50,710 nucleotides of DNA, taken from Wenzhouxiangella sp. (GTDB lineage Bacteria > Pseudomonadota > Gammaproteobacteria > Xanthomonadales > Wenzhouxiangellaceae). How positions within the stretch are numbered: the stretch's first letter is position 1; every line of letters starts with the position of its first letter. Of the stretch, positions 1 through 50,710 are shown in pieces. Location: the NCBI GenBank assembly GCA_007134485.1, contig SLKT01000069.1, positions 1 through 50,710 of the forward strand. Reading direction: 5' to 3'. The notes beneath the pieces were generated by a model, which did not search any database, was not told where the DNA came from, and saw only the letters and a program-made list of their open reading frames with translations. The translations under genes were made by a program, and so were the position numbers.

Positions 1-9
1 AAATGACAG

Positions 10-107
10 GCCGCAGTGTGGCTTTCGGCAGACTGCGTTATCGAAACTTGCTGTAGGAGTACTACAGCGGCGTTTCGCTGCCTTGCTGCCGAAAGCCACA
101 CTGCGGC
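10..107. repeat. Long nested inverted repeat (REP/MITE-like hairpin)
   Basis: Positions 10-30 and 87-107 are exact reverse complements over 21 bp, and G31/C86 adds one more pair. Further inside, 42-47 (CGAAAC) pairs with 72-77 (GTTTCG), and 51-56 (CTGTAG) pairs with 62-67 (CTACAG) around the loop GAGTA. Almost the whole 98 nt can therefore fold into one long interrupted stem. No gene upstream of it is visible in the window. It lacks a T-run, so it looks more like a dispersed extragenic palindrome than an intrinsic terminator; that reading is inference. Bases 108-257, between it and the first gene, show nothing else recognisable. Confidence 0.85.
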
Positions 108-257
108 TGAATGCGATCTACATACCTGCCGGGTTAATAATGCAATCAGAAGTTTTGCCTCATTCAGGGTTTCGGCAACCATGACTTCTGGACTATGCAT
201 TCACCCCGGTTTGCCATTATGGTATGCCGTTGGTCAGCGTCACATCGGAGAATCTCG

Positions 258-1892
258 TTGCGGTCCTTTTCTTTAGCAGTTCTGCCTCTACTGCTCGCGT
301 CAAGCCTGGCGGCCCAGGCCGACGATGAGCTGCGTCAGCCCTCGCCTCAGGCCCATGCGCTGACCGAAGTCAGAATCGTCACCTCCCCTGGAGAGGTGAT
401 CGAGTCGGGAACCATCGTGATTCGCGACGGCATCATCGAGGCGGTCGGCGCTGATGTCACGGTGCCCGACGATGCCCGCGTGCACGCTTTCGAGCGCGAT
501 GACGAGGCCGATCCAATCACGGTTTATCCCGGCCTGATCGAGCCTTACCTGCTCATCGAGGTCAAGACTGATTCCGACAATGACGACAAGTCCACGCCAG
601 CCGGGCGTCATGAACTGATCCAAGCCGACCGTCGCCTGCGCGCACGTGACTGGCCCGATGACAAGATCGAGGGGCTGCGCCAGTCCGGCTTTACCACCGT
701 ACTCATTGCGCCGGAAGACGGACTGCTGCGCGGCCATGGGCTGGTCGCGAATACCGGGCGGGGTGGCCTGAGCCCCAACCTGCTCAAGACTGACTTCGGC
801 CAGTTCGCTTCGTTCGATGGCCACTCCACCGGTCAGCGTGAATTTCCCAATTCCCTGATGGGTGCGGTGGCGTTGATGCGACAGACATTCGACGATGCAC
901 GCTGGCAGGCCGCCGCCCGCGAAGCCTGGGATCGCAATCCCGCGCAGCCGCGGCCCGAATGGCTGGAGGGGCTCGATGACCTGGCCGGGGTATTCGAGGG
1001 TCGCACGCCCTTGGTGTTCGAGTCCCAGGATCTGCTCGATACCCTGCGCATCCTCGAGTTCATCGAACCCGGCGACATCGATCTGGTTGTGGTCGGACAC
1101 GGCGAGGAATACAAGCGCCTGTACGTGCTCGAGAATCGTCCGGTCCGCCACATTCTGCCGCTGAACTTCCCGGAGGCCCCGGATGTACGCGACGCGGATG
1201 ATCGCAATGTATCGCTGGAAGAGTTGCGTCACTGGCGCCAGGCCCCGAGCAACCCAGAACAACTCATCAATGCCGAAGTACCGCTGTTGTTGACCAGTCA
1301 CGGCCACCCGCAGCCGGACACGCTTTTCGAGCATATCGCCACGGCCATTGAGCGTGGCCTCGATGCCGATCGCGCCCTGGCCGCATTGACCACTGAACCG
1401 GCTGCATGGCTGGGGCTGTCCGATCGAGTCGGACGTATTGAAAGCGGCATGATGGCCAACCTGGTGATCGTCGAGGGTGAACTTTTCGCGGAGGATGGTC
1501 CATCGATCAGCCAGGTATGGGTGGACGGCAGGCAGCACGTAATCGCCACCCTCGTTCCACCCGGTGTGGACCCGGCCGGCACCTGGGCAGTGACCCTGGG
1601 AGTGAGCGGCATGGGTGAAATCGATGCCACGCTGGTGCTGCGTGGCCCACCCACCAACATGGAAGGAACGCTGAACGTGATGGGTACCGAAGCCCCGTTG
1701 AGTGATGTTCGCGTCAGTGGTGAGCGCGTCATTGCCAGCATAGACGCTTCGCGTCTGGGTGCTGCCGGCACCATCTCGATACGCATGGATATCGACGGCG
1801 ATCGGGCGCGTGGCACCGGTACCGGACCCTTTGGAGAATTCACCGTTCGCGGCCGTCGCACCAGCGAACCCGACGAAGAGGAGGAAAACTGA
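258..1892 (+). CDS. Secreted amidohydrolase-family protein lacking the HxH metal motif
   Basis: The protein follows the composite-domain layout of the amidohydrolase superfamily: an N-terminal beta-sandwich (TIVIRDGIIEAVGADV), a TIM-barrel-like middle and a C-terminal dihydroorotase-type end (GRIESGMMANLVIVEG). The strand that normally reads G-[IL]-I-D-x-H-x-H reads GLIEPYLLIEV here, so the first metal-binding HxH is absent and catalysis is doubtful. A further C-terminal beta-rich stretch of about 110 residues follows (GTWAVTLGVSGMG onwards), ending in an acidic tail. I chose the TTG start at 258 because GGAG at 247-250 sits 7 nt upstream and it yields a clean signal peptide (MRSFSLAVLPLLLASSLAAQA). 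ATG codons at 195 and 219 in the same frame would bury that signal behind a polar extension. The stop overlaps the next ATG by 1 nt (TGATG), so the three genes form one operon. Confidence 0.8.
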   Translation: MRSFSLAVLPLLLASSLAAQADDELRQPSPQAHALTEVRIVTSPGEVIESGTIVIRDGIIEAVGADVTVPDDARVHAFERDDEADPITVYPGLIEPYLLIEVKTDSDNDDKSTPAGRHELIQADRRLRARDWPDDKIEGLRQSGFTTVLIAPEDGLLRGHGLVANTGRGGLSPNLLKTDFGQFASFDGHSTGQREFPNSLMGAVALMRQTFDDARWQAAAREAWDRNPAQPRPEWLEGLDDLAGVFEGRTPLVFESQDLLDTLRILEFIEPGDIDLVVVGHGEEYKRLYVLENRPVRHILPLNFPEAPDVRDADDRNVSLEELRHWRQAPSNPEQLINAEVPLLLTSHGHPQPDTLFEHIATAIERGLDADRALAALTTEPAAWLGLSDRVGRIESGMMANLVIVEGELFAEDGPSISQVWVDGRQHVIATLVPPGVDPAGTWAVTLGVSGMGEIDATLVLRGPPTNMEGTLNVMGTEAPLSDVRVSGERVIASIDASRLGAAGTISIRMDIDGDRARGTGTGPFGEFTVRGRRTSEPDEEEEN

Positions 1893-3382
1893 TGCGTTTC
1901 CTGATCACTCTGATGTTTTTCTCGCTGGCCGGCTTTTCAGCCAGCGCCGAGTGGACCCCGGACATCGAGGCCTGGAACAGCCCGATGCCAGAGCAACCGG
2001 CCGCGGTCATCATCCGCAATGCCACCATCTGGACCGGAACCGACGAGCGCATTCTGGAAAATGCTGATCTGGTCATTCGCAACGGCCGCATCCATTCAGT
2101 CGGTCATGGACTGTCGGCCCCGCGCAACGCCATCGAAATCGATGCCGAAGGCAAGCATGTCACGCCCGGCATCATTGATGCGCACTCGCACGCCGCCATC
2201 CTCGGCGGGGTGAATGAGGCCTCGCGCATCAGTACGGCCGATGTGCGCATTCGCGATGTCATCGATTCGGAATCGATCAATATCTATCGACAACTGGCCG
2301 GCGGGGTGACCGCGGTCAATCTGTTGCATGGCTCGGCCAACGCGATCGGCGGCCAGATGAGCGTGATCAAGATGCGCTGGGGCGCCAATCCGGCCGACCT
2401 GGTCTTCGAAGCCGCCCCGGAAGGCATCAAGTTCGCGCTCGGGGAAAACCCCAAGCAGAGCAACTGGCAGGTCGATGAACCGCGCTACCCGCAAACCCGC
2501 CACGGTGTCGAGCAGATCATCCGCGAGAAGTTTCAGCAGGCCGCCGACTATCGCCAGTCAATGGATGACATGCCACGCGGTCGGGCCGCCCGCGACCGCG
2601 TGCCGCCGCGGCCCAACCATGAGCTGGCCGCCATCGCCGAAGTCATCCATGGCGAGCGCGATGTTCACTCGCATGCCTACCGGGCCGATGAAATGCTCGC
2701 ACTGATGCGCCTGGCCGAACAATTCGACTTTGTCATCAAGACCTTTCACCACGTCCTTGAAGGCTACAAGATCGCCCCGCAGATGGCCGAGCATGGCGCC
2801 GCCGGCTCCGGATTCATCGACTGGTGGTCGTTCAAGTACGAAGCCAGGGACGCGGTGGCCTATAACATGGCGCTGATGCATGAATCCGGTGTACTGACCG
2901 GCATTCACTCGGACAATCCGGAACTGGCCCGGCGCATGAACCTTGAAGCGGCCAAGGCGGTTCGCTACGGCGGCGTCGATGAACACGAGGCCTTCAAGAT
3001 GATTTCCACCTGGCCGGCCGATCAGCTCGGTGTCGGTGATCGCACCGGCCGCCTGGCTGACGGATTCGATGCCGACCTGGTGATCTGGAACGGCCATCCC
3101 CTGTCCGTGTACAGCAAGGTCGAGCAGACCTGGGTCGATGGCCGCCGCCATTTCGATCTTGAAGCCGATCTGCGCATGCGCGAGCAGCTCGAAGCCGAAC
3201 ATGCCGAACTGATTGCCCTGGCCCTGGATGAAAATGGCAATGAAAATGGCAATGACAATAACAACGCTGGCGAGGATTCAGCCCCCGAGCGTCGGCGCGT
3301 TCACGGCTTTGCCACTCACCTGACCGGCTACCGCGATTCGGAACTGGACCATGACGAATACTGTATTTTCCATGCTCACTAA
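1892..3382 (+). CDS. Secreted metal-dependent amidohydrolase (imidazolonepropionase-like)
   Basis: This is an amidohydrolase-fold hydrolase with a signal peptide (MRFLITLMFFSLAGFSASA). The metal-site motif is intact (GIIDAHSHAAI), later histidines are present (HSHAYRADE; TFHHVLEGYKIAP) and so is a late aspartate (GIHSDNPELARR), as expected for imidazolonepropionase/prolidase-like members. The substrate cannot be read from sequence; this group hydrolyses cyclic amides or acyl-dipeptides. The C-terminus carries a low-complexity Asn/Gly/Glu run (about residues 447-463) and then a His/Asp-rich tail. GAGGAGG just before the start gives a strong ribosome site inside the preceding gene. It is the only one of three neighbouring paralogue-like genes that keeps the catalytic signature, so it may be the active subunit of a hetero-oligomer (inference). 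Confidence 0.85.
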   Translation: MRFLITLMFFSLAGFSASAEWTPDIEAWNSPMPEQPAAVIIRNATIWTGTDERILENADLVIRNGRIHSVGHGLSAPRNAIEIDAEGKHVTPGIIDAHSHAAILGGVNEASRISTADVRIRDVIDSESINIYRQLAGGVTAVNLLHGSANAIGGQMSVIKMRWGANPADLVFEAAPEGIKFALGENPKQSNWQVDEPRYPQTRHGVEQIIREKFQQAADYRQSMDDMPRGRAARDRVPPRPNHELAAIAEVIHGERDVHSHAYRADEMLALMRLAEQFDFVIKTFHHVLEGYKIAPQMAEHGAAGSGFIDWWSFKYEARDAVAYNMALMHESGVLTGIHSDNPELARRMNLEAAKAVRYGGVDEHEAFKMISTWPADQLGVGDRTGRLADGFDADLVIWNGHPLSVYSKVEQTWVDGRRHFDLEADLRMREQLEAEHAELIALALDENGNENGNDNNNAGEDSAPERRRVHGFATHLTGYRDSELDHDEYCIFHAH

Positions 3383-4655
3383 GACCACACGCTCTCTGGC
3401 TGCCGGCACGCTATTGCTGCTGGCCGGCATCGCCCAGGCGGATGTCACCGCCCTGGTCGGCGCCACTCTTCACCCGGTCAGCTCCGAATCGATCGACAAC
3501 GGCACGCTGATCATTCGCGACGGCCGGATCGAGGCGCTCGGCGATGACATCGACATTCCCGATGGCGCACAGATCATCGAACTCGATGGCCTGCATGTTT
3601 ACCCCGGCTTTGTTCACCCGGCCACCCAGCTCGGCATTACCGAAATCGCCAGCGTGGCCGGCACCGTCGACACGGCCGAGATGGGCAACATCAACGCCGC
3701 GGTTCGCGTCGAGGTGGCCGTCAACCATGATTCCGATCTGCTGCCGGTCTCCATCAGCGGCGGCGTGCTTTCAGCGCACGTCGTGCCAGGCGGCGGCCTG
3801 ATTCGAGGCAGCTCGGCAGTCATGAACCTGGATGGCTGGAGCTGGGAGGACATGGTCATCAATGCTCCGGTTGGCATGCATATCAGCTTTCCCTCTGGGG
3901 CCGTGGAAGACGATGAAAACGAGGATCTGCAGCGCATCGAGCGAGTCATTGATCGGGCCCGCCACTGGAAACAGGCCAGTGAGGCGGCAAAGGCCGGGAA
4001 TGGCTCAGCGCCGGCGCGCAACGACCAGCTCGAGGCGCTGGTCCCGCTGTTGTCCGGCGAGGTGCCGTTGTTCTTGCACGCCAATCGCTACGATGTCATG
4101 GAAACCGCCCTGGACTGGGCACAAGAACAGGAATTCGACAACATCATTCTGGTCGGCGACCCCGATGTGCGCTACATTGCCGAGCGCCTGGCCAGTGACG
4201 ATATTCCGGTGATCATGAGCCGGGTCTACGCCATGCCCACACGGCGCTGGGAACCTTACGACATGGCCTACAGCGCCGCCGCCCGCCTGGATGAGGCCGG
4301 GGTGCGCTTCGCGCTGACCGATTCCGGCGGCGGCATGGACGTGGCCAATGCCCGCAACCTGCCCTTCCAGGCCGGCAGTGCGGTTGCCCACGGGCTGACG
4401 CACGAAAGCGCGCTGAAAAGTGTGACCCTGTGGCCGGCCGAAATCCTGGGAGTCGCGGATCAACTCGGATCACTGGAGCCGGGCAAACGCGCCTCGCTGT
4501 TCGTCGCCGACGGAGATCCACTCGAGGTCACGACTTCCATCGAGCGGGTCTGGATCGACGGACAGGAATTCGACCTGATGCGTGATCGCCATCGACGACT
4601 GTATGAGCGCTATCGGGAGCGCAATGCACGTGCCCAGGGGCGTGATCCGGAATAG
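3372..4655 (+). CDS. Secreted amidohydrolase-family protein, metal site degenerate
   Basis: The third amidohydrolase-fold gene in the row. It has a signal peptide (MLTKTTRSLAAGTLLLLAGIAQA), an N-terminal sandwich segment (GTLIIRDGRIEALGDDIDI) and a C-terminal closing segment (LGSLEPGKRASLFVADGDP). The metal-motif strand reads YPGFVHPATQLGI, so only one His remains where HxH is expected. A late Asp is kept in FALTDSGGGMD. The ATG at 3372 starts directly at the signal peptide and overlaps the previous gene by 11 nt; an in-frame ATG at 3351 would add seven residues. Its pairing with an intact paralogue and a second degenerate one suggests regulatory or structural partners, but this is inference. 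Confidence 0.8.
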   Translation: MLTKTTRSLAAGTLLLLAGIAQADVTALVGATLHPVSSESIDNGTLIIRDGRIEALGDDIDIPDGAQIIELDGLHVYPGFVHPATQLGITEIASVAGTVDTAEMGNINAAVRVEVAVNHDSDLLPVSISGGVLSAHVVPGGGLIRGSSAVMNLDGWSWEDMVINAPVGMHISFPSGAVEDDENEDLQRIERVIDRARHWKQASEAAKAGNGSAPARNDQLEALVPLLSGEVPLFLHANRYDVMETALDWAQEQEFDNIILVGDPDVRYIAERLASDDIPVIMSRVYAMPTRRWEPYDMAYSAAARLDEAGVRFALTDSGGGMDVANARNLPFQAGSAVAHGLTHESALKSVTLWPAEILGVADQLGSLEPGKRASLFVADGDPLEVTTSIERVWIDGQEFDLMRDRHRRLYERYRERNARAQGRDPE

Positions 4656-4738
4656 CGGAACCTGAAAGACAACGCGACCGGGCGTGGTGAATCGAAATCT
4701 GGGATACTGCAATTCGGTTCACATCCTGCATTCGACCC

Positions 4739-6427
4739 ATGCGCTTGAAACCCGGAACAATTTTCATTGCTGGCATGCTGATGACCTGGTCATTGGCCAT
4801 GGCCGAGGCGCCCATTCGGATTGGGGCAACCATGTCCGAATCGGGCCACCTTTCTACCCAGGGCCAGGCTGCGGCCAATGGTTATCGGTTGTGCGAGCAG
4901 CATGTCAATGCCGACGGCGGCCTGCTCGGACGCGAGATTCGCTTCGAGATTCTCGATGACCAATCCGATGGCGACGCCGCCATCGCCCTGTACGAGAAGT
5001 TGATTGTCGATCATCAGGTCGATGCCATCATGGGACCTTACGGCTCGACCCTGACCGAGGCCGTCGCCCCGGTCACTGAAAAGCATCAGATGGTTCATAT
5101 CTCGCCACTGGCCGCGACCACCTCGATCTGGGAACAGGGGCGTGAGTATCTGTTCATGGTTCTGCCACCGGCCGAGTTGTTCCTGGCCGGATTGATCGAT
5201 CTTGCCGATCAGCGCGGTCTCGAGCGGGTCGCCATTCTGACCGAGGATGTCCTGTTTCCGCGCGCGGCCGGCAGTGGCGCCGAGTCGCTGGCCCGGGAAA
5301 GCGGCATGGAAGTAATCTTCCACGAAGCCTATGCCACCGGCAGCGAGGATTTCAGCGCCTGGCTTGAACGACTGGATGAGCACGACATCGACGTCCTGGC
5401 CATGGCCGCCTCCAGTCTGGATGACTTCATTAGCGTGGTCGAACAGATGAAGGCCGCCGACATCCGGATTGAAATGTTCGGCACCTCCGGCGCGGTCAGC
5501 CAGTTTGCCGAATCACTGGGCAACGCCGCCGATTTCAGCTATGGCCTGTCGGCCTGGGAGCCGGAACTGGACAACCCCGGCATCGAACGCTTCGTGGATG
5601 ACTACCAGGCCCGCTTCGACATGGCGCCCAGTTTTCACGCTGCCGGGGCCTATGGCGCATGCCAGTTGTTCGCCAAGGCCGTCGAACGCACCGGCAGTCT
5701 TGAGTCCGATGACTTGCGCCAAGCCCTGCTCGAGCTGGAAACGACTACGGTGTTCGGTCCTTACGCCGTCGACGAACGCGGCTACCAGGTCGCCAACCAA
5801 GGCCTGACCATCCAGTGGCAACACGGTGAAAAGGCCATCGTCTGGCCTTCCGAAAAGGCACAGGCACAATCCTGGTACCCGACTCCATCCTGGTCGCTGC
5901 GCACCTCGGAATTACCGCCCGAGCAACAGGTATTCTGGACCCGACTTGAACGCCTGTGCGGACAGGCCTTTGCCGGGCGCGTCTCCGATGTCACGCCCTA
6001 CTATGCAAGCGTGGCCGAGGCTGAACGTCTGATCATGCACGTCATGGACTGCAGCGAGGATCGGCTCCACATTCCGCTGCATGTCGACGACAACCGTTCG
6101 CGCAACTGGATTCTGACCCAGGTTGACGGCAGCTTGCGCCTGAAACACGATCACCGCTACCCGGACGGGCACGAAGAAGCGATCAGCCAGTATGGCGGTG
6201 ATGCGCCCGTGCCCGGGCTACCAACCCGCCAGATCTTTCCGGCCGACGAACACACCGCCGAGATCCTGCCTGAGCGTAGCGACAACTTCTGGTTCATCGA
6301 CTTTATCGATGAGAACACCCTGCAATATGGCGTTCACTGGCCCCGCAAGGGACATTCCATCCGTCTCGAGTTTGATCTGGGCTCGCCGGTCCAGACTCCA
6401 CCCAGGCCCTGGGGTTACGAGGACTGA
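4739..6427 (+). CDS. Orphan Leu/Ile/Val-type periplasmic binding protein with novel C-terminal domain
   Basis: Residues about 1-22 form a signal peptide (MRLKPGTIFIAGMLMTWSLAMA). Residues about 25-380 are a type I periplasmic binding fold of the branched-chain amino acid/amide receptor class (IRIGATMSESGHLSTQG; LYEKLIVDHQVDAIMGPYGS; GAYGACQLFAKAVE). Residues about 391-562 form an extra domain that is clearly homologous to the whole mature part of the secreted protein at 44907-45467. Shared features are an LCG-x-A start, VMHV-x-DC or VMDC, DN-x-SR-x-W, LKHDHRY-x-DG, YGG, FPADE-x-T and a final PWG-[YW]-ED. No ABC permease or ATPase genes are nearby, so it may be a sensor or scavenging protein rather than a transporter component. 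The next gene starts 8 nt after the stop, which suggests one operon running to 10009. Confidence 0.85.
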   Translation: MRLKPGTIFIAGMLMTWSLAMAEAPIRIGATMSESGHLSTQGQAAANGYRLCEQHVNADGGLLGREIRFEILDDQSDGDAAIALYEKLIVDHQVDAIMGPYGSTLTEAVAPVTEKHQMVHISPLAATTSIWEQGREYLFMVLPPAELFLAGLIDLADQRGLERVAILTEDVLFPRAAGSGAESLARESGMEVIFHEAYATGSEDFSAWLERLDEHDIDVLAMAASSLDDFISVVEQMKAADIRIEMFGTSGAVSQFAESLGNAADFSYGLSAWEPELDNPGIERFVDDYQARFDMAPSFHAAGAYGACQLFAKAVERTGSLESDDLRQALLELETTTVFGPYAVDERGYQVANQGLTIQWQHGEKAIVWPSEKAQAQSWYPTPSWSLRTSELPPEQQVFWTRLERLCGQAFAGRVSDVTPYYASVAEAERLIMHVMDCSEDRLHIPLHVDDNRSRNWILTQVDGSLRLKHDHRYPDGHEEAISQYGGDAPVPGLPTRQIFPADEHTAEILPERSDNFWFIDFIDENTLQYGVHWPRKGHSIRLEFDLGSPVQTPPRPWGYED

Positions 6428-6435
6428 CTACAACC

Positions 6436-7632
6436 ATGCCCAGCAAGCATTCCGGGCCCGGCAAACCGGGCGCTTCAACCCAAGCAGTCTGGGGCGGAGA
6501 GCCGCCTGACAGTCCCCACGGCGCCACGGTGGCGCCGGTCTACCATGGCGTGACCTTTGGTCATGAAGACCTGGCGCAGTGGCGCGCGGTGGCGCTGGGC
6601 GAACAGCCCGGCCACATCTATTCACGCAACACCAATCCTACTGTCGAGTTGTTCGAGAACAAGCTGGCCGCACTGGAAGGGGCAGAAGCGGCAACCAGCT
6701 TTGCCACCGGAATGGCGGCCATCTCCAATACCCTGTTCACGTACCTGTCGCCCGGTGATCGGGTGGTGTCGATCAAGGATACCTACGGCGGCACCAACAA
6801 GATCTTTATCGAGTTCCTGCCGCGCTTCGGCATCGATGTCTGTCTGTGCGACACCGATGATCATGATCAGCTTGAAGCCGAGATTGCCCGTGGTTGCAAG
6901 CTGGTTTACCTGGAAACACCCACCAACCCGACGCTGAAAGTCGTCGCCATCGAAAGGCTGGCCCGCGCCGCGCATGCGGTCGGCGCCCTGGTCGTGGTCG
7001 ACAGCACGTTTGCCACGCCCGTCAACCAACGACCGCTCGAGCTGGGCGCCGATCTGGTTGTACACAGCGCCACCAAGTTTCTGGGAGGCCACTCCGATGC
7101 CATGGGCGGGGTCATCTGTGGCGCCGGCCGGCTTGTCGAGCCGGTGTTTCATTTTCGCGAGATCAATGGGGCCTCGCTGGACCCGATGTCGGCCTTCCTG
7201 CTGGCGCGGGGATTTCGCACGCTCGAGCTTCGCATTGAGCGGCAGAATCACAATGCGTCGGTGGTCGCAAAGTTCCTTCGCGACCACCCGAAGGTCGATG
7301 CGGTCTTCTATCCAGGCCTGGCCGATCACCCCGGTCACGAGATCGCTGCTGAACAGATGCGCGGCTTCGGTGGAGTGCTGTCCTTTTCGCTCAAAGGCGG
7401 ATTCGACGCCATGGAAAAGGTGGTCATGACCCTGAAACTGGCCCACAAGGCCGCCAGTCTGGGTTCGGTCGGCACGCTCGCCGGCCCGCCCGCGACCACC
7501 AGCCATGTCGAACTCAGCGCCGCCGAGCGCGCCAACGCCGGCATTCCCGAAGGCCTGGTGCGTTACTCGGTCGGCATCGAGAATGTCGAGGACCTGGTCG
7601 CCGACCTGGATCAAGCCCTGGGCGGCCTGTGA
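6436..7632 (+). CDS. Cys/Met metabolism PLP-dependent enzyme (cystathionine gamma-synthase family)
   Basis: A typical 398-residue member of the trans-sulfuration enzyme family. The substrate-phosphate/PLP stretch IYSRNTNPTVE, the LETPTNPTL motif, the VVDSTFATP aspartate and the PLP lysine at residue 214 (HSATKFLGGHSD) are all present. The C-terminal LVRYSVGIENVEDL is also standard. The family includes cystathionine gamma-synthase, cystathionine beta/gamma-lyase, O-succinylhomoserine sulfhydrylase and methionine gamma-lyase, and sequence alone does not separate them here. The stop overlaps the next gene's GTG (GTGA), so it is translationally coupled to the M20 deacylase. It lies 8 nt after the binding-protein gene. 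Confidence 0.9.
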   Translation: MPSKHSGPGKPGASTQAVWGGEPPDSPHGATVAPVYHGVTFGHEDLAQWRAVALGEQPGHIYSRNTNPTVELFENKLAALEGAEAATSFATGMAAISNTLFTYLSPGDRVVSIKDTYGGTNKIFIEFLPRFGIDVCLCDTDDHDQLEAEIARGCKLVYLETPTNPTLKVVAIERLARAAHAVGALVVVDSTFATPVNQRPLELGADLVVHSATKFLGGHSDAMGGVICGAGRLVEPVFHFREINGASLDPMSAFLLARGFRTLELRIERQNHNASVVAKFLRDHPKVDAVFYPGLADHPGHEIAAEQMRGFGGVLSFSLKGGFDAMEKVVMTLKLAHKAASLGSVGTLAGPPATTSHVELSAAERANAGIPEGLVRYSVGIENVEDLVADLDQALGGL

Positions 7633-8888
7633 TCGGAGCGCTCGAGACTCGCGCCCTCAATGCCGTCGACATTGACGGACTGATCAATACGCTGTGCGAA
7701 CTGATTCGATTCGAGAGTGATCAGGGTCGAGAAGTCAGCATTCAGCAGCATCTGGCCGGTCTGCTGGAAGATCTCGGCATGGCCACGGATGTGTGGGAGA
7801 TCGCGTTGGATGAAGTACGCGACCACCCGGCATACGGGGCCGAAATCGAGCGCGAACGGGCCATCGGAGTGCTCGGCTCCTGGGGGCAGGGAAACGGGCC
7901 TACACTGATCCTGAACGGCCACGTCGATGTGGTACCGGCCGGCGAGCTGGAACGCTGGTCAGTGCCACCGTATCTTGGAACGGTTCGTGACGGGCGGGTT
8001 TATGGCCGTGGTGCGGTGGACATGAAAGGCGGGCTGTGCTGCGCGATCCACGCGGTCCGCGCCTTGATGGATGCCGGTATCAAACTGAAAGGCCGGGTCA
8101 TGATCCAGCCGGTTGCCGGCGAGGAGGACGGCGGCGTCGGCACCCTGGCGGCGATGTTGAGAGGTCACACGGCGGATGCGGCGATTGTTCTCGAACCCAC
8201 CGAACTGGCCATTGCGCCTGCCCAGGGTGGCGCCCTGAGCTTCAGAATCACCATCCCCGGACTGGCCGCCCATGGTGCGTTACGCGCCGAGGGCGTGGAT
8301 CCCATGGACTATTTTCATCTCGTACACCAGGCCTTGCGAGCATTGGAAGCAAAGCGAAATCAGCGGCTTGGCCATCCATTGTTCAAGGATTATGAAGTTC
8401 CGTTCGCCATTTGCGTCGGCAAGGTCAGCGCGGGAATCTGGGCTTCGACCGTGGCGGAGTCGCTGGTGCTTGAGGGTCGCTACGGCGTCGGCATTGATGA
8501 GGATCCCGATCAGGCCCGAAGGGAACTGGAACAGACCATTGCCGAACTGGCCGGCCGGGATGAGTGGTTGAACGCAAACCCTCCGGTCGTCGAGTGGTGG
8601 GGTGCGCGCTTCATGCCGGCGGCGATTTCGCCCGAACATCCGGTCGTTTGTTCATTGACCCGGGCATTCGAGGCAGTCAATGGCCGTCCGGCCGCCATTC
8701 GGGGGATGCCGTATGGCGCTGACATGCACCTGCTGGTCCACCAGGGCAATACGCCAACGGTAATGTTCGGACCCGGGGATGTACGTCTTGCCCATGTGCC
8801 GGATGAATACGTGCCGATTGCCGACCTGGAAGCGGCAACCCGTTCGCTGGTATTGACCATACTGCACTTTTGCGAAATCAGCGAATGA
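7629..8888 (+). CDS. M20-family metallo-deacylase (ArgE/DapE/ACY1-like)
   Basis: An M20 di-zinc amidohydrolase/peptidase of 419 residues. The metal and catalytic signatures are visible in order: GHVDVVPAG (His and Asp), YGRGAVDMKGG (bridging Asp), AGEEDGGVG (catalytic Glu), a later YGADM and the final His in LAHVPDEYVPI. The dimerisation lid between about residues 195 and 300 contains the PGLAAHGALR segment. It would remove an acyl group from an amino acid or cleave a small peptide; acetylornithine deacetylase, succinyl-diaminopimelate desuccinylase and aminoacylase are the closest types, and I cannot choose between them. The GTG start at 7629 overlaps the preceding stop by 4 nt, and the gene itself ends in an ATGA overlap with the next. 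Confidence 0.88.
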   Translation: MIGALETRALNAVDIDGLINTLCELIRFESDQGREVSIQQHLAGLLEDLGMATDVWEIALDEVRDHPAYGAEIERERAIGVLGSWGQGNGPTLILNGHVDVVPAGELERWSVPPYLGTVRDGRVYGRGAVDMKGGLCCAIHAVRALMDAGIKLKGRVMIQPVAGEEDGGVGTLAAMLRGHTADAAIVLEPTELAIAPAQGGALSFRITIPGLAAHGALRAEGVDPMDYFHLVHQALRALEAKRNQRLGHPLFKDYEVPFAICVGKVSAGIWASTVAESLVLEGRYGVGIDEDPDQARRELEQTIAELAGRDEWLNANPPVVEWWGARFMPAAISPEHPVVCSLTRAFEAVNGRPAAIRGMPYGADMHLLVHQGNTPTVMFGPGDVRLAHVPDEYVPIADLEAATRSLVLTILHFCEISE

Positions 8889-10009
8889 AGCCCGGCGACT
8901 TTCGCTGGCTGACCAGTGGCGGTTCCGGCCTGGCCGCCATCACCAGGGCAATTGAACGATCCAAACGCAGCATTCAACTACAAACCTATATTTTTCAGAA
9001 TGATGTCACCGGATCGCGGGTTTGTTCCGCACTGGAACAAGCGGCTCATCGAGGTGTGCGGGTCCGACTACTGGTGGATGCCTTTGGCGCTCTCCATCTT
9101 TCCAGGGATTTTTTTCGCGGCTTGCAGGCCGCCGGTGGCAGGGTTCACTTTTTCAATCCCCTGCATCCACGCCGACTGGTCTATCGAAACCATCGCAAGG
9201 TCCTGATCGCCGATCGCTCGCTGGCCATCATCGGAGGCTTCAATATCGGGCAGGAATATGATGGCGATGGTATTGCGTCCGGCTGGTGTGACCTTGGGGT
9301 GGAGATCAACAACTCCACTGTGGCCGGCGAGCTGGCGGGATCCTTCGATCGCATGTATGTTCTGGCCCATGATCGACCACCGCGCTTCGTCAGACTGCGA
9401 CGCGCCGAAGAACGCCAGCGCCTGCGCTTCGATGGCGTGGAAGTGTTGCTGAACGGACCGGGCCGAGGCAGGAATCCGCTCAAATCAGCACTGTTGCGCG
9501 ATCTGTCCAGGCCGGGATCCATTCGCATCTGTACGCCCTACTTCCTGCCAACATGGGGCTTGCGCCGACGCCTGATGAAACGTGCACGGCTGGGCGACAA
9601 GGTGCAGGTGCTGCTGCCGGCCAGAAGCGATGTGAAGCTGGCCCAATATGCCGGGCAGTCGCTCTACCGTCGACTGCTGCGCTCCGGCGTCGAAGTTCTG
9701 GAGTACCAGCCGCAGACTCTGCATGCAAAGCTTTTCGTGACCGATGATGCCGTCTACGTGGGCTCCGCCAACTTCAACACCCGCAGCCTGCATATCGATT
9801 ACGAATTGATGCTGCGTATCGAGGTGCCGGAAGTTGTCGAGCAGGCGGTGGGCCTGTTCGATGCGCTGAGTGAACATGCAGAACGCATGGACCAGGCGCG
9901 CTGGCGCCATCAGCAGAGCCTCTTGCAGGGTTTCAAGCAGCGACTGTCCTACTACATCATGGCGCGACTGGATCCACTGATTGCCCGGTGGTTATGGAGA
10001 GATTCCTAG
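8885..10009 (+). CDS. Phospholipase D superfamily protein, cardiolipin synthase ClsB-like
   Basis: Two HxKx4D signature motifs are present: RNHRKVLIADRSLAIIGG in the first half and LHAKLFVTDDAVYVGSANFN in the second, both with the downstream GG/GS-x-N element. The length (about 374 residues) and the absence of N-terminal membrane helices fit ClsB-like cardiolipin synthases, which condense phosphatidylglycerol with another phospholipid at the inner membrane. Start ATG 8885 forms an ATGA overlap with the preceding gene; an in-frame upstream start at 8870 is less economical. The stop codon overlaps the stop of the opposite-strand autotransporter gene in a shared CTAG (10006-10009), leaving no room for a separate terminator. 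Confidence 0.88.
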   Translation: MKPGDFRWLTSGGSGLAAITRAIERSKRSIQLQTYIFQNDVTGSRVCSALEQAAHRGVRVRLLVDAFGALHLSRDFFRGLQAAGGRVHFFNPLHPRRLVYRNHRKVLIADRSLAIIGGFNIGQEYDGDGIASGWCDLGVEINNSTVAGELAGSFDRMYVLAHDRPPRFVRLRRAEERQRLRFDGVEVLLNGPGRGRNPLKSALLRDLSRPGSIRICTPYFLPTWGLRRRLMKRARLGDKVQVLLPARSDVKLAQYAGQSLYRRLLRSGVEVLEYQPQTLHAKLFVTDDAVYVGSANFNTRSLHIDYELMLRIEVPEVVEQAVGLFDALSEHAERMDQARWRHQQSLLQGFKQRLSYYIMARLDPLIARWLWRDS

Positions 10010-11838
10010 AACTCCCACCGGGCGCCAAAATAGAACGAATGCCGGGTCGTGTCGGAGTCGGCCAGCAAGGCGCTGTAGCTGAAGAACATCTGATTGCCCG
10101 AAAGGAACACCCACGACACCCCGGCATCAAGCCGACCGGTGCTGCGATCCGGGTCGGAGATGCTGACCATGGGACCGTCAAGGCCGGACTCGACCAGAAC
10201 AGGCTGCAGGCTGTAGCCATCAAAACCGCTTTCATGCTCGAAGGCCAGATCAGCGTATGGAATCAACACCCCGCGCTCAAAGGAAATTGGACGGTTGGCC
10301 CGAATGCCGGCTGACCAGAGCTGAGAATCCAGACTCTGGCTGGGGTATTGATAATCAAACGGGCTGCCGGACTCCGAAAACCCATCGATCTCGACATCCG
10401 AATAGCCGAATTGCCCATAAGGCGTGATGGACCAGGCATTGTCGAGCATGATCCGATAATTGACCGCCACGGTGGCTGAAATGACCCGGGCATCGGTGCT
10501 GCCGCGAGCCGTCGAACGAGTCATGTTGCCGATTCCCGACAGATCCACAACCCGGCCAAAGTCGAAGTCGGTGCTGGTATAGCCCAGGGTGGCATCGACA
10601 TACAGGTTTTCAACCACATCAAAGGTGGCGTAGGCCTGAAGACTGTAGGAATCACCATCCACCTTGCCAGTGTTGGCTTCAAGATCGGCAGAATAGCGTG
10701 AAAAGCCGGCCGCACCGCCAATGACAGTCCCGTTATCGAACCGATAGTCGACTCCGGCAGTGATTCCCCAGGAATCATAATCGAACCCGGTTTCGTCACC
10801 GCGTCTTGACCGATCGCCGATGGTGACCATGCCGTTGACAAAGGCGCCCCAGCGTTCGGCCAGCAACTGGCTCTCGAGGTCATCACTGCCCTCGCCGTTG
10901 CCCATATTCATGACGCTGGAAGGCAGCCAGGCCATCGAAAAGTTCTTGCCACCCGAGCGGAATGCCAGTCCATCCAGGCTCAGGGCCGGAACCGTTCCGG
11001 TTCGAATCGCTTCGAGACGCTCAGCCACGTTACCGGCCTGGATGCGGGTGCTTTCAGTCGAGGCGGCCGGAATGGCCGTTACCTGATGCGCATCGAAAGC
11101 GTTCGAAGCCTGGCGAAGCTGGGCCGGGGTTTCGGCAAACTGATCGATTTCCAGGCAAGTCTGAAACAGTGTCGAGTCCGGTGGCGCCTGGTCGCAAGCC
11201 TCGTTGAGTGAGTTTCCGGCCCTGACGGTTCGATCATCGGCATCAATCATGGCGCCAATGTCGATAACATCTCCGGCGGCCACGGTGACGCCGGCCAACT
11301 CACGCCGTTCACCCGCCTGGCCAAAGGTATTGCCGGCGAAAAAGCTCACCCGGTCACCCACCAGGATGAAACGGTACTCGGTAAAGAAGGGCGCGGACTC
11401 CAATGCTTCGTAACCAATGTTGATCTGTTCCGAGGCCCCGCCGGCCAGCGGCAGGTTGACCCCGAACGATTGTGGACTGATCGAAATATCCTCGCCGACC
11501 ACACCGGAGTTGCCATCCGATTCATGGTCATACTCGAAGTTTGCGCTGCCATCCCGGCAAGACAATGTAATGCTCACCGATAACACGATCGATCCAGACG
11601 CCTCATCCCGAGTATCCAGCGGCACACTATCCTGCGAGACCTCCTCGGCGAACGTGAAGACCAGATCGGGGTCGTCTTCGCAAGCCCCCGGGCCCTCCTG
11701 AACCACGGCCATGGGTTGACTCGAATACACCACTTTTCCTGACTCGTAAACGGCGCCATGACGCGTCATGGCCTCGGCCTGGAGGCTGGCAAACAGAAAA
11801 ACCCCAGCCACTACCCATACGACATGCAGTTTCGACAT
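10006..11838 (-). CDS. Autotransporter beta-domain outer-membrane protein
   Basis: A secreted protein of about 610 residues. The ATG at 11838 has AAGGGA (complement of 11845-11850) as ribosome site and starts a signal peptide (MSKLHVVWVVAGVFLFASLQAEA); a longer in-frame start at 11874 is less likely. The first half is a beta-rich passenger-like region with a few Cys residues. From about residue 325 the alternating-strand pattern of an autotransporter barrel begins (WGAFVNGMVTIGDRS; WGITAGVDYRFDNGTVIGG), and the chain ends in FYFGARWEF, with the terminal Phe typical of outer-membrane barrels inserted by the BAM complex. It follows the large FG-GAP gene by 32 nt on the same strand, so the two are probably co-transcribed, and the barrel may anchor or export its partner (inference). 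Confidence 0.85.
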   Translation of the reverse strand: MSKLHVVWVVAGVFLFASLQAEAMTRHGAVYESGKVVYSSQPMAVVQEGPGACEDDPDLVFTFAEEVSQDSVPLDTRDEASGSIVLSVSITLSCRDGSANFEYDHESDGNSGVVGEDISISPQSFGVNLPLAGGASEQINIGYEALESAPFFTEYRFILVGDRVSFFAGNTFGQAGERRELAGVTVAAGDVIDIGAMIDADDRTVRAGNSLNEACDQAPPDSTLFQTCLEIDQFAETPAQLRQASNAFDAHQVTAIPAASTESTRIQAGNVAERLEAIRTGTVPALSLDGLAFRSGGKNFSMAWLPSSVMNMGNGEGSDDLESQLLAERWGAFVNGMVTIGDRSRRGDETGFDYDSWGITAGVDYRFDNGTVIGGAAGFSRYSADLEANTGKVDGDSYSLQAYATFDVVENLYVDATLGYTSTDFDFGRVVDLSGIGNMTRSTARGSTDARVISATVAVNYRIMLDNAWSITPYGQFGYSDVEIDGFSESGSPFDYQYPSQSLDSQLWSAGIRANRPISFERGVLIPYADLAFEHESGFDGYSLQPVLVESGLDGPMVSISDPDRSTGRLDAGVSWVFLSGNQMFFSYSALLADSDTTRHSFYFGARWEF

Positions 11839-11870
11839 GATATTTCCCTTGGCGAAATTCGATTTCGCTG

Positions 11871-14800
11871 TCAAAAGTCCAGTTCGAGTTCGGTTTCGAT
11901 CTGCGGTGCATTCAGCGCCTCAAGCAAAGCGATCATCTCGGCCTCGCCGTCTCCCTGGACTCGAAGCACCACGCCGGCTTCATGTTCGGCCTGCAGACTC
12001 TCCAGTTGACAGACCAGAGTGCCCTCGAACAGCGAGCACTCCCAGGCGGGCAACAACTCGTCATCGCACGAAACCACGCCATTTTCGACCAGGCATCCCT
12101 GCGCCTCGATGAACACGCCGATGGCCTCGAACGGTTCGGGAATGTCAGCCGCCATCAGAATCCCGAATGCCGGCTCATCGCCGATATTGGCGGCCGACAA
12201 TCTCACCAGCAGATCCGGAAAGCCCGGCAGCACGAACGCTTCGGCGGCCAGGTCCAGTTCGGTCGGTACCAGGAATATTTCAACCAGGAACTCGCGGACT
12301 TCCTGCTGTCCATTGGTATTGGTCACGGTGACCGTGATCACCGATTCTCCCTGGGTGCCCGGCTGAGTCTCGATCACCAGGCTGCGCTCGTTTCCGGTTC
12401 CGACGATCGTAATCGCCTCGACTGGAATCAGTTCGGGATTGCTCGACTCAATGGTGATCTCCAACGATTCCTCAGGATCGAGGGGATCATCGACCACGAA
12501 GTCCACCGTCAGCGGATCACCGGCGCGAATTTCGGCATCATCGATAGGTTGGCCATCGTTGATGGCCGGTGGGGCCGCGTTGATGGTCAGGTTGAATTCG
12601 ACTGAATCCATGCCATCCAGCGGATTGCGTGCTTCCAGGGTGATTTCGGTTGCACCAACGTTAGCGGCAACAGTTTCGATCACCAGGGTTCGAGTCGTAC
12701 CTTCTCCCTGGATTGATAGCTGGCCACTGGGCAGTACCGAAGGGTTGCCCGACGAAGCGATCACTTCGACCGCATCGGGTTCGAACTCCGGATCGTCCAC
12801 GGTGAAGTCAATGGTCAGCGTTTCACCCGCCGTCATCTCCTGATCTTCGATTCCAGCGCCGTCATTGATGATGGGCGCCGGCGTTGGGTCGATATTGAAC
12901 ACGACCTCTTCAACCGTGGTCAGTCCGAAGCTGTTGGTCGCCTCGAGATTGACTAGCCCGACCCCACCTTCACCAAGAACCGTCTCGACTCGCAGGGTAC
13001 GGTTGGCCCCAGTACCCATTACACTGACACCGTCCGGTGGAATCAGTGCCGGCGTCTGGCTGGTGGCAGCGACCTCGATGGCGCCCGGCGCATCCTGCAG
13101 GTCACTGACCGTGAATTCGACCTCCAATGGCTGTCCGGCAAATACGAACTGCTCGGGGATGCCGTCGCCTTCATTGATCAGCGGCGGCTGCTCCAGTATC
13201 TGCAGAATGAATACCGCCTGCGTAGTCAGTTCAGCAGAATTGGTCACTTCAACGATAATGGGCACGCTGCCTGGGGAGGCCTGGTTGGTGTCAATGGTCA
13301 AGGTGCGATTGGCGCCCTCTCCCCCAAGCGTCAGCGACTCTTGCGGCAGAAACTCCGTATCCTCGGAAAAGGCCTCCACCATCAGGCTTTCCGGCGCATC
13401 GACCAGATCGGATACTTCAAACTCGATCTCGAACAGGCTGGTAAATGCCGCCTGCTGATCGGCAATGCCGTCACTGCCATTGATCAGGGGCGGGACGGAC
13501 GCCTGCTGGCCGGCAATCACCCATGCCGAACCGGGTGAGCTGCCTCCGGGGGGCGCGCCCAGGGCCAGGTCGTCGATACCATTGTCATTGAAATCACCCA
13601 GGCCGGCCACTGATCGACCCAGGCCGAAGACACCGGTCTCTGGACCGATGACAAAGCCATCATCGGGATCCAGTTCGGTCAGATCAATCTCGGCTGGAAA
13701 ATCACCGTCGCGGCCAAAGATCACATAAGCAAATCCGGCGCCACCGACCATCTCGTCAAACACGCCAGGCAACCCGATCACCAGATCATCAAAGCCGTTG
13801 CCATTGATATCTCCAGCCGACCCGATCGCCACGGTACGATCTCCGTCAAAATCACCGTCTTGACCCTGGAACAGACCGGTGACCGCAAACCCATTGCTGC
13901 CATCGAGTCCGGTTGAAGGATCGAACTCGGCTCCAAAGCCACCCTGCCCCCCGAACAACACATAAACCGCTCCGCTGACGCCAACGAACGGTTCGGAGTA
14001 TGGTGCGGAGGGTGCACTGACTGCCAAGTCAACCGATCCACTGTTGTTGAGATCTCCGACACCGGCTACCGAATAGCCCAGCAGGTCATCGGCATCGGTA
14101 CGGATGGCGAATCCATCCTCACCATTGAGCAAGTCATCATTGAGCGTGCCCAGGCCTTCCTGACCAAGGTTGGAACCTCCGAAAACGACATAGGCTGCCC
14201 CACCCCTATCATCCACCGGTTGGGGAATACGCGCTGAACCCTCGGTCACCGAATCATCAGATACTGAAGATCCAGAGTCATTGGATGGACCCTCAACAAA
14301 CGGAGCACCAATAATGATGTCATCGAACTCGTTGTTATTGAAATCACCAATGCCATCAACTGACCAGCCGGCTCGATCGTCGTTGTTTTCACCTTGCAGC
14401 ACGAATCCGTCGTCAATCGAAAGATCCTGCAATTCAAGGATTGGCGGAAACCCATCTTCATCGCCAAACAGAATGTACACGTTTCCGCGAGACAAAGGCT
14501 GGGAACCCAAGTCCGGTATAGAGATTGGTCCCCTCGGAGCGCCGATGACGAATGCATCAAGACCATTTCCAATGAAATTGCCCGCCGAAGCCACGGAAAA
14601 CCCGAAGGCTTCATCGGCAATCCCGCGAATGATGAAACCGTCGCTACCATCACCCGCCGCCAAGTCAAAATCACTCAGCTGGTCTGGAAAACCATCCGAA
14701 GAACCATAAACAACCGCCACACTGCCTTCCCCGGAGTACTCCAGACCACCAAAAGCCGAATTAAAGCTATCTCCGGGCGCGCCGATGGCGGCAGCACGCG

Positions 14801-15512
14801 ATATCCCGGGCCCGATGGCGCCCAAGAGCGCAGTGGAAGCACCAACCGATCGCATCCCGCTGAAGCCGTTCGGATCGGCCAGGGTGCCGGTAAACACGAA
14901 GCCATCGTCGCCTTCCAGATCGTCAAGTTCGAAGGCCGAACCAGCTTCAATCTGATCTCCAAAAACAAAGTATGCACGGCCTGCGCCGGAGGTTAGTTCG
15001 GGCGCGCCAATCAGCAAGTCGCCCGGTCCGCTGGAATTGAAATCACCCAATCCAGCCATCGACCAGCCAGCGAAATCTCCTTCCTGGCCGAAAAAAACCG
15101 CACCGATTTCGTCGACGCCATGCTCGGGATCGAATCCGAGCAGAATAGTCATAGTTTCCACAAGCAGTTGCTCGTCCCGATGGTCGAATACCTTGAGCTC
15201 AGGCTCGAATCGACCACCGCGCTCGTAAACATGCACGGGCGCAGGCGCATCGGAGACCTGCCCATCACCGAAATCCCACTCGTATTGCAGACCGGAACGC
15301 AGCATCAACGACGCGTCAGTCAGCCAGAACTGACATACACGCTCCTCGCAGTGATACTCGAAACCCTCGACATGAGCCGATGTATCGCCCTTGTCATGAG
15401 CTGCGAGGTGCATGAGTGGCCAGGCAAGCAGCACAATGCACGCCGTGACCATAGCAAGCAATACGCCCGCGCGGCCAGCGTGAAAGCAGTCAGTCATTCG
15501 AAAATCATTCAT
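11871..15512 (-). CDS. Giant surface protein: PKD, seven FG-GAP repeats, four Ig-like repeats
   Basis: 1213 residues. An N-terminal hydrophobic segment (about residues 17-37) acts as signal or anchor. A PKD-like domain with the WDFGDG motif follows (about 50-125). Next come seven FG-GAP/integrin-alpha-type repeats (about 140-670), e.g. GWSMAGLGDFNSSGPGDLLI and GRSVAGLGDFNDNGIDDLAL, enough for one complete seven-bladed propeller; most carry DxNxxGxxD calcium loops. Four repeats of about 103 residues follow, each starting with an IN-[DEG]-x-D/A-GI-x-[DE]-Q type motif and containing R-[TS]-L-x-[IV]-[DE]-T. The end is a DUF11-like Cys-containing domain. The start is supported by GGGAG 8 nt upstream. 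It is probably a cell-surface or secreted adhesin; its operon partner is the beta-barrel protein downstream. Confidence 0.85.
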   Translation of the reverse strand: MNDFRMTDCFHAGRAGVLLAMVTACIVLLAWPLMHLAAHDKGDTSAHVEGFEYHCEERVCQFWLTDASLMLRSGLQYEWDFGDGQVSDAPAPVHVYERGGRFEPELKVFDHRDEQLLVETMTILLGFDPEHGVDEIGAVFFGQEGDFAGWSMAGLGDFNSSGPGDLLIGAPELTSGAGRAYFVFGDQIEAGSAFELDDLEGDDGFVFTGTLADPNGFSGMRSVGASTALLGAIGPGISRAAAIGAPGDSFNSAFGGLEYSGEGSVAVVYGSSDGFPDQLSDFDLAAGDGSDGFIIRGIADEAFGFSVASAGNFIGNGLDAFVIGAPRGPISIPDLGSQPLSRGNVYILFGDEDGFPPILELQDLSIDDGFVLQGENNDDRAGWSVDGIGDFNNNEFDDIIIGAPFVEGPSNDSGSSVSDDSVTEGSARIPQPVDDRGGAAYVVFGGSNLGQEGLGTLNDDLLNGEDGFAIRTDADDLLGYSVAGVGDLNNSGSVDLAVSAPSAPYSEPFVGVSGAVYVLFGGQGGFGAEFDPSTGLDGSNGFAVTGLFQGQDGDFDGDRTVAIGSAGDINGNGFDDLVIGLPGVFDEMVGGAGFAYVIFGRDGDFPAEIDLTELDPDDGFVIGPETGVFGLGRSVAGLGDFNDNGIDDLALGAPPGGSSPGSAWVIAGQQASVPPLINGSDGIADQQAAFTSLFEIEFEVSDLVDAPESLMVEAFSEDTEFLPQESLTLGGEGANRTLTIDTNQASPGSVPIIVEVTNSAELTTQAVFILQILEQPPLINEGDGIPEQFVFAGQPLEVEFTVSDLQDAPGAIEVAATSQTPALIPPDGVSVMGTGANRTLRVETVLGEGGVGLVNLEATNSFGLTTVEEVVFNIDPTPAPIINDGAGIEDQEMTAGETLTIDFTVDDPEFEPDAVEVIASSGNPSVLPSGQLSIQGEGTTRTLVIETVAANVGATEITLEARNPLDGMDSVEFNLTINAAPPAINDGQPIDDAEIRAGDPLTVDFVVDDPLDPEESLEITIESSNPELIPVEAITIVGTGNERSLVIETQPGTQGESVITVTVTNTNGQQEVREFLVEIFLVPTELDLAAEAFVLPGFPDLLVRLSAANIGDEPAFGILMAADIPEPFEAIGVFIEAQGCLVENGVVSCDDELLPAWECSLFEGTLVCQLESLQAEHEAGVVLRVQGDGEAEMIALLEALNAPQIETELELDF

Positions 15513-15773
15513 GGACTCGTCTCCCTATCTGCAATTCTTGCACCATTGGACCTGGTGTCAGAACCAGCTACCTCCGTGCTTGCCAGCCGGAACTTGCAAC
15601 TCCAGGACCGAATTCTCTTGCTGCTCCCCATCGGTTTCTGAAGAGTTCAACCCCATTGATCTCAGGGTGTCGCCCCGCCACAGGCAGCTTAACAGCAAAT
15701 TCAGTGCTCCTGTCAATAGAAACGGATTCCGGCCGACATCTGTGCCATCTTCGTTCAGCCCGGCCTCCGTCCC

Positions 15774-15803
15774 TTGATTGTTCTCAAAACTGGCGTATAT
15801 ACT
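15774..15803 (+). promoter_or_regulatory. Putative sigma-70 promoter of the VgrG island
   Basis: TTGATT (15774-15779) and TATACT (15798-15803) are separated by 18 nt, about 35 nt before the vgrG ATG. The rest of the 325-nt gap from 15513 to 15837, between the divergent FG-GAP gene and vgrG, shows no supportable gene. This is a match by eye, not a scored prediction. Confidence 0.4.
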
Positions 15804-15837
15804 CGATTCCCCACGCACCAGGTACGGGCTTGAAACC

Positions 15838-17967
15838 ATGGCTGCTGTACTCCCGACCCAGAGCGAACGGATCTTCAAGGTCCATACCCCGCTCGATGAG
15901 GATGATCTGTTATTCCGGCGCATGGCCGGCAGCGAGGAGCTCGGACGCCTGTTCGAGTTCGAACTCGACCTGCTCAGCACCGACCCCAATATTGCCTTTG
16001 ACGAGGTGCTCGGCCAGGGGCTGACCGTCGAAATCGAGCGGCCCGACGGCGAAACCCGCTACTTCAACGGCATCGTGAGCCGCTTCAGCTATGTCGGAAC
16101 CGAGGGCCAGTACTCGCTGTATCGGGCGACCATCAAGCCCTGGCTGTGGCTGTTGACCCGAACCAATGACTGCCGGGTCTTTCAGAACATGACGGTGCCC
16201 GAGATTCTCGATGAAGTCTTCAATCGCTACGGCTTTTCGGACTTCGAGGATCACTTGTCCAGGGATTACAGCCAGCGCGAATACTGCATCCAGTATCGAG
16301 AATCGGCCTTCGACTTTGTCAGTCGCCTGATGGAACACGAGGGCATCTACTACTACTTTGTGCATGATGCCGACAAGCACACGTTGATTCTGGCCGATGA
16401 AAACAGCTTCCACGAACCCTGTCCCGGCTACGACACCCTGCGATTCTTCCCACCGGAGGAGTTCGATCGCCGCGACCTCGACGACGATCACGTCTATGAC
16501 TGGCGCGTCGGTCAGCAGGTCCAGTCCGGGCGCTATGCCCTGAATGACTACAACTTCGAAAGCCCCAAGGCCAATCTTGAGGTCCGATCCGCGATTCCGC
16601 GCGAGCATGCTCATGCCGAGTTCGAGGTCTACGACTACCCCGGCACCTACCAGGAAGTGTCCGATGGCGACGCTTATGTACGCACTCGTATCGAGGAAAT
16701 CCAGGCACAGCATGAAATCGCCACCGGCCAGCACAACAATGTCGGCCTCATTACCGGCTACCTGTTCAGCCTGACCGGGCACACCCGAGACGATCAGAAC
16801 CGTGAATACCTGGTCATCTCGGCTGAATACAGTTTCTATTCCGACGCTTACGACCCGGAGGAGAACAGAGCATCGGAACCCCCGTTCGCCTGCCGCTTCA
16901 CCGCCATGGACAACCGCCAGCCCTTCCGGCCGGCACGGAAGACCCCCCGACCCATCGTGCACGGCATGCATTCGGCCATCGTCACCGGACCGGAAGGCGG
17001 CGAAATCCATACCGACAAATACGGCCGGGTCAAGGTCCGCTTCTACTGGGACCGACACGGCCCCGAAGACGACGGCAGCTCCTGCTGGGTTCGTGTCTCG
17101 CAAAACCGGGCCGGCAAGGAATGGGGCGAAGTCTACCTGCCTCATGTCGACCAGGAAGTGCTGGTTAGTTTCGAGGAAGGCGATCCCGATCGGCCCATCG
17201 TCACCGGACGAGTTTATAACAAGGACCATATGCCGCCACTTGATTTGCCGGGCGACAAGACTCGGCTGATCATGAGGGATCAGGGTGAAAACGAATTGAT
17301 GATGGAAGGAAAGGATGGAGATCAGCGAATCACGATCTTCAGCCCCACTGCAGATTCACGCTTTACCATGGGCGCCAGTTTTGATGAAGTCTCCCCCGGG
17401 ATTCATTTCAATACTGATGCTAATTACCACAAACATATCGGCGAAGACCATATCGTAAAAATAAAGGGGGAGGAAGAAAAGGAGGTAGAGAAAAGCGTAT
17501 TCGAGCATATACACAAGAACTACAAGCGTATAGTAGATGGAGAACACGAGTGGCTGAATACAGGCCAGGACACCAAGGTCAATATAACGAACCAGACTTC
17601 ATTCACCTTTGGAGCTTCGGAAACATTTTCATATGCCCTGAAATTCAGCCTGACCGGCGGGCGCTCTTACACGATCAAGAAAGACAAGGAATTGAACAAG
17701 AAACGTGATGAAACCACTGACATCATTGGTATGTGGTCTGTAGATGCCACAAATGGCATCTACTTTGACACGCCAGAACGTACGGTGTTTTGGACAAAAA
17801 TACTCAAGATCAAGGCCAATGAGTTAGTAGAGATAAAAGGTGGGAACAGCACGGTTACCATTCAGAACGGCAACGTTACTATCAAGGCCAATACTGTGAT
17901 CACGCTGGATGGGAATGTACATGTCAAAGGCAATTTAAATGTCGATGGCAAAGTCAATGAGAAGTAA
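15838..17967 (+). CDS. vgrG: Type VI secretion spike protein VgrG (TssI)
   Basis: 709 residues from the ATG at 15838; an in-frame TTG at 15778 would add 20 residues that overlap the putative promoter. The gp27-like part is visible in FKVHTPLDEDDLLFRRMAGSE, VGTEGQYSLYRATIKPWLWL and YCIQYRESAFDFVSRLMEHE. The gp5-like OB fold carries the VgrG hallmark DKYGRVKVRFYWDR and SWAR-like CWVRVSQNRAGKEWG. The repeat-rich C-terminal spike contains TVTIQNGNVTIKANTVITL. VgrG trimers cap the Hcp tube and carry effectors or PAAR tips. From about 17395 the DNA becomes distinctly more A/T-rich than the first 1.5 kb, and the residues become Lys/Glu-rich. The stop overlaps the next start by one base (TAATG). No tss structural genes lie in the window. 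Confidence 0.95.
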   Translation: MAAVLPTQSERIFKVHTPLDEDDLLFRRMAGSEELGRLFEFELDLLSTDPNIAFDEVLGQGLTVEIERPDGETRYFNGIVSRFSYVGTEGQYSLYRATIKPWLWLLTRTNDCRVFQNMTVPEILDEVFNRYGFSDFEDHLSRDYSQREYCIQYRESAFDFVSRLMEHEGIYYYFVHDADKHTLILADENSFHEPCPGYDTLRFFPPEEFDRRDLDDDHVYDWRVGQQVQSGRYALNDYNFESPKANLEVRSAIPREHAHAEFEVYDYPGTYQEVSDGDAYVRTRIEEIQAQHEIATGQHNNVGLITGYLFSLTGHTRDDQNREYLVISAEYSFYSDAYDPEENRASEPPFACRFTAMDNRQPFRPARKTPRPIVHGMHSAIVTGPEGGEIHTDKYGRVKVRFYWDRHGPEDDGSSCWVRVSQNRAGKEWGEVYLPHVDQEVLVSFEEGDPDRPIVTGRVYNKDHMPPLDLPGDKTRLIMRDQGENELMMEGKDGDQRITIFSPTADSRFTMGASFDEVSPGIHFNTDANYHKHIGEDHIVKIKGEEEKEVEKSVFEHIHKNYKRIVDGEHEWLNTGQDTKVNITNQTSFTFGASETFSYALKFSLTGGRSYTIKKDKELNKKRDETTDIIGMWSVDATNGIYFDTPERTVFWTKILKIKANELVEIKGGNSTVTIQNGNVTIKANTVITLDGNVHVKGNLNVDGKVNEK

Positions 17968-20294
17968 TGCCAGCAATGCCCACCCGAAATGCCAGCGAAA
18001 AGAGTTTTATTCAGCCTGTCAATGAATCCCGCATGGCAATCGGGTGGTTGCCTGGCTACCTGAATCACCCCGAACATTCGATAACACTGATCGCGAAGGG
18101 CACATTCGACCTTCACCCTGATGGCCGAGCAACTTTAGTCGATAGTGATGAACCTCCCCCGCTGACTGGAGATATTCATTACGATGATGATCCAACAGCC
18201 AGCCTGTATTACGAATCTGATTTTGTCCATTACAAGCCGTCAACTGACCTACTATTGGTCGGTAATTGCTGGGTTCCCGGAAGCAAGCCAGTAACATCCT
18301 GCCCGGTAACCTTTCAGGTAGGCAACTGGCAACGCACTCTTCGTGTCATCGGTCAACGTTTCTGGATCGAGCATGGAAAAGACCTGTTAATGAGTGACCC
18401 CATACCATTTCGACACGGCCCGCTTCGATATGAATATGCATTCGGTGGGCCCGAGTATCCTGACAATCCGATCGGCAAGGGCTTGGAGAAAATGATGGAC
18501 ACCTCCAACGTAGAGCGTGTTGCCCTGCCCAACATCGAAGAGCCTGAACATCCACTGAGCCATGCCGATCAACGACCACAACCAGCGGGATTCGGCCCAT
18601 TACATCGCCAATGGCGCCAGCGTCACAGTAAAGTCGGCACTTATGATGAACACTGGCAGGAGACGCGCTGGCCCTGGTATGCCGAGGATCTTGACTGGTC
18701 GTTCTTCAACGCTGCACCACCACAACAACAGTGGCCGGGTTACCTGACAGGCAATGAATTGATTTCCTTTGAGAATCTCCATCGTGACCATCAGCGGTTT
18801 TCAAGCCAGTTGCCTGGCCTGCGGGTCAGGGGTTTCGTGCATCGCCGCCCGCTCCGGGGTGCCGAGCATGGAGTGTTCGAAGAAGTGCAGATGCATCTGG
18901 ACACCCTGTGGATAGACAGCGATCAGAAAAGGCTCGTACTTGTATGGCGTGGCTCGACCAACTGCGTATCCGAATCCTGTGATGATATAGCAAGGGTCTA
19001 TTTCATAAAGGAATCACTTGATGCAGATCCTATCTCCGTCTCTCAAGCGTACGAGAGAATGAATTCGACCATCGCCGGTGACACAAAATCATATGAGTTC
19101 AGCTCGGAAGATGATGCAGAAATTCAGGCCGTGAAAGCCGAGATCGAACAAGATCGTCAGGAAATGGCACAACTTGAAGAGCATTACCTTGGTAAGCATG
19201 GCAGTGATCCCAATGAGTCTGCACGTAACCTGTATCGAGCGCAACTTGTCCGAATGGGACGCGATCCTTCAAGCGCTGATGAATGGCAGCCGCATAATGA
19301 GGATTCCACACTTGCACGACAGCGCGAGATCGAAGCGGAATATGAATTCGACAAGATGCCTGGCCCGCATCGGACCGAAGCAGTGGATCGCGAGTCCTGT
19401 TTGAAGGCCATAGCCCGAGGAGACTCTCTTTCCGAACGGGACCTGACAGGCATCGATCTTTCTGGAGCAGACATCAGAGGCGCCGACCTTTCCGAAGCAA
19501 TCCTCGAGGGCGCCAATCTGCAAGAAGCGCAACTCAATGGGGCACGCCTGGTCGCAACCAATCTACGAGGAGCAATCCTGAATGGGGCTGAACTTGTGGA
19601 GGCTGACCTTTCTTTGGCTGAGCTCACTGGAGCTCAAATTACCCGGGCCAATCTCCGTCGGGCCACTTTAGATGGTGCCAGCCTGAGAGAGGCAAACTTG
19701 CAAAATAGCAGAATGGATCGCATACGTGCATTTCGTACCGAGTTCGAACAAGCGGACCTTAGCAGAGCCAGCCTGGCAGAAGCTTTTTGCGATGAGGCTG
19801 ATTTTTCCGGATGTCGGCTTGATGGCAGTATTTGGGAGGGTGCCAGCCTAAAGGGTAGCCACCTTGAGGGCGTAACGGGCTCCAGCGTGGATCTCACCAA
19901 TGCCAATCTGCATGCTGCCAACCTGGCTGAGGGCAGCCAGTTCGTATCCAGTCGATTCATCGGCATCCAGGCAGATGAGTCCATTTGGGATAGCGCCAGC
20001 TTGCAGGGATGTGATTTCAGTGGCGCCAGCCTTCGCATGGCGGATTTAAGCTATGCGACTCTGGATGCTGCCAATATGTACCACGTCGACCTGGCCCAGG
20101 CACGCCTGACCAGTGCAAGCCTGGTAGAGGTTAACCTGGAGCGATCCAATCTTTTCCAAGCCAGCCTGGAGAAATCCAACCTGACCAAGGCCATCCTTGA
20201 TCACAGCAATCTGTATGAAGCTGAAACACGTGATGCCAAATTCGAAGACTCTCGACTTGATGGCGCCATTCTGCACATGACCAAACTTGCATGA
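17967..20294 (+). CDS. DUF2169 T6SS accessory/adaptor protein fused to pentapeptide repeats
   Basis: 775 residues in three parts. Residues about 15-320 match the DUF2169 family found beside vgrG genes (ITLIAKGTFDLHPDG; DPIPFRHGPLRYEYAFGGPEYPDNP; LPGLRVRGFVHRRP). Members of this family are known as adaptors that load effectors onto VgrG in some species. Residues about 385-460 are charged and probably coiled coil. Residues about 480-775 are uninterrupted pentapeptide repeats of the A-[DN]-L-x-x type, e.g. LSGADIRGADLSEAILEGAN, predicted to form a right-handed quadrilateral beta-helix. It is coupled to vgrG by a 1-nt overlap and to the next gene by a 4-nt overlap. No catalytic signature is seen. 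Confidence 0.88.
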   Translation: MPAMPTRNASEKSFIQPVNESRMAIGWLPGYLNHPEHSITLIAKGTFDLHPDGRATLVDSDEPPPLTGDIHYDDDPTASLYYESDFVHYKPSTDLLLVGNCWVPGSKPVTSCPVTFQVGNWQRTLRVIGQRFWIEHGKDLLMSDPIPFRHGPLRYEYAFGGPEYPDNPIGKGLEKMMDTSNVERVALPNIEEPEHPLSHADQRPQPAGFGPLHRQWRQRHSKVGTYDEHWQETRWPWYAEDLDWSFFNAAPPQQQWPGYLTGNELISFENLHRDHQRFSSQLPGLRVRGFVHRRPLRGAEHGVFEEVQMHLDTLWIDSDQKRLVLVWRGSTNCVSESCDDIARVYFIKESLDADPISVSQAYERMNSTIAGDTKSYEFSSEDDAEIQAVKAEIEQDRQEMAQLEEHYLGKHGSDPNESARNLYRAQLVRMGRDPSSADEWQPHNEDSTLARQREIEAEYEFDKMPGPHRTEAVDRESCLKAIARGDSLSERDLTGIDLSGADIRGADLSEAILEGANLQEAQLNGARLVATNLRGAILNGAELVEADLSLAELTGAQITRANLRRATLDGASLREANLQNSRMDRIRAFRTEFEQADLSRASLAEAFCDEADFSGCRLDGSIWEGASLKGSHLEGVTGSSVDLTNANLHAANLAEGSQFVSSRFIGIQADESIWDSASLQGCDFSGASLRMADLSYATLDAANMYHVDLAQARLTSASLVEVNLERSNLFQASLEKSNLTKAILDHSNLYEAETRDAKFEDSRLDGAILHMTKLA

Positions 20295-22195
20295 AAATGC
20301 CAAGCGAACAACAGAAGGTCATGAAGGCACGATCACTCACTGCCTTGCTGGATACCCTGCGTCTGGAAAGCAGGCCACTCCAGATTCTTGTTGTGGAGAC
20401 CAACCTTGATGGAGCCGACCTGTCCGAACAGGAATTGAGTGGTGTTCGATTCATCAACACCAGCCTGCGGGGAGCTCGCCTTGCCAACTGCAGAGCTGCA
20501 GATACGGTTTTTGAAGGCTGCGACATGCGACAAATTGACTTCTCGGGAGCCACGCTCCAGGACTTCGGCATGAGTGGCCTGCGTACTCCTGTCCATCAGA
20601 TTGAATTGGCCGATGTGTCACTTGAAGCTCTGGATCTGCCCGATGACATTCGCGAAAAGGTGCGGCAGCAAGGCATAGTCGGCTTCAGACTGACCCCCTG
20701 CCGCCTTGATGGCGCCTGCCTGGACCGGGCAACCCTGTCGGATGGCAGGATTTCCGAAGCCAGCATGCACAGCATCAGCATGAAGAAATCCACATGCAAG
20801 GATATGCTGATGCATGCTTGTGAAATGTCGGAAATCGATGCCAGCAATAGCAAATGGAAACGTTGCCTGCTCGATGTTTGCAGTCTTTCCAATATTCACT
20901 TCACGGAGAGCACGTTCAGATTTCTGCGCTTGTCATCCAGCAAACTCGATACCATTGACTGGAGCACCGCCAGCATTTCGGACTCTAACTTGGACGAATG
21001 CGATTTGCGCGCATGTCAACTACCCAATGAGATCGATGATACAGGATTCGAGAAATGCAACCTTTCGGAAATGGATATCTCCGAGCACTCATTCAGTGAG
21101 TGTCGTTTTTCCGGCTGCGACCTGTCCGGAGTATCCGCGCGGGGCGCCAACTTCGGCCAAGTGGATCTATCAGAATGCAATCTGAAGAATGCGGACCTTG
21201 CTCGAGCTAACCTAGGCGGCGCAAGCTTGAATGAATGCAATCTTCTCGGCTCCAGATGGCGAGAAGCGAATCTTTCCGATACAGCACTGATGGCTGTCGA
21301 TGCTCGAGAGGTTGAGTGGGAAAAAGCCAAGCTCACCGGAAGCCATTGGAGTCAATGTGATTTGAGAGCAGCTTGTTTCGACAGCACTCATGCCGAATCA
21401 AGTGCATTTGCGGATTGCAATCTGGAGCGATCCACCTGGAAAAAAGCTGACCTGTGCAGGTGTGAATTCAGTCAAACCAATCTCACACATGCCGACCTGA
21501 CTGGCAGCCAGCTGGACTACATCCACTTTGAAATGTGCCAGGTCAGCGGGTTGGTCATCGGCAATGCCGAATTCCGATCCAGTGATTTTGACGGTATGGA
21601 TATGACCCAACTGAACGGGCGAGTTCGTTCCCTGATCGAATGCTCACTGGTTGGTGCAAATCTCTCCCAAATGAATCTGGCTGCCTGTGACCTGACTGAT
21701 GCCGACTTCACCTCGGCCAACCTCTCCAGCGTTCAGTTGAACAAGGCGTCAATCAAGGGTGCCGACTTCACTGGGGCGGACTTGCGTCAAGCCAACCTGA
21801 TCGAGGCCACCGGACCTCATGCTGATTTCACCGGGGCTGACCTGACGCAGGCACGACTGGATTCACTTTGCAGCCAGGACGCCGAGTTCAGCCAATGCAA
21901 TCTGTCCGGCGCCGTCATGTGCAATGCGAAAATCTCCGGGGCGACATTTCAGGGCACTACGGCCAAGGGCACGGATTTCAGCAATAGTCAGATGGCCTAT
22001 GCCGACTTTTCTCACGCAAGACTTGAGCAGGCCGATTTTTCGGGGTGTATGCTGGATGGCGCACGCTTCCATCGCGCCGAGCAGCAATCCACGAACATGC
22101 GTGGAGCCAGCCTGGAAGATATCGAAAAAACCGACCCAGACCTGGCCTGGGCTGAAGATTATCGACCCCCTCCCCTTCCTGATTCGACACGGTGA
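20291..22195 (+). CDS. Cys-rich pentapeptide-repeat protein of the VgrG island
   Basis: 634 residues that are almost entirely pentapeptide repeats, with a short non-repeat interruption around residues 105-130 (LPDDIREKVRQQG). By my count it has 27 cysteines, mostly at the position just before the central Leu/Phe of a repeat (e.g. SECNLKNAD, FSGCDLSG, SQCDLRAAC). The pentapeptide part of its neighbour has about three. There is no signal peptide and no enzyme motif. It starts inside the stop of the DUF2169 gene (ATGA) and is followed directly by the DUF3540 gene. Possible roles are a structural partner of the adaptor, a cargo, or an immunity/DNA-mimic protein of the Qnr/McbG type; none is demonstrated by sequence. 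Confidence 0.85.
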   Translation: MKMPSEQQKVMKARSLTALLDTLRLESRPLQILVVETNLDGADLSEQELSGVRFINTSLRGARLANCRAADTVFEGCDMRQIDFSGATLQDFGMSGLRTPVHQIELADVSLEALDLPDDIREKVRQQGIVGFRLTPCRLDGACLDRATLSDGRISEASMHSISMKKSTCKDMLMHACEMSEIDASNSKWKRCLLDVCSLSNIHFTESTFRFLRLSSSKLDTIDWSTASISDSNLDECDLRACQLPNEIDDTGFEKCNLSEMDISEHSFSECRFSGCDLSGVSARGANFGQVDLSECNLKNADLARANLGGASLNECNLLGSRWREANLSDTALMAVDAREVEWEKAKLTGSHWSQCDLRAACFDSTHAESSAFADCNLERSTWKKADLCRCEFSQTNLTHADLTGSQLDYIHFEMCQVSGLVIGNAEFRSSDFDGMDMTQLNGRVRSLIECSLVGANLSQMNLAACDLTDADFTSANLSSVQLNKASIKGADFTGADLRQANLIEATGPHADFTGADLTQARLDSLCSQDAEFSQCNLSGAVMCNAKISGATFQGTTAKGTDFSNSQMAYADFSHARLEQADFSGCMLDGARFHRAEQQSTNMRGASLEDIEKTDPDLAWAEDYRPPPLPDSTR

Positions 22196-22200
22196 CTCCG

Positions 22201-23103
22201 ATGAGTAACGAACAATCTAGCACCTTCGCGAATGCTCCTGCAAATGACAAGAGCACGATCAGCTCCGGATTCCTGTCCGCACGGATTGTCGGTCAACTGG
22301 GGCCACGAACCTTCCTGGTTCAACCGGGCGGTTCGGACAAGACTCACTGCGCGGAGTTGGCAACTTTCGAGGATCATATCCTCGCCAAGGGCGAACGCGT
22401 GGTTGTTCAGCCCGACCAGCACGGCCAGTACTTCATTACCGGAAGGATAGGTCCTGGCAAGCAAAGCGATATCCGCCCCGGAAAGGAGCTTTTCACCCCA
22501 TGTGGAGCCAGCGCCACACTTGCCGATCGCGATAACGGTAAAACCCTGCAGGTCAGCGACTGCAATGGACAGGTGATCTTTGAATACGACCCGGCCGCCG
22601 GCGGGGGACGCATGGCTTTGGAAGCTGAATCTCTGGCTCTGAACGCCAGGCAACACATTGATATCTGTGCGGGCACCAACCTGCGTATCTTTTCCGGTCA
22701 CGACACCGAAATTCAGGCGCTGGCCTCGGTCAACATGGTCAGTTTGCCGGAGAACGGAGCCCGCTTTCATCTCACTCCGGAATCCATTCGAATCAAGAGC
22801 GGTTCTCTTGATTGCATCAGCCGAAAGACAAGAGTTCGCTTTGAAAGCGGCCATGTGCAGGGAAAGAAACTCACCACTCACTTTTCATTCCTGCGCACTA
22901 CAGTCGATCGACTTGAAACCATCGCCTCGAGATTGATCGAACGCGTCGATAATGCTTACCGGAAGATATCCGGACTCGACCAAAAGCACGCCGGTCGGAC
23001 TCGAACCATTTGCGAGGACAGCCATACCGTCAAGGCCAATCGAGTTCGACTGGATGGTCACGATGTCGTCAAGGTTCAAAGCGACAAGATTCACCTGGGA
23101 TAG
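22201..23103 (+). CDS. DUF3540 domain-containing T6SS accessory protein
   Basis: About 300 residues with the DUF3540 layout seen in vgrG-linked operons. An N-terminal OB-like section (ARIVGQLGPRTFLVQPGG; GERVVVQPDQHGQYFITGRI) is followed by a repetitive beta-strand section resembling a VgrG spike (LALNARQHIDICAGTNLRIF) and a helical section (FLRTTVDRLETIASRLIERV). The end (RVRLDGHDVVKVQSDKIHLG) again resembles spike repeats. ATG 22201 has GGTGA 5 nt upstream and is preferred; a GTG at 22192 overlapping the previous stop is the alternative. It probably acts in assembling or loading the spike (inference). Confidence 0.85.
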   Translation: MSNEQSSTFANAPANDKSTISSGFLSARIVGQLGPRTFLVQPGGSDKTHCAELATFEDHILAKGERVVVQPDQHGQYFITGRIGPGKQSDIRPGKELFTPCGASATLADRDNGKTLQVSDCNGQVIFEYDPAAGGGRMALEAESLALNARQHIDICAGTNLRIFSGHDTEIQALASVNMVSLPENGARFHLTPESIRIKSGSLDCISRKTRVRFESGHVQGKKLTTHFSFLRTTVDRLETIASRLIERVDNAYRKISGLDQKHAGRTRTICEDSHTVKANRVRLDGHDVVKVQSDKIHLG

Positions 23104-23114
23104 GAGATATATTG

Positions 23115-23528
23115 ATGATTTTTTCAGTTGCAACAATGCAAGGTGGCCAATGCATGGCGTTTCCGGATGTCTGCAAGACACCCTCACCTGGCGGTCCGGT
23201 GCCCGTCCCTTATCCCAATGTGGCATTACTCAACAACGCTCGGGGCAATACTTGTTCCCAGAAGGTCAAGGTCAAGAACAAGAAAGTGCTCACCAAGAAA
23301 AGCGTGATCAAGAATTCCACGGGAGATGAGGCCGGCACGGCGAAAGGCGTGGTTTCACAGAAGACTCGAGGTGAAGCCAAATTTCTCAGGGCATCCACCA
23401 CTACCAAGTCGCAGGGAAACCCGGTGGTCTTCCAAACCTGCATGGTCGGCCAGAATGGCAACAATGCCAATATTCCGCTGGGTGTGATCACCATGGTTGT
23501 CCAGCAGACCACCAAGGTCACCAAGTAA
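23115..23528 (+). CDS. PAAR-like DUF4150 domain protein (T6SS tip)
   Basis: 137 residues from the ATG at 23115, which has a clear AGGAG (23102-23106) 8 nt upstream. The N-terminal MAFPDVCKTPSPGGPVPVPY is the hallmark of the PAAR-like DUF4150 family, whose members sharpen the VgrG tip. There is no C-terminal toxin extension, so this tip is not itself a specialised effector. The gene closes the island. Only 31 nt without an evident terminator separate it from the convergent uvrB stop. Confidence 0.9.
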   Translation: MIFSVATMQGGQCMAFPDVCKTPSPGGPVPVPYPNVALLNNARGNTCSQKVKVKNKKVLTKKSVIKNSTGDEAGTAKGVVSQKTRGEAKFLRASTTTKSQGNPVVFQTCMVGQNGNNANIPLGVITMVVQQTTKVTK

Positions 23529-23559
23529 TCGTTAAACGCCACAATGAAGGGCAAGCAAT

Positions 23560-25569
23560 TCAGGCCACCCTGAACCCCTTCTCACGAATCCTCGCGATCC
23601 GGTCGCGCAGTTTGGCGGCTTGTTCGAATTCCAGGTTTTCGGCTGCCTGATACATTTCCTTTTCCAGTCGTGCAATCTCGCGGGCGGCCTCGTCTGGGGA
23701 TACCGGTTCCGGTGTGTAGTCCGCGCGGGCCTCGGCCGCCTTGCTGACCGGCTTCTTGCCGGGGGTCTGGTGGGCATCGGCCATGATGTCGGCGATGTTC
23801 TTGATGATGGTCTTGGGCGTGATGCCGTGAGCCTCATTGTGGGCGACCTGCTTGGCGCGGCGGCGTTCGGTTTCGTCGATGGCCCGGCGCATCGAACCGG
23901 TCAAGTGATCGGCATACAGAATGGCCTTGCCGCGCACGTTTCGGGCGGCCCGGCCAATGGTCTGAATGAGTGAACCTTCCGACCTTAGAAAGCCTTCCTT
24001 GTCGGCATCGAGAATGGCTACCAGGCTGACTTCCGGCATGTCCAGACCCTCGCGCAGAAGGTTGATGCCGACCAGCACATCGAAAGCGCCCAGGCGAAGA
24101 TCACGGATGATTTCAACCCGCTCGACGGTATCGACATCGGAGTGCAGATAGCGAACCCGGACACCGTGCTCGGCCAGATATTCGGTGAGATTCTCGGCCA
24201 TGCGTTTGGTCAACGTGGTCACCAGCACACGATCGCCCTGCTCCACCCGCAACCCGATCTCCGAGAGCAAGTCATCGACCTGGCTGGTGACCGGCCGAAC
24301 CTCGACTTCCGGATCGACCAATCCGGTCGGGCGCACCACCTGTTCTGCAACCAGCGCCGAGCGCTCCAGCTCCCAGGACCGGGGCGTGGCCGACACCAGG
24401 ATCATTTGTGGTGCACGCGCCTCGAATTCCTCGAATTGCAACGGCCGGTTGTCCAGGGCCGAGGGCAGACGAAAACCATACTCGACCAGGGTTTCCTTGC
24501 GCGAGCGGTCACCCTTGTACATGCCGCCGATCTGGGGAATGCTGACATGAGATTCATCGGCGATCAGGATGGCATCACGCGGCAGGTAGTCAAACAGCGT
24601 CGGCGGCGGGTCGCCGGGCTGACGGCCGGTCAAGTGGCGTGAGTAATTCTCGATGCCCTGGCAGTAACCCAGCTCCAGCATCATCTCGATATCAAAACGC
24701 GTGCGTTGCTCGATGCGTTGGGCCTCCAGCAATTTGCCGGCCTCGCGAAGCTGCTCCAGCCGCTCGGCCAGTTCGGCCTTGATCGCCTCGACGGCATCCA
24801 ACACCACCTGGCGCGGGGTCACGTAATGGGTTTTGGGAAAGATGGTCAACTCGTCGACCTTTTCACGAATTTCCCCGGTCAGCGGGTCGAAATGGCTGAT
24901 CCGCTCGATCTCGTCATCGAACAACTCGACCCGGACCGCCTCCATTTCCGAGTCACCGGGAAAAAGGTCGATGAGCTCGCCGCGAACCCGGTAGGTGCCG
25001 CGTCTGAGTTCGAAATCGTTGCGCGAATACTGCATTTCAGCCAGGCGGCGCAGGATTTCGCGCTGACCAAGATGCTCCCCAACCTTCAGTGGCAGGGTCA
25101 TTTTCAGGAATGAACTCGGGTCGCCCAACCCGTAAATGGCCGAAACCGTGGCAACAATCAGCGCATCGGGGCGCTCAAGCAAGGCCTTGGTGGCCGACAG
25201 GCGCATTTGCTCGATATGCTCGTTGATCGAGGCATCCTTCTCGATGAAAGTATCCGTGGAAGGCACATACGCCTCGGGCTGGTAATAGTCGTAATATGAA
25301 ACAAAATACTCGACCGCGTTGTCGGGAAAGAACGCCTTGAACTCGCCGTAGAGCTGGGCGGCCAGGGTCTTGTTGGGGGCCATGACCAGAGCCGGGCGCT
25401 GGACGCGCTCGATGACATTGGCCATGGTGAAGGTCTTTCCCGACCCGGTCACCCCCAGCAGGGTCAGGTGGGAGTGGCCGGATTCAAGCCCTTCAACAAG
25501 CTGCTGGATTGCTTCGGGCTGGTCACCGGCCGGCGCGTAGCTCGAGGCCATGCGAAATCGTTTCGACAT
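23560..25569 (-). CDS. uvrB: Excinuclease ABC subunit B
   Basis: A complete 669-residue UvrB, the DNA damage-verification helicase of nucleotide excision repair. Walker A is at residues 39-46 (GVTGSGKT). The beta-hairpin region ([20 protein letters not shown]), DEAD-like [20 protein letters not shown] and motif VI (QTIGRAARN) are all present. The C-terminal UVR motif that contacts UvrA/UvrC is [12 protein letters not shown]. The ATG at 25569 matches the conserved MSKxF start of the family; the in-frame upstream start at 25599 does not. A -10-like TACAAT lies only 6 nt before the ATG, so the main transcript may be leaderless (inference). Confidence 0.97.
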
Positions 25570-25571
25570 AC

Positions 25572-25581
25572 TATAATTGTA
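25572..25581. promoter_or_regulatory. Nearly symmetric -10 element between uvrB and the aminotransferase gene
   Basis: On the + strand TATAAT lies at 25572-25577, and on the minus strand TACAAT lies at 25581-25576; together they form the near-palindrome CTATAATTGTAG. No good -35 match is seen for either direction. The arrangement could drive divergent transcription of uvrB and the aminotransferase gene. Confidence 0.4.
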
Positions 25582-25640
25582 GCCCGGCAGCGTGATCATC
25601 CGGCGGCCACCGCCCTCAATCCACCAGGGAGAAATCCATT

Positions 25641-26825
25641 GTGAGTATCCGATTTTCCTCGCGTGTCGCCCAGGTCAAACCCTCGGCAACCATCGCCATG
25701 AGCATGAAGGCCGCCGAGCTTCGCGCCGAAGGCCGCGACATCATCTCATTGAGCATGGGGGAGCCTGACTTCAACACCCCGGAGCACATTCGCCGAGCGG
25801 CCATTGAGGCCATCGAGTCGGGCCAGACCCGATACACGGCGGTCGATGGTACGCCGGCCCTCAAGCAGGCCATCATCGGCAAACTGGCGCGCGACAACGA
25901 GCTCGACTACGAACCATCCCAAATCCTGGTTTCAAGCGGCGCCAAACAATCCATCTACAACCTGCTCCAGGCACTGCTGAATGAAGACGACGAGGTACTG
26001 ATCCCGGCGCCCTACTGGGTCTCGTACCCCGACATGGTCCGACTGGCCGGCGCGGCACCGGTCATTTTGCAGACCGGAGAAAAAACCGACTATCTCATCA
26101 CGCCGGCCCAACTGAAGGCTTCGATCACCGAAAACACCCGCCTGCTGATCTTCAACTCTCCCAGCAATCCGACCGGTCGGGCCTACTCGCGTGAACAGCT
26201 CGCCGAGCTGGGCGAGGTGCTTCTAGAACATCCGAAGGTGCTGATTTGCACTGATGACATTTATGAACACATCTGGTGGGCCGATGAGCCTTTCTCGACC
26301 CTGGGCCAGGTCGTTCCGGCCCTCAAGGAGCGCCTGGTCGTGGTCAACGGCGTGTCCAAGGCCTACGCCATGACCGGCTGGCGCATCGGCTATGCCGCCG
26401 GCCCGGCCGAACTGATCAAGCAGATGCGCAAGATCCAGGGTCAGAGCACTTCCAACCCCTGTTCGGTCAGCCAGGCCGCGGCCGTGGCCGCGCTCGACGG
26501 AGACCAGAGTTGTGTGACCGAGATGTGCAAGGCCTTTCGTGAACGCCACGACTGGCTGGTTCCAGCGCTCAATGATCTGCCCGGCGTGTCGTGTACGCCC
26601 GGCCAGGGGGCCTTTTACGCATTCGCCAACTGTGGCGATGCGATCGAGAAGCTGGGCCTGAAAGACGACATGGAACTGGCCGAACAGCTTCTGGAAAAAG
26701 CTGGAGTGGCGACCGTGCCCGGGACGGCTTTCGGCGCGCCGAATCACCTGCGCCTGTCATTCGCCTGTGATCTCGACACCTTGCAAGAGGCCGTGCGACG
26801 CATCGCCGACACCCTTCAAGCCTGA
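25641..26825 (+). CDS. Class I aspartate aminotransferase
   Basis: 394 residues of the aspartate aminotransferase type Ib group. [10 protein letters not shown], the substrate-side [19 protein letters not shown], the PLP-binding lysine in [17 protein letters not shown] and the C-terminal LRLSFA arginine are all present. It exchanges amino groups between aspartate and 2-oxoglutarate in the cytoplasm; some members also use prephenate or other oxo acids. The GTG start at 25641 is supported by AGGGAG about 9 nt upstream. It is transcribed divergently from uvrB and convergently with aceK. Confidence 0.93.
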
Positions 26826-26835
26826 TCCGATGACC

Positions 26836-26863
26836 GAGCCCAACCGCTGAGCCGGTTAGGCTC
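26836..26863. terminator. Hairpin between convergent aminotransferase gene and aceK
   Basis: GAGCC-x-AACCG (26836-26846) pairs with CGGTT-x-GGCTC (26853-26863) around a 6-nt loop, with one internal mismatch. No T-run follows on either strand. It lies centrally in the 62-nt gap between the two convergent stops, so it could serve both directions. Confidence 0.5.
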
Positions 26864-26887
26864 ATCGTCCGATTGACGCCCGATCCG

Positions 26888-28621
26888 TCAGCTCGCCGGG
26901 AGGATTCTTGCCGAATCCGAATAGGGAGGAACATCCAGTGCCTCTCCACTCATGATGCGTGCTTGAATATCCTGCCACCACTCAGGATCAAACAACTGGT
27001 CATGATGATCCTCGATCAGCCTCAAGTGCTCGGGTGAAAGCCCCATGAAACGTGGAAACTGCTCGGGGAACACATCGTTGTCATCCACATTGAACCAGGG
27101 TTCATCACTGAACTCGAGCAGGTCATCACGTGCCGGAGGGAGTCGTCGAAATCGGCACTCGGTGATCAGGCGCAACTCATCGTAATCGTAGAAGATCACC
27201 CGTCCCGAGCGGGTGACGCCGAAGTTTTTCGGCAACAAGTCACCGGCAAAGATATTGGACCGGGCCAGATCCTTGAGTGACTGCGCGTAATCAAGCACTG
27301 CCGCTTGTGCCTCCTCACTCCCGGCCTCCTTGAGATACAGATCCAGCGGCCGCAGGCGACGCTCCACATAGCAGTGGCGAATGATCAAGCTGTCGTGTTC
27401 AACCTGAATGGTGCGCTCGCATTCACTCTGCAACTGATCGAGCAGATCGGGTGCGAACTGATCGATGGGGAAGCGCAGATCGCGAAATTCCTGGGCATCG
27501 ATCAGGCGTCCGACCCGGTCATGGCGAAACACCAGATGGTAGCGATCAATGACCTGGCCGCGACCGAATTTCTTGCTAGGTGCAAAGTGATCGCGGATCA
27601 ACTTGAAGACCAGCGGGTACGACGGCAGCGTGAACACCAGCATCACCAGGCCGCGCTGTCCTTCAGCCTCCACGAGCATTTCGCGCGTATGCGAGTCCAG
27701 GTGGCGGAAGAATGCCCGATAGCGCTCGGTCTTTCCCTGTTTGACCCGGCCGAGCACCGTGTAGAGCTCATCGATCGGCTTGTCCGGCAGGAGCGTGCGC
27801 AGAAATACCACCGCATCGCCGACCGTGGGCAGGTCAGCCAGAAAGTAGCTGAAGGTGTAGCCGAACAGAATACTGATCTGCTGGCGACGGGTCAGCAACG
27901 CATCGACGACCACCCCGTCCGGACCGGCCACCAGGGCAATCACGCAGGGTCGATAGATATTCTCGGAAAAGGCCCGACCAACCAGATAGGCCCGACCTTC
28001 GCGGTAAAACACCGTTTCAAGCAGCTCGATCGCCAGCACCCCGCGCTCTCCCTGTTCACGAAAGAATGCCGCAAGTTGCTCGGCGAGCGCCCTGGCGTCT
28101 TGTTCGGGACGGGCGTAGCCGACGGAGAATGGATAATCGTCGAGCATGCGAAGCAGTGATCGGGCCGGGTTTTGACCAATCGCGTAGGTATGCCGCGACA
28201 CAGGGTGAGTAATGCGATCGGTCGGTTCGATATCCAGCGCGATGAACTCGATGGCCGGGTCCACGCCGCGAGTCTTGAACAAACGCCTTGAGATGGTGTT
28301 GAAAAACGTCTTGTAGAGTTCGGCGTCCAGCAGCCCTTCGATATGCTCACCGTAAGCTGAGCGAATGCCCTTCCACAAGGTTCGGGAAAACAGCCTTTCG
28401 TCAAGTTGCGCCTCGAGGCGGGCAATGGCCTGATCCACTGATCGGTCGTACAATTCCAGTCGCGCCATGGCATCATCGCGCATGCCCTTGCGATCGCCCC
28501 GCTCGAATCGTCGTCGGGCACGACGGGTGATATCGGAAAAGCTGGCGTTGTAATCCTCGAAAGCAGTCTTGAGCAAATCGGCAGCCTGGGAGGCAATCGG
28601 CAACCGTCGAGTCCGGGGCAT
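26888..28621 (-). CDS. aceK: Isocitrate dehydrogenase kinase/phosphatase AceK
   Basis: A full-length 577-residue AceK. The enzyme phosphorylates and dephosphorylates isocitrate dehydrogenase to divert carbon into the glyoxylate bypass. Family stretches are visible: an N-terminal regulatory half (FEDYNASFSDITRRARRRFE; LYKTFFNTISRRLFKTRG), the ATP-site lysine region (LVFKLIRDHFAPSKKFGR) and the catalytic part (IFAGDLLPKNFGVTRSGRVI, then FYDYDEL). The C-terminal FPEQFPRFMGL is also typical. It stands alone, without aceA or aceB beside it. Confidence 0.96.
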   Translation of the reverse strand: MPRTRRLPIASQAADLLKTAFEDYNASFSDITRRARRRFERGDRKGMRDDAMARLELYDRSVDQAIARLEAQLDERLFSRTLWKGIRSAYGEHIEGLLDAELYKTFFNTISRRLFKTRGVDPAIEFIALDIEPTDRITHPVSRHTYAIGQNPARSLLRMLDDYPFSVGYARPEQDARALAEQLAAFFREQGERGVLAIELLETVFYREGRAYLVGRAFSENIYRPCVIALVAGPDGVVVDALLTRRQQISILFGYTFSYFLADLPTVGDAVVFLRTLLPDKPIDELYTVLGRVKQGKTERYRAFFRHLDSHTREMLVEAEGQRGLVMLVFTLPSYPLVFKLIRDHFAPSKKFGRGQVIDRYHLVFRHDRVGRLIDAQEFRDLRFPIDQFAPDLLDQLQSECERTIQVEHDSLIIRHCYVERRLRPLDLYLKEAGSEEAQAAVLDYAQSLKDLARSNIFAGDLLPKNFGVTRSGRVIFYDYDELRLITECRFRRLPPARDDLLEFSDEPWFNVDDNDVFPEQFPRFMGLSPEHLRLIEDHHDQLFDPEWWQDIQARIMSGEALDVPPYSDSARILPAS

Positions 28622-28684
28622 CGTCTATTCCTGAATCAATGGACGAGCGCATTGTACCTGCCGAAGATCGGCCCGGAAGGGTTC

Positions 28685-28736
28685 CAGCCGGCGGATGCCC
28701 ATCGGGAGAGATGACAGGGGAGACATCCGCCGGCTG
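28685..28736. terminator. 13-bp perfect inverted repeat downstream of the beta-helix/cytochrome gene
   Basis: CAGCCGGCGGATG (28685-28697) and its exact reverse complement (28724-28736) enclose a 26-nt loop. It lies in the 161-nt gap between the minus-strand gene ending at 28783 and aceK starting at 28621. It could terminate the former, or act as a 5' structure for aceK. No T-run was seen on the minus strand. Confidence 0.5.
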
Positions 28737-28782
28737 AAAGCTCAGGGCGCGCCAAAATGGGAAGTTATTCTTTCGCGAGCCC

Positions 28783-31700
28783 TTAATCGCAAGGCATGCC
28801 GGCATTCACCCATTCGATGACCAGATCGCGCCATACCTCGATATCGTGCGGTGGCGCGGTCGGCAGGTCCGGATTGTCGAACGGCACCCGGCCATCTCCT
28901 ACTGCCCACAACACCAGCTTGTCCTCGGTCATGTGCTCCAGTGGCGTGTGGCCACTGACCGGCGGACTGGCCATATTGCACAATGTGGCGTCATCAAGGT
29001 TCCGGAAGTCGAATGCCGCCGGTGCTGACTGCCAGCCCGGATCGATACTGCCGGTTTCGGGCAGCAGGCCGCTGGTATGACAAGCAGTGCAGTCCGTCGA
29101 GGCATCGACTGCTGGATGGGTGGCCGGAAGAACCCCGGGCGGATCATCATTGACATTGCCGAACCCAGTGGCCTCCACGGCATGACAGGTTTCGCAGCGC
29201 GGATGGCGAAAGGTCGGCGCAAGCTGTTCGCTGAACGAGAATGATGGCTCGGGAGCCGGCTCGAAGCGATCCCGGAAGATCTCGTCGCCGGCGGCCTGGC
29301 AGTTGACTTCAACATCATCCACATCCGCTCCATCGATCTGGCCGCTGCCGTTGCTGACCGTGCAAATCTGCCCGGATGGCTGCTGACTGACCGTAACCTC
29401 GTAATCTGCCCCGTCTTCCAGCGATGCTTCGAACACGAACGGTCCGTTCTCGTCAATGCTCAGATCGTCACTGCCATTGTTCTGCAGCACCAGGCCGGTG
29501 CCGGTCAGATTGCTGACTGTGCCGCCGACAGTGAAAACAGGCGCCAGGTTGATGGGGTCTGAAAGCTCGCTGGTGTTGCCCATGGCATCGGTTGCAGTCG
29601 CCGCAAAGATGGGATTGGGGAAGGAAAGCAGGTCATCAGGTTGGGGTATGGTGACCGTCACCCACTGCATGGCATCGTCGGCCTGATACAGGGTTGACCC
29701 GAACCACCTTTGAAAACCGGGCGTGGATTTCAGAATCACCTCAATGGTCATTGGATATGCAGAGTTGGCAGGATCCGAGTCGACTCGAAAGGTCAGGATC
29801 AACTCCTCATTGTCGTCGTCAAAGAATGATGACGGGTGAATTTCAGGAAAGTTCTGCAGGTTGTTGGGCCCGGTATCGGCATCGCCCGGATCCTGGTCGC
29901 GTCCCCCGGGCCCCAGATCGATCAGTTTGTCGCTGTTGTTCCAGCCGTGGATATACTGGATGCGATTTCCGGTCCCTGCATCGGGGTCGAAAACGATGGC
30001 CGGGCCGGCGTTGTAGGCAAGCCAGAGGCGGTCAATCGAAGGGCCCACAGGTGAGCCGGTCATCAGGATATTGCTTGCATCGGCACGCAGATGAATGCCC
30101 GGCCCGTGATTGGGTGCCGGAACGTTGACCCTCCTTCCAATCCGGTTGGCGCCAATCTGAACATCACTGACCGACTCTCGAACCTCGATGCCAGCACCCA
30201 GATTGTGGCCAATGTAGTTCGCGTTACCTGCTGTTGACAGACCGATCTGGGTGCCTGCGGGGTTCCCGCGCAGAATCAGTCCACCACTGCCGCCGTTGGG
30301 GATTGCCTGGCCTGCGAGCCAAACACCAATGTAGTTATTGATGACCAGATTATCCTGTCCTGCAATGCGCACCCCGCCACCGCTGCCGTTGAAACCAACG
30401 ACATTGCGCATGGATTCGGCGGTATCCGGATCGGTGCCGAAAAAGTTGAACGCCCCGGAGGAGTCGTAGCCATACAGCGAATTGCCGATATCGTCCAGAT
30501 CGGGCGTGACGCCCAGCCAGTTGTTGCCGACCACCGTGCCGGTCGCTCCCGAATTCAGTCGGATGCCGCGGGTACTGAAACCCACCTGGTTGCCGATGAC
30601 CCGACTGTTTTCGCTAACACTCAGGCGAATCCCGAAGCCGCTGTTGGGCCTTGGCGTCAGGTCTTCATCGAATCCGATGAAATTGTCGACGATTTCGTGC
30701 GTGCCCCCGTTGACCCGAATCCCGGTGTGCTGGCTGCCAATCCAGTTCTGATCGCCGATAAAGTGGTCGTTGCCGTTGACCAGGATACCGATGGAGTCTG
30801 GGCCGAATCCGCCGGCGATTTCAGCGGTGCTGCCAATCCGGTTGTTTCGCACCTGGCCATCCGTGGACCCGATGCTGATGCCAAATTCCTCGGCAAAACC
30901 AATTGTATTGCCCGCATCCTCGCCACCGATGATTGTCCCGGTACCACTGCTGGCGATTCCGCCAAGGACCGGCAACGGAGTGCCGTCTTCGCTGACGCCG
31001 ACCCGGTTGCGCTGAATCACATTCAGTGCGGCACTTGAAGTGATCCAGATGCCGTTGCCGTCAATATTGCCCACCACGTTGCCGTCACCAGGTTGCGTGC
31101 CGCCGAAGAAGTTGTTGAAACCATCTGAAATGATCCCACCCAGCAGGGGATGAATACGATTCTCGCTGTCGGTGCCGACAAAATTGCCGCGTACACCCGT
31201 GCTGGAGGTTTCACTCGACAGGCTGATGCCAATCAATCCATTACCGATGGTGTTGTTGGTGATCAGATTGCCGTTGCCCTCGGCCACTGCCACCAGCGCC
31301 TCTTCCACGCCCAGATCATCACCATCGGCGTTGGTGCCCACACAGTTCCAGGTCACCGTGTTGCTGTTGCTGGCGATCCCTGAACCGCCCATGTGGATTG
31401 CCCCGGAGATCACGTTGCGGCAGTTCTGGGCGCCAATCTGGTTGGCCGAACCATGAGCCAGCACGCCGACGGGATGACCACTGATCTTGAAGCTGCCACT
31501 GTGATGGGTGCCGATATGATTGCACGAAAGGCTGGCCCCGCCAGCGTTTTCCGCCACGTGCACCTGGGCCTGACTGTTGCCGGCGATCTGGTTGCGCGCA
31601 ACCAGGGTCAGAAATCCACTTTCGGACCAGTTTCCGATTCGAGCATGAAGGCCCAGCACATGAATTCCGTGTCCGCCGTTGGCCAGCGCCGTCGTCCCTC

Positions 31701-32481
31701 CCCTGTTGACCCCGATGCGGTTTCCGGCGACGGTGTTGTGATCGCCTTCAATGACCACGCCATGCCCGCTGTTGCCGGAGATGATATTGGGCCAGGGTTG
31801 CAGACCCACGAGAACCGGCGGGTGGCCAATCAGATTGTTGTCACCCAGAACAAGGATTCCGACATCATTGGGCCGTGCTGAACTCCCCAGGGAGGTGGTG
31901 CCGATCTGGCTTTGGCGGACCGTGACCTCATCGGCATTGATGCGGATGCCGGCTTGCGGAAAATCATAGATGGTGACCGCGTCGACCACCGAACCCGCGC
32001 CCCCGGAACCGAAATTCAGCCCCTGTGCAGCGGCGACGGCGTTTTCTCCGCGAATGATCACCCTGGGAATGCCGTCGGCCTGATCCCAGGCCGGATGCGT
32101 GGTGCCGTCGATATGGACCTGGCGGGCAAAGGCGTTGTAGCCGTTGACCGGGAAGAACATCGAAGCCACCGGATTGCCCAGGTTGGTCGGGATGTAGTCG
32201 GCAAAGACGATGGTCGCGCTCTGACCGAAACCGAGCGAGTTGACGGTCTCGATGGCCGCGCGCAGTGTGCACTCAGTGCACTGCCCAGTCGGGCAGCTGA
32301 CGGTGCTGCCGGTATCACACACATTGCTCGCAGCCCCGCTGTCACGGCCGGTATCGGCCAGCGAATTGACTTCGAAAGTGAAGTCGGCCCTGGCATGGGC
32401 CGCCAGGCCGACCAGAAGAACGGCCACTGTCAGCACGACCACCCGTTTCAGTAGCAATTTCATGGTCCCGGATCGCGTCAT
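28783..32481 (-). CDS. Secreted right-handed beta-helix protein with C-terminal cytochrome c-like tail
   Basis: About 1232 residues from the ATG at 32481, which is preceded by GGGAGAG. In-frame starts lie upstream at 32568 and inside at 32463. After a signal peptide (ending VGLAAHARA) comes a CSLREAI-like element (CTECTLRAAIETVNSLG). Next are some 700 residues of parallel beta-helix rungs rich in N-x-I-G and G-x-N-N. A fibronectin-like stretch (LVLQNNGSDDLSIDENGPF) ends in DEIFRDRFEP. Unusually, about 140 more residues follow, with two haem-attachment motifs, CETCH and CTACH, and a terminal WVNAGMPCD. This joins a surface-type helix to a cytochrome-like module and would require periplasmic haem ligation. 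It is divergent from the regulator at 32662. Confidence 0.85.
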   Translation of the reverse strand: MTRSGTMKLLLKRVVVLTVAVLLVGLAAHARADFTFEVNSLADTGRDSGAASNVCDTGSTVSCPTGQCTECTLRAAIETVNSLGFGQSATIVFADYIPTNLGNPVASMFFPVNGYNAFARQVHIDGTTHPAWDQADGIPRVIIRGENAVAAAQGLNFGSGGAGSVVDAVTIYDFPQAGIRINADEVTVRQSQIGTTSLGSSARPNDVGILVLGDNNLIGHPPVLVGLQPWPNIISGNSGHGVVIEGDHNTVAGNRIGVNRGGTTALANGGHGIHVLGLHARIGNWSESGFLTLVARNQIAGNSQAQVHVAENAGGASLSCNHIGTHHSGSFKISGHPVGVLAHGSANQIGAQNCRNVISGAIHMGGSGIASNSNTVTWNCVGTNADGDDLGVEEALVAVAEGNGNLITNNTIGNGLIGISLSSETSSTGVRGNFVGTDSENRIHPLLGGIISDGFNNFFGGTQPGDGNVVGNIDGNGIWITSSAALNVIQRNRVGVSEDGTPLPVLGGIASSGTGTIIGGEDAGNTIGFAEEFGISIGSTDGQVRNNRIGSTAEIAGGFGPDSIGILVNGNDHFIGDQNWIGSQHTGIRVNGGTHEIVDNFIGFDEDLTPRPNSGFGIRLSVSENSRVIGNQVGFSTRGIRLNSGATGTVVGNNWLGVTPDLDDIGNSLYGYDSSGAFNFFGTDPDTAESMRNVVGFNGSGGGVRIAGQDNLVINNYIGVWLAGQAIPNGGSGGLILRGNPAGTQIGLSTAGNANYIGHNLGAGIEVRESVSDVQIGANRIGRRVNVPAPNHGPGIHLRADASNILMTGSPVGPSIDRLWLAYNAGPAIVFDPDAGTGNRIQYIHGWNNSDKLIDLGPGGRDQDPGDADTGPNNLQNFPEIHPSSFFDDDNEELILTFRVDSDPANSAYPMTIEVILKSTPGFQRWFGSTLYQADDAMQWVTVTIPQPDDLLSFPNPIFAATATDAMGNTSELSDPINLAPVFTVGGTVSNLTGTGLVLQNNGSDDLSIDENGPFVFEASLEDGADYEVTVSQQPSGQICTVSNGSGQIDGADVDDVEVNCQAAGDEIFRDRFEPAPEPSFSFSEQLAPTFRHPRCETCHAVEATGFGNVNDDPPGVLPATHPAVDASTDCTACHTSGLLPETGSIDPGWQSAPAAFDFRNLDDATLCNMASPPVSGHTPLEHMTEDKLVLWAVGDGRVPFDNPDLPTAPPHDIEVWRDLVIEWVNAGMPCD

Positions 32482-32577
32482 GGTATCTCTCCCGTCATCC
32501 TTGAGTTCATCCAACGCCTGCAAACAGACATCAGCCTGCAAAATGACATCCCGGCGGCGACCGAGCATGATGAAACC

Positions 32578-32605
32578 TTGACTTTTTCATGACTTTTCTT
32601 AATCT
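32578..32605 (+). promoter_or_regulatory. Putative promoter of the winged-helix/TPR regulator
   Basis: TTGACT (32578-32583) lies 16 nt before a weak -10, TAATCT (32600-32605). Transcription would start near 32612, which fits translation starting at ATG 32662 rather than the upstream ATG 32611. Confidence 0.35.
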
Positions 32606-32661
32606 GGCCAATGACAAAGGGCTGCTTTCATTGGCCTGAGGGGTTGTGGCGCAAAAATGAA

Positions 32662-34965
32662 ATGGTGAAGCAATTCAATGGTTTCCAACTCGACTGGGAT
32701 CAGCGTGAGCTGATCCGGAACGGTGAAGCCGTGCCCGTCGAGCCGAAAAGCCTTGAGCTCATTCACTTTCTGATCGAAAACCGCCATCGCACGGTCGGCA
32801 AGGATGAAATTGCCGAGGCCGTCTGGCCGGATCGGGTGATTTCCGATTCGGTCATCAGCCAAACCGTGCGCAAGGCGCGCAAGGCGCTCGACGATGACGG
32901 CGAAACCCAACACACCATCGCCACTGTCCGCGGCTTTGGCTTCCGATTCGTGGCGCCCACTGAAGATGCCCCCGGCCCGGGCCAGCGTGCGGCCCCGAGT
33001 CGACCGGCATGGCAAGTACCTGCCATTGCAGCGGCAATACTGCTGGTCGCGATTGCCGCATTCCTGCTGCGCCCTCCACCGGCTAGCGCGCCGGAGATCA
33101 TCAGCATCGCGCTAATCGCCGAATCCGATGTCGCACCTGAGGATTTGCCCGAGTGGCTCTCGGACAGCGTGGCTGAGATCCTGCGCTCCTCGCTGGCCAT
33201 CAGCGATAATCTGATTCTTGTGCCGGCAGCCGCCATTGCCGCCCAGCGGGAATTGTCGGCTTCTGATGAGATCTTGCACGGGCGCCTGCGCGAGCACCTG
33301 GGCGTGGACTGGATCGTGACCGGCAATTTGAAAAAGACCAACTCCGGGTGGCGTATGGAACTGCAGCTTGATGAACGGGGCTCGGATCCGAAGGTGCTGA
33401 CTTTGCGCAGCGACGAAGTCATGCCGCTTCTACTGGCCTCCGGGCGCCGACTGGTTACTGAACTGGATGGTCGCCCGATGGTCACCGACCCCCTGCTCGA
33501 CGACCCCTGGCTGAACGAAACATTCCATCGCGGCGTGCATGCTGCACGGCGCGGTGATCCAGCCCATTCCCTGACCCTGTTTGAAGCGGTGCTGGACCAT
33601 GCGCCGGATTTCGACCGGGCTCGCTATGAATGGGCGGTTGCAAAGCGTCAGTCGGGCCAGGTCGAAGAAGGCATGGAAGTGCTGGAGGAATTGCTGACAG
33701 CCGAACACCTGTCCGACCCACGTCTGCGCCGTATGGCCGCCAATGCCTTGGGTATCACTCTCTGGCACCAGGGCCGGCTGAATGAAGCCGCAGAATACTT
33801 TGCGATCTTCGCGCGCGAGGCCGAACTGGCCGGTCATGTGCTCGACCACGCTCACGGAGAACTCAACCGGGGCATGGTCGCCTCTTCCCTGGGGCAATTC
33901 AAACAGGCCGAAACGCATCTGATCGATGCCATGGCGCGATTCACTCAACAGGGTTATCAGCCGGGGCGGGCATTAACCGCCAATTCCCTGGGTGTGCTGG
34001 CCTGGCAGCGTGGTCTGGTGGATGATTCCGAGTTATGGCATCGCGAGGCGCTGGGTACTCGCCTGGGACTGGGCAACCAGCGCGACATCGCCCAGAGTCT
34101 TTTCAACCTGGGCACCATCGCCGCATCCCGCCTGGACTGGGATGAGTCCGAGCGACTGTTCGAGCAGGCCCGAATGATTCATCAATCACTGGGCAATCAC
34201 GAGCGGGTAACTCGGATTCTGATCAACCAGGGCCAGAATCGGGCCTTGAACGGTCGCCTGGCCAGCGGCCGTCAGCGATTGCTTGAGGGACTCAGCGCTG
34301 CCGAACAGGCCGGTGCATTGAGCCTGAAGGCCGATGCGACCTATCGTCTTGGAATGGTCGCCCTGCTGGAAGACCAACCGAAAGTCGCACTGGAATGGTT
34401 TGATCGCACCCTGGTCGGATTGAAGATTGTCGAGAATCCCGGCCTTGCTCTGAGCACGCGTCTTGGCCGGGTGCGGGCCTTGCGATTGGGCGGTGAATCA
34501 ACAAATGCTGACCAGGCGCTGGCCGGAATACTGGCTGAATACGAGGATGCCGAGGAACTTCCGTCTGAGCTTCGGCTGGAGAAAGCGCGCATGCTGATGG
34601 CCAACGACGAAAATCCTGCCGCCATCGAACAGCTTGAGGACATTTTTGATTCACAGCGCGCCAGCCGTAATTTGCATCGCCAGGTCATGGTCGGCAAGCT
34701 GTTGGTCGAGGCGCATTTGAGCCAGGGTGATATCGATGCTGCCCAGGCGGTGATCCAGTCACTGCCCGATCGGGTGCTGATGGAAGGCGTGATGTTGGAC
34801 CTTCAGGCCAGGATCGCCTGGGAAACCGAGCAATGGACGATGGCCCTGGAAACCAAACAACGCGCCCGCGAGCGTCTGGATGAGCGCTGGAGCGTGCATC
34901 AGGAAGCACGCTTGCGCGAATGGCAGGAACATGCTGGGACACTCGTTGCCGAGACCCAGCCCTGA
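32662..34965 (+). CDS. Membrane-bound winged-helix (CadC/OmpR-type) regulator with TPR repeats
   Basis: About 767 residues. The N-terminal part is a trans_reg_C winged helix (FNGFQLDWDQRELIRNGEAV; WPDRVISDSVISQTVRKARK; GFGFRFVAP). It is followed by a Pro-rich linker and one transmembrane segment (VPAIAAAILLVAIAAFLL). Then come a periplasmic domain (about residues 150-270) and a long TPR array (about 270-740), e.g. ANALGITLWHQGRLNEAAEY. This is the layout of ToxR/CadC-like one-component sensors that bind DNA from the membrane. It has no phosphoacceptor receiver domain. ATG 32611 is an in-frame alternative that adds 17 residues before the domain. The divergent beta-helix gene may be a target (inference). 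Its stop abuts the nadE stop (TGATCA). Confidence 0.85.
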   Translation: MVKQFNGFQLDWDQRELIRNGEAVPVEPKSLELIHFLIENRHRTVGKDEIAEAVWPDRVISDSVISQTVRKARKALDDDGETQHTIATVRGFGFRFVAPTEDAPGPGQRAAPSRPAWQVPAIAAAILLVAIAAFLLRPPPASAPEIISIALIAESDVAPEDLPEWLSDSVAEILRSSLAISDNLILVPAAAIAAQRELSASDEILHGRLREHLGVDWIVTGNLKKTNSGWRMELQLDERGSDPKVLTLRSDEVMPLLLASGRRLVTELDGRPMVTDPLLDDPWLNETFHRGVHAARRGDPAHSLTLFEAVLDHAPDFDRARYEWAVAKRQSGQVEEGMEVLEELLTAEHLSDPRLRRMAANALGITLWHQGRLNEAAEYFAIFAREAELAGHVLDHAHGELNRGMVASSLGQFKQAETHLIDAMARFTQQGYQPGRALTANSLGVLAWQRGLVDDSELWHREALGTRLGLGNQRDIAQSLFNLGTIAASRLDWDESERLFEQARMIHQSLGNHERVTRILINQGQNRALNGRLASGRQRLLEGLSAAEQAGALSLKADATYRLGMVALLEDQPKVALEWFDRTLVGLKIVENPGLALSTRLGRVRALRLGGESTNADQALAGILAEYEDAEELPSELRLEKARMLMANDENPAAIEQLEDIFDSQRASRNLHRQVMVGKLLVEAHLSQGDIDAAQAVIQSLPDRVLMEGVMLDLQARIAWETEQWTMALETKQRARERLDERWSVHQEARLREWQEHAGTLVAETQP

Positions 34966-36603
34966 TCAGGCCAGCTTGGGTGAAACGCCGCTGTCGCGCC
35001 ATCCCGAAGTGATCGGGTAGCGCCGGTCCCGGCCAAAGGCCTTGCGGGTGATTCTTGGACCCGGCGCGCCCTGGCGGCGCTTGTACTCGGCTGCCAGCAC
35101 CATGCCGGCGACCCGGCGCACAGTCTGTTCCTCGATACCCGCGGCAACGATCTCGCCGATTGACTGATCCCGTTCGACATAGCGGGTGATGATGTCATCG
35201 AGAATGTCATAGGGCGGCAGGCTGTCCTGGTCGAGCTGGTCCGGCCTGAGCTCGGCCGATGGCGGACGGTCGATGACGCCCTGCGGAATGGCCGGACTGA
35301 CCGAATTGCGCCAATTGGCCAGGTCATAGACCAGGCCCTTCAGGCAATCCTTGATGGGGCTGAATCCGCCGCACATGTCACCGTAAATGGTCGAATACCC
35401 GGTCGCCAGCTCGCTCTTGTTGCTGGTCGACAACGGCAAGTGACCAAACTTGTTGGACAAGGCCATGATGATGGTGCCGCGCGCCCGGGCCTGGAGGTTT
35501 TCCTCGGTAAAATTCTCGCGCCGACCGGCAAACACCTCGGCCAACTGCTTGAGCAAGGCCTGGTAGACCGGCTCGATCGAAATGTTCTCGTGACCAAGTC
35601 CGAGCAGGTCAATCTGCTCGGTGGCCAGGATCAATGACAATTCGGAAGTATGACGCGAAGGCATCATCACGGCCACGACCTGCTCGCCGCCGAGCGCATC
35701 GGCCGCCACGGCCGCGGTCAAGGCCGAATCGATGCCCCCCGACAATCCCAGCACCACCGACTCGAACTTGTTCTTCTTGACGTAATCATGCAAACCGCGC
35801 TGCAACACCCGGTAGATGAGTGGCATGTCCTCGGTTTCGCCTTCTGGCCAGTAGAGGTAGTCCAGCCGCCCGGATCCTGACTCGAAGCCGACCAGCAGCA
35901 AGTCCTCTTCGCACAGGCTGGCCGGTTTCGATAACCGGCCCTGCCCATCAATGGCCATCGAGTGACCATCGAATACCAGCTCGTCCTGCCCGCCCACGCA
36001 ATTGAGATAGATCAGTGGCAGGCCGGTTTCGGCGTGGCGTTGGCTCAACACCCGCGCGCGATCCTCATGCTTGCGACGGTAGTACGGGGAGGCATTGGCC
36101 GAAATGATGATTTCAGCACCGGCATCATGGGCGGCTCGGGCCGCTTCCGGTGTCCAGGTATCTTCGCAAATGATGATTCCGACCCGGACACCGGCCACCT
36201 CGATCACCAGTGGTTGATCGCCCGGAACAAAGTAGCGTCGCTCATCGAAAACCGCGTAATTGGGCAGGTCGCGCTTGTCATAGACTCCAAGCACCCGGCC
36301 ATCGCGCAACCAGGACACCGAGTTGTAACGCTTGTCACCGTGAGCGCGTGGATGCCCCACGACTACGTCGATGCCATGCACCGCCTCGGCAATCTCGGCC
36401 AGAAGATCCTCGGTGCGACGCATGAATCCCGGCCTGAGGACCAGGTCTTCGGGCGGGTACCCGGTCAGGGCCAATTCGGGAAAGACCAGCAGATCGGCGC
36501 CGTACTCATCACGCGCACGGGCAATGTGGTCAAGAATGCGATCGCGATTGCCGGTGATGTGACCGACGAGAAAGTCGTCCTGGGCGAGAGCGATTTTGAG
36601 CAT
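34966..36603 (-). CDS. nadE: Glutamine-dependent NAD+ synthetase
   Basis: 545 residues in two domains. The N-terminal nitrilase-type glutaminase has its Glu-Lys-Cys triad visible in FPELALTGYPPEDL, YDKRDLPNY and IIICEDTW. The C-terminal ATP-pyrophosphatase domain has the PP-loop LSGGIDSALTAAV and LSTSNKSELATGYSTIYGDM. The enzyme amidates nicotinic acid adenine dinucleotide to NAD+ in the cytoplasm. It is the third gene of the minus-strand set sucC-sucD-nadE, separated from sucD by a 90-nt repeat-rich gap. That gap may reduce read-through. Confidence 0.96.
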   Translation of the reverse strand: MLKIALAQDDFLVGHITGNRDRILDHIARARDEYGADLLVFPELALTGYPPEDLVLRPGFMRRTEDLLAEIAEAVHGIDVVVGHPRAHGDKRYNSVSWLRDGRVLGVYDKRDLPNYAVFDERRYFVPGDQPLVIEVAGVRVGIIICEDTWTPEAARAAHDAGAEIIISANASPYYRRKHEDRARVLSQRHAETGLPLIYLNCVGGQDELVFDGHSMAIDGQGRLSKPASLCEEDLLLVGFESGSGRLDYLYWPEGETEDMPLIYRVLQRGLHDYVKKNKFESVVLGLSGGIDSALTAAVAADALGGEQVVAVMMPSRHTSELSLILATEQIDLLGLGHENISIEPVYQALLKQLAEVFAGRRENFTEENLQARARGTIIMALSNKFGHLPLSTSNKSELATGYSTIYGDMCGGFSPIKDCLKGLVYDLANWRNSVSPAIPQGVIDRPPSAELRPDQLDQDSLPPYDILDDIITRYVERDQSIGEIVAAGIEEQTVRRVAGMVLAAEYKRRQGAPGPRITRKAFGRDRRYPITSGWRDSGVSPKLA

Positions 36604-36608
36604 GGGAA

Positions 36609-36688
36609 GGGTTCAGGGTTCAGGGTTCAGGGTTCAGGAATGACAGGAACGAACCGACCTGAAACCTGAAACCTGAACCCTGAAACCT
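36609..36688. repeat. Heptamer (GGGTTCA) array with facing inverted array
   Basis: Four perfect tandem GGGTTCA units occupy 36609-36636. After a loop of about 21 nt, the complementary type CCTGAA[AC] is repeated four times (36658-36684). The two arrays can pair into a long stem between sucD and nadE. A related structure lies at 49562-49633. It is probably a dispersed extragenic repeat that might also act as an attenuator for nadE. Confidence 0.8.
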
Positions 36689-36693
36689 TGTTC

Positions 36694-37566
36694 TTATTTC
36701 AACCGCTCAGCGATGGCCGCGCCCAGTTCGACCGGGGAGCGGACGGTGGTCACGCCGGCCTCGTCGAGGGCTTCGTACTTGGCCTCGGCCGTGCCCTTGC
36801 CGCCGGAAATGATCGCCCCGGCATGGCCCATGCGCTTGCCCGGGGGCGCCGTCACGCCGGCAATGTAGCCAACGACCGGCTTGGTGACATGATCGGCAAT
36901 GAACTCTGCAGCCTCTTCCTCGGCCGAACCACCGATCTCTCCGACCATGATCATGCCCTCGGTGTCGTCATCTTCCTGGAACAGGGCCAGGCAATCGACG
37001 AAATTCATGCCGTGAATGGGATCGCCACCAATGCCGATGCAGGTGCTCTGTCCAAGCTCGGCCTGGGTGGTCTGATAGACAGCCTCATAGGTCAGGGTAC
37101 CCGAGCGCGAGACAATTCCAACCTTGCCGGGCTTGTGAATGCGACCGGGCATGATGCCGATCTTGCATTCGCCGGGCGTGATGATGCCGGGACAATTGGG
37201 TCCGATCAGGGTGACATCGTCGTAACCTTCCAGTGCCGCCTTGACTTTCATCATGTCGAGCACCGGAATGCCCTCGGTGATGCACACGATCACGCGAATG
37301 CCGGCATCGGCCGCTTCGAGGATGGCATCGGCGGCAAATGGCGGCGGCACGAAAATCATGGAGGCATCCGCGCCGGTCTCCTCGACCGCCTCGTCCACGG
37401 TGTTGAACACCGGCAGTCCGAGGTGTTCCTGACCACCCTTGCCGGGCGTTACGCCGCCCACCAGGCGAGTCCCATAGGCAATCGCCTGCTCGGAATGAAA
37501 CGTACCCTGAGAGCCCGTGAAGCCCTGGGTGATGACCTTGGTTTTCTTGTTGACTAATACACTCAT
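36694..37566 (-). CDS. sucD: Succinyl-CoA synthetase alpha subunit
   Basis: 290 residues, the normal length. The CoA-binding N-terminus ([20 protein letters not shown]) and the phosphohistidine segment ([17 protein letters not shown]) are intact. With SucC it converts succinyl-CoA to succinate with formation of ATP or GTP. The gene begins 11 nt after sucC on the same strand, so the two are one transcriptional unit. Confidence 0.97.
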
Positions 37567-37577
37567 TGCTTGTTCCT

Positions 37578-38741
37578 TCAGGCGGCAGCGGCTTTTACGG
37601 CCTTGCTCGCGCCGTCATTGAGATCGTCGGCCGGAATGATGGCGAAGTCGCTTTCGGCAAGCAGCTTCTTGCCTTCATCCACGTTGGTGCCTTCCAGGCG
37701 CACCACGACCGGCACATCCGGATGCACGTCCTCGACGGCACTGATGATGCCCTCGGCAATCAGGTCACAGCGAACTATTCCTCCGAAAATGTTGACCAGA
37801 ATGGCCTTGACATTGTCATCGGACAGGATCAGCTTGAATGCTTCCTTGACCCGCTCAGCGTTGGTGCCGCCGCCCACGTCGAGGAAATTGGCCGGCTCGC
37901 CACCGGCCAGCTTGATGACGTCCATCGTCGCCATGGCCAGACCGGCGCCATTGACCATGCAGGCGATGTTGCCGTCGAGGGTGACGTAATTCAGTTCATG
38001 CTTGCTGGCAGCCAGCTCGGTCGGATCTTCCTGCGACTCGTCACGCATTTCGGCCAGATCCTTGTGTCGATAAAGCGCGTTGTCATCGGCATTGAGCTTG
38101 GCGTCCAGAGCCACGAGGTCACCCTTGCCGTCAATGATCAGCGGATTGACCTCGATCAGACTGATGTCCTTTTCCATGAACAGTCGATAAAGACCATCCA
38201 TGATCCGGGTCAGCTGCCTGACCTGCTTGACATTCAAGCCCATGGAGAACCCGACCTGGCGGGCCTGGTAGGGCATGAAGCCGGCGGCATTGTCGATCGC
38301 CGCGGTAATGATCTTGTCGGGTGTCTCGGCGGCGACCTTTTCGATATCAACGCCCCCGGCGGCCGAACCCATGAACACCACCGACTTGTGCGAGCGGTCG
38401 ACCAGAGCACCGAGGTACAACTCGTGCTTGATATCGGTCGCTTCGGCGACCAGCACGCTATTGACCGGCAAGGCGCGGCCGCCTGTCTGGTAGGTTTCGA
38501 TTTCCATGCCCAGCATTTTCTCGGCCTCGCTGCGAACCGCATCGAGACTGCTTACCAGCTTGACGCCTCCGGCCTTGCCTCGCCCACCGGCATGCACCTG
38601 GGCCTTGATGACCCACTGACCACCGCCCAGTTTTTCGGCGGCCTTGACAGCCTCGTCGGCAGTCGTCGCCAGCTCTCCGGCCGGCACGGGAATGCCATAC
38701 TGCTCGAACAGCTCCTTGGCCTGATACTCATGAAAATTCAT
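37578..38741 (-). CDS. sucC: Succinyl-CoA synthetase beta subunit
   Basis: 387 residues with the ATP-grasp layout: [20 protein letters not shown], the nucleotide-site [16 protein letters not shown], the metal/phosphate segment [13 protein letters not shown] and the C-terminal [18 protein letters not shown]. It is the first gene of the sucC-sucD(-nadE) unit. The 2-oxoglutarate dehydrogenase genes that often precede it are not adjacent; the divergent neighbour is pilS. Confidence 0.97.
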
Positions 38742-38852
38742 TTCGATTGATCCCTGAAAAAGGTTTTTAAGACTTGAATCTGTAGTCGAGTGCGGCAGGT
38801 CAGGGCCGGCGAATCACTCGCAACCGGCGTATCCTGGATCAGATACCAGCAA

Positions 38853-38880
38853 TTATCAAACCGCAATTTCGCAGTATACT
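38853..38880. promoter_or_regulatory. Putative promoter upstream of pilSR with palindromic -10
   Basis: TTATCA (38853-38858) and TATACT (38875-38880) are spaced by 16 nt on the + strand. The -10 sits in the perfect palindrome AGTATACT (38873-38880), so the minus strand also reads TATACT (38878-38873) facing sucC. The surrounding 242-nt gap between sucC and pilS contains otherwise only the small ORF listed separately. Confidence 0.45.
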
Positions 38881-38901
38881 AGGATTCAGGGGCCAATAAG
38901 C

Positions 38902-38982
38902 ATGGATGAGGATACCGAACAGTGTCGATGCTGCCTGACAATCAGGGTGCCCGGCTGCATGAGCGGCGAAGTCGGAGGCTGA
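38902..38982 (+). CDS. Possible 26-residue Cys-rich leader ORF before pilS
   Basis: An ATG at 38902 opens a 26-codon frame ending TGA at 38982, one nucleotide before the pilS TTG start. The peptide contains CRCC and a further Cys (QCRCCLTIRVPGC), and the pilS ribosome site (GGAGG) lies within its last codons. It could be a translational coupling or leader peptide, or mere chance. No ribosome site of its own is evident. Confidence 0.3.
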   Translation: MDEDTEQCRCCLTIRVPGCMSGEVGG

Positions 38983-38983
38983 T

Positions 38984-40618
38984 TTGAGTTCCAAGACCTC
39001 GCTGGTTGCCGACGACCATATCGTCCGGCGGGCACTTCATTACCTGAACGGGTTCCGGATCGTGCTGGCGCCGGTCTTGTTGGTGCTTTCATTCAGCCCG
39101 CTTGCCGATAACCTCGTTCCGGCCTACAAGACTTTTCTGGCGCAGGCGGCAGCCCTGACCTACCTGGGCGCGGCCATCACCTTTGTGGTGATCCATCTGC
39201 GCAAGTCCATCGCCGCCCAGGAACTGGCCTCTTTCTCGCTGGCCACCGATCTGATCATCCTCAGCGTCATCCTGCATTGTTTCGGCGGCATCGAAAGCGG
39301 TCTGGTCATCCTGCTTTTGTTCACCGTCGGCATTGCCGGGCTGCTGCTGACACTGCGCACTGCCTTGCTGTTCGCCAGCATCGTGACCATCGGGTTGCTT
39401 ATCGATGCCAGCGTGGCCGCCCGCGGCATGCCATCCGGGTCAATGGCTGTCCAGGCGGGCCTGTATGGAATCGCCGCCTTCGTGACCGCCCTGGGCTGCT
39501 GGCTGCTTGGGCGCTGGGGGCGGGAATACCAGCTACTGGCCGAACGGCGTGGCGTGGATCTAGCCAGTCTCGAGCAGATCAACGAGCTGATCATTCACCG
39601 CATGCGCTCCGGGGTGCTGGTGGTCGATGCGGACAACCGGATCCGCCAGACCAATGAGGCGGCCTGGTATCTGCTCGGCAATCCGCCGGTCAATGAGCGC
39701 AACCTTAAAGTCATATCGCCACCGCTGACCGAGCGCCTGGAACGCTGGCGCAAGACCGGCAAGACCGAGGACGAAGGATTGCTGCTCCAGGCCACCCAGG
39801 TGGCGGTCGTGCCGAGAATGTTGACGATGCCCGGCCTCAACAACGAGGCCACCCTGATCTTTCTGGAAGACACCTCGGTGATCAGTCGCCGGGCACGCGA
39901 CCTGGCCCAGGCATCGCTGGCGCGATTGTCGGCATCCATCGCCCATGAAATCCGCAACCCTCTCGGAGCACTGTCTCACGCGGCTCAGCTTCTTGGAGAG
40001 TCCGAGGATCTCACGCCGCCTGACAAGAAACTGGTCAACATGGTCCTCAATCATTCGGCCCGAATGAATGACATCGTGGAGAACGTCCTCAAGCTTTCGC
40101 GCCGCGAACGCGCCCGTGTCGAGCCGGTCAACCTGGTCACCTGGACCAAGCGCCTGGCCAATGAGTTCCGGCGATATCACAAGTTGCCGGATGACCAGGT
40201 GCGCCTGGAAGTTCCTTCGGCCGCCATCATGGTGCTGATCGATCCCGGCCAGCTGACCCAGGCCGTCTGGAACCTGATGGAGAATGCCCTCAAGCATGCT
40301 CGTGTCGATGATCAGCTACCGGTCATCACGTTGCGCGTCAGCCCGATTCGCGGGCATCGAGAGATGGCGCTGGATATCATCGACAATGGACCGGGAATTC
40401 CGCTGGAAAAACGCTCCCAGGTGTTCGAGCCTTTTTTCACCACTCACAAGCAGGGCTCCGGACTGGGTCTTTACATTGCCCGTCAGCTTTGCGACGCCAA
40501 TCAGGCGCCTCTGGAATACGTGCAAGTGCCCAATGCCGGCGCCTGTTTCAGGATCCTGTTGCGACGGCCGGAATCAGATACCCGAACCCAGGCCACTGCG
40601 AAAGGAGCCACGGCCTGA
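38984..40618 (+). CDS. pilS: Type IV pilus sensor histidine kinase PilS
   Basis: 544 residues. About six N-terminal transmembrane helices (residues about 20-185) are followed by a PAS-like segment (MRSGVLVVDADNRIRQTNEA). Next is the dimerisation/phosphoacceptor helix with His321 (SIAHEIRNPLGALSHAAQLL) and an HATPase domain (NLMENALKHAR; DNGPGIP; GSGLGLYIAR). PilS phosphorylates PilR to control sigma-54-dependent pilin transcription. The TTG start at 38984 has GGAGG at 38974-38978 and no better ATG nearby. pilR follows after 39 nt. Confidence 0.92.
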   Translation: MSSKTSLVADDHIVRRALHYLNGFRIVLAPVLLVLSFSPLADNLVPAYKTFLAQAAALTYLGAAITFVVIHLRKSIAAQELASFSLATDLIILSVILHCFGGIESGLVILLLFTVGIAGLLLTLRTALLFASIVTIGLLIDASVAARGMPSGSMAVQAGLYGIAAFVTALGCWLLGRWGREYQLLAERRGVDLASLEQINELIIHRMRSGVLVVDADNRIRQTNEAAWYLLGNPPVNERNLKVISPPLTERLERWRKTGKTEDEGLLLQATQVAVVPRMLTMPGLNNEATLIFLEDTSVISRRARDLAQASLARLSASIAHEIRNPLGALSHAAQLLGESEDLTPPDKKLVNMVLNHSARMNDIVENVLKLSRRERARVEPVNLVTWTKRLANEFRRYHKLPDDQVRLEVPSAAIMVLIDPGQLTQAVWNLMENALKHARVDDQLPVITLRVSPIRGHREMALDIIDNGPGIPLEKRSQVFEPFFTTHKQGSGLGLYIARQLCDANQAPLEYVQVPNAGACFRILLRRPESDTRTQATAKGATA

Positions 40619-40657
40619 TACGATTCAGTCAGGATGTGCCCAACAAAGAGATGTTGA

Positions 40658-42085
40658 ATGAGCCAGATGCGTGCCTTGGTTGTCGACGATGAACCGGACC
40701 TGCGAGAACTGCTGGACATCACGCTGAGTCGAATGGGGCTTGATGTGGTGACGGCTGAGGATCTGTCGAGTGCACGGCGCTGTCTGACCGAAGATCCGGA
40801 TTTCGCCCTGTGCCTGACCGACATGCGTCTACCGGACGGCAATGGACTGGCCCTGATCAAGGAAATCAGTCGCGATCATGAACAGATTCCGGTCGCCATG
40901 ATTACCGCCTATGGGAAGGTCGACGACGCAGTGACCGCGCTCAAGTACGGGGCATTCGATTTCGTATCCAAGCCGGTGGACCTGGAGGTGCTGAGGAACC
41001 TGGTTCGGACAGCATTGAAACTGCGCCAGGATGATGAAGAAAAGGCGGCGCCGGCCAAGGTTTCGGGTGACAGGAAAGCACCTCCGACTTCTGCCGATCA
41101 GCGCGCAGAAGAAAAACCCGGCGATGAAAAGTCATTACTGCTCAACCGTCTGATCGGTGAATCAGACGCCATTCAACGGGTTCGTCAAACCATTACCAAG
41201 CTGGCGCGAAGCCAGGCGCCGGTACTGATCAGTGGGGATTCCGGGACCGGGAAGGAACTGGCTGCCCGGTTGATTCATGATCTCGGGCCACGAGCCGAGC
41301 AACCATTCGTAGCCGTCAACTGCGGCGCGATTCCGTCGGAACTGATGGAAAGTGAGTTCTTCGGTCACATCAAGGGCAGCTTTACCGGCGCCGATGCCGA
41401 CAAGGAAGGGCTATTTCAGGCCGCCCAGGGCGGGACACTGTTTCTCGATGAAGTGGCCGACCTGCCCCTGCCCATGCAGGTCAAGCTGTTGCGAGTGATT
41501 CAGGAAAAGACCGTGCGCCCCATCGGTGGACGCAGCGAGACCCGGATCGATGTGCGCATTCTCTCGGCCAGTCACAAGGCGCTCAAGCCGCTGGTCGAAG
41601 CCGGCGATTTCAGGAATGATCTCTATTACAGGCTCAATGTCATCGAGTTGCACATGCCCTCGCTGAATGAACGTCGCAGTGACATCCGGATTCTGGCCGA
41701 GCATTTTCTCGAATCCATTGGGGAGCAATGGGGCGAGCCACCCCGCAACCTCGGCAAGGATGCCATCAATGCGCTTACCGAACACAATTTCTCCGGCAAC
41801 GTGCGCGAACTGGTCAATATCCTGCAACGAGCCGTGACGTTGTGCGAGGGTGATGAAATCACCCGAGAAGACCTGAGCCTGGATGCCGAGTCCATGCCGG
41901 CAGAAGGCAGCTTCGGCGAGCGACCGGATGACCGCAGCCTGGATGATTATATCGAGGAAGTCGAAAAACGGATTCTCGAGAACGCCCTGCGCGAGGCCCG
42001 GTACAACAAGACCGAAGCCGCTCGCCAGCTCGGAATCACCTTTCGCTCGTTGCGCTACAAGCTCAAGAAATACGACATTGAATGA
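40658..42085 (+). CDS. pilR: Sigma-54-dependent response regulator PilR
   Basis: 475 residues. The receiver domain has phosphoacceptor Asp55 (LCLTDMRLPDGNG) and Lys in VSKPVD. The AAA+ domain has Walker A GDSGTGKE, Walker B GGTLFLDEVADL and the sigma-54 loop in the GSFTGA form. The Fis-type helix-turn-helix at the end reads NKTEAARQLGITFRSLRYKL. It activates pilA-type promoters with sigma-54 RNA polymerase. Only 6 nt separate its stop from that of the opposite-strand gene. Confidence 0.94.
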   Translation: MSQMRALVVDDEPDLRELLDITLSRMGLDVVTAEDLSSARRCLTEDPDFALCLTDMRLPDGNGLALIKEISRDHEQIPVAMITAYGKVDDAVTALKYGAFDFVSKPVDLEVLRNLVRTALKLRQDDEEKAAPAKVSGDRKAPPTSADQRAEEKPGDEKSLLLNRLIGESDAIQRVRQTITKLARSQAPVLISGDSGTGKELAARLIHDLGPRAEQPFVAVNCGAIPSELMESEFFGHIKGSFTGADADKEGLFQAAQGGTLFLDEVADLPLPMQVKLLRVIQEKTVRPIGGRSETRIDVRILSASHKALKPLVEAGDFRNDLYYRLNVIELHMPSLNERRSDIRILAEHFLESIGEQWGEPPRNLGKDAINALTEHNFSGNVRELVNILQRAVTLCEGDEITREDLSLDAESMPAEGSFGERPDDRSLDDYIEEVEKRILENALREARYNKTEAARQLGITFRSLRYKLKKYDIE

Positions 42086-42091
42086 ACCCGA

Positions 42092-42442
42092 TCATATGAA
42101 AGCATCTCGGAAGAGTCGGTCGAATGCGCACTCCAGCTGACCGGTTTCGCTGCTCATGACCAGCCGGAAAGGCTGAGAGGTAAAATCGAACACCACATCA
42201 CCGTTCAGGGCATGGTGTTCGTCGCCCAGACGGACCGTCAGGCCATCACCGGGTTGTGAAACATCCTCGCCGGTGCAAGCGAGCCCGTCATCGAACTGCA
42301 GCTCGACAACGCCGCTGCCAAAAATGTATTCGATGCTGACCGGACGCTGCTGAGGCTGATCGTTGAGGATCAGAATCACATCGGCCCGGGTCGAGGACAC
42401 AATCGAGAGAAAAAAGACCGTCATCAGTAAACGAGTTTTCAT
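42092..42442 (-). CDS. Small secreted protein of unknown function
   Basis: About 116 residues from the ATG at 42442, starting with a clear signal peptide (MKTRLLMTVFFLSIVSSTRA). A TTG at 42463 is an alternative. The mature part is beta-rich with two cysteines (LACTGED; QLECAFD), which could form a disulfide. It ends in DRLFRDAFI, which resembles the D-x-[IL]-F-x-D-x-F motif of the two beta-helix proteins in this window. I recognise no family. It is convergent with pilR and divergent from egtB across an A/T-rich gap. Confidence 0.6.
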   Translation of the reverse strand: MKTRLLMTVFFLSIVSSTRADVILILNDQPQQRPVSIEYIFGSGVVELQFDDGLACTGEDVSQPGDGLTVRLGDEHHALNGDVVFDFTSQPFRLVMSSETGQLECAFDRLFRDAFI

Positions 42443-42479
42443 AAGTGTGCGCTTCCATGTCAATTGAAGACACCCCTCT

Positions 42480-42575
42480 CAATGAAAATATATCATTGAA
42501 AACATTAATTTAGGATTAGTTTTTAACTAATTTTCTAGACCGTGAGAGACACCCGTCACATTCTCGTGCGATAAT
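42480..42575. promoter_or_regulatory. A/T-rich divergent regulatory region with two palindromes before egtB
   Basis: Two short palindromes lie in an unusually A/T-rich patch: CAATGA/TCATTG with a 7-nt centre (42480-42498) and ATTAGTT/AACTAAT with a 3-nt centre (42515-42531). A -10-like GATAAT lies at 42570-42575, with GAGACA (42546-42551) 18 nt upstream facing egtB. The palindromes could be operator sites for the divergent egtB and 42092-42442 genes. Confidence 0.35.
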
Positions 42576-42630
42576 TGAGTTCTGCCCGGTCACGGGCGCA
42601 CCTTCCGACACACAAAAGAACTTGTTGCTC

Positions 42631-43959
42631 ATGTCCAGCACACTTTCCGAGAGCCCGCGCGCGCTCGAAACGCCATCGATCAATCAGCACGCCTGGGATG
42701 ACATGACTCCGGAGCTGCTTGCTGATTGCTACCGGACAGTACGCGGCGACACCGAATCGCTCGCCTCCGGCCTGTCAGCCGAGGATCAGAACCTGCAGTC
42801 CATGCCGGAAGCCAGTCCGGTCAAGTGGCACCGGGCACACACCTCCTGGTTTTTTGAAACCTTTGTCCTGACACCGACTGTGGCCACTTACCAGCCATTC
42901 GATCCGGATTTCGCCTATCTGTACAACTCTTACTACAACGGGATTGGAGACCAGTTCCCGCGCGCTCAACGTGGCCTGATATCACGTCCCGATTGCGCGC
43001 AGATCGGAGAGTACCGCGAGCATGTCGACCAGGCCATGACGCAGTTCCTGGATGGCCTGGATCGTGCCCAGGCACGAAAAATCGCTCCATTGATCGCATT
43101 GGGACTCAACCATGAGCAACAACACCAGGAGCTCCTGATCACCGATCTGAAGCATGCCTTCAGTCACAACCCTGGCTTGCCCGGCCTGGCCGGACCGGCC
43201 GCACCGGAAAATCGCCCAGGCCCGATCGACTGGATCGAGATTCAAGGCGGCCTGGTCCAAATCGGCAGCGAGGATGATTATTTCTGTTTCGATAATGAAA
43301 CACCGCGCCATCCGGTTCATACAGGTGATTTCCACATCGCCAGCCGGCCGGTCAATTGCGGTGAATTTCTGGAGTTCATCGAAGATGATGGCTATCAGCG
43401 ACCCGAATTCTGGCTGGCCGACGGCTGGGACTGGGTACGCCGAGAAGGCATCCGGGCGCCACTCTACTGGCTCGCCGACAGCGACGGTCGCTGGCAATCC
43501 GTCTACACTGCAGGTGGCGAGCGTGACCTGGACCCATACGAGCCCGTCTGCCACATCAGTTTCTACGAGGCCTTCGCCTACGCCCAGTGGGCGCAAGCCC
43601 GCCTGCCCACGGAGGCCGAATGGGAGATCGCGGCCATGCGCCACCCCGGCCACGGGCACTTTGCCGACAGCGGCCGATTTCACCCCGGTGCAAGCACTGA
43701 CTCGGCGGCCATTACCGGCATGTTCGGCAATTTGTGGGAGTGGACCGGATCGAGTTATGCCCCCTACCCGGGATTCCGGCCGGCCAAGGGCGCGGTTGGC
43801 GAATACAACGGCAAGTTCATGGCCAACCAGATGGTGCTCAGAGGTGGCAGTTGCGCCACTGCGGCGGGTCACATTCGACCGGGCTATCGCAATTTCTTCT
43901 ATCCGCCCGATCGTTGGCAATTCACCGGGCTGCGACTTGCACGGGATGCCGGAAGATGA
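42631..43959 (+). CDS. egtB: Ergothioneine biosynthesis sulfoxide synthase EgtB
   Basis: About 442 residues. The N-terminal DinB-like domain holds the iron ligands: His67 (KWHRAHTSWFFE) and His161/His165 (NHEQQHQE). The C-terminal formylglycine-generating-enzyme-like domain is typical (GNLWEWTGSSY; LRGGSC; GYRNFF). EgtB joins trimethylhistidine to a thiol donor (gamma-glutamylcysteine or cysteine) as a sulfoxide, using non-haem iron and oxygen. ATG 42631 is preferred to an in-frame TTG at 42622. The stop overlaps egtD by 4 nt (ATGA). Confidence 0.94.
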   Translation: MSSTLSESPRALETPSINQHAWDDMTPELLADCYRTVRGDTESLASGLSAEDQNLQSMPEASPVKWHRAHTSWFFETFVLTPTVATYQPFDPDFAYLYNSYYNGIGDQFPRAQRGLISRPDCAQIGEYREHVDQAMTQFLDGLDRAQARKIAPLIALGLNHEQQHQELLITDLKHAFSHNPGLPGLAGPAAPENRPGPIDWIEIQGGLVQIGSEDDYFCFDNETPRHPVHTGDFHIASRPVNCGEFLEFIEDDGYQRPEFWLADGWDWVRREGIRAPLYWLADSDGRWQSVYTAGGERDLDPYEPVCHISFYEAFAYAQWAQARLPTEAEWEIAAMRHPGHGHFADSGRFHPGASTDSAAITGMFGNLWEWTGSSYAPYPGFRPAKGAVGEYNGKFMANQMVLRGGSCATAAGHIRPGYRNFFYPPDRWQFTGLRLARDAGR

Positions 43960-44903
43960 GCGACAACGAAGAGAAGCGACTGTTCATGGACGAGGTGATT
44001 GCCGGTCTTTCGGCCACACCAGCCACCCTGCCGTGCAAGTACCTCTATGACGCAAAAGGTTCCGAGTTGTTCGAGGCCATCTGCGCCACGTCCGACTACT
44101 ATGTCACGCGTGCCGACCTGGCATTGCACGAAGCCCACATAGACGAGATCAGCCGGCGGATTGGGCCCAACGCCCACATCATCGAGTTCGGCTCGGGTGC
44201 TGGCGTCAAGACCCACACGCTGCTCGCCGGGCTTGACCATCCCCGCGCCTACACTCCAATCGAGATTTCGAGCAGCGCCCTGGAGGCCTCGGTTCGCGAG
44301 CTCGAAGCCGCCTTCCCGGCCATCGACATCCGCCCGCTGCAGGCCGACTACACCCAGCAGATCGACGCCCGATTCCTGGCTCTCGATCCACCAGCCAACC
44401 GTCGCATCGTTTATTTTCCGGGCTCGACCATAGGAAACTTCGAACGCGATGAGGCGCGCGAATTTCTCAAGCGCATGAGGAATATTGCCGGTCACGACGG
44501 CGCCCTGCTCATAGGCGTCGATCTACTCAAGCCAGTCGAGCGACTATTGAGTGCCTACGATGACCAGGACAATCTGACCGCTCGATTCAATCTCAACCTT
44601 CTCGAACATATCCAGCGGGTACTCAAGGCCGATATCCAGATCGATGCGTTTCGTCACGAGGCTCGTTTCAACCCGACGCTGAGCCGAGTCGAGATGCATC
44701 TGGTGGCGACACGCCCGACAACCATCGACTTGAACGGTCGGACCTTCGAATTCGACACCGGTCAATCAATTCACACCGAAAACAGCCACAAATACTCGAT
44801 CGACAGCTTTCGACAACTGGCCGCCGAGGCCGGACTGGACTCAAGCCAGGCCTGGACCGATCCGCAGGGACTGTTCAGCATGCACTGGCTTGAATCCGCT
44901 TGA
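43956..44903 (+). CDS. egtD: L-histidine N-alpha-methyltransferase EgtD
   Basis: 315 residues of the EgtD/Methyltransf_33 family. Family segments are YLYDAKGSELFEAICATSDY, the SAM-binding IIEFGSGAGVKTHTLL, YFPGSTIGNFERDEA and VEMHLVA. It trimethylates histidine to hercynine, the first step of ergothioneine synthesis, so with egtB it gives the core of the pathway. No egtA, egtC or egtE gene is in the window. The ATG at 43956 gives a 4-nt overlap with egtB. Its stop lies 3 nt from that of the convergent gene. Confidence 0.95.
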   Translation: MSDNEEKRLFMDEVIAGLSATPATLPCKYLYDAKGSELFEAICATSDYYVTRADLALHEAHIDEISRRIGPNAHIIEFGSGAGVKTHTLLAGLDHPRAYTPIEISSSALEASVRELEAAFPAIDIRPLQADYTQQIDARFLALDPPANRRIVYFPGSTIGNFERDEAREFLKRMRNIAGHDGALLIGVDLLKPVERLLSAYDDQDNLTARFNLNLLEHIQRVLKADIQIDAFRHEARFNPTLSRVEMHLVATRPTTIDLNGRTFEFDTGQSIHTENSHKYSIDSFRQLAAEAGLDSSQAWTDPQGLFSMHWLESA

Positions 44904-44906
44904 CTG

Positions 44907-45467
44907 TCAGTCTTCCCAGCCCCACGGCGCCTCGGGTGCCTCGACGGTTTCGGTCAGGTCGAAATCAACCTGGAAAACCCTCGGCGTACCCAGACGCCAG
45001 AGTCCATAGGTGAACTTTTCGTCGGGAAATACACGCATCACCCAGACATTGGAAAATGCTTCCTCGATGACCTGACGCGTCTGCTCATCGGCTGGAAAGT
45101 ACTGCTCATTGGTTCGCCCCTCGTTGGTCGAGGTCCCGCCATACATGGTGACTTCCTCAGGACTGCCATCCTCGTAGCGATGGTCGTGCTTGAGCTCGAT
45201 ACGATCATCTTTTCGGGTCAGCACCCAGGTGCGAGACAGGTTGTCTCCAACCACGAACGGAATTCGAATGCGTTCTTCGCCGCAGTCACGCACATGCATG
45301 ACCAGGCGCTGATCGACAAAGCCAGTCTCGCCTTCCGGATGAGTGATCAGCTCGCCCTCATAGGCGTTGCCGCACAGCTCGAGGAGGTTATCCCAGTATT
45401 CATCGGCCGGACTGGCCAATGCGACCATCGGAATCAACAGAACGGATGACAACCACAATACGCGCAT
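44907..45467 (-). CDS. Secreted protein consisting of the binding protein's C-terminal domain
   Basis: 186 residues. A signal peptide (MRVLWLSSVLLIPMVALAS) is followed by a single domain homologous to residues about 391-562 of the periplasmic binding protein at 4739-6427. Shared stretches include LVMHVRDCGEERIRIPF, GDNLSRTWVLT, LKHDHRYEDG, YGG, YFPADEQT and the terminal PWGWED. Conserved Cys, His, Asp and Trp residues suggest a ligand or metal site, but the function is unknown. GAGG about 9 nt upstream supports the ATG at 45467; an in-frame start at 45542 lacks a signal sequence. The 210-nt gap from 45468 to mdh has no other supportable gene. Confidence 0.8.
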   Translation of the reverse strand: MRVLWLSSVLLIPMVALASPADEYWDNLLELCGNAYEGELITHPEGETGFVDQRLVMHVRDCGEERIRIPFVVGDNLSRTWVLTRKDDRIELKHDHRYEDGSPEEVTMYGGTSTNEGRTNEQYFPADEQTRQVIEEAFSNVWVMRVFPDEKFTYGLWRLGTPRVFQVDFDLTETVEAPEAPWGWED

Positions 45468-45677
45468 TTTTTCTACCTCGGAATGATCGAAGGCTGGACA
45501 TCGTAGCCGAGTCGTGTCGGACTCACAAGTGCGACCGCTCACTTGCTTCCCTCGGGCAGAGTATCGAAGCGGATCTCAGGAAAAACTGCGAGAAACTTGC
45601 CTGGTACCCAATCGCCCCGTAGTAAGCGTTAAAATTGTGAGTCCAGCTTTCATGCAGTCCAACCTCGGAGATTACAG

Positions 45678-46655
45678 ATGAATCGACCCATGCGCATCGC
45701 CATTACCGGTGCCGCCGGCCAGATCGGCTATCAACTCTGCTTTCGCATCGCCTCGGGCGACCTGCTCGGCCCCAATCAGCCGGTCATCCTGCAATTGCTG
45801 GAGATCCCGCCGGCTCTTGACATGCTCAAGGGCGTGGTCATGGAACTTGATGATGCCGCTTTTCCGCTGCTGCAGGGCGTGGTCGCCACGACCGATCTCG
45901 AAGAAGGGTTCAAGGATGCCGATTACGCCATCCTGGTCGGCGCCAAGCCGCGCGGACCGGGCATGGAGCGGGCTGATCTGCTGAGCGAGAATGGCAAGAT
46001 CTTCGGCCCCCAGGGCAAGGCGCTCAACGCCGTGGCCAGCCGTGACGTCAAGGTTCTCGTGGTTGGCAACCCGGCCAATACCAACGCCCTGATCGCCCAG
46101 GCCAATGCCCCCGATCTGCCGCCGGAAAACTTCACCGCCATGACCCGCCTGGACCACAACCGGGCGCTGGCGCAACTGGCGGCACAATCCGGCCACCATC
46201 ACACCCTGATCAAGCAGATGACCATCTGGGGCAACCACTCATCCACCCAGTACCCGGACCTGCATCACACCCTGGTCGCCGGCAAGGCGGCCATGGATGG
46301 CTTCGACCAGAGCTGGTATGTCAACGATTTCATCCCGACCGTGCAGCAGCGCGGCGCGGCCATCATCAAGGCCCGCGGAGCATCCAGCGCCGCATCGGCC
46401 GCATCGGCAGCCATCGACCACATCCGCGACTGGGCCCTGGGCACCGACGGCGACGACTGGGTCTCCATGGCGGTCCCTTCAGATGGCAGCTACGGCATCG
46501 AACCCGGAGTGATCTATTCCTTCCCCTGCACCTGCGAAAACGGTCAATGGAAGATCGTTCAGGACCTGGAAATCAACGATTTCTCCCGCGAGCGCATGGA
46601 CGCAACGGACAAGGAACTGCGCGAGGAACGTGCAGCGGTGGAGGGGTTGTTGTAA
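45678..46655 (+). CDS. mdh: Malate dehydrogenase
   Basis: 325 residues of the cytosolic-type, NAD-dependent malate dehydrogenase group. The Rossmann motif [39 protein letters not shown], the substrate-binding RLDHNRA and the catalytic-His segment [11 protein letters not shown] are visible. It interconverts malate and oxaloacetate in the TCA cycle. GGAG lies just upstream of the ATG. The last 60 bp plus 8 bp beyond the stop are duplicated at 49493-49560, so the present 3' end may have been supplied by an inserted element. Confidence 0.97.
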
Positions 46656-46663
46656 CGGAGGGA
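46596..46663 (+). repeat. Left copy of 68-bp direct repeat at the 3' end of mdh
   Basis: Encodes the final residues [19 protein letters not shown] and the stop of mdh plus 8 bp. It matches 49493-49560 at 63 of 68 positions by hand alignment. The similarity begins abruptly at the ATGG and the upstream sequences differ. It would correspond to one attachment-site junction of an integrated element. Confidence 0.85.
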
Positions 46664-46774
46664 CTGAGGAGTCAGGAACTCGTCAAGGCGTTGTAGGTTG
46701 GGTATGCAGGTGCTGAAGGAGTTTTACGTCACTGACGCGCAGAAACCTGCGGCGCTTGAGTGCATTGAACAGGC

Positions 46775-47167
46775 TCATGGCTGCTTCCAAGGCCAGTAGC
46801 GAACGCCATCAAGCCCTTTGAAATCGCTGTCCTGGGTCCAGACCATGGCCTGGGCCTGCTTTGCCGTGGCATAAATAATACTGTCGGCCATCGGCAACTG
46901 GTGGCGCAGGCTCAGCGATGCCGCGCGGATCGCCAGCGCAGCGTCAAGAGCAATGACCCGCCCTTGCTGCATCACGGCGACATATTGCAACGCGGTGGCC
47001 TCGTCGCGCTGCCGGCTGATGCGCTTGAAGACTTCCAGCAAAGTGATCGACGGCACCACCAGGGCCGCGGTGTCCTCAATGGCATCAGCGAAATGCCCGG
47101 CGTTCGGGCCGTCGGCAAAGTATTCCAGCCAGGCTGAGGAGTCGACGACGTTAGACACGATCATCAT
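46775..47167 (-). CDS. VapC-type PIN-domain toxin
   Basis: About 130 residues of the PIN ribonuclease family. The acidic residues expected for the Mg2+ site are present: Asp9 (NVVDSSAW), Glu45 (LLEVFKR), Asp95 (PMADSIIYA) and Asp113/115 (TQDSDF). VapC toxins cleave RNA, often tRNA or 23S rRNA. The frame overlaps the end of the antitoxin gene; ATG 47167 or 47164, or GTG 47158, could all be the start. It lies just downstream of mdh, between the two mdh-tail copies. Confidence 0.88.
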   Translation of the reverse strand: MMIVSNVVDSSAWLEYFADGPNAGHFADAIEDTAALVVPSITLLEVFKRISRQRDEATALQYVAVMQQGRVIALDAALAIRAASLSLRHQLPMADSIIYATAKQAQAMVWTQDSDFKGLDGVRYWPWKQP

Positions 47168-47357
47168 CGCGCGGAACGCGCGTATCCAGGCCCGCCAACG
47201 ACCCGCGCAGGCTCTTGACGTTACGCAGCGGGATCAGCTCGATGCGGTCATTGAACTGCACGACCTGCAGCCGAGTGCCGGGCTTGAGATCCATTGCCTC
47301 GCGCACCTTTCTCGGAATCACGACCTGATATTTGGGAGAAATCTTGATGGTGTCCAT
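47151..47357 (-). CDS. AbrB/MazE-type antitoxin (VapB)
   Basis: 68 residues with the swapped-hairpin AbrB fold (TIKISPKYQVVIPRKVREAM; LKPGTRLQVVQFNDRIELIP). It should bind and silence the overlapping PIN toxin and repress the operon. GAGGAG lies 8-9 nt before the ATG at 47357. The overlap with the toxin gene (up to 17 nt) is typical of coupled toxin-antitoxin genes. Confidence 0.88.
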   Translation of the reverse strand: MDTIKISPKYQVVIPRKVREAMDLKPGTRLQVVQFNDRIELIPLRNVKSLRGSLAGLDTRVPRDDDRV

Positions 47358-47726
47358 CTGTGGTGCTCCTCTTTCTAATCGATCGGAACCTCATTTTACG
47401 ATTATGGTATCGATCAGCGCAAGCTGATGGCTTGGTGGCCATCAGCCTGGCGGGAGCATTCCTTGACGGGCGCATCGCCCAGCCCGGTCAGGTAGATTGG
47501 CCGCCCTCGTGGGTGAGGATCAGCCCGGTAATCAATCCCGGCAGCGGCACCCACATGTCCGGGCCGAACAGTGAGGCGTGCAGCCTCAAGCGAAACAGCC
47601 ATTCATAATTCAGTTCCTATCAAGCGGGACCGGCCTTGGATCTACCTCGGCCCGGTTGGGGATTTAGTGCGAACTGGCCGATTTGTATGCCGCGGTGCTC
47701 GAGGAACCCCCAAGAGCGTGACCGTC
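47358..47726. other. Gene-poor 369-nt gap with a possible coding remnant
   Basis: No intact gene is supported here. On the minus strand, 47616-47488 keeps an open frame without a proper start that reads like part of a hydrophobic protein (SLFGPDMWVPLPGLITGLIL) before a stop. This may be a decayed fragment of a lost membrane protein. No terminator or repeat was recognised. Confidence 0.3.
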
Positions 47727-49274
47727 TCAGGGTGACTCAAACCGATCTTGAAATAACTCGTCGAGCACCTGGTACTCGAAAGCACCGATATCACATTCAT
47801 CGCTGCCGACGCCTGGCCGCGGCTGGCCACGCTGATCGGTGTCGATCTCGAATGTCGCATAGCAATCCCCGGCGGCATCGCGAGCCGCGCTGGCAGCGCC
47901 AAGCGCATGAGTAAACGTGTGCCCGCCATTGTCGGCCAGCGGGTCCAGCGCAATTTCGCTCAAGACAGTAGCCGCGCCGGTGCAGGAGTCATCCGTGGCC
48001 AAGCTGTTGTCATGGACGTCGGCGGTGGCGTTGCAGGACTCCTCGCCGGTACCAGCCTGCACGATCAGGCTGTTGCTCAGGGTCAATGTGGCAAAGTCGC
48101 CACGATGCACATCGTCGGTGCCATCGGTTGCGATGTTGTAGGCCACAGTGGTCTGGATCAATGTGGCATTGCGTTCAGTTACAAAAGATCCCCTGACGTA
48201 AAGCCCGCCGCCGTGGGCGCCTCCGCCTTCGGTGGAATTGCCGGATATCGTGCTATTGGTCAGCGTGGTGTCAACATCATAGGCATGCAGCCCGCCGCCA
48301 TAGGCATCATCACCCGCGGTAGAGTTGCCGGACACCGTGCTGTTGCTCAGCTCGGTACCGCCAGCAACGACTGCTACACCTCCGCCGTGGGCGAGTTCGC
48401 CTGCGGTAGAGTTGCCGGACATCGTGCTGTTGGTCAGCGTGGAGTTGCTGAAGCCGAAACGCAGCCCGCCGCCATGGGCGGAAGGGCCCATAGTGGAATT
48501 GCCGGATACCGTGCTCTCGTTCAGCGTAGCGTCGCCAGACAAGACAGATAGCCCGCCGCCGTAGGCGTTGCTGCCCGCGGTGGAATTGCCGGATACCATG
48601 CTGCTGGTCAGTGTTGCATCACCATTGTCGACATGCATTCCGCCGCCTTTGGAGCGAAGCTCCTCCGTAGCGTTTGCAAGAACCATGCTGTTGGTGAGCG
48701 TGGCATCGCCCTCCACGACATACAGGCCACCCCCGGGAGAGTACTCGCCTTCGGTGGCACTTCCGCTGATCAGGCTGTGGGAAAGCCGGATATCCGCGGA
48801 ATCGACATACACGGCGCCTCCGGGCTCATTATTCTGACTGGTGCGTCCATTGAGCATTGCCAGGCTGTCCAGGATAACCTCGAATCCTCCGGATCCTCCG
48901 CCCTGCACATTGAAGATGCGCGAGGCGTTGCTGCCGCCGATCAAAACACCGAACGCGCCGGGTGCGGGCCCGGTAATGGTCAGGCCGCTACTGATCTCGA
49001 TTTCGCCTTCGGTTAGCGCGATATAGCTTCCAGCAAGGTCGGGATCGAAGGCGATCTCGTCGGCCCCGGCGCTGCCGGAAGCACACGCATCGTAGCCGTA
49101 GGCCTCATTGGCCGAGTAGATCGCCGAGCGCAGGCTACACGTTCCCGGCATGGAACCTGGCGGACCGTCGGCGGTAGTGTTAACGGTAATTACGGCGGCC
49201 TGGGCATGGCCGACGGCCAGAAGCGATCCTACCGCGATGGTCAGTGGAGTCCTGCACGGTAAGCGATGGGCCAT
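47727..49274 (-). CDS. Secreted beta-helix repeat protein with seven 29-residue repeats
   Basis: About 515 residues from the ATG at 49274 (AAGGAGAG upstream), with a signal peptide (PLTIAVGSLLAVGHAQA). A CSLREAI-like motif (CSLRSAIYSANEA, about residue 46) follows. Residues 161-363 are seven exact-length 29-residue repeats with the core T-[LV]-x-N-S-T-[VM]-S-G-N-S-T-x-G-x-x-[AH]-Y/H-G-G-G-[LV]. Their Asn/Ser/Thr/Gly-rich pattern is typical of polymorphic outer-membrane (Pmp-like) helices. The C-terminus has the GAFEYQ element and ends in DELFQDRFESP. It is probably exposed or secreted; its function is not readable. It lies between the two mdh-tail repeats. Confidence 0.85.
   Translation of the reverse strand: MAHRLPCRTPLTIAVGSLLAVGHAQAAVITVNTTADGPPGSMPGTCSLRSAIYSANEAYGYDACASGSAGADEIAFDPDLAGSYIALTEGEIEISSGLTITGPAPGAFGVLIGGSNASRIFNVQGGGSGGFEVILDSLAMLNGRTSQNNEPGGAVYVDSADIRLSHSLISGSATEGEYSPGGGLYVVEGDATLTNSMVLANATEELRSKGGGMHVDNGDATLTSSMVSGNSTAGSNAYGGGLSVLSGDATLNESTVSGNSTMGPSAHGGGLRFGFSNSTLTNSTMSGNSTAGELAHGGGVAVVAGGTELSNSTVSGNSTAGDDAYGGGLHAYDVDTTLTNSTISGNSTEGGGAHGGGLYVRGSFVTERNATLIQTTVAYNIATDGTDDVHRGDFATLTLSNSLIVQAGTGEESCNATADVHDNSLATDDSCTGAATVLSEIALDPLADNGGHTFTHALGAASAARDAAGDCYATFEIDTDQRGQPRPGVGSDECDIGAFEYQVLDELFQDRFESP
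48186..48794 (-). repeat. Seven tandem 87-bp repeats inside the beta-helix gene
   Basis: Each unit encodes 29 residues with no length variation across seven units; the middle units are most alike (e.g. STVSGNSTAG). Such an array can change copy number by slippage or recombination. Confidence 0.8.
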
Positions 49275-49492
49275 GGCACTCTCCTTTTTGCTTTCATCGC
49301 CCATTTTTCGCCCCGATTACAGGCGGCCCCGGCACTGCTTACTGCCTCCTACAGCCTAACCCGGCACTTTGGGGGAGCGCAAATCTAGGTAACCAAAGCG
49401 GGAGTCCATACCGCCGATGGGGATTTAAGGCGTTTCCCGGGGCTGGAGTGCCAATTTCCACTGGAAGGCTAAAGAGAAAGACCTGCGCCCGA
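49275..49492. other. Intergenic upstream of the beta-helix gene
   Basis: No gene is supported in these 218 nt. A 7-mer GCCTAAC at 49354-49360 (GTTAGGC on the minus strand) is noted because similar cores occur at integron cassette ends, but no second half-site surrounds it. Confidence 0.3.
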
Positions 49493-49560
49493 ATGGACGC
49501 CACGGACAAGGAATTGCGCGAGGAACGCGCAGCGGTGGAGGGGTTGCTGTAACTGAGGGA
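49493..49560 (+). repeat. Right copy of the mdh 3'-end direct repeat (truncated mdh remnant)
   Basis: Matches 46596-46663 at 63 of 68 positions. The frame still reads [19 protein letters not shown] and stop, and all four coding differences are synonymous (GCA/GCC, CTG/TTG, CGT/CGC, TTG/CTG). The fifth difference lies after the stop codon. The upstream sequence is unrelated to mdh, so this is a remnant, not a gene. Confidence 0.85.
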
Positions 49561-49561
49561 T

Positions 49562-49633
49562 CAGGGGTCGGGGGTCAGGATTCAGGGCTGTCACAGGCTT
49601 TACTGACCCCTGCCCCCTGAATCCTGACCCCTC
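49562..49633. repeat. G-rich inverted repeat related to the sucD-nadE repeat
   Basis: GGGGTCAGGATTCAGGG (49571-49587) has its exact reverse complement at 49615-49631, with further alternative pairing of CAGGGGTC-type units outside. It resembles the GGGTTCA arrays at 36609-36688 and lies directly beyond the right mdh-tail copy. Confidence 0.75.
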
Positions 49634-49698
49634 GATCTTTCCTTGTGGAATATCCGATCCTCGATTCACTCACACCGATGCTCGGAGTTCCTGCCGGT

Positions 49699-49713
49699 GA
49701 ACTGCTTGTTAGG
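49699..49713 (-). other. attC-like half-site (CCCTAACAAGC type)
   Basis: On the minus strand this reads TCCCTAACAAGCAGT, similar to the start of integron attC sites (consensus RYYYAAC, often followed by AAG), just after the coding fragment ending at 49709. A matching GTTRRRY end was not found downstream, so at best it is a truncated site. Confidence 0.25.
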
Positions 49714-49837
49714 GAGATTGCACCCGAAGCCGCGGGCGGATCAATCTCGCCACCTGGATGCCGATGAACACGCCGACGATGACAATCAGGAAGTCGAGGA
49801 ACACTGCACACCAGCTCTGGTCGCGGGCGTGTTTCAT
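49709..49837 (-). pseudogene. N-terminal fragment of a DUF6090-like membrane protein
   Basis: 42 codons from the ATG at 49837: a short polar start and one hydrophobic helix (FLDFLIVIVGVFIGIQVA), then an unrelated Arg-rich end and a stop. Proteins of the DUF6090 type begin with this helix followed by NWNEAR-like residues and about 200 more residues. Here the match stops right after QVA, so I read it as a truncated remnant. It begins 26 nt beyond the toxin stop at 49863. Confidence 0.5.
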
Positions 49838-49862
49838 TACGCGGCGGAGGATTTTGCGGGCT

Positions 49863-50255
49863 TCACTCTCCCAACAGGCGCGCACGGCGCGGGAAACGTT
49901 CGACCAGACGCCGATCCGCACTGTAGAGCGGGACATCGAGATATTCTGCGAGGGTGACGAATTCGCAGTCATAGGCCGAACAGCCGGAATCGGACGCCAG
50001 GCGAAGCACTTCTGCGGAATCGACGGCGAACTCACGCCCACGAAACAGTTGCTCCGCCTCGCTCTGGATGGACTGGACGCTGGCCAGGTCGAGTCGTTTG
50101 GCGCGAACCTGCGTGGCCAGCACGTTGCGCAACTCACTGCGCCACAGCAAGGGCGCAGTCCACTCGGAATCGGAGCGCAGCAAAGCCTCGGCCGCCGCCG
50201 TGCGATCGCCCGGCAGGTAGAGGTAGGCGATTACATTGGTGTCGACGGCGATCAC
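49863..50255 (-). CDS. PIN-domain toxin of a second toxin-antitoxin pair (VapC/FitB-like)
   Basis: 130 residues with PIN-site acids Asp5 (AVDTNVIAY), Glu41 (RSELRN), Asp96 (AYDCEFV) and Asp114 (YSADRRL). It is a probable Mg2+-dependent ribonuclease toxin. The GTG start overlaps the antitoxin stop by 4 nt, so translation is coupled. Confidence 0.9.
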   Translation of the reverse strand: MIAVDTNVIAYLYLPGDRTAAAEALLRSDSEWTAPLLWRSELRNVLATQVRAKRLDLASVQSIQSEAEQLFRGREFAVDSAEVLRLASDSGCSAYDCEFVTLAEYLDVPLYSADRRLVERFPRRARLLGE

Positions 50256-50497
50256 TCGCGCTCCCGCTCAATGGCGCCGATGATGTCCTCGAGCTTCAGT
50301 GCCGGACCAGCGAAGCGCTCGCGCAGCTTGCGAGCCTGGTCCAGTTGAGCATCGAGATCGACAGGCCGGGGTGCGAGCACTTGTTCGAGGCAGGCAATGA
50401 TCTCGTTGTTCATGCTGCGATGGTGGCGCTTCGCCGCCAGCTTGATGCGCTGGTAGATCGGTTCGGGGATGTTTTTCAGGGTGATGGAGGTGCTCAT
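50252..50497 (-). CDS. Ribbon-helix-helix (FitA/Arc-like) antitoxin
   Basis: 81 residues. The N-terminal ribbon-helix-helix (SITLKNIPEPIYQRIKLAAK; RSMNNEIIACLEQVL) binds DNA as a dimer, and the charged C-terminal tail should wrap the PIN toxin encoded immediately downstream. Differences in antitoxin family (RHH here, AbrB at 47151) show that the two pairs are not a recent duplication. Confidence 0.88.
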   Translation of the reverse strand: MSTSITLKNIPEPIYQRIKLAAKRHHRSMNNEIIACLEQVLAPRPVDLDAQLDQARKLRERFAGPALKLEDIIGAIERERE

Positions 50498-50665
50498 GAA
50501 GACAATGCCTTGAAACCATTATGATACCAATATGGTGTATGTTTGTGCTGGAGGAATCAAGTGAACATGCACGTCAATACGGCAGTAATCCTGTAGTTGT
50601 CACTGCGACGCAGGATCATGGGCCGAGCAGCGTTAGCCGGCGGCGACGATTTCGATCTAGTGTAC

Positions 50666-50710
50666 CCCGCCTAACACTCTGTAACTTTTAGCGAGTCGGA
50701 GAGCGTTTAG
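50666..50710. other. Possible attC-like imperfect hairpin at the window edge
   Basis: GCCTAACACTCTG (from 50666) is imperfectly complementary to the final bases of the window (GAGAGCGTTTAG), with one gap and one mismatch over 11 bp. The minus strand reads GTTAGGC (GTTRRRY) before the antitoxin-toxin genes. The site is cut by the window end, so its status is uncertain. The gap 50498-50665 holds no other feature I can support. Confidence 0.25.

Follow-up and report, generated by a model that had tools for sequence, protein, structure and literature searches.

Most cytochromes known from cell surfaces are large multihaem chains, and the outer-membrane cytochromes of the MtrC/OmcA type hold ten haems in a packed chain. 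Redox proteins of a different kind are annotated as 'isoquinoline 1-oxidoreductase subunit', and theirs is the third gene in operons for (2Fe-2S)/molybdopterin hydroxylases; the representatives that we read are stand-alone proteins, exported or lipoprotein-like, encoded beside the enzyme. The exported proteins with a CSLREA domain, in turn, combine an N-terminal motif with a beta-helix. Yet another arrangement is that of PgcA of Geobacter, where small haem domains, with three CXXCH motifs in separate domains joined by flexible PT linkers, stand apart on one chain and transfer electrons by tethered diffusion (PMC11520253).

The gene described here shares features with each of these groups. In the window, the 50,710-nucleotide stretch of Wenzhouxiangella sp. 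DNA that was analyzed, ORF reading reveals a minus-strand frame of 1226 codons, without an internal stop, for an exported beta-helix protein that continues through a short tag into a tail with two haem-binding motifs (Table 1). Like PgcA, it would tether haem on a single chain; unlike PgcA, it has one dihaem domain and a rigid beta-helix. Literature searches returned no report of a beta-helix/multiheme cytochrome fusion in extracellular electron transfer, nor of a beta-helix fused with a cytochrome c domain at the cell surface. Translation most likely begins with the ATG at 32463, so that the protein has a signal-peptide-like N-terminus (judged by eye); the initial annotation began the gene at 32481, which is an in-frame ATG, but a less likely start. 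The extension past the tag that it described is real, although longer than the "about 140 residues" given there, and the protein indeed contains CETCH and CTACH, its only CxxCH pair, and ends in WVNAGMPCD. Regulator genes of the same type as the divergent neighbour are found close to 4 of the 7 tail genes of the genus, a raw count.

Table 1. Features of the fusion gene and its divergent neighbour (positions in the window)
Feature	Position	Strand	Basis
Enclosing ORF	28783..32568	-	open-frame listing
Whole gene: exported beta-helix/tag/dihaem fusion, 1226 aa + stop	28783..32463	-	single stop-free frame; L017 architecture alike
Signal-peptide-like N-terminus, ~residues 1-26	32386..32463	-	sequence MKLLLKRVVVLTVAVLLVGLAAHARA
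CSLREA-like motif (CTLRAAIE) + right-handed parallel beta-helix (model-supported) + C-terminal beta region, residues 27-1061	29281..32385	-	model, VIA-align 2
IFRDRFE tag, residues 1062-1068	29260..29280	-	motif reading
Dihaem tail, 158 residues (1069-1226)	28786..29259	-	homology to dihaem third subunit of molybdenum hydroxylases; alignment A1
First haem-binding motif CETCH, residues 1090-1094	29182..29196	-	CxxCH invariant in A1, A3, A5
Second haem-binding motif CTACH, residues 1125-1129	29077..29091	-	CxxCH invariant in A1, A3, A5
Trans_reg_C winged-helix + TPR regulator (divergent)	32611..34965	+	Pfam

The tail is homologous to the dihaem family annotated as 'isoquinoline 1-oxidoreductase subunit', as detected by both tblastn and hhalign. 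A tblastn search of plasmid records yielded 41 records at an E value of 1 or less, the lowest being 2e-6, with the best 20 of these 41 showing 26-30% identity across more than 90% of the query, and hhalign comparison of the alignment of the 7 genus copies (A1) with A2 gave a probability of 98.2 and an E value of 3.3e-14 over tail residues 14-164. Across the genus tails and the dihaem family (A3, 14 sequences), the two CxxCH motifs, Cys1162, Cys1225, and His1177 are invariant; an LV-W-G-R block and a W..G.C end are common to both groups as well, and a His lies between the two CxxCH motifs in 65/65 sequences caught by a regular expression that missed one locus, L085. Within this family, the tail forms a divergent branch. 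The match of the A3 profile to a solved structure, a reaction-centre cytochrome subunit (the best in the PDB, E 2e-4), covers 75 of 192 positions and was taken as likeness around CxxCH only. The tail alone matched nothing in a PDB sequence search, no family over cut-off in Pfam, NCBIfam, or PHROGs, and scored under all Pfam cytochrome cut-offs; the profile search found no solved structure covering the tail domain among the relatives, and AlphaFold, given 5 sequences, modeled the tail too poorly for use (mean pLDDT 37.9). The reading of the tail as a haem module in the initial annotation is well supported by the homology to a dihaem cytochrome-like family, with haem loading itself presumed; the molybdenum-hydroxylase cytochrome origin and the tie of the tail to the tag were missing from that annotation.

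The genomic context of the tail sets it apart from its relatives. Outside the genus, 55 of the 59 loci that we read adjoin molybdenum-hydroxylase genes, whereas the tail forms part of a scaffold protein, to which a tag connects it, and no (2Fe-2S)/molybdopterin hydroxylase genes were seen by reading the ORFs of the window; because such subunit genes are not beside it, the tail counts as a homologue of the family without belonging to its operon type. A search with PF20256 for a molybdenum hydroxylase left in this genome found none; of the 30 genomes of the genus, one has the domain, and none of the 6 that carry a tail does. It seems that the module left its enzyme and became a tag-linked cassette on exported proteins. 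The neighborhoods outside the genus could also point to a periplasmic relay, whereby the protein would stay in the periplasm and the tail would take electrons from a periplasmic dehydrogenase, as proposed for the molybdenum-hydroxylase relatives. For a related kind of operon, a cytochrome c has been proposed to act as such an acceptor in the periplasm; PS417_10880 is the cytochrome encoded in the operon for deoxyribose dehydrogenase of that study (PMC6365646). This alternative, which we consider unlikely albeit worth keeping in mind, is at odds with the distribution of PF20256 in the genus and with the passengers of the tail, which are unlike periplasmic enzymes. Furthermore, beta-helix proteins of such kind are usually external. 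Subunits of the PS417_10880 type are, presumably, larger, so PS417_10880 may not belong to the dihaem family of the tail.

Within the genus, the tail occurs in 7 copies in 6 of the 30 genomes, always on exported passengers, namely, 3 beta-helices and 4 short proteins, the latter encoded beside S74-type fibre genes. Given that 4 of the 7 tails are borne by this different, short protein, the tail and the helix are separable modules; in the tree, the helix-borne and short-protein tails are not separated with support. In all 7 copies, both CxxCH motifs and numerous other residues show no variation, which exceeds chance. The tail is more conserved than the helix, with 80% against 58% identity to L017 and 72% against 37% to L013, and the NG86 dN/dS for the pair of the window protein and L017 is approximately 0.12 for the tail and 0.20 for the helix, with synonymous sites saturated. 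The unit of tag and tail, found in the genus on two unrelated kinds of exported passenger, has evolved under strong purifying selection. The initial annotation had raised the possibility of a frameshift joining two genes, and the window indeed comes from a 206-contig draft genome, in which misassembly could have produced the same result. However, the frame is stop-free across the modules, both sides of the junction are under selection, and the beta-helix/tag/tail fusion occurs twice in genome G023, on two separate contigs, where the relative with 80% tail and 58% helix identity is accompanied by a second paralogue; an artefact is, accordingly, extremely improbable and was rejected. Nor does the haem module stand as a gene of its own in any of the 7 genus copies. 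The architecture, kinship, and conservation of the fusion are thus established as far as sequence comparison can establish them. One further fusion, L089, was detected outside the genus in genome G581; its host is uncertain because that genome is 8% contaminated and only 1 of the 78 genomes of the class carries the fusion.

The helix part is less conserved than the tail, and its fold is supported by modeling. Built from two sequences, the model of residues 27-1061 has a mean pLDDT of 55.7, with values of about 75-87 across much of model residues 350-570, and VIA-align 2 matched this middling-confidence model to NosD, AlgE epimerases, and tailspikes with Z 20-27 over approximately 250-380 residues, that is, part of the region. 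The "beta-helix" of the initial annotation draws its support from these alignments, given that Foldseek with the model gave no match at E<=0.001 and a Pfam scan of the protein no beta-helix match. The "CSLREAI type" proposed there holds as an approximate likeness through the N-terminal motif, but TIGR04214 (CSLREA) scores 16.4 on this protein, below the curated cut-off of 25. Compared to the CSLREA-domain exported proteins, the motif and the helix are thus common to both, and the dihaem domain is additional here.

It is the tag, not the helix, with which the tail is associated: an IFxDRFE-like tag precedes it in all 7 genus copies. The tag pattern itself occurs at 55 places in this genome, compared to 4 for a reversed-pattern control. 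Among 30 distinct sequences fetched for 30 of these loci, 22 end within 0-7 residues of the tag, in agreement with the earlier statement that such proteins usually stop after the DRFE-like motif; one continues for 19 residues and 7 for 77-373, 5 of these 7 being without the DRFE core. The tail, then, occupies the exact place of sorting signals and travels with the tag, as would a structural or secretion/anchoring cap that is kept for folding or export and not for redox chemistry. Such a cap need not retain the CxxCH pair and the candidate ligands that are invariant in 7/7 copies, so we find this role very unlikely. On a separate note, a tag protein of genome G026 carries RoxA-like/MauG-like haem domains; therefore, the genus does have haem enzymes with a tag.

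The most likely explanation, which we hold with moderate confidence, is that the protein is an exported scaffold with a tethered two-haem c-type electron relay. Sec would take the protein across the inner membrane, and the Ccm system would attach haem c at both CxxCH motifs in the periplasm; this genome encodes CcmE, CcmF, and CcmH/CycH-like haem-attachment proteins, and CcmE was not found in G023, one of the 6 tail-bearing genomes. Each haem probably receives a second His, one from between the motifs and one the invariant His1177, with which electron transfer fits better than catalysis. The folded protein would then reach the surface, most likely via type II secretion, with the tag putatively acting in sorting or anchoring. 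The putative type II substrates of Acinetobacter include a CSLREA-domain protein (PMC9245377), type II secretion belongs to the core genome of the Wenzhouxiangella group (PMC7691419), and outer-membrane cytochromes of Shewanella can use this route (PMC6929479). At the surface, where we infer the tail to reside together with an electron partner, it would relay electrons between that partner (a secreted oxidoreductase and the genome's own MtrC/MtrA/MtrB conduit are candidates) and a scaffold-bound target, conceivably a mineral, a polysaccharide, or another cell. Given that an exported protein bears a module whose relatives adjoin molybdenum enzymes, the fusion may be a means of placing electron carriers on the cell surface.

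The CxxCH pairs could, alternatively, serve sensing, peroxidase-like detoxification, or storage of metal or haem. The domain that holds the two motifs is rich in Cys and His, regulator genes are close to 4/7 copies (again, a raw count), and the tagged haem enzyme of G026 would fit such functions. Nevertheless, the kin of the tail belong to a family linked with an enzyme that donates electrons, and the candidate His ligands, one between the motifs in 65/65 sequences and the other invariant, suggest six-coordinate, non-catalytic haems; this alternative appears rather improbable.

For the preferred electron relay, the remainder of the genome offers a plausible setting for extracellular electron transfer because it includes genes for MtrC, MtrA, MtrB, and a NapC/CymA-like cytochrome along with those for haem attachment; mtrCAB is also carried in the genus. 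The MtrC-like protein of this genome has 10 CxxCH motifs, and the fusion protein belongs to a different domain family, not MtrC/MtrF (PF22113 at 11.1 bits against a cut-off of 30), with two haem sites, no kinship over cut-off, and at most a surface c-type cytochrome role in common with MtrC/OmcA. The tail gene lies away from mtrCAB, and no direct link between the tail and Mtr was found; MtrB is present in 6/6 tail-bearing genomes and in 16/24 others, a non-significant association (one-sided chance ~0.13, calculated by hand) that we rejected. The haem module and the true fusion of the initial annotation stand, and the extracellular electron transfer that it suggested is possible. Two haems on a scaffold of approximately 1000 residues cannot be a wire by themselves.

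A bolder scenario, which we put forward as speculative and on balance doubtful, is that the tag-linked dihaem cassette is plugged on varied surface proteins, so that adhesins or polysaccharide-binding scaffolds would be electrically connected via MtrCAB, and that it originated from a molybdenum-hydroxylase cytochrome left without its enzyme. If true, extracellular electron transfer would here be modular and distributed, and a dihaem module that moved from an enzyme complex to exported scaffolds would represent a different way to place redox centres outside the cell. Through this locus, the IFxDRFE tag and a dihaem family, both uncharacterised, are linked in a testable way to a genus with Mtr genes in which few electron-transfer studies have been reported.

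The window also encodes a tail-less paralogue at 47727-49304, which ends in LFQDRFESP and, with a TIGR04214 score of 26.6, is over the cut-off.

The fusion encoded in the window presents a known, still uncharacterised dihaem family in a new architecture. The initial annotation had described a two-CxxCH domain behind a beta-helix and a tag, and this observation is confirmed, with both motifs following the tag in one open frame (see the table). The protein consists of a signal-peptide-like start, a CTLRAAIE motif, a long repeat region, the IFRDRFE tag and the 158-residue tail; its only two CxxCH motifs, at residues 1090 and 1125, both lie in the tail. Residues 27-1061, modelled from 2 sequences with a confidence of about 75-87 across much of model residues 350-570, align with right-handed beta-helix proteins (NosD, AlgE, phage tailspikes) at Z 20-27. 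A Foldseek search with this model gave no match at E<=0.001, and the CSLREA model scored under its cut-off on the fusion protein.

Coordinates of the fusion gene and its divergent neighbour
Feature	Position	Strand	Remark
Open frame	28783-32568	minus	single uninterrupted ORF
Best start of fusion gene	32463	minus	protein of 1226 residues
IFRDRFE tag	residues 1062-1068	minus	sequence
Winged-helix Trans_reg_C/TPR regulator, divergent neighbour of the tail gene	32611-34965	plus	

The tail matched 41 plasmid records in a tblastn search at E<=1 (best 2e-6), and several records among the matches listed are annotated 'Isoquinoline 1-oxidoreductase subunit'. Profile comparison of the tail with this dihaem family gave 98.2% and E 3.3e-14. 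An alignment of 14 sequences shows no variation in either CxxCH motif, the Cys pair 1162/1225, His1177 or an LV-W-G-R block, and a histidine between the two CxxCH motifs was found in 65/65 sequences examined by regex, one locus (L085) not being caught. The haem reading of the tail is thus strongly supported at the sequence level, by homology to the dihaem family and the invariance of both CxxCH motifs. The tails form a distinct branch, given that in the order survey six genus genomes scored E<1e-80 vs 1e-13 to 1e-3 in the other 32; in the tree, a branch with 100/100 support sets the 7 tails on one side.

These 7 copies occur in 6 of the 30 genus genomes. A beta-helix carries the tail in three of them, namely the window's copy and those on two G023 contigs; in the other four (G026, G016, G006 and G012, with the G006 tail read from the alignment) the carrier is a short exported 'DWYSIDGGG'-type protein. 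The tag precedes the tail in all 7, with DRFA instead of DRFE in G006, and a short passenger of similar type in the window's genome (L036) carries the tag and lacks the tail. Hence the tail is separable from the helix but, in these 7 copies, inseparable from the tag. The possibility that relatives encode the modules as separate genes was not borne out: no free-standing tail gene is found among the 7 copies, and the beta-helix fusion recurs in G023. The tail is more conserved than the helix, with identities of 80 vs 58% between the window and its closer counterpart in G023 (L017) and 72 vs 37% in the second pair (L013); for the closer pair, NG86 dN/dS is about 0.12 for the tail and 0.20 for the helix, with synonymous sites saturated.

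Outside the genus, a molybdenum-hydroxylase and/or Fe-S subunit gene lies in the stretch read at 55 of the 59 dihaem loci that were fetched from among the matches: 6/6 plasmid loci, 1/1 in another gammaproteobacterial-class genome, 26/29 phylum survey loci, 17/17 distinct order-survey loci and 5/6 further loci. Matches came from 37/398 genomes in the phylum survey and 38/398 in the order survey, own genome or genus counted in, and L070-L072, counted as positive, combine an Fe-S match with Mo matches that are partial (28-33% across 125-157 residues). The loci lacking such a neighbour are L065, L074, L075 and L089. Within the genus, the hydroxylase marker PF20256 is present in 1/30 genomes and was not found in any of the six tail-bearing ones, so that, on gene content, the tail most likely changed partner. 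One of the exceptions, L089 (G581), is a second fusion: it encodes an exported-looking protein of 606 residues whose final 150 match the tail (30%, E 5.6e-18); the passenger has no Pfam match over cut-off, and no molybdenum-hydroxylase match was found in the 5 kb read. The host is uncertain because G581 shows 8% contamination.

In the window's genome, 55 places match the tag pattern, vs 4 for a reversed control pattern, and a stop follows the tag directly at only 2. Among 30 distinct sequences sampled from 30 of these loci, 0-7 residues follow the tag in 22, 19 in one and 77-373 in 7, only 2 of which (L041, L035) have the DRFE core; because of this distribution, the 158-residue domain is an exception among the tag proteins of this genome. 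In the window itself, a CSLREA/choice-of-anchor Q beta-helix paralogue without the tail (47727-49304, minus strand) ends in LFQDRFESP, two residues past the tag. At L035 (G000:C20:81825), IFSDRFE is embedded, as if in a loop insertion, in a frame resembling glucose/sorbosone dehydrogenase; 183 residues follow it. Directly before a stop, an IFxDRFE-like tag is found in 19/30 genus genomes, and it resembles a C-terminal signal for sorting or anchoring of a kind not yet described. Haem domains also occur in a further tag protein, the 1359-aa exported product of L012:12534-16613 (minus strand, G026), which combines Big_5, PKD, MauG-like and RoxA-like haem domains and ends in DAIFWDRFD.

The fusion protein would be exported by Sec, with haem attached by Ccm and the tail folding around two six-coordinate haems, and would then be displayed by a pathway that handles folded proteins. 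The preferred candidate, by analogy, is type II secretion, because it is reported in the core genome of the Wenzhouxiangella group (PMC7691419), putative type II substrates of Acinetobacter include a CSLREA protein (PMC9245377), and it is described as usable by Shewanella surface cytochromes (PMC6929479). The electron partner may be Mtr or a secreted oxidoreductase. Contig C97 of the window's genome encodes MtrC-like and MtrA-like cytochromes with 10 CxxCH each, a NapC-like cytochrome with 4, an MtrB porin, ccm genes and CcmE. With such genes in the genome, the extracellular electron transfer initially proposed for the tail is plausible, but unproven. At L057 (G000:C97:14000-29065), mtrC, mtrA and mtrB are all present in that order, accompanied by ccm genes and a NapC/CymA-like gene, and MtrCAB has been reported in some Wenzhouxiangella (PMC8805035).

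The tail gene of the window sits amid housekeeping genes (uvrB-like, aminotransferase, AceK-like and NAD-synthetase-like, identified by eye from translations). By raw counts, with several contigs short, a winged-helix/TPR regulator lies near 4/7 tail genes (window, L012, L015, L016), and an exported Peptidase_S74 (endosialidase chaperone) protein of the YQGxL type adjoins 4/4 short-passenger tail genes (L012, L014, L015, L016), with which it apparently forms one operon.
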